IMG/VR virus record: IMGVR_UViG_3300022542_000154
Coordinates: 1-30,593 of that record
DNA: 30,593 nt
Direction: 5' to 3' (one strand)
From: a virus
Within the stretch, counting starts at the first letter, position 1. Each line of letters starts with the position of its first letter. Shown piece by piece: positions 1 through 30,593 of the stretch. Under the pieces are notes generated by a model. That model was not told where the DNA came from. It ran no database searches and was given only the letters and a program-made list of their open reading frames with translations. A program made the translations under genes and the position numbers.

Positions 1-156
1 ACGTTGCTTTGTAGCTTCTAAGTTATCAATCCCAAATGCTACATAGTCTGTAAGCTGTTCAGGGCTTGTAGCTTCTAGCTTGGCATCTAAAATAGCACCT
101 ATGTTTTCTATCTTTGCTGTCTCTAGTTTTGTCTCGTATCTCTGTTGTAAGTTCAT
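1..156 (-). CDS. Partial hypothetical phage protein (N-terminal 52 residues)
   Basis: An open frame starts at an ATG at 156 and runs out of the left edge without a stop. The start is preceded by an AAGGAAAATAAG ribosome-binding site that lies over the end of the ERF gene, whose stop is only 1 base away, so the two genes are probably co-translated. The visible 52 residues are hydrophilic and helical, rich in Glu, Lys and Ala, with no signal peptide or membrane segment. Genes after an ERF annealing protein often encode an exonuclease or another recombination factor, but nothing in this fragment identifies one. Confidence 0.7.
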   Translation of the reverse strand, partial: MNLQQRYETKLETAKIENIGAILDAKLEATSPEQLTDYVAFGIDNLEATKQR

Positions 157-157
157 C

Positions 158-757
158 TTATTTTCCTTTTTTAACTTTCTTTTGGAGTTGATCTACTGCA
201 CCTTGAAAATATGACTGTGGAAAGTCTGAGTATGTTTGTGCGTTGTAGTATGCTAGAAATTCGCCCTCGTTTGTATCAGTTGAATTAACTAAGCCTTGAA
301 GCATTGCTCTCTGTTTGTCATTTACCTTATTAGATACTTCTTGATTTACATCATCACCAGTCTGCAACATTAAAACTTTAAGTAGTGCATTTTTAACCGC
401 ATAAGTAAGACATTTATTTGCACCTTTGTCGCTATTGTCTTCTGCGTGAGCTTCACTTCTAATCACTATCTCTGAGCCATCGTCAACATCAATAAAAGCT
501 ACGTCATAAAGTGCTTCCATTCGTATCTTCTTGCCACCGTTTTTTGTTGTTCCCTCGATTGAGATACCTTTATCTACTTGATGAGGCACTACGATAACAC
601 CAGCATCTACAAAGTGCTGTCTAACTACGCTTAATATTTTATCATGAGTTACAATTCTAAATGTGTTTTGTCCATACCCTAACTGACCGTCTTTTGTTAC
701 AAACTCTACTTTTTTCATTATTGAGTTTATCTTTTTATATATCCCTTTCGCTTCCAT
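158..757 (-). CDS. erf: ERF-family single-strand DNA annealing recombinase
   Basis: The 199-residue product matches the ERF superfamily of phage single-strand annealing proteins, which pair complementary strands during recombination and genome circularisation (P22 Erf is the type member). The hallmark is the segment around residues 108-135, where DKGANKCLTYAVKNALLKVL is followed by QTGDD. This is the ERF core (a K-ALTYA-KYALL-like helix followed by a TGDD turn). The N-terminal part contains the expected beta strands, including an FRIVTHDKI segment. The C-terminus is a short basic Lys-rich tail, which may help bind DNA. The ATG at 757 has an AAAAGGATAAGAG site. Four or five very small genes precede it in the same operon, and the operon promoter is near 1665. 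Confidence 0.88.
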   Translation of the reverse strand: MEAKGIYKKINSIMKKVEFVTKDGQLGYGQNTFRIVTHDKILSVVRQHFVDAGVIVVPHQVDKGISIEGTTKNGGKKIRMEALYDVAFIDVDDGSEIVIRSEAHAEDNSDKGANKCLTYAVKNALLKVLMLQTGDDVNQEVSNKVNDKQRAMLQGLVNSTDTNEGEFLAYYNAQTYSDFPQSYFQGAVDQLQKKVKKGK

Positions 758-760
758 CTC

Positions 761-898
761 TTATCCTTTTAAATATGTTTCTGTTGCTTTACTCGCTGTT
801 TTCCAAATTTCCCACGCTGCTTCTCTGTTTAGCATAGTTCCGTTTATGTGTGTGTCGTAGTAAGCATCGAAATACTCTCTAAGTGTTAATTCATCCAT
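761..898 (-). CDS. Small hypothetical protein (45 aa)
   Basis: A 45-residue frame begins MDELTLREYF and ends at a TAA at 761. It has a good AAAGGATAACAG ribosome-binding site and fits tightly between its neighbours, with 3-base gaps on both sides. The protein is acidic and helical, with aromatic residues, and has no membrane segment. Its function is unknown. The spacing and ribosome-binding site, rather than homology, argue that it is a real gene of the recombination operon. Confidence 0.6.
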   Translation of the reverse strand: MDELTLREYFDAYYDTHINGTMLNREAAWEIWKTASKATETYLKG

Positions 899-901
899 CT
901 G

Positions 902-1027
902 TTATCCTTTTAATTTACTCAACACATCATTATATGCGTCTATAGCACCTCTTGCGTAGAAGTTGTTTTCATTTTCTAAGTTTTTGATTGCAGTTTCTAT
1001 GTAAAATATTAGGTCTTCGTTGCTCAT
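902..1027 (-). CDS. Small hypothetical protein (41 aa)
   Basis: A 41-residue frame starts at the ATG at 1027 and stops at 902. The start overlaps the stop of the preceding gene as ATGA, and a GGAGAAAATAG site lies upstream. The product is a short helical, hydrophilic peptide with no recognisable motif. It belongs to the chain of tiny genes leading to the ERF gene. Confidence 0.55.
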   Translation of the reverse strand: MSNEDLIFYIETAIKNLENENNFYARGAIDAYNDVLSKLKG

Positions 1028-1119
1028 CTATTTTCTCCGTAAGGTCTTTTACTTTCTAGGTATCTGTCTATATTGATTAAAACGGCTACTGTAAATATAA
1101 ATATTGCAATTTCAATCAT
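1024..1119 (-). CDS. Tiny single-pass membrane protein (31 aa)
   Basis: The 31-residue product has one hydrophobic segment at about residues 3-16 (IEIAIFIFTVAVLI), followed by a basic/polar tail. Its ATG overlaps the stop of the upstream ribbon-helix-helix gene (TAATG) and its stop overlaps the next start (ATGA), so translation is probably coupled on both sides. Its function is unknown. Confidence 0.5.
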   Translation of the reverse strand: MIEIAIFIFTVAVLINIDRYLESKRPYGENR

Positions 1120-1259
1120 TACTTATCCTTTACGTCTGATTTGCATTGAGCTAAACACATACGAATATAACCGTCATAACTCATGCCTAACTTGTCGGCT
1201 CTTTTTTTGAGTTCAAGCTTTGTATTTTCTTTTATCTCTATTGAGAAACGCTTTGCCAT
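1119..1259 (-). CDS. Arc/CopG-type ribbon-helix-helix protein (46 aa)
   Basis: The product is 46 residues long and begins MAKRFSIEIKENTKLELKKR. A short beta strand (RFSIEIK) is followed by helix A (ENTKLELKKRADKLG) and helix B (SYDGYIRMCLAQC). That is the size and order of an Arc/CopG ribbon-helix-helix DNA-binding protein, a family that acts as dimers with paired strands in the major groove. A four-copy direct-repeat operator candidate lies about 400 bases upstream at the operon promoter (1644-1717), so autoregulation is a reasonable inference. A ribosome-binding site AAAGGAGATTAAG lies directly before the ATG. It ends in a TAATG overlap with the next gene. Confidence 0.68.
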   Translation of the reverse strand: MAKRFSIEIKENTKLELKKRADKLGMSYDGYIRMCLAQCKSDVKDK

Positions 1260-1260
1260 C

Positions 1261-1629
1261 TTAATCTCCTTTTATAAATTCTTTAGCAATATCATCAAAA
1301 ATAACTTGCTTCCCACCACTACTTTGTAAGGCTGTTATCCCTTTTGGCTTAAACGAGAAACCCTCTCCCTCCCCAAGTACCCACACGTGTTTATTTGCCA
1401 TTTCTGAAAAATCATTAACGTCTAAGCATATTAATAATTGTCTAATAACCTCACATCCGTAAGCTGTGCCTTGTCTTTTTTCTAAATCTTTATTATATGT
1501 GTCAAGTGCTATTCCACCAATTCCTTGTGAGCCACCATCCTCATAATCTACAAAAATCCAAAAGTTCAAAATCCCTCTTTCTTTAATTTCAAGATTTGCT
1601 TTTGTTATGATTGCTAATTGCTTGTTCAT
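1261..1629 (-). CDS. Conserved phage protein of unknown function (122 aa)
   Basis: The product resembles a conserved phage protein that I recall from recombination/replication neighbourhoods. Its marks are a DHGIL-type segment (here ERGILNFWIFVDYEDGG at about 17-33), then GSQGIGGIALDTY (33-45), RQGTAYGCEVIRQLL (52-66) and a KHVWVLGEGEG segment (80-90). The fold looks alpha/beta, but I cannot name a biochemical activity. It is the first gene after the repeat-flanked promoter, with an AAAGGAGATAAG site 1 base or so from the ATG. Its position as leader gene of the ERF operon suggests a role in early DNA metabolism. That is inference. Confidence 0.72.
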   Translation of the reverse strand: MNKQLAIITKANLEIKERGILNFWIFVDYEDGGSQGIGGIALDTYNKDLEKRQGTAYGCEVIRQLLICLDVNDFSEMANKHVWVLGEGEGFSFKPKGITALQSSGGKQVIFDDIAKEFIKGD

Positions 1630-1643
1630 CTTATCTCCTTTTG

Positions 1644-1717
1644 TTTACAGTAAGTTTACAGTAGATAATATAAAGTGTAGCTTTAATTAGAAAAGAATTA
1701 CAGTATTTTTGCAGTAT
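1644..1717 (-). promoter_or_regulatory. Promoter flanked by two pairs of 11-bp-spaced direct repeats (operator candidate)
   Basis: Read on the minus strand, the motif TACTGTAAA (or TACTGCAAA/TACTGTAAT) occurs four times in the same orientation. One pair is at 1644-1664 and the other at 1697-1717, and within each pair the units are exactly 11 bp apart. Between the pairs lies a -10-like TATTAT at 1665-1670, so the predicted transcript start near 1658 falls inside the downstream pair while the upstream pair sits at about -39 to -59. This layout is what a cooperatively bound repressor or repressor/activator would need. It controls the operon running from 1629 to the left edge. Confidence 0.5.
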
Positions 1718-1720
1718 TGT

Positions 1721-1813
1721 TTATTTGTTGTAGATATAGCCCACTATGCTATAGGCTATGAGAAGTGATATTGTGATAGATGCGGTGAAGATGGCATCTA
1801 TTGCTGTTTTCAT
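1721..1813 (-). CDS. Tiny membrane protein after the lysozyme (30 aa)
   Basis: The 30-residue product begins MKTAIDAIFTASITISLLIA and is almost one membrane-spanning helix, with a short YNK tail. It starts one base after the stop of the preceding 32-residue gene (TAACATG), so translation is likely re-initiation because no clear Shine-Dalgarno site is present. It ends the lysis block. Small membrane proteins next to an endolysin can be holins, antiholins or pinholins, but nothing proves that role here. Confidence 0.42.
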   Translation of the reverse strand: MKTAIDAIFTASITISLLIAYSIVGYIYNK

Positions 1814-1814
1814 G

Positions 1815-1913
1815 TTAGTACATAAATAATAGAAACGAAATTATGAAAGCAACGAGAAGAACAATAAACGCCCATTCTAATACTGCCTTGTCACTTTCAC
1901 TTAGATTAAACAT
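1815..1913 (-). CDS. Small single-pass membrane protein overlapping the lysozyme gene (32 aa)
   Basis: The 32-residue product has a charged N-terminus (MFNLSESDKAVLEW) and one long hydrophobic helix to the C-terminus. Its ATG overlaps the TAA of the GH108 lysozyme gene as TAATG, a strong sign of coupled translation. An N-out or N-in single-helix membrane protein tied to an endolysin suggests a lysis accessory function such as an antiholin or pinholin. This is inferred from topology and position only. Confidence 0.48.
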   Translation of the reverse strand: MFNLSESDKAVLEWAFIVLLVAFIISFLLFMY

Positions 1914-2473
1914 TATACAAATAATGCTCTGTTTTTCCAACCATCAAGATATTTTTCAAACTTTGGCTTATTTTCTGCAAGTTCTTTAAAGTGCTGTATT
2001 TCTTTTTTGTCATACATAATGTCGAAGTCTTGCTCGTTAAAGCTGTTTATCTTGCTTAGAGACTTAGAGCCTATGATTCCGTCAATCGTTGCTCCTACTA
2101 CTGATTGTGCTAATTTAGTGGCTGTTTTCAATCCACCTACAATAGCCATAGCAAATATCTCATCTGCTATCTTTTGGCTTTTGACTTCATCAAGCTTTAA
2201 AGGCTTCCAATATTTAAAGTAATAGATTTTATTTACTCTTTCTATTGTCTCTTTATCATTAAAAAGCATAACAGACGCTCTTTTTATATCAGTACCACAA
2301 AGCACCACTAGACTAGAAATGAAGTCCCAGTTCACTTGAACAGGGTTTGCTTTTTGGTATATGCCTCCAAGCGTCCAGCCATCTTCGCCTGAATTATAAT
2401 GAAGAAACAGTTTTGGATCATTACTAAACTCCAAGTGAAACACATTTTTAAGTGATATGTCTATGTCTGCCAT
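1913..2473 (-). CDS. GH108-type phage lysozyme (endolysin/N-acetylmuramidase)
   Basis: The 186-residue product has the layout of glycoside hydrolase family 108 muramidases, which cleave peptidoglycan glycan strands. Near the N-terminus Glu15 (HLEFSNDP) lies where the family's EGGY catalytic glutamate sits, followed by GEDGWTLGGIY (29-39), matching the family's GG-T--GIS segment. Further on, YYFKYWKPL (84-92) corresponds to the Y--DYW helix. DGIIGSKSL (131-139) corresponds to the DG-IG--T peptidoglycan-binding-like segment common at the C-terminus of this family. There is no signal peptide, so export would need a holin, and membrane-protein genes flank it on both sides. The EGGY motif is degenerate (EFSN), but the Glu is kept. 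The start is a TAATG overlap with the upstream holin-like gene. Confidence 0.78.
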   Translation of the reverse strand: MADIDISLKNVFHLEFSNDPKLFLHYNSGEDGWTLGGIYQKANPVQVNWDFISSLVVLCGTDIKRASVMLFNDKETIERVNKIYYFKYWKPLKLDEVKSQKIADEIFAMAIVGGLKTATKLAQSVVGATIDGIIGSKSLSKINSFNEQDFDIMYDKKEIQHFKELAENKPKFEKYLDGWKNRALFV

Positions 2474-2922
2474 TACTTATCCTTACTAAACATATCTTTA
2501 AGGCTATTAAGACTTCCACCGGCGAAGTAAAAACCTACTATTATCATCACGATACCACCTAGACTAAATGCAGTCACTAAAGCATATAATGGGTCTAATG
2601 AAATTGTAACTATTTCTAAAGGAACTTCAAGTTTTGCATTTGCTAGTACTTGCCTATATGTAGCTATCATATTAAAAATGGTGATCACTAGTCCTACAAT
2701 AAAAGCTAGTCCAAATAACAGACTGTACCAAATAGCCAATATGCGTTGAGTTACCTTAAAGGGATGATATGCCTTAAGAGTCTCTATAAACTGCGTTGTA
2801 GCCTTTGCGTTGTAGTCTAGCTTCTCTTCATCTGTTAAGATTAACTTATCTCCTGACGATATGATTGCATCTGTTGCTTTTGATATCGTGTCTCCTGCTG
2901 AAAATATATTCCAAAAACCCAT
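2473..2922 (-). CDS. Holin-like membrane protein (149 aa)
   Basis: The N-terminal 60 residues are amphipathic and helical and include a KLILTDEEKLDYNAKA segment. Two strong membrane segments follow at about 62-86 and 111-134, and the C-terminus is charged (SLKDMFSKDK). The arrangement resembles the '3TM holin' family found in phages and gene-transfer agents, where an amphipathic N-terminus precedes the membrane helices. It directly precedes the lysozyme gene (TAATG overlap) and has an AAGGATAGAAAG ribosome-binding site. It is the best candidate for the main holin, although two of its neighbours are also membrane proteins. Confidence 0.58.
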   Translation of the reverse strand: MGFWNIFSAGDTISKATDAIISSGDKLILTDEEKLDYNAKATTQFIETLKAYHPFKVTQRILAIWYSLLFGLAFIVGLVITIFNMIATYRQVLANAKLEVPLEIVTISLDPLYALVTAFSLGGIVMIIVGFYFAGGSLNSLKDMFSKDK

Positions 2923-2926
2923 CTTT

Positions 2927-3154
2927 CTATCCTTGTATTAAAATTGAAACACCATAAAAAAAAGCATACACACTCATAGTAAATGTTGTTTTGTATAGTG
3001 AAATTTTTAAGTGATGATTTTTTACTAAGCGTTGGAGAGGTGCGTCTGTTTCCATATACACCTCTCTAAGCTCTGAATCTGTATTGTGGTATGTTTTGAT
3101 ATATTGAAATATCTTTATATTTTGCTCCGGAGTTATTCCACAGTAGGAAGTCAT
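2927..3154 (-). CDS. Small C-terminally membrane-anchored protein in the lysis block (75 aa)
   Basis: The first 50 residues are polar and helical. A single hydrophobic segment spans about 52-75 and ends the protein (GVSILIQG). The ATG overlaps the stop of the upstream coiled-coil gene (ATGA). It is not recognised. A tail-anchored protein between a coiled-coil membrane protein and a holin is consistent with a lysis accessory or spanin-like role, but there is no lipobox and no periplasmic coiled coil. Confidence 0.55.
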   Translation of the reverse strand: MTSYCGITPEQNIKIFQYIKTYHNTDSELREVYMETDAPLQRLVKNHHLKISLYKTTFTMSVYAFFYGVSILIQG

Positions 3155-3576
3155 TTTATTCCGAGACTAAATAAGTAGGCTGTAGCAACTATAGACCCTG
3201 TTGCAGTTAATACAATTTTGCCTATCTCCCACAACCTACTATCCTTTTTTTCTATTGCCTTGTCTCTATCTTCAATCATTTTGCCCATTCTAACCATTTC
3301 ATTATCTGTGATTTTATTAAGAACTGCGTTATGTTGTTCATCAGATTTTTTATCTCTATCTATCATCATTTTTGTTAGAGTTTCCACTTTGTCCTCCAAT
3401 CCGTCCATACGCTTTCGACCTTTTTCAAAACCTATATCGACTTTATCATTTAGCTTAGTTTGCCCGTCCTTGAGATCTTCTAAGTCTTTTACTATCTCAT
3501 CGTCTCTATCATGTAAACTCTTAACTGTATCTGTTTGCTTGATTTGACTGTCAAGCTGTTCGATTGCTGGTTCCAC
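3151..3576 (-). CDS. Coiled-coil protein with C-terminal membrane anchor (XhlA-like layout, 141 aa)
   Basis: Translation starts at GTG (3574-3576) with an AAAGGATTAAAAC site. Residues from about 20 to 115 are highly charged with heptad-like spacing, suggesting a long coiled coil. A single membrane helix at about 119-141 ends the protein. The layout resembles XhlA-type haemolysin/holin partners of phage lysis modules, but the protein is longer than usual and I see no diagnostic motif. It is the first gene of the lysis block, preceded by a TATAAT-type promoter, so the lysis genes may be transcribed on their own as well as by read-through. Confidence 0.6.
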   Translation of the reverse strand: MEPAIEQLDSQIKQTDTVKSLHDRDDEIVKDLEDLKDGQTKLNDKVDIGFEKGRKRMDGLEDKVETLTKMMIDRDKKSDEQHNAVLNKITDNEMVRMGKMIEDRDKAIEKKDSRLWEIGKIVLTATGSIVATAYLFSLGIK

Positions 3577-3595
3577 GTTTTAATCCTTTTCTTTT

Positions 3596-3601
3596 ATTAT
3601 A
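3596..3601 (-). promoter_or_regulatory. -10 box for the lysis block
   Basis: TATAAT is present on the minus strand, 20 bases before the GTG start of the coiled-coil gene, in the noncoding gap after the tailspike. It fits the series of TATAAT boxes seen before other units in this window. No convincing -35 is present. Confidence 0.4.
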
Positions 3602-3616
3602 TCACTTTTTTAAAAA

Positions 3617-5071
3617 TTAAGCGGTTGTGCTATCTATTATTAGCCCAAGACTACTTAACCCGGTCAATAATCTTTCTAAAACTAAAGCTGTTTCAGTGCC
3701 TCTGCTTCCATATACTGTCGGCTGTGCCGCAGGAGCATTTCCATAAAAACCTACTCTATCAGTGAACATTGCCCTTGTCGTTATTTTATTACTAGCGTCT
3801 GTCCCACCAATGCTTGCATTTCCTACTGTATTTGCAGAAGCCCCAAAAGAGTTGCCGAATACATTGTTTCTAGTGTCTGATGCCATATAAATTGAATATG
3901 TTGTTAATGGTGCAGAATCATCGTATGGGTCTGCAAATACATTGCCAATGATGGTTGATTCTTGCATCTCTATTTGGATACAAGGCACGGTAGCAGTTTG
4001 AAGTGTTCTAAATACATTCCCGATGATGCTTAATGATTCTATTAGTGATGTAGAGTCAGAAGATATACTTTGTTCTGCCAAAGTATCTAATACATTGTTT
4101 GCTATTGTAATATATCTACATGAAGATGAGTCCATTTTTATCCCAACTCTACATCCCCATATATCATTGCCTATAATTTTCTCAGTCCAATTTGACATGA
4201 AGATTCCTGTATCAGAATCACCCACTGAACATCCTTGGATTAACCAATCAGGGGAGTTTAAATATACAGCAGTGTCATCACATTTCCAAAAAGTAGAACT
4301 TTTTACTTTTCCTGAGCCTCTTTTTAGTCCTGCTTTAATACCGTTCCCTGTGAAATATTTGACAATTACATTAGTTATTCTTAGATTAGTCTCTGTAATA
4401 GAAGTTGCGTCTGGTAATAATATTCCATCTGTTATAGTGGTTTGTCCTACTGCATAAGAGTTTCCGTTCAATTCTATATTCTTTAATATTCCTGATTCTA
4501 CGTCAATATTGTAATGCAATAGATATGTAGAAGAAGTTCCCTCAAATAATCTAAGTTGAGTCCCACCCTCGGTTGAGGCTCCTATCATAGTATTTGTGTT
4601 TTCTCCTATTATTGAAACGGTTTTTCCTATTGTGAGTCCATTAACAATATAAATTCCTGCTGGTATAAATATTTCATTTGCTATATCAAAAACTTTCTGA
4701 ATTGCTGTTGTTGTTATGTCTACTAATGGTATATTATTGTTATTGTAAGCCCCAAACCATAATACATTAACCGCTCCACTATATTGTCTAACCCAACAAC
4801 CCAAACCTACACCGTTTCCTTGATTAGCTAAAGTTTGTCCAGGATCTATAATAGTTCCGCCATTAGCAGTTGATTTGTCTATTGTTGAGTCGTAGTTGAA
4901 TAGACCACCTCCGCCATCGTTTTCAGCGTGGTAGCCTTTGACGTTTACCGAAAATGTTACAGAGGTATCAACTGACAATAAATCAGTCATTGTGTCTTTT
5001 ATATCACCTTTATTTATTCTAGCGAACACCTCTGATGTAGTGCTTCCATCTTTTCCACATATTAAGCTCAT
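3617..5071 (-). CDS. Right-handed beta-helix tailspike/tail fibre protein
   Basis: The 484-residue product has a pectate-lyase-like parallel beta-helix. It contains repeated short strands with N/G turns such as GNSYAVGQ, IIGNDIWGC, ITIANNVLD, LSIIGNVFR and STIIGNVFADP between about 190 and 400. Tailspikes with this fold bind and often cleave surface polysaccharide. The N-terminal segment around residues 25-60 (GDIKDTMTDLLS, then VKGYHAENDGGGGLF) is the usual lead-in, with the G-Y---NDGGGG element that precedes phage beta-helices. The C-terminus (VGFYGNAPAAQP, then a LLTGLSSLGLIID segment) is a trimer-end motif I recall from many marine phage fibre proteins. The catalytic residues are not identifiable by eye. 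It is the last tail gene before the lysis block. Confidence 0.75.
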   Translation of the reverse strand: MSLICGKDGSTTSEVFARINKGDIKDTMTDLLSVDTSVTFSVNVKGYHAENDGGGGLFNYDSTIDKSTANGGTIIDPGQTLANQGNGVGLGCWVRQYSGAVNVLWFGAYNNNNIPLVDITTTAIQKVFDIANEIFIPAGIYIVNGLTIGKTVSIIGENTNTMIGASTEGGTQLRLFEGTSSTYLLHYNIDVESGILKNIELNGNSYAVGQTTITDGILLPDATSITETNLRITNVIVKYFTGNGIKAGLKRGSGKVKSSTFWKCDDTAVYLNSPDWLIQGCSVGDSDTGIFMSNWTEKIIGNDIWGCRVGIKMDSSSCRYITIANNVLDTLAEQSISSDSTSLIESLSIIGNVFRTLQTATVPCIQIEMQESTIIGNVFADPYDDSAPLTTYSIYMASDTRNNVFGNSFGASANTVGNASIGGTDASNKITTRAMFTDRVGFYGNAPAAQPTVYGSRGTETALVLERLLTGLSSLGLIIDSTTA

Positions 5072-5072
5072 T

Positions 5073-5321
5073 TTATTCTCCTAAACTTTTTTTGCAATGT
5101 TTTGATTCAATCTTTTTTAAAAACCAACAAACTGAATTATCAAACCAATTAGCTGTTCCGACTAATTGTTTTCTGTGTATATGTGAACTTACTGTCTCAT
5201 CTTGAGAGCCATTCCACGCAATGACATTTAAGCCTTGGTCTAGCCAAAGAAGTATTCGCATAAATCTACTTCTTTTTTTTACATCATTATCAAATTTCTC
5301 ATAAAGTTCTGATTTTTTCAT
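5073..5321 (-). CDS. Conserved small phage protein, LDQ-LN / DET-SSH type (82 aa)
   Basis: The product carries the pattern LLWLDQGLNVIAWNGSQDET, then VSSH, and near the C-terminus a Cys-His-Cys element (ESKHCKKS). I recall this pattern (LDQ-LN---G---ET-SSR, then HC--S) from small conserved proteins of proteobacterial phages, often near the lysis or tail-fibre genes, with no known function. Conserved His and Cys residues could bind metal. The gene sits between the tailspike and a tail accessory gene and starts 1 base from the upstream stop, with a GGGGTG site. Confidence 0.62.
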   Translation of the reverse strand: MKKSELYEKFDNDVKKRSRFMRILLWLDQGLNVIAWNGSQDETVSSHIHRKQLVGTANWFDNSVCWFLKKIESKHCKKSLGE

Positions 5322-5777
5322 CTAGACACCCCAATTAATATCTTCTAAGAGAGTGCCATTTGCTATAGCAGTATTCTCTGTAGTTCTAATGGAGCTAATC
5401 CATGAATTTGAATCTCTGACCGACTGTAAAGCCACTTCCTCATATACACTCAAAGTCTCACCTTGAAGCTGTTTATCTTGAATAGAGATTGCTATGCTCA
5501 TCAGCTTTCTTTGTTTAAGAGGTGAATATTCGGCTTCTATTATTGAAGTTGCTTTTGCTGTGATAGTTGCTGCAATCTCTTGGGCTGTTGGAGGTGGTGG
5601 AGCTACATATTCAGCAATTGTCGCTGTTTCCAGATAGCTTCTTATCTCTTTATCAGAACTCTGGTCTGCTTCATCACTTTTGAATGTATAAGAGATCAAT
5701 CCATATTGTGGATGTTCTATCTCTACATCAACTATTGTTTGTGCTTCATTTTTATATATTGCGTTTTTTATATTCAT
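5322..5777 (-). CDS. Tail-fibre-associated protein of unknown function (151 aa)
   Basis: An N-terminal beta-rich part (residues 1-58) is joined by a proline stretch (VAPPPPTAQEI at 58-68) to a helical C-terminus. The form, a short strand domain followed by -Y-PPP- and a helix, is common in small proteins encoded beside phage tail fibres, including DUF4376-like and fibre-assembly proteins. I cannot place it in a specific family. It is encoded just before the tailspike pair and has an AAAGGACATAAA ribosome-binding site. Confidence 0.55.
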   Translation of the reverse strand: MNIKNAIYKNEAQTIVDVEIEHPQYGLISYTFKSDEADQSSDKEIRSYLETATIAEYVAPPPPTAQEIAATITAKATSIIEAEYSPLKQRKLMSIAISIQDKQLQGETLSVYEEVALQSVRDSNSWISSIRTTENTAIANGTLLEDINWGV

Positions 5778-5787
5778 TTTATGTCCT

Positions 5788-6222
5788 TTAGGCTATGCGC
5801 AACCAGAGTGATACAGGATAATCGTTATAGGAGAACCCACCATTGGCGTAGGCTCCCATTAGCTTCCAAGTTCCAGATAAAAAAGGATGGTCATCTGTTC
5901 CCGGCTGATAGAGGTCTGGTGCAATAATGCTACCAGTAGTTGCAATAGCTCCCCTATATAAAATAGCACTTGGCTGCAAGGATGAGCCTGCTAAAGTTGA
6001 ACCCATCGTATAGCCAGTGCTTATATCTGTTGCATGTTGTCTAGCTAAAACATAGGCTCCAACCGCTCCTGCTGTTGAATTAGCTATAGCTCCGCCTATT
6101 CCTGGTGCTCCACTAGCACCTGCTGCCATTGCTGCTAAGTTATCTCTCATTTGTTTAAATATTGAGCCTTTCCCCGGTTTCCCTGAATTAAAAAGCGAAT
6201 CTGCTAAATCTACCCATGCCAT
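5788..6222 (-). CDS. Tail tip/baseplate-associated protein (144 aa)
   Basis: The protein has a Gly/Ala-rich middle (IGGAIANSTAGAVGAYVLA at about 42-60), then a beta-rich C-terminus ending GTWKLMGAYA and SLWLRIA. I recall this C-terminal pattern (GTW-LMG...LWLR) from tail-associated proteins encoded directly after the baseplate-hub gene in many phages, where it is annotated only as hypothetical or structural. Glycine-rich linkers followed by a strand domain suggest an adaptor for fibres. It has a GGAGAATAT site. Confidence 0.55.
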   Translation of the reverse strand: MAWVDLADSLFNSGKPGKGSIFKQMRDNLAAMAAGASGAPGIGGAIANSTAGAVGAYVLARQHATDISTGYTMGSTLAGSSLQPSAILYRGAIATTGSIIAPDLYQPGTDDHPFLSGTWKLMGAYANGGFSYNDYPVSLWLRIA

Positions 6223-6231
6223 ATATTCTCC

Positions 6232-8028
6232 TTATATAAATAAATCGCCAGCTGTTAAGTCTGGGTTAAGTCCGTTATCGTCTGTAAAATACCAATAGTT
6301 ATCTCTATACTCTTGTGAATCCGTGCTGTAATCAACTGCATCTTCTGGCGCTATGTATGCGTAGCTTAAATCCCTAAAGAATGAAGTCCTGACTCTCAAC
6401 TCAAACCTATGTGATTTTTCTTTCTGCTTGCTCTCCGTAACATAATATCTGTTATATTGGGGCTCTCCCTCTACATCTAAAATAAGCCTTGTTTTAATAT
6501 CTACATAGTCACCTATTTCTAACTTGTCGTTTGCGTCTACATCAAAAGTGAGTGTTACCGGTGCATCTTTTGAGTATTCCATTATTAAATTGCTAAACTC
6601 AACAACTCTTGTTTGTGAAGAAAACCATCTTGAACTTATATGCTTTATTTTAATATCACCATATAGGTCGTCACTCTCTTCTTCTAGAAATGCTGTTACA
6701 TGAGTTTGTTTAAAATCTTCACTATCTTTAACATCTGACCAATCATACGGAGCGTAAGATACCCACATTTCAGTTAGTCTTTCGTCATCATTTCTTTTTA
6801 TTTTCATGCTATCGGCTATTATGTGTTCATCATCATTATATTGAGGAATATCCGCTGTTGGATATACGGGAGCAATAGCTTTTAATTTAATCTTTTTAGA
6901 TAGTGAATCAGCCCATAATAGTATTGTTGATTGATAAGTAATTTCATCAATTAAAGTTCCCACTCCTGTGGGCTTTGATAATATTGTATAGTGATTTACA
7001 TCTTGAAGATAGTTGGCCTTTTCATCATCCCACTCATCTGGGCTTGATGGGTTATCGTTATATGGAAGCCATGAGGTGTCTATGTCTGCATAAGTATTTA
7101 ATAATTCATATATAATATCTACGCAATTATCATTAAAGACTTTACACTCTTGAACTGTGTCCTCTTCGCTTTGTGATTTTGCTTCTGTGCCATACTGACC
7201 ACGGACAATAGTCATAACGTCACCGCTACGAGTGAAGTCCATTATCTCACTACCACATCTAATAAGACCACTTGCACTATATTCTGTGTCGCCTATGCCT
7301 ATAGGTGTTAGCGTTAATGATGTTTCTATGTCTGTAATATCTGCTAATAAAACACCTGTTGATAGAATAGGGCATTGTGAACTTTTATTGTCTATCTTTT
7401 TTAGCATATCCACAAATGATACTTTTACTAATCCATTAGAGTCAACACCATCAAAGCTATCTATTAAATACTCTCTTGACTCAAAATTATTGAGACTGAA
7501 AGTGTCGCCCTCATAACCCTCTAAAATTTCAATAGTTCTACCTACGAAATATTTATCACGGGCTATTAATTTAGCAAGAAATGTTCCTTGGTTTGTGTCA
7601 TAGCTTCTTTCTGATTGATAAGGATCAATTCCTATATCATCATGCTTAAAGTCTCTTAGTGTCATGCTACCTTTTGCGCGATATCCAAGACCTTTCCCAA
7701 AAGTAACACGGTTTGAAGAAGAAGTTACTTTTACTAAAGATGGGAACATTATTTCGCCTATTGGGACATTTGCGTGTTCGTCTATAAAAGTATGAGCGAC
7801 TGTAGTTGCCGAGAAGTTAGCTGAATCCCTACAGGTTTGTCGTGTGTTATAACAAGGTGTACCTGTAGCATAGCAGCTTCCGCACTCAATTGGAGTATCA
7901 CACGTTTTATTACCAAAGACAGAGTCACAGTTACCGCTTCCAAAAGTCAAAGAACACACGCTGAGTGATGGCTTACATATCGTTAATGGTTTTCTTCCTA
8001 GTTCGTCTTTTAGAGTGTCGTAGCTCAT
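6232..8028 (-). CDS. Tail tip/baseplate hub protein with Cys-rich N-terminus
   Basis: The 598-residue product lies directly after the distal-tail gene, where the tail-tip hub belongs, and its length is normal for phage hub proteins. Its middle and C-terminal parts (about 120-560) are beta-rich. A TVKVSFVDMLKKI-like segment near 200-212 and a late LEIGDYVDIKTR element resemble hub/tail-associated domains. The N-terminal 66 residues contain eight cysteines (18, 25, 34, 43, 49, 52, 59, 66), ending in a CYNTRQTC element. I recall a CSLTYG...CYNTRATC pattern in related marine phage proteins. Lambda gpL, a tip protein, carries a [4Fe-4S] cluster, so metal binding is possible, though in a different part of the chain. 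It overlaps the upstream gene by ATGA. Confidence 0.72.
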   Translation of the reverse strand: MSYDTLKDELGRKPLTICKPSLSVCSLTFGSGNCDSVFGNKTCDTPIECGSCYATGTPCYNTRQTCRDSANFSATTVAHTFIDEHANVPIGEIMFPSLVKVTSSSNRVTFGKGLGYRAKGSMTLRDFKHDDIGIDPYQSERSYDTNQGTFLAKLIARDKYFVGRTIEILEGYEGDTFSLNNFESREYLIDSFDGVDSNGLVKVSFVDMLKKIDNKSSQCPILSTGVLLADITDIETSLTLTPIGIGDTEYSASGLIRCGSEIMDFTRSGDVMTIVRGQYGTEAKSQSEEDTVQECKVFNDNCVDIIYELLNTYADIDTSWLPYNDNPSSPDEWDDEKANYLQDVNHYTILSKPTGVGTLIDEITYQSTILLWADSLSKKIKLKAIAPVYPTADIPQYNDDEHIIADSMKIKRNDDERLTEMWVSYAPYDWSDVKDSEDFKQTHVTAFLEEESDDLYGDIKIKHISSRWFSSQTRVVEFSNLIMEYSKDAPVTLTFDVDANDKLEIGDYVDIKTRLILDVEGEPQYNRYYVTESKQKEKSHRFELRVRTSFFRDLSYAYIAPEDAVDYSTDSQEYRDNYWYFTDDNGLNPDLTAGDLFI

Positions 8029-8789
8029 AATTTATGCCACGCTTTTCCAGATATTTTCAAAGACATTAAATTTTTACTGCTTTGTGTAGTTGTAGTTTTT
8101 GTGTTATCTAGCATTATAAAAACCGCTTCATCCGGATAAACATCATTGTTCCACGAAAAGAAAAGAGGGTTTACTTCTGAATGTGCAAGTAAATCTATCC
8201 AATTATTTCTAACCCAACTTGACGATAATTGACTAATTGATGCTTCTAGTTTTGCTTCATTCCTGATAATAGAGCTTCCTAGAGGCAAACCACCATCTGC
8301 GATATTTACTAAGTTTTTATTTGTAGTATTTAAATGAGGTGGGATAAATCCACTTGACAACCCTCTTTCTATTTCTAAATATTGCCCTATTGAAACGATA
8401 CCAAGTGAACATATTTCTGATGGCGAATCGACTTCAATTCTAAAGTAGCGTTTATTTACTGATGTAAAAGTTTTAAATATTACTTCGCTATCTGACTTTG
8501 AAAGGCTTGTGGTCAAATCAGTCCATCCTGTAATTCCATCATCTGACCATTGAAGCTTAACCGTTGCGCTTTTCTCTGTTAGGTCATGACTAAACACTCC
8601 GAAATAATCTACATCTACAAGTTCACTAGCGTCAATGTTTATATACTGCGCACCTGTTAAGCCAGACTTATACCATCTTGAAGGCTTCCAATTTGTAAGG
8701 TTTGAAACTGGAAAAGATGCGTTTTCGCTTGTTGCTGTAACCGTTCCTGTTGTTAAAATGTTATTGTATGCAAAAATAGGCTTACTCAT
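8025..8789 (-). CDS. Distal tail-type protein with discoidin-like N-terminal domain
   Basis: The 254-residue product begins MSKPIFAYNNIL, with the pattern ATSENASFPVSNLTNWKPSR followed by a jelly-roll of alternating strands up to about residue 135 (YINIDASEL, YFGVFSHDL, WSDDGITGWTDL, RYFRIEV). That is typical of F5/8C-like (discoidin) modules in tail proteins, which often bind sugars. The C-terminal 110 residues, which contain WVRNNWIDLLAH and PLFFSWNN, look like the tail-attachment part. It lies between tape measure and hub and overlaps both by ATGA, the place of the distal tail (Dit) protein. Confidence 0.62.
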   Translation of the reverse strand: MSKPIFAYNNILTTGTVTATSENASFPVSNLTNWKPSRWYKSGLTGAQYINIDASELVDVDYFGVFSHDLTEKSATVKLQWSDDGITGWTDLTTSLSKSDSEVIFKTFTSVNKRYFRIEVDSPSEICSLGIVSIGQYLEIERGLSSGFIPPHLNTTNKNLVNIADGGLPLGSSIIRNEAKLEASISQLSSSWVRNNWIDLLAHSEVNPLFFSWNNDVYPDEAVFIMLDNTKTTTTQSSKNLMSLKISGKAWHKL

Positions 8790-10699
8790 GATGCAATCAC
8801 CAAGCTTAATCCCATATCTCCAGACTCTTCTTGTATTCGCTCAATTAACTCTCTAACGCTATCTGTACTCATTGTCGCATCCTCTGGCATATTTATAGTT
8901 ACTTCTTTCACTGTTTGCACTTCACCTACTGCTGAAACACCTATATCAGACGGAACTGTTCCCATTGTAGTTGACATTCCACCGCTAGGCGTAGGTGTTG
9001 AAGTTGAACCTCCTCCACCGAATGAAGCTGAACTAATGGCTGCGATTTGAGCTAAACCTGCTGCAGCTGCTAATCCCCCCATAACGAAAGATAAAGGCGC
9101 TGGATATGCTTCGAAAGTCTTCATAACTGATGCAGGAAGTTGCACGGCTGCGTTTGCTAATGCTGCAGCTTTATTGATTTGGAACATTGTTTTATTTTGA
9201 TTTGCCATTCCTGCCGTCATTGTCACCATGTCGCCTAGAACTTGTTTTGTTTGGTCTGATGATGATTTAGAAGAAAATTTCTCTCTTGCTGACATTCCTT
9301 GAATGCTAATATCTGTTAATGCGTTTTGATATTGTGCAGCCAACTCTAGCATTATTGTGTTTTTTTCTTCCTCTGATATAATACTTGCATTAAAAGCTTC
9401 TTCTAGCATTAATACTTCGTTTTCTGCTCTGTTGTTTAAAAGTTCCTCTTCAGTAAGAAGTGACTCTCTAAGTGCTTCAGTTTTTAATAGTAAGTTTTCA
9501 ATATAATTTACTTGGAGTTGATCTTCTGCTTCAATCCTCGCATAATACGCTTCTATATGAGCGTTTGCTTCGTCTCTAGGATCAATTTTTTCTGCAATTT
9601 CTTCTTTTGTTAACTCTTTAGGTTTTTCAGTTTTTATTGGTGCACTTGCTGCGATATCTGCTTGTTTTGCCTTTTCTTCTGTGATTAGCTTTTCTAATTC
9701 TAATATATACCATTTTTGATTGGCTACATCTTGGGCGAATTGTTTTTCATTTTCATACCAAGCTACACCCTCATCAGTTAATTCTTTTAATTTAGTTTTT
9801 GCATCATTTAATTGCATTTCCCAAATCTTAACGCCTGATTTCTTTGAAATATCACTAATGGTGTTAACTGTATTATTCCACTCTATTAACTTTTGATTTA
9901 AATCGTCAAGTATTCCACTTGCCCCACTAAAAGCACCTGATAGAATATCTGTAGCACCTGTCGCTTCATTAAGTGTACCAATAAATACCATGAAAGAGTT
10001 ATCTATTTGCGTAAGTGATTGAGAGACAGTCATTGTCATTTGTCCGAACTCTGCACCAACTGTATCAGTTTGTGACTTAATGGCGTTTATAAGCGCTTCT
10101 GAGGTGATTTTCCCCTCTGCTGCGTACTTTCTTAAATCTCCGTAAGCGATACCCATTCCGTCTGATATCATACGTGCTAGTCTTGGAGTTTGTTCAAGTA
10201 CCGAATTAAGCTCTTCCCCTCTTAGTTGACCACTTGCGAAACCTTGTCCTAATTGAACTAAAGCTGCGTTCATTGATTCGGTACTTCCGCCTGAGATAAT
10301 AAGTGATTTTGATATATTGTCTGTAACTAATAGCAGTTCTTCTGTGGATAGTCCTAACTCTTGAGTGCTTCGTGCCATTCGTGAATACAAATCAACCGTA
10401 TCTTCAAAACCGACTCTTGACTCTTGGGCTATGTCGAAAAGTGCTTTTTGTACTTCTACTAACTCGCCAGATGATTTTGTTACTAACTTTAGTTTGGAGT
10501 TTACTAGAGTCATTGTGTCACTATATCTTATGACTTCACGAATAGCCATAGAAGCAACAATTGCAGTAAATACGGTAGGAAGTTTTTTAAGTGAGGATTC
10601 TGTTTTTTTACCTGTACCTTCTAATTTTCTTAGTGCTACATCTGCTTTCTTTAAATCTTTAGTGTCAATAGCAATTCTGAGTGAAGCTAATTCAGTCAT
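8786..10699 (-). CDS. Tail tape measure protein
   Basis: The 637-residue product carries the tape-measure N-terminal domain at about 55-215. It includes the segments FEDTVDLYSRMARSTQELGL, GQGFASGQLRGEELNSVLEQ and AAEGKITSEALINAI, all diagnostic for siphovirus tape measures. A helical Glu/Lys-rich middle (about 280-480) is followed by an Ala/Gly-rich hydrophobic segment (about 515-575), likely the part that interacts with or inserts into the membrane. Tape-measure length sets tail length. At the usual ~1.5 Angstrom per residue this predicts a tail of roughly 95 nm (inference). A TATAAT promoter and an AAAGGG site precede it, and the frameshifted chaperone genes lie just upstream. Confidence 0.92.
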   Translation of the reverse strand: MTELASLRIAIDTKDLKKADVALRKLEGTGKKTESSLKKLPTVFTAIVASMAIREVIRYSDTMTLVNSKLKLVTKSSGELVEVQKALFDIAQESRVGFEDTVDLYSRMARSTQELGLSTEELLLVTDNISKSLIISGGSTESMNAALVQLGQGFASGQLRGEELNSVLEQTPRLARMISDGMGIAYGDLRKYAAEGKITSEALINAIKSQTDTVGAEFGQMTMTVSQSLTQIDNSFMVFIGTLNEATGATDILSGAFSGASGILDDLNQKLIEWNNTVNTISDISKKSGVKIWEMQLNDAKTKLKELTDEGVAWYENEKQFAQDVANQKWYILELEKLITEEKAKQADIAASAPIKTEKPKELTKEEIAEKIDPRDEANAHIEAYYARIEAEDQLQVNYIENLLLKTEALRESLLTEEELLNNRAENEVLMLEEAFNASIISEEEKNTIMLELAAQYQNALTDISIQGMSAREKFSSKSSSDQTKQVLGDMVTMTAGMANQNKTMFQINKAAALANAAVQLPASVMKTFEAYPAPLSFVMGGLAAAAGLAQIAAISSASFGGGGSTSTPTPSGGMSTTMGTVPSDIGVSAVGEVQTVKEVTINMPEDATMSTDSVRELIERIQEESGDMGLSLVIAS

Positions 10700-10712
10700 T
10701 AAAAAACCCTTT

Positions 10713-10734
10713 TTGTTTTAGGTATTATAGCATA
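10713..10734 (-). promoter_or_regulatory. Promoter before tape measure (22-bp repeat copy 1)
   Basis: TATAAT is read on the minus strand at 10724-10729, preceded by ATGC. The 22-bp element is repeated exactly at 22730-22751 before the portal gene. The predicted transcript would start about 18 bases before the tape-measure ATG. Confidence 0.5.
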
Positions 10735-11012
10735 AAAGGAGGCTCACATTCTTTGTCTTTTGCTTTGTGTAGAGAATCGCAATAAGCACTACTCAGTCTC
10801 ATTAATGCTTTTATCTCAATATACGATATTTCAATACCGCTTAGATTTTTCCATGATTCTAATATTTGGAAGTCAATAGGTACAAAATTGCCATCTTTAA
10901 ACTGACCATAGCCTATGTCTGAGAGGTGTCTTAATAGATATATACTGCTATCGTGTATTTTAGGATAGTGAGGTTTTTCGCCTACGAGTTGTAAACGCAC
11001 AGCCCTTGACAT
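10725..11012 (-). CDS. Tail assembly chaperone, T-type extension made by -1 frameshift
   Basis: An independent ATG frame of 95 residues is open here, but its start lacks a good ribosome-binding site. The same frame stays open upstream through 11012-11093 into the preceding gene. A -1 slip on the T9 run at 11085-11093 would therefore fuse it to the 11075-11443 product, giving a predicted 239-residue protein, like gpG-gpT of lambda. The added part contains a helical FERLEELELYLRQTAYYQQT linker and then this domain, with PIDFQILESWKNLSGIEISY and the C-terminus CEPPFML. In this position such extensions recruit the tube protein and bind the tape measure during tail assembly. Confidence 0.75.
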   Translation of the reverse strand: MSRAVRLQLVGEKPHYPKIHDSSIYLLRHLSDIGYGQFKDGNFVPIDFQILESWKNLSGIEISYIEIKALMRLSSAYCDSLHKAKDKECEPPFML

Positions 11013-11074
11013 TTCAGCATCTTTCGGAGTTTGCTGATAATAGGCTGTTTGTCTAAGATATAATTCTAATTCTT

Positions 11075-11443
11075 CTAATCTTTCAAAAAAAAATTAGATT
11101 TATTGATAATGAAAGAACTTATTTGGTCTTTGATCCATCCACATTCTGAGAGTATCTTTTTGATATTTTCTTTATTGCTTTTTAGTTCTTTACCATCAAT
11201 CATAACACCACTAAAAGATTTAACACTTGTTACGATTATACTCAATTCATCATCTTCCAACTCTTCACGAGATGGCTTTTCTTCTTGACTCATACGCTTT
11301 AGCATTAAATCATTTGTCATTTGTCTATACTCTTTTGAATCAGAGCCGATAACATTAAAAGTAACACCTATGTCTTTTAAGACAGGATGAATAATAGTAA
11401 CTGTAGCCTCATCGAGAGGCTTTAGTGATGATAGTTCTATCAA
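11075..11443 (-). CDS. Tail assembly chaperone, G-type
   Basis: The 122-residue product lies between tail tube and tape measure, exactly where siphoviruses encode the gpG-like chaperone. It starts at TTG (11441-11443), overlapping the tube stop as TTGA; no other start codon lies near. It begins IELSSLKPLDEATVTIIHP, has a small beta-rich N-terminus and a helical C-terminal half, and ends SNFFLKD at a stop just after the T9 slippery run. Most ribosomes would make this short form, and a minority would slip to make the longer T-type form. This ratio is functionally important in lambda-like tails. Confidence 0.75.
   Translation of the reverse strand: MIELSSLKPLDEATVTIIHPVLKDIGVTFNVIGSDSKEYRQMTNDLMLKRMSQEEKPSREELEDDELSIIVTSVKSFSGVMIDGKELKSNKENIKKILSECGWIKDQISSFIINKSNFFLKD
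11085..11093 (-). other. T9 slippery site for -1 programmed frameshift
   Basis: Nine consecutive T residues on the minus strand fall in the zero frame as AAT TTT TTT TTG AAA, four codons before the TAG stop. They allow a T TTT TTT slip of tRNA-Phe by -1. The -1 frame is then open to 10725. Over 719 bases, one added base gives an exact number of codons (240 with stop). Confidence 0.75.
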
Positions 11444-11877
11444 ACGGTTACTCTTGCACCATTAAAGGTAATTTGTGAACTCACTGAGATTACAGAGCCA
11501 CCTGTTACTGTAGGTTTAAAACTGAATACTTTTCCAATATTATAATCTACAACACCATCATTTCTGTCTATTTTAAAAGAAATGTCACCATCATCTTCAC
11601 TTGCAGCCAAAAGGATAACTTGCCCCGCATCTGCCGGAACACTACCGATTGTTAATGGAAGTCCACCCTCTCTATAATTACCCTTGATTGACTCTACAAT
11701 ACGAGTGTCAATAGGTGCATGATCGATACTTTCATACTCTCTACCATACTCGCCAATCTCTGTGACTTCTTTTACAAGCGTCCAAGATAAAGCCTCAAAT
11801 CCAGCTTGATCGTGTGTTGCTGGAAGTGATGCACTTGCGTACAGTTTCGAGCCTGAGCCTGATACTACGTCTGCCAT
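11440..11877 (-). CDS. Major tail tube protein
   Basis: The 145-residue product is beta-rich and has the composition and size of siphovirus tail tube proteins. It has an N-terminal GSGSKLYASASLPATHDQAG segment, a middle VTEIGEYGREYESIDH and a C-terminal VTGGSVISVSSQITFNGARV ending that resembles the G--TFNG-R element of lambda-type tube proteins. Its place, between the tail terminator and the chaperone pair, agrees. A GGAG-type site lies before the ATG and a TATAAT box 33 bases upstream. The 3' end overlaps the TTG start of the chaperone gene by 4 bases. Confidence 0.8.
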   Translation of the reverse strand: MADVVSGSGSKLYASASLPATHDQAGFEALSWTLVKEVTEIGEYGREYESIDHAPIDTRIVESIKGNYREGGLPLTIGSVPADAGQVILLAASEDDGDISFKIDRNDGVVDYNIGKVFSFKPTVTGGSVISVSSQITFNGARVTV

Positions 11878-11909
11878 AATTTCTCCTTATTTTGTGTTTA
11901 AATCATAGT

Positions 11910-11915
11910 ATTATA
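11910..11915 (-). promoter_or_regulatory. -10 box before the tail tube gene
   Basis: TATAAT is read on the minus strand within ATGTTATAATAC, close in context to the boxes at 10724 and 22741. It is 33 bases before the tube ATG and in the noncoding gap after the tail terminator stop. A tube-specific promoter would fit the high copy number needed for this protein. Confidence 0.48.
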
Positions 11916-11923
11916 ACATAAAT

Positions 11924-12334
11924 TTAGCTATACACCACTAAACCGATTGACACCGCTCGCACCTCTCTATCTCCATCAACTCCAAGGTTTGCAATAGTCG
12001 GTGTTTTTTCTACTCTTATCTTCACGCCGTTTTTCTCTAAGACTAAGCCTCTATTGAAATGACTTACGATATCACTTGCTTTAGTTTCAACTTTATAAGT
12101 ACCTTTTTGCGATGGGTAATAAAGCGTTATTTGTAATATAAAATCACTCTTAGAGCTATCGCTATATGATATAGTGAAGTCGTCAACTGCACCACTCATT
12201 AAAAATACTGACTGATATTCTGCTAAACTGTCTGGAGTAAATGATTTCCCCTCATAGTTGGTATCTATATTATTTGCTATTGTCTCTAAATGTATTCTTG
12301 TTGCAACTCTTATCGTGTTTAAATATGCACTCAT
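11924..12334 (-). CDS. Tail terminator protein (136 aa)
   Basis: I place the start at the ATG at 12334 (MSAYLNTIRVATR), with the site AAGGAAAGCAAG. The frame is open 30 bases further to 12364, but that stretch lies against a TATAAT promoter box, so it would precede the transcript. The product begins with a helix (IRVATRIHLETIANN). It then has FTPDSLAEYQSVFLMSGAVD and a strand-rich half ending EVRAVSIGLVVYS, the pattern of DUF4128/gpU-like tail terminators that cap the tail tube and join it to the head. It lies between the gp10-like gene and the tube gene. The homing endonuclease cassette separates it from the head-tail genes. Confidence 0.68.
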   Translation of the reverse strand: MSAYLNTIRVATRIHLETIANNIDTNYEGKSFTPDSLAEYQSVFLMSGAVDDFTISYSDSSKSDFILQITLYYPSQKGTYKVETKASDIVSHFNRGLVLEKNGVKIRVEKTPTIANLGVDGDREVRAVSIGLVVYS

Positions 12335-12364
12335 CTTGCTTTCCTTATAAGGATTTATTGCCAT

Positions 12365-12370
12365 ATTATA
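12365..12370 (-). promoter_or_regulatory. -10 box for the tail terminator gene
   Basis: TATAAT is read on the minus strand as GCTATAATATGG, about 30 bases before the ATG at 12334. It lies just left of the GIY-YIG cassette, so it can drive the tail genes even if read-through from the head genes is blocked by the insertion. It supports the shorter start of the terminator gene. Confidence 0.5.
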
Positions 12371-12382
12371 GCTAAGTTATGT

Positions 12383-12458
12383 TATAATGTACTTCTAATC
12401 TTTGAGGGGTTGCTCCCTCATATTCATTGAAGATTAGAAATTAGATTAGGAACTTCAA
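12383..12458 (+). promoter_or_regulatory. Promoter and structured leader of the GIY-YIG gene
   Basis: A plus-strand TATAAT lies at 12383-12388. The leader after it folds into a stem. TTCTAATCTT (12393-12402) pairs perfectly with AAGATTAGAA (12430-12439), and directly inside it TGAGGG (12403-12408) pairs with CCCTCA (12415-12420), leaving a one-sided 9-base bulge. The same left arm, CTAATCT (12395-12401), is also complementary to AGATTAG at 12443-12449, which overlaps the AGGA Shine-Dalgarno at 12448-12451. Two exclusive folds, SD open and SD masked, are therefore possible. Confidence 0.5.
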
Positions 12459-13259
12459 ATGGAAACTACAAACAACATATATTATATTTATAAACATACA
12501 TTTAAAAACAACACTATCTATATTGGAAAAGGTAAAAACAAAAGAGCATTTTCTATGGATAGAAAAAAGAGTCCTTATTGGTGGAATGTGTTTCTAAAGC
12601 ACGGCACTCCAACTGTTGAAATACTTTTAAAGAATCTATCTGAACAAAACGCCTTTATAGAAGAAATTAATATTATTTCAGATTATAAATTAAAAGGTTT
12701 TAAGCTCTGCAATATGACAAACGGTGGGGAAGGACAAAGTGGTGCTATTGTTAGCGATGAAACAAGAAAGAAACTGTCTAATAAACTAAAAGGCGATAAA
12801 CATCCAATGTACGGGAAACATCATTCATTAAAAGTTAGGAAAAAGATGTCTGACGCAAGAGTAGGAAGATTTAAGGGCGAAAACTGTCCTAGTTTCGGTA
12901 AAAAAAGAACTGATGAAAACAAAAAGAAAATATCAAATAGTAGAAAAGGTAAATGTGTTGGTACTGAGCATCATTTGTATGGTAAACACCATAGTGATGA
13001 AACAAAAGAAAGAATATCTAAATCGAAACAAGGTCAAAGACTTGGAATACCAAGAACAAAAGAGACTAAAAGAAAAATAAATATGGCAAATAATATTAAT
13101 AACAAATCTGGGAAAACAGGTGTTTCTTTTGATAAAAGTAGAAATAAGTGGGCTTCTAATATAAAAGTTGATGGAGTATTGTATAGACTTGGTAGATTTG
13201 ATAAAATTGAAGATGCTATTAATGCAAGAATTGACGCAGAAAATAAATATCTTATCTAG
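12459..13259 (+). CDS. GIY-YIG homing endonuclease with NUMOD3 and AP2 domains
   Basis: The 266-residue product starts with a GIY-YIG nuclease domain (YYIYKHT at 8-14, IYIGKGK at 20-26, a catalytic Glu candidate near 69 and LCNMTNGGEGQSG at 83-95). Next come NUMOD3-type DNA-contact repeats at about 97-200, seen as HPMYGKHHS, CPSFGKKRT and HHLYGKHHSDETK. At 215-265 there is an AP2-type DNA-binding domain (SGKTGVSFDKSRNKWAS). This is a free-standing homing endonuclease, which cuts a specific DNA site and spreads by repair. It lies on the opposite strand to its neighbours, between tail terminator and gp10-like genes, has its own promoter and structured leader, and overlaps the converging gene by 8 bases. 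Its C-terminus resembles that of the HNH gene at 26261. Confidence 0.88.
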   Translation: METTNNIYYIYKHTFKNNTIYIGKGKNKRAFSMDRKKSPYWWNVFLKHGTPTVEILLKNLSEQNAFIEEINIISDYKLKGFKLCNMTNGGEGQSGAIVSDETRKKLSNKLKGDKHPMYGKHHSLKVRKKMSDARVGRFKGENCPSFGKKRTDENKKKISNSRKGKCVGTEHHLYGKHHSDETKERISKSKQGQRLGIPRTKETKRKINMANNINNKSGKTGVSFDKSRNKWASNIKVDGVLYRLGRFDKIEDAINARIDAENKYLI

Positions 13260-13647
13260 CTTTTCTGGCTTCTTTATCTACCCAAGTTTGGAAACGTGCT
13301 ATGTTTAAACGCACAAAGCCAGAGGGGGCTTGCTTGCTCCATCCATACTCTAAACGCTTGATGTACGGTAAGTTTGACGTAAGAGAAATCATATCCCCTA
13401 ATTTATATTCGTTTGCTTTTGAAGTAGCTTTACTAATAGTTACGTTGCCACTCCTATCTAATGTATTTGAAACTTCATCACTAAACTTATTGATTGCTGG
13501 TAAAAACGAACCTCTAGCACGTCCTGTGTCTATTGGTACGCCTTTAATAATATCCGTTGATAATCCGATAAAGACTTTCTTGACTACTGTCTCCATCTTC
13601 TTTTCAGTTAATTTACTAAACTTGGATAAATCTAGTGCGAAACTCAT
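13252..13647 (-). CDS. HK97 gp10-like head-tail/tail completion protein
   Basis: The 131-residue product shows the gp10-family pattern: PIDTGRARGSF at about 40-50 and YIKRLEYGWSKQAPSGFVRL at 94-113, with the conserved LEYG-S-QAP-G element. These proteins act at the head-tail joint or in tail completion. The ATG overlaps the preceding stop as TAATG, as usual in connector operons. Its 3' end overlaps the convergent homing endonuclease gene by 8 bases, so that insertion landed precisely at the end of this gene. Confidence 0.82.
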   Translation of the reverse strand: MSFALDLSKFSKLTEKKMETVVKKVFIGLSTDIIKGVPIDTGRARGSFLPAINKFSDEVSNTLDRSGNVTISKATSKANEYKLGDMISLTSNLPYIKRLEYGWSKQAPSGFVRLNIARFQTWVDKEARKAR

Positions 13648-14030
13648 TAGCTTACACTACACACAAAACGATGCCCGAAAGCACCTTTTCCAGCTAAATA
13701 AGGAATATCTTTTAAATAGGTATATGTCACATCGTTAAATGTGATTTTTTCGCCTATATTAATAGTTACTTCTAAATCTCTGAGTTGCTTTGTAGAAGCC
13801 ATAAATATAACATTAGTTTCTACGACTAAACCGCTTGATATCCATTCTTGCTTCGCCTCTAAAGGTAAAACAGAAATAGTATATGGCGTTTCGATAGGGT
13901 CTGATGTTTGACCTGTATCATCGTCATAAATACCATCTGTTATATCGATATATGTTGCTGGTCCACCCTCTTCTAAAAGGGCTTCTAGTAAATCAATTTC
14001 CGCTTCATCATGGGATAATGCTTGACTCAT
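13647..14030 (-). CDS. Head-tail joining (head closure/stopper) protein candidate (127 aa)
   Basis: The protein has an N-terminal acidic helix (HDEAEIDLLEALLEEGGPAT) and then a strand-rich core, with ETPYTISVLPLEAKQEWISS and EKITFNDVTYTYLKDI. This helix-then-barrel form and its place between the adaptor and the gp10-like gene match head closure (stopper) proteins. No diagnostic motif was seen. It starts within one base of the preceding stop. Confidence 0.55.
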   Translation of the reverse strand: MSQALSHDEAEIDLLEALLEEGGPATYIDITDGIYDDDTGQTSDPIETPYTISVLPLEAKQEWISSGLVVETNVIFMASTKQLRDLEVTINIGEKITFNDVTYTYLKDIPYLAGKGAFGHRFVCSVS

Positions 14031-14031
14031 A

Positions 14032-14502
14032 TTACGACCTTACAACGCTGTGTGAATATTGATTACCATTAGATATATAAGGCTTTAGTAGATTATATAC
14101 ATTTGCATAATTTATCTGTTCGTCTGAATATTCACTGAATTTCTTAGTTATCGGTCCAACAGTTTTTTCGATTACTCTTTGACCAACATCAGATAATAGA
14201 TCACCTCCAATAGCTCGTAAAGCTAATTCGCAAACTGCGTTTTGAAGTGCAACTGGGTAGATAGTCTCTCCATCTAATAAACGAGGCATTGTTAGTGCTT
14301 GTGTATCGTTGAGAGTAGTTCCTACCCAAGATTGACCATATACAGATTCCATATAATCCATTGCTAAGTAGATATAAGCTTCTTTTTGAGCGTTATCACC
14401 CGTCCAAGAAGTGTTATTTCTTTTTAGGAAATAAGCATCTATAAAAGCAACATCAGCATAAGTGTCTGAGTTAGATAATCCTGTGCCATCTTCTATAATC
14501 AT
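14032..14502 (-). CDS. Head-tail connector adaptor ('DnaT-like' family, 156 aa)
   Basis: The product begins MIIEDGTGLSNSDTYADVAF, the D-TGL-NA-SYVS-like start found in phage proteins annotated 'putative DnaT-like ssDNA binding', which are in practice head-tail connector adaptors. A helix follows (KEAYIYLAMDYMESVYGQSW), then ALTMPR and an ALQNAVCELALRA helix with VIEKTVGPITKKFS. This helical-bundle pattern with V--E-VGP-----Y is that of gp6-like adaptors. It docks to the portal. Its ribosome-binding site is AAAGGTAATTAG. Confidence 0.75.
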   Translation of the reverse strand: MIIEDGTGLSNSDTYADVAFIDAYFLKRNNTSWTGDNAQKEAYIYLAMDYMESVYGQSWVGTTLNDTQALTMPRLLDGETIYPVALQNAVCELALRAIGGDLLSDVGQRVIEKTVGPITKKFSEYSDEQINYANVYNLLKPYISNGNQYSHSVVRS

Positions 14503-14512
14503 CTAATTACCT

Positions 14513-14863
14513 TTAGTATTCCAAGAGAACCGCAGTTAAGCCTGTTCCGCCTGTAATCTCAATAGTTCCAGCAAGATACTTTTCAATAGTGCTTGTTCTA
14601 ATAACCACCATTTCACCTATTGCTATTGAACCTACTGCGTAACCAGAGGAAATGTCAATGTTGCCTACACCGCTAACAGGAACAGTTGTTGCACCGTCAC
14701 CGTCTATGATTGGAGTCAAAGCTCCTGCTGTGCCGTTAAGTAGAGATAAATACTGATTTCCACCGCTTGAATAAGCGAAAGTATCAGAACTTCCGTCTAG
14801 TGTAGTCTCTGTAACTGTTACCGCTCCAGTGCCTTGTGCATTTGTTGCTACGATTGTTGCCAT
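14513..14863 (-). CDS. Virion structural protein of the capsid block (116 aa)
   Basis: The protein is beta-rich, Thr/Gly-rich and short, with VTVTETTLDGSSDTFAY and a repeating GxGxxDIS pattern. It is not recognised as a defined family. It lies between a capsid decoration candidate and the connector genes, which suggests a head decoration or stabilising protein. The composition (few charges, many T and G) is typical of phage virion proteins. The start has a GGAGCTAAATC site. Confidence 0.5.
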   Translation of the reverse strand: MATIVATNAQGTGAVTVTETTLDGSSDTFAYSSGGNQYLSLLNGTAGALTPIIDGDGATTVPVSGVGNIDISSGYAVGSIAIGEMVVIRTSTIEKYLAGTIEITGGTGLTAVLLEY

Positions 14864-14873
14864 GATTTAGCTC

Positions 14874-15023
14874 CTAATCTCTACTAGAGTCTTTTTTATC
14901 ATTAATTTCTTTAGTAGCTTTTGGTTTTTCTTTTGTGTATTTCCCCGTTGCTAACCAATCTTTAACGTCAATAGCGTGAGGAACTTTGTGTTCCTTTCCG
15001 CTTTTTTTATCATATAGTTTCAT
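14874..15023 (-). CDS. Small basic phage protein in the head block (49 aa)
   Basis: The 49-residue frame starts MKLYDKKSGKEHKV with a site AAGGTGTAGATA and ends in a TAG 10 bases before the next ATG. It contains the PHAIDVKDWLATGKY segment and a Lys-rich C-terminus. I recall similar short proteins (basic start, 'DA-EWL--GKW' type segment, Lys tail) next to phage major capsid genes, but with no function assigned. The position between two structural genes supports it being real. Confidence 0.55.
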   Translation of the reverse strand: MKLYDKKSGKEHKVPHAIDVKDWLATGKYTKEKPKATKEINDKKDSSRD

Positions 15024-15026
15024 TAT

Positions 15027-15419
15027 CTACACCTTGCTTACAAATGCTGTATAAGTTACCGCTGTTGCAGTTGTTCCCTCTTTAGTAGCTGTTACTCTAA
15101 AGTAGTCAGCACCAGTTGTTAAACGCTCTAATTGCTCAGAAGTGAAACCGATTTGATATTGACCAGCTGTTGCAGGAAGCGTTGTTAATTCGCCTAGTGA
15201 TACATATGTACCAGCTACTGCATCAGAAACCTCAACTTGTAGTGTGTAATAGTTTGAACTATCAACCGTACCAGTTGTTACACTTGTGTTAATTACTGCT
15301 ACATAACTAGCTGAACCTAAGTTTTGACCAACAATGTTAGCACCCGTACATGAAGCAGTTGCACCAACTACCTCATCCTCTGCGATTAATCCTAATGAAT
15401 CAAAAGTTTTATTTGCCAT
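15027..15419 (-). CDS. Capsid decoration-like protein (130 aa)
   Basis: The protein is beta-rich and follows the major capsid gene directly. It has GLIAEDEVVGATASC, SSNYYTLQVEVSDAVAG and a TSEQLERLTTGADYFRVTAT segment. An immunoglobulin-like or jelly-roll decoration protein is likely given size, composition and place, although a minor tail protein with an Ig-like fold cannot be excluded. The start has a good GGAG-type site. Confidence 0.52.
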   Translation of the reverse strand: MANKTFDSLGLIAEDEVVGATASCTGANIVGQNLGSASYVAVINTSVTTGTVDSSNYYTLQVEVSDAVAGTYVSLGELTTLPATAGQYQIGFTSEQLERLTTGADYFRVTATKEGTTATAVTYTAFVSKV

Positions 15420-15432
15420 TTTCTATCTCCTG

Positions 15433-16338
15433 TTAAGCAGTTGCTGCTGCATCTGTAATGTTTTTAAGTCTAGCTGCTGAACGTGGAGCAAAAACACCCA
15501 TTCCGCTATACCATTCTACACGAGTTCTAAGTGCTGGTTTCGTTTCAAGTTCACCAATGTCACGAACATCCATTCCACCATTTTCAAGACCTGATACTTC
15601 ACCTTCACCAAGTGCAACAATATAAATAGATGTTGTTGTTCCTGTTTCAGTATATCCAAGAATATCATCGTTGTTGTTGTCTTTGTCAGCGATAAGAATT
15701 GGAATATCATTGTATGTTGTAACTTGACGACCAAATTCATCAATAGTATAAGAAATGTTTCCACCAACCGCTGCTGTTCTAGCTGCAACCGTTAAGCGTC
15801 TACGAACCGACTTACTCATGATAATATAGTTTGCACCGTCAACTGCATCAATGGCTTCATCAAGTTTAGCTAAAGAAAGTCCTGCACCTGTAGCGTGATT
15901 AGCAATTAAAGCATCACCTGTTAAACGAACTTGAAGACCATCAAACTCACGAGGCTCTGACTCATTATCACCTTTAATGAAAGATTTAGTCCATGCTAGT
16001 GATAGGGCTTTAATTTTCATTCCCTCTTGTACTGCTCTTTGGTCTGCTCCCATTGTATCAACGATAAATTTATCAACATCTAAATCACCACCAGCAATTG
16101 TTAGTGCTTCTACTTTAGGGTTGATAATACCTGTTGACTCTGTATAAGATTCATTTACACCACGAAAACCAATTCCGGGCAATGTTTCTTCTACATTATA
16201 CTTTAGTGAATTTCCTTGAATACCTGTAAACGGTAAAACTCTTAAAATATCAGAAGTTTCTGCAAACTTTTCTAATACACCTTGTCTATATACATCACCG
16301 CTATTTTGTTTAGCAGCTTCAAGTAATGTTAATGCCAT
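15433..16338 (-). CDS. Major capsid protein (HK97-fold, no long delta domain)
   Basis: The 301-residue product follows the scaffold gene, as expected for a phage with a separate scaffold. It has the typical course of an HK97-fold capsid protein: an N-terminal MALTLLEAAKQNSGDVYRQG helix, an SLKYNVEETLPGIGFRGVNE segment (the N-arm/E-loop region) and a DKFIVDTMGADQ segment. The C-terminus has ALRTRVEWYSGMGVFAPRSA, the R-EWY-G-GV-hhhA ending I recall in related phage capsids. No N-terminal delta domain is visible; the separate scaffold serves instead. Confidence 0.85.
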   Translation of the reverse strand: MALTLLEAAKQNSGDVYRQGVLEKFAETSDILRVLPFTGIQGNSLKYNVEETLPGIGFRGVNESYTESTGIINPKVEALTIAGGDLDVDKFIVDTMGADQRAVQEGMKIKALSLAWTKSFIKGDNESEPREFDGLQVRLTGDALIANHATGAGLSLAKLDEAIDAVDGANYIIMSKSVRRRLTVAARTAAVGGNISYTIDEFGRQVTTYNDIPILIADKDNNNDDILGYTETGTTTSIYIVALGEGEVSGLENGGMDVRDIGELETKPALRTRVEWYSGMGVFAPRSAARLKNITDAAATA

Positions 16339-16352
16339 TATTTAAATCCTTC

Positions 16353-16934
16353 TTATTTAGCTTGGTTTCTTCCATGCTTCATTTTTTCACCAGCGCTCAT
16401 CTTAGATACATCTACATGATGATCGCCACCTCTATTTCCACTAGCTCCGCCACCTGAATTATCAGCAGCACCGATATAGTGCTTTCCGGCTTCGCCTGAC
16501 CATGTTGTCATAAATTCAGATAGAGGCTGTTCGCCAACTACTGCTTTATTGTCCACGATTGTAACTTGCCCTTTTAATAGTGCTTTTGCAGCATCCATAA
16601 AGTGAGGCAATACACCGACTTTAGCTAAACTATCTGTTAAGCCACCATCTACGATAACATTGTGAAGATTAGTATTTAATCCGCTGTTTGACTCTGTAAG
16701 TTTTGCAATATCTTTGTCACGGTTTTTTAAATCGTGTTCCGTTTTCTTGCTAGACTCTTTTAAGTCGTCAAATTTGTCTTGCAACTCATAATATTTTGTT
16801 GAGTCAATGTCACTGTCGCGATTTTTCTTCCGCTCTTGTTTCATCTCGTCTAATATTTCTGCGTTCTTTTTAGCAAGTGACGCGTTTCCAGCTTTTAATT
16901 CTACAATCTCAGATTGAGCTTCTTCTAATGTCAT
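16353..16934 (-). CDS. Capsid scaffold protein
   Basis: The 193-residue product has a charged, coiled-coil-like first half (EIVELKAGNASLAKKNAEIL onward to about residue 95), a short helical middle (about 98-118, LTDSLAKVGVLPHFMDAAKA) and a Gly/Ser-rich tail with NSGGGASGNRGG, then a His/Lys-rich end. Coiled coil followed by an 'L--AL---GV----' helix and an NSGGG linker is the layout of internal scaffolds encoded directly before HK97-fold capsid genes. A GAGGAAAAAAC site and a leader with two short inverted repeats precede it. Confidence 0.75.
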   Translation of the reverse strand: MTLEEAQSEIVELKAGNASLAKKNAEILDEMKQERKKNRDSDIDSTKYYELQDKFDDLKESSKKTEHDLKNRDKDIAKLTESNSGLNTNLHNVIVDGGLTDSLAKVGVLPHFMDAAKALLKGQVTIVDNKAVVGEQPLSEFMTTWSGEAGKHYIGAADNSGGGASGNRGGDHHVDVSKMSAGEKMKHGRNQAK

Positions 16935-17165
16935 GTTTTTTCCTCAGGAATAATGTTGGCATTACTCAGTAATAACCACTATGACTATTATAACATAATC
17001 TTAGAGAATAATAAAACTTGATATATTTTTATATAAATATTGATATTAATTAGTATTAAAAGAATTTGTAAATTTATTGTCTATATTATTTAATATGATT
17101 TTACACACTTCAATTTTTCTGATACACTTATTATGTACTGAAATAAATCTAACAAAAGGAGATGA
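16935..17165 (+). promoter_or_regulatory. Divergent promoter region for the two-gene cassette
   Basis: This 231-bp noncoding gap separates the scaffold from the plus-strand cassette and is extremely AT-rich. A plus-strand -10-like TATTAT at 17129-17134 precedes an AAAAGGAGATGA ribosome-binding region. On the other strand lies the scaffold promoter, so the region is a divergent intergenic spacer. No phage operator repeat is evident beyond AT-rich tracts near 17010-17060. Confidence 0.4.
16987..16992 (-). promoter_or_regulatory. -10 box for scaffold/capsid genes
   Basis: TATAAT is read on the minus strand as TGTTATAATAG, 53 bases before the scaffold ATG. It gives the head genes their own promoter next to the plus-strand cassette. 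The predicted leader contains TAATG/CATTA and ATTAC/GTAAT inverted repeats (16950-16975). Confidence 0.48.
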
Positions 17166-17540
17166 ATGTATAAGGACTATGGACTGACTAACAGAGAGTG
17201 GAGTAAGATTAAAGAGGAAGTGATAGACAAAGAGTTAAAGAGTGTTCAAGTAAAGAAGAAATACAATCTTGATTCTAAGCAGATATGGTTTCTATATAAT
17301 AAGCTACTTCAAGAGAAATACAACCACTTATACAAAAGAGATAAGTTAGTAAATCCTAAAGTCGGGGATTTCGTTTACTGCGATTATGATGGATTTGGAA
17401 GAGGTGTCATACATAGCTTTTCATTAGATAAGTCAATAATGATAGTTAAGTTTGACAAAAGAGAATTAACGACATTCTGCGATAGTAAGCTGATGGTTAC
17501 TGTTTTTGATAATGTAAAGAGAAAAATTACAAGGGTATAA
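17166..17540 (+). CDS. Plus-strand cassette protein 1: HTH plus SH3-like domain (124 aa)
   Basis: I do not recognise a named family. The N-terminal half is helical and charged; VQVKKKYNLDSKQIWFLYNK at about 43-62 resembles a helix-turn-helix. The C-terminal half starts VGDFVYCDYDGFGRGVI at about 81-97 and looks like a small SH3/KOW-like barrel (V-GD-V---DG-G-G-V pattern). This is followed by IMIVKFDKRELTTFC. Such two-part proteins could bind nucleic acid as regulators. It lies opposite to the structural genes with its own promoter and a strong AAAAGGAGATGA site. It is followed, 2 bases after its stop, by a membrane-protein gene. This independent transcription fits a phage moron. Confidence 0.6.
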   Translation: MYKDYGLTNREWSKIKEEVIDKELKSVQVKKKYNLDSKQIWFLYNKLLQEKYNHLYKRDKLVNPKVGDFVYCDYDGFGRGVIHSFSLDKSIMIVKFDKRELTTFCDSKLMVTVFDNVKRKITRV

Positions 17541-17542
17541 AG

Positions 17543-17764
17543 ATGAATGATTTTTACGCTTATGTTGAGCTAAGTTATATATTTATGATGATAGTTACTG
17601 CACTTAATGCAATCACGAGAAAGCTAGATAGCGATGATTATCGATACTTAGTTATCGCACCAATTACAGCGTTTATATTGATAGTGACATTCCCTATTAA
17701 AGTTATTGCTGATATTAGAACTTATTTTATAAAGCTAAAAGATATTAATTATACTTCTCTTTGA
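17543..17764 (+). CDS. Plus-strand cassette protein 2: two-pass membrane protein (73 aa)
   Basis: The protein has two hydrophobic segments (about 9-26, LSYIFMMIVTALNAI, and 38-57, IAPITAFILIVTFPIKVIAD) linked by a charged loop (TRKLDSDDYRY), and a basic C-terminus. It lies 2 bases after the HTH/SH3-like gene with an AAGGG site, so the two are one operon. It overlaps the convergent minor head gene by 20 bases. Its function is unknown. A small inner-membrane protein in a moron is often a superinfection-exclusion or toxin-type protein, but that is only an inference. Confidence 0.6.
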   Translation: MNDFYAYVELSYIFMMIVTALNAITRKLDSDDYRYLVIAPITAFILIVTFPIKVIADIRTYFIKLKDINYTSL

Positions 17765-18764
17765 GTTCCTTTAGCGAAAGCGTTCTCCCTCTTTGGTTAA
17801 TCAGATTACTCATAGTGATTTTACCATCGAGGAACATATCTGCACGACCTTTCCCTAATAAATCATTTATGAATGTCTTATTTTTAGTTTTTAGCCACGA
17901 ATTAAACGACAAATCGCTACTCACTTGACCATCTAATGAACTTTGCGTACCTTTTGGAATTTCATCAATATCTATTCCAAGCTCTCTGAATGATTTTAGT
18001 ACAGGCAAAACAGTACTTCTACAACGCCAATGAGTTTGGTGTGGTGGCTCTCTGAATGGGAAACTGTGCCCTATTGGTTTTTTATCAGTCGTCCATGTCT
18101 TGCGAGAATATGCTTTACAGAAGTCACTTGTGCGTTGATCCAAAACGGCTAAGTATTCCCACTTTTTTATAACATCGTCATTATCTTCATACGTCATCAT
18201 TCTAGCTTGATTAGCGACTGTATTGGCTGATGTGATAGTGATTGTCTCTGCGTGACGTTTCGATACTCCTAGTGTGTTCTCTACTCGTTTAGATAGTGTG
18301 TAATTATCCTCACCAATAGATACGCCTAGTTTGATGGCTTTATCTAAATCGTTTTGCATTGACTTTTCTAGTGATTTGTAATATTCTCCAATCGTTGCTC
18401 CTTGTAAAAGAGTAGTTTTATATATATTCTCTAGTGCTTTATCTGATGGAATACGTTTCATTATTTCAACACCAGCAATTGCATTTAGTGAAGATACTGT
18501 GTAACTTGCTTCTATTTTAGCTAAATCGTCTAACTCTTCTTGAACAAAATCAATATCTGGTGCAACTCTACTTTTGAGTTCTGCAATTACTAATCTCATG
18601 TTTTTAAGCTCTATATGAGAGGCGGTTTTAATAGCTATGCTAATATCTTCAATGATATTTGTATATGCTCTTGCTACATCCTTTGATAAGTTATTACTAA
18701 CTCTCTGCAAAATAAGGCTTCTTGTGATGGCAAGGTCTGCGAGGATATCGGTGATATTAGCCAT
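17745..18764 (-). CDS. Minor head protein (Mu F / SPP1 gp7-like head morphogenesis)
   Basis: The 339-residue product contains the family signature in the C-terminal half. This is VLDQRTSDFCKAYS at about 207-220, followed by FPFREPPHQTHWRCRS at 235-250 with the PPH---HWRCRS element of phage Mu F-like head morphogenesis proteins. A helical N-terminal 150 residues precede it. These proteins bind portal and scaffold and are encoded after the portal. Here two fibre-like genes are placed between portal and this gene. It overlaps the plus-strand cassette at its end. Confidence 0.82.
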   Translation of the reverse strand: MANITDILADLAITRSLILQRVSNNLSKDVARAYTNIIEDISIAIKTASHIELKNMRLVIAELKSRVAPDIDFVQEELDDLAKIEASYTVSSLNAIAGVEIMKRIPSDKALENIYKTTLLQGATIGEYYKSLEKSMQNDLDKAIKLGVSIGEDNYTLSKRVENTLGVSKRHAETITITSANTVANQARMMTYEDNDDVIKKWEYLAVLDQRTSDFCKAYSRKTWTTDKKPIGHSFPFREPPHQTHWRCRSTVLPVLKSFRELGIDIDEIPKGTQSSLDGQVSSDLSFNSWLKTKNKTFINDLLGKGRADMFLDGKITMSNLINQRGRTLSLKELKEKYN

Positions 18765-18767
18765 AAA

Positions 18768-20252
18768 TCAATCTACCGATATTAAATTCATATTCATATA
18801 ATCAACTGTTAGATTGCTTGTTTCGTTTACATTAGCTATCCAAAATTCAATATAATCATTTTCTTCCAACTCTGGCATACAACTTAACGGAATATTTCCA
18901 ACTCGCGTTCCTACTCCGACCTGTTGCTGTTCACTTGGTGCTGTTGTTACACCATTAATAGCGAATCTTGCTCTAACTGTTTGGTTATTTCCTACAGATG
19001 TAACACTACACACAACGTCTACTTTAAATCTTCTTTTCTCTTTTCCTGTATAAAGAAATCTATTGTTGCCTACTATCGTAAAATCTGCTGATGTTGTTAC
19101 TCCCGTTATTGTTCCTGCAACTTTCACAAAAACCCCAGCTGTTGTGATTGTTGTTTCTGCTGATGCTGATAAGTATTCACAAGCGTAAGAGGGCGGTCTT
19201 GTGCCTTTCCCTGTTGATTCATCTTCTAATATGAATCTAGGTCTTTCGTCTTGAATAGCCTCTATATTTGTGCTGTCTCCCTTAATAATAAAACGAGCAG
19301 CCTTATATAAGCCAGAAATTGCTTGACCTTGAAAAATACTATAATCTACCGGAGCTTCTTCTGCTTGTGATTGTGAGTCGTAAACAGTAGAGCCGTAAAT
19401 AAGAAAAAATAAGTTCTCTTCTTTTGGGCTTCTCAATAGCGTGTGTGATACATATTTATTAGTAGGTAATGCGACTGTATCTGTGCCATCATCATAATAT
19501 TTAGGAATTATTAAAGTTGATCTGTTTTGAACTGTTGGTATTCCACCTACATGGTAAACTCTCGATACTTCTATATTCGCGGTAGTTGCAAATGAAATAC
19601 GTCTTCTTTGTGCATTATAAAAAATCCCACTTTCTTGGTCTATTTGTAAAGGTACGCTTGTGTTTTCAGAGTATGTTCCACCCTCTGTATATAAAACGCC
19701 TATTGATTGTTCTATCCATTGTCTTTCATTATATCCCTCTTGACCTATTGCGAAAGTTAATTGTATTGGTTCTTGCAAATCACTTCCTGGCCCACTTTGT
19801 CCCTGCAAAGCTTGAAGTCGTGCCAAAGGAAGTATTGTCTTTGTTTCTTCGTCTGTGAATTTGTCATCACTAAACAAGATTGATGTAGAGTCAACGCCAA
19901 CCCATGTAGAACTGTCTCCTGCTGCAATAGTTGGGATTATAGCTGTTCCACCTGTGTAATTGTAGTGAGCGCCTTGAATGAAATAATCAAAGCTGATAAT
20001 ATCTATCTTTGTTGTATCAGCATTAAGAGATACGATATCGTCAATAGGTACCACACCTGTTAAATCAGTTTGATCTCCGACTTTATTAGCAAATTCTTCA
20101 TCACTAAGTGGTGTTGTGTCTGTTAGGTCGTGTACTGTGCCATCTTCATCTATTTGCTTTAGGTGCTTATCATCTTCATCGACATATATAATAACTTTAC
20201 CACCCGGTGGTGATGTCGGTTCTCCAATTGTGCTAAATCTTGCTGTACTCAT
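18768..20252 (-). CDS. Large beta-rich virion protein, probable fibre/decoration (494 aa)
   Basis: The product begins STARFSTIGEPTSPPGGKVI, with YVDEDDKHLKQIDEDGTVHD at about 23-42, an 'adhesin attachment' opening that I recall in phage fibre proteins. The middle (about 60-350) is strand-rich. The last ~130 residues (ACEYLSASAETTITTAGVF onward, ending ENDYIEFWIANVNETSNLTV) look like a C1q/TNF-type jelly-roll, a common receptor-binding or capsid-decoration module. Its place between portal and minor head protein, with the collagen-like gene next to it, suggests a head fibre or other virion fibre rather than a tail fibre. I cannot tell which. Confidence 0.5.
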   Translation of the reverse strand: MSTARFSTIGEPTSPPGGKVIIYVDEDDKHLKQIDEDGTVHDLTDTTPLSDEEFANKVGDQTDLTGVVPIDDIVSLNADTTKIDIISFDYFIQGAHYNYTGGTAIIPTIAAGDSSTWVGVDSTSILFSDDKFTDEETKTILPLARLQALQGQSGPGSDLQEPIQLTFAIGQEGYNERQWIEQSIGVLYTEGGTYSENTSVPLQIDQESGIFYNAQRRRISFATTANIEVSRVYHVGGIPTVQNRSTLIIPKYYDDGTDTVALPTNKYVSHTLLRSPKEENLFFLIYGSTVYDSQSQAEEAPVDYSIFQGQAISGLYKAARFIIKGDSTNIEAIQDERPRFILEDESTGKGTRPPSYACEYLSASAETTITTAGVFVKVAGTITGVTTSADFTIVGNNRFLYTGKEKRRFKVDVVCSVTSVGNNQTVRARFAINGVTTAPSEQQQVGVGTRVGNIPLSCMPELEENDYIEFWIANVNETSNLTVDYMNMNLISVD

Positions 20253-21035
20253 TTAATGCTCCAATATTAATCTGCCATCAATTAGCAGTTCGCTTTCAAT
20301 ATCAATTCCGCCCATTACAATCATTTGCTGATTATATGGTATCTCAATTGCTTTATCTATAAAATCGTAAGAAAAATTATCTGGTGTATATCCACCGCCA
20401 CCTTGTATTATCTTTTGCTTAGGCATTTTAACACGTTTAACACTTCCATCGCTGAATGTTAGCACTAGGAAGTCATTTACTATCTTTGCATCTGTTATTG
20501 ATACGCCCACAAGACCAATAGGTCCACTATTCCCTTGAATCCCTCTAGGACCAACTAAATCATCTTTATTATCATTAAGCCACGAGCTAACCATTTCTTC
20601 TACAAGGTCCAGTGAAACACTTTCACCTCTAGGACCTTGTGGACCATCTTTAGGAATAGGAATATTATCTAATTCTTGGACCACTACATTTAATAGGTCA
20701 GTCTTTATTTTCTCTACTTCTAAATCACGCTTCTTCACAAGTTTATTAATCTGCGCTGTGATTAAACCATTCGCTACTTTAGAATCAAAATCAACACCGT
20801 CTTTCCCGTCTTTGATTTCTATCTTAGATATTTCATCTTTAATTGTTTTATCTATCTGCACATTGAAGTGGTCCACTCTTTCATGGAGTAGCTTTATCTC
20901 TTTGGCATATTCGTTCTGAAAGTAATTAATCTCTTTCTTTATGCTATCATTATCACCCTCTAAATCATTAACACGTTGATTTAATGCACTTAATCCTTGA
21001 ATGAGGGTTGAGAATAATTCGGAGTTATCAGCCAT
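20253..21035 (-). CDS. Coiled-coil/collagen-like fibre protein (260 aa)
   Basis: The true start is taken as the ATG at 21035 (MADNSELFST); a TTG 15 bases upstream is in frame but has no ribosome-binding site. The N-terminus is a coiled coil (about 5-115). Two short collagen-type Gly-X-Y runs follow: DGPQGPRGES at 130-139 and GPRGIQGNSGPIGLVG at 162-177. The C-terminus is a strand domain ending YNQQMIVMGGIDIESELLID, a terminal motif seen in phage fibre proteins. Collagen-like runs in phage proteins form trimeric stalks. It is encoded between portal and the large beta-rich protein, and overlaps the upstream 72-residue gene by 8 bases. Confidence 0.6.
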   Translation of the reverse strand: MADNSELFSTLIQGLSALNQRVNDLEGDNDSIKKEINYFQNEYAKEIKLLHERVDHFNVQIDKTIKDEISKIEIKDGKDGVDFDSKVANGLITAQINKLVKKRDLEVEKIKTDLLNVVVQELDNIPIPKDGPQGPRGESVSLDLVEEMVSSWLNDNKDDLVGPRGIQGNSGPIGLVGVSITDAKIVNDFLVLTFSDGSVKRVKMPKQKIIQGGGGYTPDNFSYDFIDKAIEIPYNQQMIVMGGIDIESELLIDGRLILEH

Positions 21036-21246
21036 TTTTCTTTTCAGCAAATGAAGTTACAATTATTATAGGTGCTGAGTCCATATCTAATTTTAATGTT
21101 AAAGATTGAACATTTTTAGGGATTTCAATATGCTTGCTTAGTAAATCAAATAATTCTTTTGCCTCTGCTATACTGCTCATCTCTTTTGACATCTTTAAAT
21201 CCTTTATGTTTGTATGGATATCTATTTCAAGCATATCTACTTTCAT
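21028..21246 (-). CDS. Small hypothetical protein after the portal (72 aa)
   Basis: The 72-residue product is charged and alpha/beta in appearance and ends SFAEKKNG. No family is recognised. Its place between portal and fibre, with 1-base spacing to the portal stop and an 8-base overlap with the fibre gene, makes it a real gene of the head operon. Confidence 0.6.
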   Translation of the reverse strand: MKVDMLEIDIHTNIKDLKMSKEMSSIAEAKELFDLLSKHIEIPKNVQSLTLKLDMDSAPIIIVTSFAEKKNG

Positions 21247-21247
21247 C

Positions 21248-22714
21248 TTATTCGCCCAACCCTATCATGGATTTTATGCTAGAAAGTGTGCTTTTATCTT
21301 CTGTTTTGTTTACTGATTTAATAGGACTCACACTCAAATCTGGTGTCTCTTCATCTAGTTGAGTTTGATGCTCGTCAAAGGTTTTATCTTCTTTGATGAT
21401 TTCGCCCTCTTTGTAAGCGTTGAATAGATCTTCTTTAGTGAGGTTTCCTGACATTTGGACTGTGTTTAGTGCTAAGATTCGTTGTGCGTCCATCTCTGTT
21501 AGGTTATAGTCTCTGTTAAGCTTATAAGACACTTCACCACTTGCACCCAACCATTCAGCCATAATCTCTAAAGCTTTTGTAATACCTCTTGAGCAAGTAT
21601 CGGCTATTGAAATAAGAGTTGCGCGTTCACCGCTTGATCTCATAGCAACTGTGTTTTCTGCTTCTGCTGTTTTCTTATCACCTTGAAGCATATTTGCACC
21701 TAGAATAACCATGCTTTCTTTTAACTTCTCTTTTTCTCTTTCAAGCGTTCCTAACCCGTCACCTTGAAATTCTAAGTATTCTAGTTTTGCTGATGGGTCT
21801 GGGAACATATGAAATGATGTTGAGCCTACCTTTATTGTTTCGTCTGTACCCATCTGAACACCGCTACCGTATGGAGTAGGAAGTGCTGTAAAGTGCATAC
21901 CATGATAATAGTCTACATTTGTCTTAAAGTGAGTAAGATTAACATCTGCTAGGTCAAATAAAGGTGATTTAGCAGGGTTTATCTCTAGTGAAGTTGGAGT
22001 GATTGAAACAAAAGGGATATAAGTTAATGTATTTCCTTTCATTCTAGGTTGGTACTGCTCTCCGCTTTGAGCATAAGTTACTTTTGAGCCTTGTTTGACT
22101 TCTTCGTAAATAGTTTGAGTATAGATGTTGTCTACTAGATGGAGCACTCTGTAAAATGTTTGAGGCTTATTTGTGAACATATCTTCCCATACATCTTTAG
22201 ACTCTTTTAGTACCACCATAGACAACACTTGTTCATTGTTGATTGTTTCATGCTTCCAGTTGATTATGTTTTCTGTTGAATACATTTTCACAAACGGTCT
22301 AAGATTGAGTGCTTCTGCTTCGGCTTCTGTCATTCCAGTAACGTCTGCATTTGGAGCATCAACTAATAGTCCAACACGACCAACGGTTTCAACTTCTTCC
22401 ACCGTCTCTTGTGCTAGGTCTAAGAGTGGTTTTCCTTGTGCGTCAATATTGTCGAATAAATCTTCTAATGGCTTTGGAGCGGTTTTGGTAGGTTGCTTAC
22501 TAAAGATAAGACCTGTTAAGCCATCTAGTGTGCGTTGTGTGTAGTTTTCATACGATGGACGATTAACCATAGCAGTATAAGCGGTTTTATCTTGACCATC
22601 AAGCATTGGAACATAGCCACCATCTTTAATAGCGATACTTCCCTCAACTGAGTCTCTAAGAAATTTCCATATTTCTGTATTTTTGGTGTATAGTGGGTGA
22701 AGTGTATCTACCAT
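21248..22714 (-). CDS. Portal protein (DUF4055-type)
   Basis: The 488-residue product opens with HPLYTKNTEIWKFLRDSVEG and IKDGGYVPMLDGQ, the P-Y---W--IRD--EG--A-K-GG-YLP pattern of DUF4055 portal proteins. It then has a VETVGRVGLLVDAPN segment (the ---GR-GLLVD-P motif), and a C-terminal half with EREKEKLKESMVILGANMLQ. The portal forms a dodecamer at one capsid vertex through which DNA is packaged. The length is normal. It follows TerL and three small genes, and the second exact copy of the 22-bp promoter element precedes it. Confidence 0.88.
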   Translation of the reverse strand: MVDTLHPLYTKNTEIWKFLRDSVEGSIAIKDGGYVPMLDGQDKTAYTAMVNRPSYENYTQRTLDGLTGLIFSKQPTKTAPKPLEDLFDNIDAQGKPLLDLAQETVEEVETVGRVGLLVDAPNADVTGMTEAEAEALNLRPFVKMYSTENIINWKHETINNEQVLSMVVLKESKDVWEDMFTNKPQTFYRVLHLVDNIYTQTIYEEVKQGSKVTYAQSGEQYQPRMKGNTLTYIPFVSITPTSLEINPAKSPLFDLADVNLTHFKTNVDYYHGMHFTALPTPYGSGVQMGTDETIKVGSTSFHMFPDPSAKLEYLEFQGDGLGTLEREKEKLKESMVILGANMLQGDKKTAEAENTVAMRSSGERATLISIADTCSRGITKALEIMAEWLGASGEVSYKLNRDYNLTEMDAQRILALNTVQMSGNLTKEDLFNAYKEGEIIKEDKTFDEHQTQLDEETPDLSVSPIKSVNKTEDKSTLSSIKSMIGLGE

Positions 22715-22729
22715 GAACGCTCACTTGTA

Positions 22730-22751
22730 TTGTTTTAGGTATTATAGCATA
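22730..22751 (-). promoter_or_regulatory. Promoter before portal (22-bp repeat copy 2)
   Basis: This is the same 22-bp element as 10713-10734, with TATAAT on the minus strand at 22741-22746 preceded by ATGC. It lies 27 bases before the portal ATG in a short noncoding gap. A shared extended -10 with no -35 fits a host sigma-70 promoter of Campylobacterota type. Confidence 0.5.
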
Positions 22752-22754
22752 GTT

Positions 22755-22982
22755 TTACTTGATTAATAATTCCTTTTTAATAGCATATCCGAACCCACTA
22801 AAAGCCACACCTAGTCTAGTAGTTACAAAAGATAATGAGTTCTTATAGGCTCTGTAGATATCAGACTCACTCATTCCTTTTGCTAAATAGGGGTTGTTTT
22901 CTATAAACTGCTTTAGGGTTTTTCTCTCAATGTCTGACATAGGCGATATTCCCATATTGTTTATATGTGCTAAAGTGTTCAT
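22755..22982 (-). CDS. Small hypothetical protein (75 aa)
   Basis: The product has a polar helical first half (SDIERKTLKQFIENNPYLAK) and a second half (SLSFVTTRLGVAFSGFGYA) that could be weakly membrane-associated. No family is recognised. It is preceded by an AAAGGATAAGG site that overlaps the end of the small HTH gene, and lies in the TerL-portal gap. Confidence 0.6.
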   Translation of the reverse strand: MNTLAHINNMGISPMSDIERKTLKQFIENNPYLAKGMSESDIYRAYKNSLSFVTTRLGVAFSGFGYAIKKELLIK

Positions 22983-22985
22983 TCC

Positions 22986-23162
22986 TTATCCTTTTAAAAT
23001 TTCTTCAAACACACTAGACAATTCGTTATTCTTTGCTAGATGCACCATCCACCCACTCCAAAGCAACTCAAACTTCTTAGGGTGGTCGTTTTTCATTTTA
23101 TGTATGCCTTGTGGTGTCATTCCTATGTGTTTAGCTAGGTTGGTTATTGTTGGTTTTAGCAT
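22986..23162 (-). CDS. Small helix-turn-helix-like protein (58 aa)
   Basis: The 58-residue frame starts at an ATG at 23162 that overlaps the stop of the preceding gene. The segment TITNLAKHIGMTPQGIHKMK at about 5-24 has the spacing of an XRE/Cro-type helix-turn-helix (helix, IGMTPQGI turn, recognition helix). The rest is helical. Small Cro-like proteins like this are common in phages, as regulators or as DNA-binding accessory proteins; its place between terminase and portal is unusual for a repressor. Confidence 0.6.
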   Translation of the reverse strand: MLKPTITNLAKHIGMTPQGIHKMKNDHPKKFELLWSGWMVHLAKNNELSSVFEEILKG

Positions 23163-23431
23163 TTTATTACACCATTTTTTAAAATACTTTTAATCATCCA
23201 CTCGTATCCACAAAACTTATTAGTTGCTTTTTCTCTTAGGAACGCTTCTCTTACTTCAACATTAGCACCCCAACCATCGCCAAAATTGTAATAGAATGAT
23301 TTTCCTATAATTCTATTATCATCTTTTTTAAGTAATTTGTGAGCGATTGTGTATTTACTATCTCTTCCGTTCCATTGTCCGTTCCAACTTCCTACATTTG
23401 GCATTGTTAATTCAAACATAACTCTTTTCAT
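23156..23431 (-). CDS. Conserved phage/bacterial protein of unknown function (91 aa)
   Basis: The product opens with KRVMFELTMPNVGSWNGQWN and contains FYYNFGDGWGANVEV at 47-61 and CGYEWMIKSILKNG at 74-87. I recall this MPN-GSWNG-W...YNFGDGWGA...CGYEWM pattern as a conserved protein of many phages and mobile regions, with no known function. It has its own promoter and operator candidate upstream (23458-23508) and an AAAGGATAAAAG site. Confidence 0.72.
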   Translation of the reverse strand: MKRVMFELTMPNVGSWNGQWNGRDSKYTIAHKLLKKDDNRIIGKSFYYNFGDGWGANVEVREAFLREKATNKFCGYEWMIKSILKNGVIKC

Positions 23432-23457
23432 CTTTTATCCTTTTGTTGTAATACCTA

Positions 23458-23508
23458 ATTATACACAATAAAAGTAAACTATAGCTTAAAATGATAAACT
23501 ATGCTTTA
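23458..23508 (-). promoter_or_regulatory. Promoter with two 14-bp direct repeats (operator candidate)
   Basis: A minus-strand TATAAT lies at 23458-23463. Upstream of it are two related 14-bp elements at 23475-23488 and 23495-23508, 20 bp apart and sharing TAAACTAT on the plus strand. The first is a near-palindrome (TAAACTATAGCTTA). They cover about -23 to -56 relative to the predicted start. They end just after the TerL stop, so the small gene block after TerL is likely regulated separately. Confidence 0.45.
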
Positions 23509-23515
23509 GGAAACA

Positions 23516-24784
23516 CTATGTCCCACTCATACCAACACGGGTTATCGGATTAATTACAGGATACAATCTATTACAGATATAGCGTGTTAAATCTCCAAAG
23601 TCATCTGGTGCAGGGTGTTGATTGCTTTTCTCTGGCTTATTTTTGTCATCATAACCTAAACTTTCAAGTGCTTCTGTTAGCATAGGACATCTATCTGTAT
23701 TCACTAATAATCTGCTTTTACTTGCTAAGTTATTAACCGCATTAATTGAAGCTCTAACGCTTGGATTCCCTTGTGGTGCGTTGATAGTGTGTCTCGCTTG
23801 TCTAATCAGTCCTAACGATGATAAATCGGCATTAGCACTCTCATTTCCACCACTTGCATCTGGAAAACATACTTTTTTAGCATTAGGAAAAGCAACATTA
23901 ACTTTCATAATCGCATCTTGTGTATTTTGTGCTACAAATTCATCTGTCGCTATTAGTTTATCTCCTACACGCTTAAACACCACGAAACAAGTACCGCCTA
24001 CATTAAAATCTATCGCATAGTTAATCAATAGTGCGTTTTTGTCAGTTACTTCATCGCTATGATGGTCTACTCTGTTAAACGCCCAAAACTGTTTATTTTG
24101 AGTGAGTGATACAAATTCGCCCTTAAGATATAGTTCGGCTAGTATCGGATCGTAGTTAGCTAATATCTGAGGGATGTAACTTGCTGGTAAAAATGGGTTA
24201 TCGTATGTACTCGCTTTTACAAGCATATATCCATCTACTTTGTTCTTAACCCACTTATCATACACAAATCCTGCTAAACCTTGGTCTGGAGTCGTCACAC
24301 ACCCTAAGCTATTAACTGTTCCGCTCTCTTCCATAAAAGTAGTTGTTTGTCTTACACGCTCTGTTATCTTTCGCCATATTAGTTTGGCTTTCTCTTTACC
24401 TACTGTGTCTATCTCATCTACTACACCGTGAGCTACCTCAAAGGCTATTATCCTTTCTGGTCTATCATAGCTTCTAAAGATTATATTTCCATACCCTTTA
24501 ACATCAATTTCACTTGCTGATTTGTTTGTAGTGTAGGATAGCCCAGCATTTGTAAGCTCTGATTCCATCCCCGGTATTGCTCTTAGTCTTAATAGGTCAT
24601 AAGTAGGCATACCATAGAATAAGTTAGCTTCATTATCTTCTAGTAGTAGTCTTAATAAGCGTGATGTACCGCCCTCAGTTTTTCCACTACCTAGACCACC
24701 AACTATTGCAGGGTGTGGTTCATCAGTAAATACAAAGTCATCTTGATGTGGTAGTAAATACCTATCAATGACATTTTCTATCAC
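23516..24784 (-). CDS. terL: Terminase large subunit (TerL)
   Basis: The 422-residue product has the ATPase motor with Walker A GGLGSGKT (29-36) and Walker B VVDEID (121-126). It also has the C-terminal RNase H-like nuclease, with acidic residues at D259 (AIDFNVGG), D309 (FPDASGG) and D394-D398 (PAPDDFGDLTRY). This protein powers DNA packaging and cuts the concatemer. The length is typical of a compact terminase. The start overlaps the TerS stop by ATGA. Headful or cohesive packaging cannot be told from the sequence. Confidence 0.93.
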   Translation of the reverse strand: MIENVIDRYLLPHQDDFVFTDEPHPAIVGGLGSGKTEGGTSRLLRLLLEDNEANLFYGMPTYDLLRLRAIPGMESELTNAGLSYTTNKSASEIDVKGYGNIIFRSYDRPERIIAFEVAHGVVDEIDTVGKEKAKLIWRKITERVRQTTTFMEESGTVNSLGCVTTPDQGLAGFVYDKWVKNKVDGYMLVKASTYDNPFLPASYIPQILANYDPILAELYLKGEFVSLTQNKQFWAFNRVDHHSDEVTDKNALLINYAIDFNVGGTCFVVFKRVGDKLIATDEFVAQNTQDAIMKVNVAFPNAKKVCFPDASGGNESANADLSSLGLIRQARHTINAPQGNPSVRASINAVNNLASKSRLLVNTDRCPMLTEALESLGYDDKNKPEKSNQHPAPDDFGDLTRYICNRLYPVINPITRVGMSGT

Positions 24785-25266
24785 TTCATATCTTCTTTAC
24801 TATTTATTCTTACAAATCGTACTGTGTTGTTTAACTGCTGATTGCTATTCTCTATTACTGTCTTAGGTGCGTGTCTATCTGCTACCTTTAGAGTTATTGC
24901 TAGTTTGTCGTTGGCTTCAACGAGGTGTCTTAAATCTTGTGGCTCTTCTATCTCATCAACCATCTTGCTTAATTTAGCTGATAGTTTTGTAGCGTTATCA
25001 TTTATTAACTTCTTATGTCTTATGCTCTCTTCCGCCACTTCGTCCAATATTAGAACAGTGTGTTCCTTTATTGTTCCCTTTTTTGTCGCAATTAGCTCTT
25101 TTGCTTCGATGTAGTCTACATTTCGTGAGTGTTCCCATAGTTCCCTTTTAGCTCTTTGGGATATAGTGTTTCTTGCTATGCCTGTTTTATCTTTTATCTT
25201 AGATAGTGTATATCCAGCTTCATAGTAGTCTTTGGCTTTTAGCCACTGTTCCTCACTGTATGCCAT
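24781..25266 (-). CDS. terS: Terminase small subunit (TerS)
   Basis: The 161-residue product has an N-terminal helix-turn-helix with LSKIKDKTGIARNTISQRAK at about 21-40, the DNA-recognition part of small terminase subunits. A long helical region for oligomerisation (about 50-145) and a polar tail for contact with TerL follow. It overlaps both neighbours (TAATG with the methyltransferase, ATGA with TerL). It selects phage DNA for packaging. Confidence 0.85.
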   Translation of the reverse strand: MAYSEEQWLKAKDYYEAGYTLSKIKDKTGIARNTISQRAKRELWEHSRNVDYIEAKELIATKKGTIKEHTVLILDEVAEESIRHKKLINDNATKLSAKLSKMVDEIEEPQDLRHLVEANDKLAITLKVADRHAPKTVIENSNQQLNNTVRFVRINSKEDMK

Positions 25267-26261
25267 TAGAATAAACTCCTTTGACTCTGAGGTGCAAACA
25301 GTCCGACTTCGCCTTTTGCGTTTTTAATCCTATCTTCTATTATGTCGCAGTATTTTTTTTCAAGTTCTGAGCCTATCCATTTAAGCCCTAAAATCTCACA
25401 TTGTTCCAACTCAACACCACTGCCACCAAAAGGGATATAAACTACACTATCTTTATTTGTAGATGTCTCTATGAGTGCCTTTGATAGCTTGGGTGGCTTT
25501 TGTGTTGGATGATTGTAAGTACCTGTTATGTGAACTTCTTGAGCAAACATCATCACATCATCTAATTTATTGATATTATTAAAAGGTCTTATTTTATGTG
25601 TATACTCTTCTCGTATATCTTCATATTGCTCTCTTAGCACTTCATAATTTGTTACTATTATCGGCAATTTGTCACAAAGAGTACTCCATTGCTCTTTCGT
25701 TGGAATATTTTCCCCTTTTTCCCAATTAGAAACACATCCAGTCAAACCACCAGTTTTTGATGGGAATAATTTAGATATTTCCTTTACTGATTGTTTATTT
25801 TCAATTCTTGCTTTTTTTAAATAAATTGAAAAAGGATTTCTAACTGCAACATATTCTTTTTCAATTGCTTGTAAATCAGCTCCATTACTATAAAATAAAA
25901 TATGCTCCGTTACGGGTGGATAACTATTAAATCCATCGAAGCCTATTCTAGTTTGACAATCTGTTTTATACCATTTTAAAACATTTTCAAGATTAAAACA
26001 CTTATCAAAGATTATCTGTTTATATGCTATCTTTTTTGCGTGCCCATAAACATATAAACTCCCATTATCTGCTAAAATCCTCTTAAACTCTTTAGCACAA
26101 ACTTCAATCCATTCTAAAAACTCATCAAAATCTTTCCAAATAAAATCAAATTCGCCTTTTACTTCAAAGTATGGAAAATCTGCAATTATTAGATTTATAG
26201 ATTTGTCTTCTATTCTCTTCATTGTTTCTAAGCAGTCTTCGTTAAAGATTTGGTTTATCAT
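25266..26261 (-). CDS. DNA methyltransferase (beta-type order) with inserted HTH-like domain
   Basis: The 331-residue product has the catalytic motif IV as DFPY (28-31) near the N-terminus and the SAM-binding motif I as YIPFGGSGVE at about 275-284. This is the beta-class order used by N6-adenine and N4-cytosine enzymes. DFPY in place of DPPY is unusual but keeps D, P and Y. Residues about 144-200 (FSIYLKKARIENKQSVKEIS, then a VSNWEKGENIP element) look like an XRE-type HTH inserted in the target-recognition region, as I recall in some phage methyltransferases. Methylation may protect phage DNA from host restriction. It lies between the HNH gene and TerS, with TAATG overlaps on both sides. Confidence 0.85.
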   Translation of the reverse strand: MINQIFNEDCLETMKRIEDKSINLIIADFPYFEVKGEFDFIWKDFDEFLEWIEVCAKEFKRILADNGSLYVYGHAKKIAYKQIIFDKCFNLENVLKWYKTDCQTRIGFDGFNSYPPVTEHILFYSNGADLQAIEKEYVAVRNPFSIYLKKARIENKQSVKEISKLFPSKTGGLTGCVSNWEKGENIPTKEQWSTLCDKLPIIVTNYEVLREQYEDIREEYTHKIRPFNNINKLDDVMMFAQEVHITGTYNHPTQKPPKLSKALIETSTNKDSVVYIPFGGSGVELEQCEILGLKWIGSELEKKYCDIIEDRIKNAKGEVGLFAPQSQRSLF

Positions 26262-26767
26262 TACAAAGCTCCTAGAATATTTCCGTGATTTTCATGAAAT
26301 CCGTATTTAATACTAGCTTTTTTTCTTGCTTTAATAGCACATTCTTTATTTGTAAAATTTCCTAGACCTATTCTTTTTCTATTAATCATTATTGATGCTC
26401 TCCATCTATTTCTGTCTTTAATAAAATGGACGCCGATTGTGCCAGACTTATTCCTTTTGCTTAATGGCATATTTCTGTTATTTTCTGCTGTTGTTACCTC
26501 TCTTAAATTACACCAACGATTATCTGTTTTTATATGATTTATATGGTCTATGTATTTTGATGGATAGCTTCCATTCATATATAACCAAGCTAATCTGTGT
26601 GCTAAAATTTGCTTTTTATTAATTGTTATTATTACATAGCCTATTGAATGAGTATATCCTGCTTTATCGCCAACTTTTACGCTTGATATTGATATGTTCC
26701 ATTTGAACATTCCTGTTTCTTGATTGTATGTTAGTATTTCTTTTAAATATTTTTGAGTAAGTTTCAT
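26261..26767 (-). CDS. HNH homing endonuclease with C-terminal AP2 domain
   Basis: The start is the ATG at 26767 (MKLTQKYLKEILTYN), with a strong GGAGGATAATA site; the frame extends upstream to 26818, but this lies against the promoter. The 168-residue product has an HNH_3-type nuclease (AHRLAWLY at 56-63, DHINHIKTDNRWCNLR at 74-89, NNR at 96-98) and an AP2-type DNA-binding domain at 107-156 (GTIGVHFIKDRNRWRASI). It is a free-standing homing endonuclease, encoded in the same operon just before a methyltransferase and terminase. HNH proteins beside terminases can also aid packaging, but the AP2 domain argues for homing. The promoter and a hairpin leader lie directly upstream. Confidence 0.88.
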   Translation of the reverse strand: MKLTQKYLKEILTYNQETGMFKWNISISSVKVGDKAGYTHSIGYVIITINKKQILAHRLAWLYMNGSYPSKYIDHINHIKTDNRWCNLREVTTAENNRNMPLSKRNKSGTIGVHFIKDRNRWRASIMINRKRIGLGNFTNKECAIKARKKASIKYGFHENHGNILGAL

Positions 26768-26774
26768 TATTATC

Positions 26775-26822
26775 CTCCAACGACAATAGCAAGGAGTTGG
26801 AGTCCTTGCGTGAGACATTATA
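26775..26822 (-). promoter_or_regulatory. Promoter and self-complementary leader of the HNH gene
   Basis: A minus-strand TATAAT lies at 26817-26822. The transcript then contains a hairpin: stem GCAAGGA/TCCTTGC (7 bp; 26789-26795 with 26803-26809) and a 7-base loop at 26796-26802. In the mRNA the loop reads CUCCAAC. It is exactly complementary to GUUGGAG at 26775-26781, which includes the Shine-Dalgarno GGAGG. A loop-to-SD pseudoknot would block translation of the endonuclease. Confidence 0.5.
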
Positions 26823-26827
26823 CCATA

Positions 26828-26849
26828 ATAGCCCTAAAAGTAGGGCTAT
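26828..26849 (-). terminator. Hairpin at the end of the upstream gene (weak terminator candidate)
   Basis: A perfect 9-bp stem, ATAGCCCTA (26828-26836) with TAGGGCTAT (26841-26849), has a 4-base loop. It overlaps the stop of the small membrane gene and is followed by the HNH promoter. No U-tract follows on the minus strand, so it may pause or stabilise rather than terminate. Confidence 0.35.
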
Positions 26850-27046
26850 CTCTCAGTCAGTTCTTGAAAAAGCGGAAACAAACTCTCCACCGTATGCTCG
26901 ATTACAGCAACCTTAACACTCGTTTCATACGTTGTGTAGCTTAGCCACATTATAAACGCTGTAATAAGTGCTGAGAGTATTCCTATGACGGTTTTATTCA
27001 CTGACTCTTTCCGTTGTGTTCGTGTCTTTGTTTTCACTTCCAACAT
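26846..27046 (-). CDS. Small membrane protein (66 aa)
   Basis: An N-terminal basic stretch is followed by one membrane segment at about 21-38 (TVIGILSALITAFIMWLS) and a polar, predicted periplasmic C-terminus (VKVAVIEHTVESLFPLF). The frame starts inside the 26994-27131 gene and overlaps it by 53 bases. The Shine-Dalgarno spacing before the ATG is poor. Type II topology with a periplasmic tail is compatible with a spanin-like or holin-like protein, but there is no such context near it. Confidence 0.48.
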   Translation of the reverse strand: MLEVKTKTRTQRKESVNKTVIGILSALITAFIMWLSYTTYETSVKVAVIEHTVESLFPLFQELTER

Positions 27047-27131
27047 CTCCGTAGAATACCTCTGCGAATAATGTCATCAATAAGCCTAAAACTATAACTG
27101 CACCTATTGTCGCTTCACCTTTTCTCATCAT
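26994..27131 (-). CDS. Small membrane protein overlapping the 26846 gene (45 aa)
   Basis: The frame begins MMRKGEATIGAVIVLGLLMT with a strong AAAGGATAA site directly before the first ATG. It has one membrane segment (about 8-24) and a polar tail that ends in TERVSE. It overlaps the next gene in another frame by 53 bases. Two small membrane proteins in overlapping frames are unusual outside lysis modules. Its function is unknown. Confidence 0.55.
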   Translation of the reverse strand: MMRKGEATIGAVIVLGLLMTLFAEVFYGDVGSENKDTNTTERVSE

Positions 27132-27138
27132 TTATCCT

Positions 27139-27375
27139 TTATACTGTTGTCTCCATCTCTTCCAAAGCCTCATCCTCAGTCTTATGAATCGTGCAACCCC
27201 AAATCTCTGAAACGTCTTTAATGCCATCTCTAAACAATGCTTTGATGTTCTGATCCTCTAGCGTCGTACAGTCACCAACAAATGCACAAGTGTTGCAGAA
27301 TTTCTCTTGTGCTTGTCTCATCTCTTCTGCGTCTTTCTTTGTGAATGGCTGTAGTATCTCTATATTCTCTTCCAT
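27139..27375 (-). CDS. Small Cys-rich phage protein (78 aa)
   Basis: Cysteines at 27, 30, 36 and 61 (CNTC, then GDC and WGC) could form a small zinc site. The rest is acidic. It is otherwise unrecognised. It has a good AAGGATAAAC site and belongs to the accessory block with several other Cys-rich proteins. Confidence 0.6.
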   Translation of the reverse strand: MEENIEILQPFTKKDAEEMRQAQEKFCNTCAFVGDCTTLEDQNIKALFRDGIKDVSEIWGCTIHKTEDEALEEMETTV

Positions 27376-27408
27376 GTTTATCCTTTTTTGTGTTTGCTGT
27401 ATTGTATC

Positions 27409-27651
27409 TTAATCTTGCTTAGTACTCGGTGTTGCTCTCATATTCCAACTGTCCACAGAGATATCTTCTAGCCAATCCATGCCTCTATGAATTGCTCCGT
27501 GTCTCTTTGAAGCATTGCAATTTTTACATCTTATCTCTATTACTATCTTGGTGTGTTTATTTCCAATATGTTTAATTATTGGCTCACTGCCACAAAAAGG
27601 ACAGTTTTTTAATTCTAATTCCATATCTCTATACATTGATTTAAATTTCAT
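27409..27651 (-). CDS. Lar-like restriction alleviation protein (80 aa)
   Basis: The product has the Lar pattern: LKNCPFCGSEP at 14-24, then RCKNC at 41-45 and SWNMRA at 68-73 (CPFCG...RC--C...WN-R). This is a zinc ribbon with C17, C20, C42 and C45. Lar of prophage Rac alleviates type I restriction by stimulating host modification. The match is to the family pattern and not to activity. The site AAAGGATAAAAAG lies before the ATG. It lies next to YopX genes, as Lar often does in accessory blocks. Confidence 0.72.
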   Translation of the reverse strand: MKFKSMYRDMELELKNCPFCGSEPIIKHIGNKHTKIVIEIRCKNCNASKRHGAIHRGMDWLEDISVDSWNMRATPSTKQD

Positions 27652-27655
27652 CTTT

Positions 27656-27727
27656 TTATCCTTTACTAAATGTTTTTGATGTACGTCTTATAAACTCTAA
27701 CCACTTTTCTCTGTCTTCGCTTAACAA
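27656..27727 (-). CDS. Possible tiny TTG-started gene (23 aa)
   Basis: A TTG at 27727 has an AGGAGGATAA-type site just upstream and opens a 23-residue frame (LSEDREKWLEFIRRTSKTFS) that ends in a TAA at 27656, close to the Lar gene start. It overlaps the end of the YopX gene. Strong ribosome-binding sequence and tight packing argue for translation, perhaps only as a leader for Lar. There is no homology evidence. Confidence 0.3.
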   Translation of the reverse strand: MLSEDREKWLEFIRRTSKTFSKG

Positions 27728-28101
27728 TTATCCTCCTTTAAAAGTTCTGGATTTTCCCAAATATTTCCGATCACTTCAATTAAATCACTTGAAAACTCTT
27801 CAAGTTTTTCTTCTTGCCAATTAGTTTTATCTGAGCCGATATATTCAACTCCATATTTAAAGTTGTTTTCCCACCATACTATTTTATATAAGCTTGGTTC
27901 GCAATCAACAAGTGATACTATATCCCCCTCATTGCTCTCTACACCGTTTTTGTCTTTTAAGCCTGTGCGCTGCATTTGTATGATTTCATTATCACCATCT
28001 ATACATTTTTGGCAATATGCGAAATATTCTGCAAGATTTTTAAAGTCTTTTGAATACACCATAACCTCATTGAATTTATCCCACGCTCTAAACTCTCTCA
28101 T
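27721..28101 (-). CDS. YopX-family protein (126 aa)
   Basis: The product starts MREFRAWDKFNEVMVYSK and contains QRTGLKDKNGVESNEGDIV at about 44-62 and a C-terminal IEVIGNIWENPELL. That is the YopX signature (FRAWD...Q-TGLKDKNG--I-EGDIV...VIGNIYENPELL). YopX is a phage-borne family of unknown function. The site AAGGAGATGAG lies over the end of the HNH gene (4-base overlap). A second, divergent YopX-like gene lies at 28811. Confidence 0.85.
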   Translation of the reverse strand: MREFRAWDKFNEVMVYSKDFKNLAEYFAYCQKCIDGDNEIIQMQRTGLKDKNGVESNEGDIVSLVDCEPSLYKIVWWENNFKYGVEYIGSDKTNWQEEKLEEFSSDLIEVIGNIWENPELLKEDNC

Positions 28102-28418
28102 CTCATCTCCTTATATCTTCTAAATAACTCTCTTGAGAACTCTCTACGAATCTTTTTTGTATAAACTTGCTTCCATTCTCTAGGTGTGCTGTGTGGACTT
28201 AATTTGTTACCATGATGATGTTCGTGGCATAAGGGCAGAATTTCCTCATCAATACGCTCGTCTGTGCTGTTTTCTTTATCGTGGTGAGCTTCTATCCCTA
28301 AAAATGTGCCACACACAAAACACGGTGGTTGCTCCACCTCATGAAACCATTTTAGATATTTTGGTAGCTTTTTGGCTTTTGGTCTTAGTTTATTGTGTTT
28401 GACTTTTTTATTCAACAT
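28098..28418 (-). CDS. HNH endonuclease-like protein (106 aa)
   Basis: I place the start at the ATG at 28418 (MLNKKVKHNKLRPK), which overlaps the preceding stop by 11 bases. The longer frame to 28469 would overlap that gene by 62 bases. The product has PCFVCGTFLGIEAHHDKENS at 32-51 and EEILPLCHEHHHGNKLSPHS at 58-77. The Cys pair C33/C36 with H45/H46 and C64-H-H form an HNH-type metal-binding site, with a pattern similar to Ref/DUF968-type phage nucleases (C--CG...AHH...PLC--HH). A role in DNA recombination or processing is likely, but activity is not shown. Confidence 0.72.
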   Translation of the reverse strand: MLNKKVKHNKLRPKAKKLPKYLKWFHEVEQPPCFVCGTFLGIEAHHDKENSTDERIDEEILPLCHEHHHGNKLSPHSTPREWKQVYTKKIRREFSRELFRRYKEMR

Positions 28419-28707
28419 CTCGTGCTTCCCAATTCTTACACACATCATCTTTAGTAACAAAATCTGCAACTAGTCTACTATTATCATTTACGCATACTTC
28501 GTCTTTAATCCATCTGCAATTAGTGCAATTTCTTGACTCAAAATCATCATAGATTTCTTTTACAAGTTTTTGCATTTCTTTTAATTTAGCACTTCCAAAC
28601 TCTTCACCTGTGCTTGTCTCCCACCATCCCTCTTCAACATTTACTTCACAACAATCAATCCCATGTAATATTGTATCTGTTTTGCTCTCTGCTTCTTCAC
28701 GTTTCAT
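28408..28707 (-). CDS. Small Cys-rich protein, zinc-ribbon-like (99 aa)
   Basis: The C-terminal half has NCTNCRWIKDEVCVNDNSRL at 60-79 and CKNWEA at 90-95, with C61, C64, C72 and C90. The C--C------C-N--S...C--WE pattern is common in small phage and prophage proteins that bind zinc, with unknown function. The N-terminal part is acidic with WW motifs. A GGTGAG site lies before the ATG. Confidence 0.6.
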   Translation of the reverse strand: MKREEAESKTDTILHGIDCCEVNVEEGWWETSTGEEFGSAKLKEMQKLVKEIYDDFESRNCTNCRWIKDEVCVNDNSRLVADFVTKDDVCKNWEARDVE

Positions 28708-28710
28708 AAC

Positions 28711-28824
28711 TCACCCCTCACCAAGCACAGCAAATACACCAACACACGCTAATGCTATTACTGCTAGAATTGCTAGTATCTCAGCTGCTATTATTTTGTT
28801 TATTGCTTTTTCAAAGTTTTTCAT
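28711..28824 (-). CDS. Tiny single-pass membrane protein (37 aa)
   Basis: The frame begins MKNFEKAINKIIAAEILAIL and is one long hydrophobic helix from about residue 12 to 34, with a short GEG end. It overlaps the preceding YopX-like gene by 14 bases and ends 3 bases before the next ATG. No family is recognised. Confidence 0.5.
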   Translation of the reverse strand: MKNFEKAINKIIAAEILAILAVIALACVGVFAVLGEG

Positions 28825-29260
28825 GTAATAACTCCTTATTCATTTGTAGTGAGCCTATTACTTTGAAGTTTTTAATATCTGCACGACCGAAAGAAATCCA
28901 CTCATCCCACATATCAGGTCTTGAAATTCTGATTCTATAACTTAAATACTCTTTGCTGTAGCTAAAAATTCCTCTCACTTTTTCACCGACAAGCTCAACT
29001 GAATCATCAATCTCAAACTCAACAATACTACAATCAGCATAGATTTTATTCTTTTCTGGTGTGTCGTCTGTTTTGCCGATGTAATTGAAATATTTATATG
29101 TATTTTTATCAAGAATTATATTTCTATCATCTTTCCCTTCAAAGAAGCATAATCTACCCTCTCGGTCTAAATAATAAAAATCACCATTTATCTCTTCTGT
29201 GTCTTTGACAAATGTTTTCTTTTCTTTATCCCATACTATAAATTGATTAAACTTATTCAT
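28811..29260 (-). CDS. YopX-like protein (149 aa)
   Basis: The product starts KFNQFIVWDKEKKTFVKDTE. It has NYIGKTDDTPEKNKIYADCS in the middle and ends with DIKNFKVIGSLQM. This follows the YopX order (F--W----K--...YIG--D-----I---SIVEF...VIG) in a divergent form. It lies in the same operon as the other YopX gene at 27721, so it is probably a distant paralogue. No activity is known. Confidence 0.68.
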   Translation of the reverse strand: MNKFNQFIVWDKEKKTFVKDTEEINGDFYYLDREGRLCFFEGKDDRNIILDKNTYKYFNYIGKTDDTPEKNKIYADCSIVEFEIDDSVELVGEKVRGIFSYSKEYLSYRIRISRPDMWDEWISFGRADIKNFKVIGSLQMNKELLHEKL

Positions 29261-29585
29261 CTTCTACTCCTATCTCTTTTCCGTTTTTGTCATATCTCTG
29301 AATAGTAATTCTTGCATCTTCGCTATATGGATATCCTCCACAGCTATCACATGCCCAATTTTTATTTGTAGATTTGCCACATCTACATGTTCTGTTCTCT
29401 ATCTCAAAACTTCCATCATCTTCATCTACTCCTATCTCCGCAAACTTATCCTTTAGCCAAGCCCTTGCGTTTTTAAATTTATATTCGTATTCTTTTATGG
29501 TTTGCTTGAGTTGTTTATTCTCTGCTTTTAACTTGATATTTTCAGTTTCTAATTCGTCACGTCTTTTGTATCTGACTTTTTTCAT
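29253..29585 (-). CDS. Coiled-coil and zinc-ribbon protein (110 aa)
   Basis: I choose the ATG at 29585 because it overlaps the previous stop as ATGA; the frame is open to 29612. The N-terminal half is a coiled coil (ENIKLKAENKQLKQTIKEYE at 15-34). C67, C69, C79 and C82 (CRCG...CDSC) lie in the C-terminal half and look like a zinc ribbon. The function is unknown; this layout could be a DNA- or RNA-contact protein. Confidence 0.6.
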   Translation of the reverse strand: MKKVRYKRRDELETENIKLKAENKQLKQTIKEYEYKFKNARAWLKDKFAEIGVDEDDGSFEIENRTCRCGKSTNKNWACDSCGGYPYSEDARITIQRYDKNGKEIGVEDE

Positions 29586-29908
29586 AGTAAGTCTCGTTCT
29601 TTTGCTACCCATTCAGTAGCTTTCATGATTGCTTCTAATTCTGTTTTCTCAATAAAACTATTTGCTTTAACTTCGTATCCATACATATATAAATTTATTG
29701 CTATCATTGGATGTTGAAATCTTGAATTTATTTCATAGTCTTGCTTTAAACACCACTCTTTACATAATCTACCTAGAGTGTCTAGGTTCAATCCATCTGA
29801 ATAATCGTTATACCATAGAATATCTTCAAACTTTTCATCTTTATTGATAGCATTTATCTCTTTTACTTCTTTACTTAAAACCAAACTAAGTAATTCTTTA
29901 CTAATCAT
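29582..29908 (-). CDS. Conserved phage hypothetical protein (108 aa)
   Basis: The product starts MISKELLSLVLSKEVKEINA and contains NLDTLGRLCKEWCLKQDYEI at about 41-60. I recall this opening and the 'I--L---CKEWA---GY-I-S' segment from many phage accessory proteins of unknown function. It overlaps the next gene by ATGA. Confidence 0.62.
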   Translation of the reverse strand: MISKELLSLVLSKEVKEINAINKDEKFEDILWYNDYSDGLNLDTLGRLCKEWCLKQDYEINSRFQHPMIAINLYMYGYEVKANSFIEKTELEAIMKATEWVAKERDLL

Positions 29909-30111
29909 AACATCTCCAATATACTTTGCTTAATCTCTTCATCCAAATCTATCTCAGAAAAACTCTCAGCCTCTTTCCTAATATAAAACAGTGCTTCTTC
30001 TATGTTGTTGAAGAATGGCTGTGTTAACTCTCTGAATTCGGCTAATTGAAATGCCATTTCGTCTTGCTTGTCGAGGTGTTGGTTTAAGTCGTGTTCGTAT
30101 TGTTCGCTCAT
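29905..30111 (-). CDS. Small acidic hypothetical protein (68 aa)
   Basis: The protein is acidic and predicted helical, with a middle LAEFRELTQPFFNNIEEALF segment and no membrane or Cys features. Function is not recognised. It lies between two overlapping small genes, with a good AGGAGTAAAAG site before the ATG. Acidic small early proteins are sometimes anti-host factors, but there is no evidence for that here. Confidence 0.55.
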   Translation of the reverse strand: MSEQYEHDLNQHLDKQDEMAFQLAEFRELTQPFFNNIEEALFYIRKEAESFSEIDLDEEIKQSILEML

Positions 30112-30114
30112 CTT

Positions 30115-30354
30115 TTACTCCTTTTCTTCATCTTCAAGAAATAACCAATCTGAATATATACCAGTACCAATAAAGAATATTTCTTCATATTGGTTACATT
30201 CTTTTAAGCACTCTTCGCATAAATGTTGACCATATATTCCAAATACTTCTCTTGCTACAACTTCTGCTTTGTTTGAAAATATATATATTTCTCCATCATA
30301 CCTATGGTCTGTATTTTGACAATCTTCCATGTCGCAATATATTAATGTACTCAT
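30115..30354 (-). CDS. Small Cys-rich hypothetical protein (79 aa)
   Basis: Cysteines at 7, 12, 46, 49 and 53 (CDMEDC, then LCEECLKEC) suggest a small zinc-binding fold. The C-terminus is acidic. Its start overlaps the stop of the ribbon-helix-helix gene as ATGA. Function is not recognised. Confidence 0.58.
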   Translation of the reverse strand: MSTLIYCDMEDCQNTDHRYDGEIYIFSNKAEVVAREVFGIYGQHLCEECLKECNQYEEIFFIGTGIYSDWLFLEDEEKE

Positions 30355-30485
30355 CTTTTATCCTTTGCTATTTTTTCACTCACTGCCTTAACTACAAAAG
30401 AGTTTAATGAACGGTTATCATCTTTAGCTGCTTTTTCTAGCTTCTCTTTTATTTCATCTGTAAATCTTATTGATATTGATTTCAT
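30351..30485 (-). CDS. Arc-type ribbon-helix-helix protein (44 aa)
   Basis: The frame begins MKSISIRFTDEIKEKLEKAA, with a strand (SISIRF) then helix A (TDEIKEKLEKAAKDD) and helix B (SLNSFVVKAVSEKI). NRSLNSFVVKAVSE matches the 'R-S-NS-I--AI-E' helix of Arc-like regulators. A candidate early-operon regulator, it is a separate protein from the one at 1119. An AAAGGACAAAG site lies before the ATG. Confidence 0.72.
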   Translation of the reverse strand: MKSISIRFTDEIKEKLEKAAKDDNRSLNSFVVKAVSEKIAKDKR

Positions 30486-30495
30486 CTTTGTCCTT

Positions 30496-30593
30496 TTAGT
30501 TATCGAAAGCTATCAAAACTCTAATTTCATCAGGAGCGTATTGTTTCCAATAAACATCACAAAGAACACTAAATGATTCTATGAAGTTCTTTA
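30496..30593 (-). CDS. Partial hypothetical protein (C-terminal end)
   Basis: The frame enters from the right edge and stops at a TAA at 30496. Only the last 32 residues are visible, including FIESFSVLCDVYWKQYAPDE. It lies 11 bases before the ribbon-helix-helix gene, so it is in the same operon. Nothing more can be said from this fragment. Confidence 0.5.
   Translation of the reverse strand, partial: KNFIESFSVLCDVYWKQYAPDEIRVLIAFDN

Follow-up and report, generated by a model that had tools for sequence, protein, structure and literature searches.

The locus described here raises the question whether a phage endonuclease gene can carry, in its own leader, an RNA loop directed against its own Shine-Dalgarno (SD) sequence and, if so, how such a leader would act. 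The window, i.e., the entire stretch of DNA that was analyzed, comprises 30,593 nt of a viral record (IMG/VR IMGVR_UViG_3300022542_000154). The original prediction, made for the minus-strand transcript, held that a 7-bp stem displays a loop perfectly complementary to seven downstream bases containing the SD, that a TATAAT box precedes this hairpin, and that an H-type pseudoknot thereby masks the ribosome-binding site (RBS) of an HNH-AP2 gene. Stem, loop and complementarity were all confirmed at their coordinates, and the TATAAT box is present as well, in the form of the extended -10 promoter TGGTATAAT (Table 1). The HNH assignment also holds, whilst for the AP2 part no Pfam score reached 1e-3. 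As discussed below, a competing second hairpin (P4) turns the simple mask into a proposed arrangement of two states. This hairpin, the portability of the promoter and leader between non-homologous endonucleases, and the parallel with the int-alpA RNA were all absent from the original prediction.

The leader and its genetic context

The HNH gene is flanked by a 66-aa open reading frame (ORF) and a DNA methyltransferase gene, the start codon of which overlaps the HNH stop codon (TAATG). Because of this overlap, translation of the two genes is possibly coupled. Relatives of the HNH protein in phrog_99 were found in 3,135 phage records, none of them more than 60% identical to it. The closest relative of the methyltransferase that was found (L355, 70% identical) is not preceded by an HNH gene, nor by the leader. 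Thus, the HNH gene and its leader look inserted together, and a comparison of these loci suggests that they arrived together.

An extended -10 box is intact upstream of the leader, and a -35 box is absent from the window sequence upstream of it. The position of the -10 box would place the RNA start at approximately 26811-26809, i.e., at the foot of the first hairpin, P3. An in-frame ATG further upstream, at 26818, was rejected as the start codon of the HNH gene: it is located inside the -10 box and is not accompanied by an SD. Just 5' of the promoter, and outside the segment shared with other phages, positions 26828-26849 form a 9-bp perfect inverted repeat, ATAGCCCTA-CTTT/AAAG-TAGGGCTAT, which may serve the 66-aa ORF as its terminator.

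The leader consists of P3 and P4, with loops L3 and L4, respectively. The complement of L3 sits 21-27 bases downstream, counted from the first base of L3, and is present in the window leader as a single copy; the 3' end of P4 is the base directly 5' of the ATG. When 76 nt were folded with RNAfold, the minimum free energy structure contained both hairpins and had an energy of -14.8 kcal/mol (z = -2.79). The computed energy is -2.4 to -4.8 kcal/mol for P4 and -8.9 kcal/mol for the L3:L4 duplex. Without a pseudoknot, the first four bases of the GGAGG are in the P4 loop of the window leader with a predicted unpaired probability of 0.7-1.0. As the SD core remains mostly unpaired with P4 alone, it is the pairing between the loops that could hide the SD. 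P3 might instead be a 5'-terminal hairpin that shields the mRNA from decay, as it starts at the inferred RNA start, but such a stabilizer requires neither a loop complementary to the SD nor P4, and we regard this explanation as very improbable.

Table 1. Features of the promoter-leader region and the downstream genes in the window.
Feature	Position	Strand	Sequence or description	Basis
Extended -10 promoter	26825-26817	-	TGGTATAAT	sequence
Spacer between -10 promoter and P3 stem		-	GTCTCAC	sequence
Portable promoter + leader segment	26768-26828	-	~61 bases	BLASTN, model R1
Leader	26809-26768	-		sequence
Hairpin P3	26789-26809	-	GCAAGGA(CUCCAAC)UCCUUGC	predicted fold, -8.4 kcal/mol
P3 stem	26809-26803 / 26795-26789	-	GCAAGGA / TCCTTGC, 7 bp	sequence
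Loop L3 (anti-SD)	26796-26802	-	CUCCAAC	perfect 7-nt complement of L4
Hairpin P4	26768-26788	-	UAUUGUC(GUUGGAG)GAUAAUA, 7-bp stem	predicted fold
Loop L4	26775-26781	-	GUUGGAG, complementary to L3	sequence
SD	26778-26774	-	GGAGG	sequence
ATG of HNH gene	26767-26765	-		sequence
HNH_3 endonuclease gene	26261-26767	-	168 aa	PF13392 2.3e-15; phrog_99 4.8e-67
N4/N6 DNA methyltransferase gene	25266-26261	-		PF01555 1.6e-29

Elsewhere in the window, a second homing endonuclease gene, of the NUMOD3 type (12459-13259, plus strand), has an extended -10 sequence, TGTTATAAT, and a leader region (12380-12461, plus strand) in which UUCUAAUCUU complements AAGAUUAGAA, closing a hairpin, and also, over AGAUUAG, complements the SD-holding UUAGAUUAGGA. 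In this leader, too, there is thus an antisense stretch, and its target is present in two copies. On both strands of the window, TGNTATAAT is present in eight copies with 2.86 expected, a number not attained in 100 shuffles, and the extended -10 may be a main promoter type of this phage.

Excess of the loop-to-SD complement over chance

Scanning many genes readily yields anti-SD stretches, and the CUCC within the 7-base complement is expected of any such stretch. The complement could therefore be a chance feature of an ordinary leader. When leaders were shuffled with the SD kept in place, only 15 of 200,000 formed a hairpin (6 bp or more) whose loop contained a 7-nt complement of the SD. Among the other SD-bearing genes in the fetched loci, 0 of 526 attained even a 5-nt loop-to-SD complement; a lone "control" with 7 nt was L081, the window's own copy, and was not counted. 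The second element of the leader, an SD in the loop of a hairpin with a stem of at least 7 bp, was observed in 9 of 772 control genes. The loop-to-SD arrangement exceeds chance. Together with its conservation in two further phage contexts (L357 and L358, see below), which contradicts a fortuitous origin, these counts leave very little credence for that explanation.

The same promoter and leader in other phages

Viral contigs were searched with a pattern that fixed only the ATG, the two loops L3 and L4 and the distance between these, and 15 stretches matched. Three of these (L357, L358 and L360, the last being a copy of L358) begin HNH genes and contain two elements that the pattern did not include, namely a TATAAT box and the GCAAGG/CCUUGC stem of P3. 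The invariance of L3 and L4 in L357 and L358 is, by construction, a consequence of the search, so that the minimal form yields no covariation signal for L3:L4. In L357, the cassette precedes the gene for an HNH_3 protein 42% identical to that of the window, and in L358 that for a PF01844 HNH protein without detectable similarity to it; the latter gene sits between terL (Terminase_3) and a putative terS, so designated by its position and without a Pfam match. In both L357 and L358, the TATAAT box is located 6-8 nt 5' of the GCAAGG.

BLASTN comparison of 300 nt on each side of the ATG aligned the window with L357 over 64 columns (86%, 1.2e-14) and with L358 over 79 columns (80%, 4e-14), the latter alignment extending 18 bases beyond the start of the ATG; no other significant match, upstream or downstream, was found in these intervals. 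A model built from the three sequences, R1, scored 75.8 bits in the window, 77.2 in L358 and 67.4 in L357. Judged from these alignments, the promoter and leader are a portable module common to non-homologous endonucleases. The original prediction had proposed a search for the same design before other phage endonuclease genes, and it is before the HNH genes of L357 and L358 that the cassette was recovered.

The 6-bp core of P3, GCAAGG/CCUUGC, is identical in the three leaders, and this invariant stem consequently does not show covariation; its top A-U pair is A/C in both L357 and L358. In P4, both sides are changed at three pairs, with 94.7% of the cells still paired in the three leaders, and the pairing falls to 36-50% when the partners throughout the entire structure are slid by one or two columns. 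For the P4 covariation, the shuffle control carries little weight with three sequences, 43 of 500 shuffles scoring equally well. It may be argued that GCAAGG-N9-CCTTGC, a perfect repeat that is invariant in three phages and located at approximately +1 to +21 of the promoter, is a DNA operator bound by a phage or host repressor, with the SD complement being secondary. This would leave the 7-nt loop-SD complement, the compensatory changes in P4 and the RNA logic of the int-alpA leaders (see below) unexplained, and an operator appears improbable to us.

The minimal form of the leader is represented by three distinct members only, i.e., those of the window, L357 and L358. No close orthologs sharing the leader were found in a first HNH scan, terminase relatives had no HNH gene at the place that it occupies in the window, as far as the region was covered, the exact hairpin had no match in viral contigs, and blastn gave no meaningful match of the leader in cultured phages. 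Among the 50 viral records behind the loci, R1 matched L357 and L358 alone. In 398 Pseudomonadota genomes, its top score was 27 bits; on inspection, the eight highest-scoring places proved unlike the leader.

int-alpA leaders of related HNH genes

In total, 210 distinct leaders of phrog_99-type HNH genes were gathered. Many phrog_99 relatives lack a leader like that of the window, but four leaders (L008, L009, L019 and L241) contain the Rfam RNA int-alpA (RF02996) above the gathering score, and further ones match it below this score. The int-alpA RNA reportedly stems from a 2017 paper. In a literature search of partial coverage, no paper was found that describes its function or homing endonuclease leaders with a loop-to-SD complement. 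The complementarity of its P3 loop to the SD region is a feature found here and stands outside the Rfam definition.

The complementarity was evaluated in 11 int-alpA leaders of HNH genes selected by motif alone, with the P3 loops set by hand. The mean complement of the P3 loop was 4.91 nt to the SD region of its own leader vs. 3.16 nt to those of the other leaders, and none of 100,000 permutations equaled the observed sum. An earlier permutation test on 18 leaders was set aside as biased, since some of these had been picked for their complement. In nine of the 11 leaders, the loop-to-SD complement is at least 5 nt long (7 nt in the window). In seven of the ten leaders with a scorable SD, the SD is in the loop of a P4 whose stem comprises 6 bp or more, vs. 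26 of 772 control genes. The paired sequences differ between leaders: the loop AACGUAGA pairs with CUACGAGG in L015, AACACAGA with CUGUGAGG in L051, UUGUCUCA with GGAGAC in L241, and UGCGCUCA with GGAGCG in L258. Thus, most relatives led by int-alpA retain the complementarity, with changes on one side compensated on the other. Measured against the refuting condition of the original prediction, i.e., a gene that is kept while the complementarity is lost without compensation, the picture is mixed, given the many phrog_99 relatives without such a leader. Since the leader is conserved before two other HNH genes and int-alpA-type HNH leaders covary, the L3:L4 pairing proposed in the original prediction is very probably real.

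The int-alpA RNA resembles the window leader in that it leads related HNH genes, its P3 loop complements the SD region, and the SD is located in a P4 loop beside the ATG. In contrast to the window leader, it has a three-way junction (P1, P2 and CUAG...CGAAA) and usually a second copy of the target. An assignment of the window leader to int-alpA was rejected: RF02996 has no match in the window, nor in positions 26600-27000 at E ≤ 10, and the three-way junction elements CUAG and CGAAA are absent from the leader sequence. As far as can be judged from these features, the window leader would act like int-alpA leaders, though it is not assignable to their family.

Several further leaders were noted in this survey. 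In L184, L187 and L104, variants resembling the three-way junction have GACA replacing CGAAA, and one of their loops complements the SD region. A recurrent HNH leader without an Rfam match contains a hairpin, mostly followed by CUAACC or CUGACC (L010, L053, L045, L219, L240, L298, L301, L305, L056 and L064); in L219, P4 is UGAUC(GUUGGAG)GAUCA, with a loop identical to that of the window. The viral record of L093 contains an int-alpA match (L322, G015:23340-23407) on the strand opposite to its HNH gene. Among 194 genomes of one bacterial order, 20 contained int-alpA RNAs (L331-L354). All 11 that were read, with the loops picked by eye, have a third loop with a 4-7-nt complement in the tail toward the start of the next gene, and bacterial int-alpA RNAs seem to obey the same loop-to-SD rule.

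A candidate two-state switch

How, then, would the window leader act? We consider it rather probable that the portable promoter-leader cassette is a two-state switch acting in cis that limits translation of the endonuclease. Transcription would start at the foot of P3. In the first state (ON), P3 and P4 would stand side by side, with the SD exposed in the loop of P4. In the second state (OFF), the CUCCAAC of L3 would pair with GUUGGAG, P4 would open, and an H-type pseudoknot would cover the SD. Covering of the SD would result in less translation of the endonuclease and, via the overlapping stop and start codons, possibly of the methyltransferase. The leader is regarded as having two states because P4 and the loop-to-SD helix are mutually exclusive within one molecule, and the simple mask of the original prediction is replaced for this reason. 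The transcription start, the pseudoknot, the repressive effect and any trigger are what we infer from the leader.

The pseudoknot would have stems of 6 bp (S1) and 7 bp (S2) and linkers of 1, 1 and 7-9 nt. Judged from known pseudoknots, it is sterically plausible with P3 open at its top A-U pair. With the A/C combination at this place in L357 and L358, L3 is flanked by a single unpaired base on either side, which is what a pseudoknot of these dimensions requires. Once a pseudoknot penalty is allowed for, the two states may be close in energy.

Kissing of the two loops with both stems intact inside one molecule was rejected on geometry, as there are only 0-2 nt between the hairpins. By the same geometric reasoning, such kissing would be possible between two molecules. 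P3 could then act as an antisense RNA, carried by a leader transcript that is short or has been processed, and bind to the P4 loop of a different transcript, and repression would rise with the copy number of the gene, as in the case of the CI RNA of phage P4 and the C4 RNA of phage P1. The int-alpA HNH leaders, with their loop-to-SD complement and often a second copy of the target, like seqA and seqC of CI, are in agreement with this option, and five T residues within the eight bases 3' of P3 give a terminator-like score. This T-run is weak, however, the window leader offers one target copy only, and the linker lengths suit a pseudoknot in cis well. Overall, we consider pairing in trans rather unlikely for the window leader.

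Comparison with known regulatory leaders

The RBSs of the T-even homing endonuclease genes I-TevI, I-TevII, I-TevIII, segB and mobE are located in a hairpin stem on long early or middle transcripts, and this structure is absent from the late transcripts (PMC2988022). In seg43 of Aeromonas phage 25, a hairpin is located 5' of a free SD (PMC2988022). Like the window gene, the T-even genes combine a promoter of their own with an RNA structure that governs access to the RBS (PMC2988022), but the two designs differ, as the original prediction had anticipated. In the T-even phages, a single hairpin holds the site within its stem, whereas in the window the SD is in the loop of P4, where it would be coverable by a second loop. 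Furthermore, the structure is associated with long transcripts in the T-even phages, whereas that of the window should be on a short transcript from the gene's own putative promoter, since P3 begins at the +1 expected from the -10 box.

The CI RNA of phage P4 (PMC4825925) and the C4 RNA of phages P1 and P7 (PMC8201110) are, like the window leader, encoded in a leader and complementary to sites of their own operon; in phage P1, C4 serves as an antisense RNA for the immunity region to which it belongs. They act in trans, and CI does so after processing, by transcription termination at two targets, seqA and seqC, whereas the window leader has one. C4 was rejected as a relative of int-alpA, as it was not among the Rfam matches of the one int-alpA HNH leader tested. 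The IsrK RNA of Gifsy-1 is similarly a prophage leader RNA in which alternative structures decide on access to an RBS. It activates in trans, however, and the window leader has no Rfam match to IsrK.

Implications

A broader scenario can be envisaged, in which int-alpA is the elaborate and the window leader the minimal form of one mobile promoter-leader module. Free-standing phage endonucleases would then be self-limiting through a loop that is antisense to their own SD, partly in trans, with expression falling as the gene copy number rises, i.e., a C4-like immunity of homing endonucleases. We offer this scenario as a speculation that is more probably wrong than right. For the int-alpA RNA, the observations suggest a job: in HNH leaders and, it seems, in the bacterial copies as well, its third loop complements the SD region of the gene that follows. 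If the switch proposed for the window is real, a two-state leader with loop-to-SD pairing that travels together with its promoter between non-homologous endonucleases would constitute a means of translational control that is portable and different from that of the T-even phages, in which the SD is hidden in a stem.
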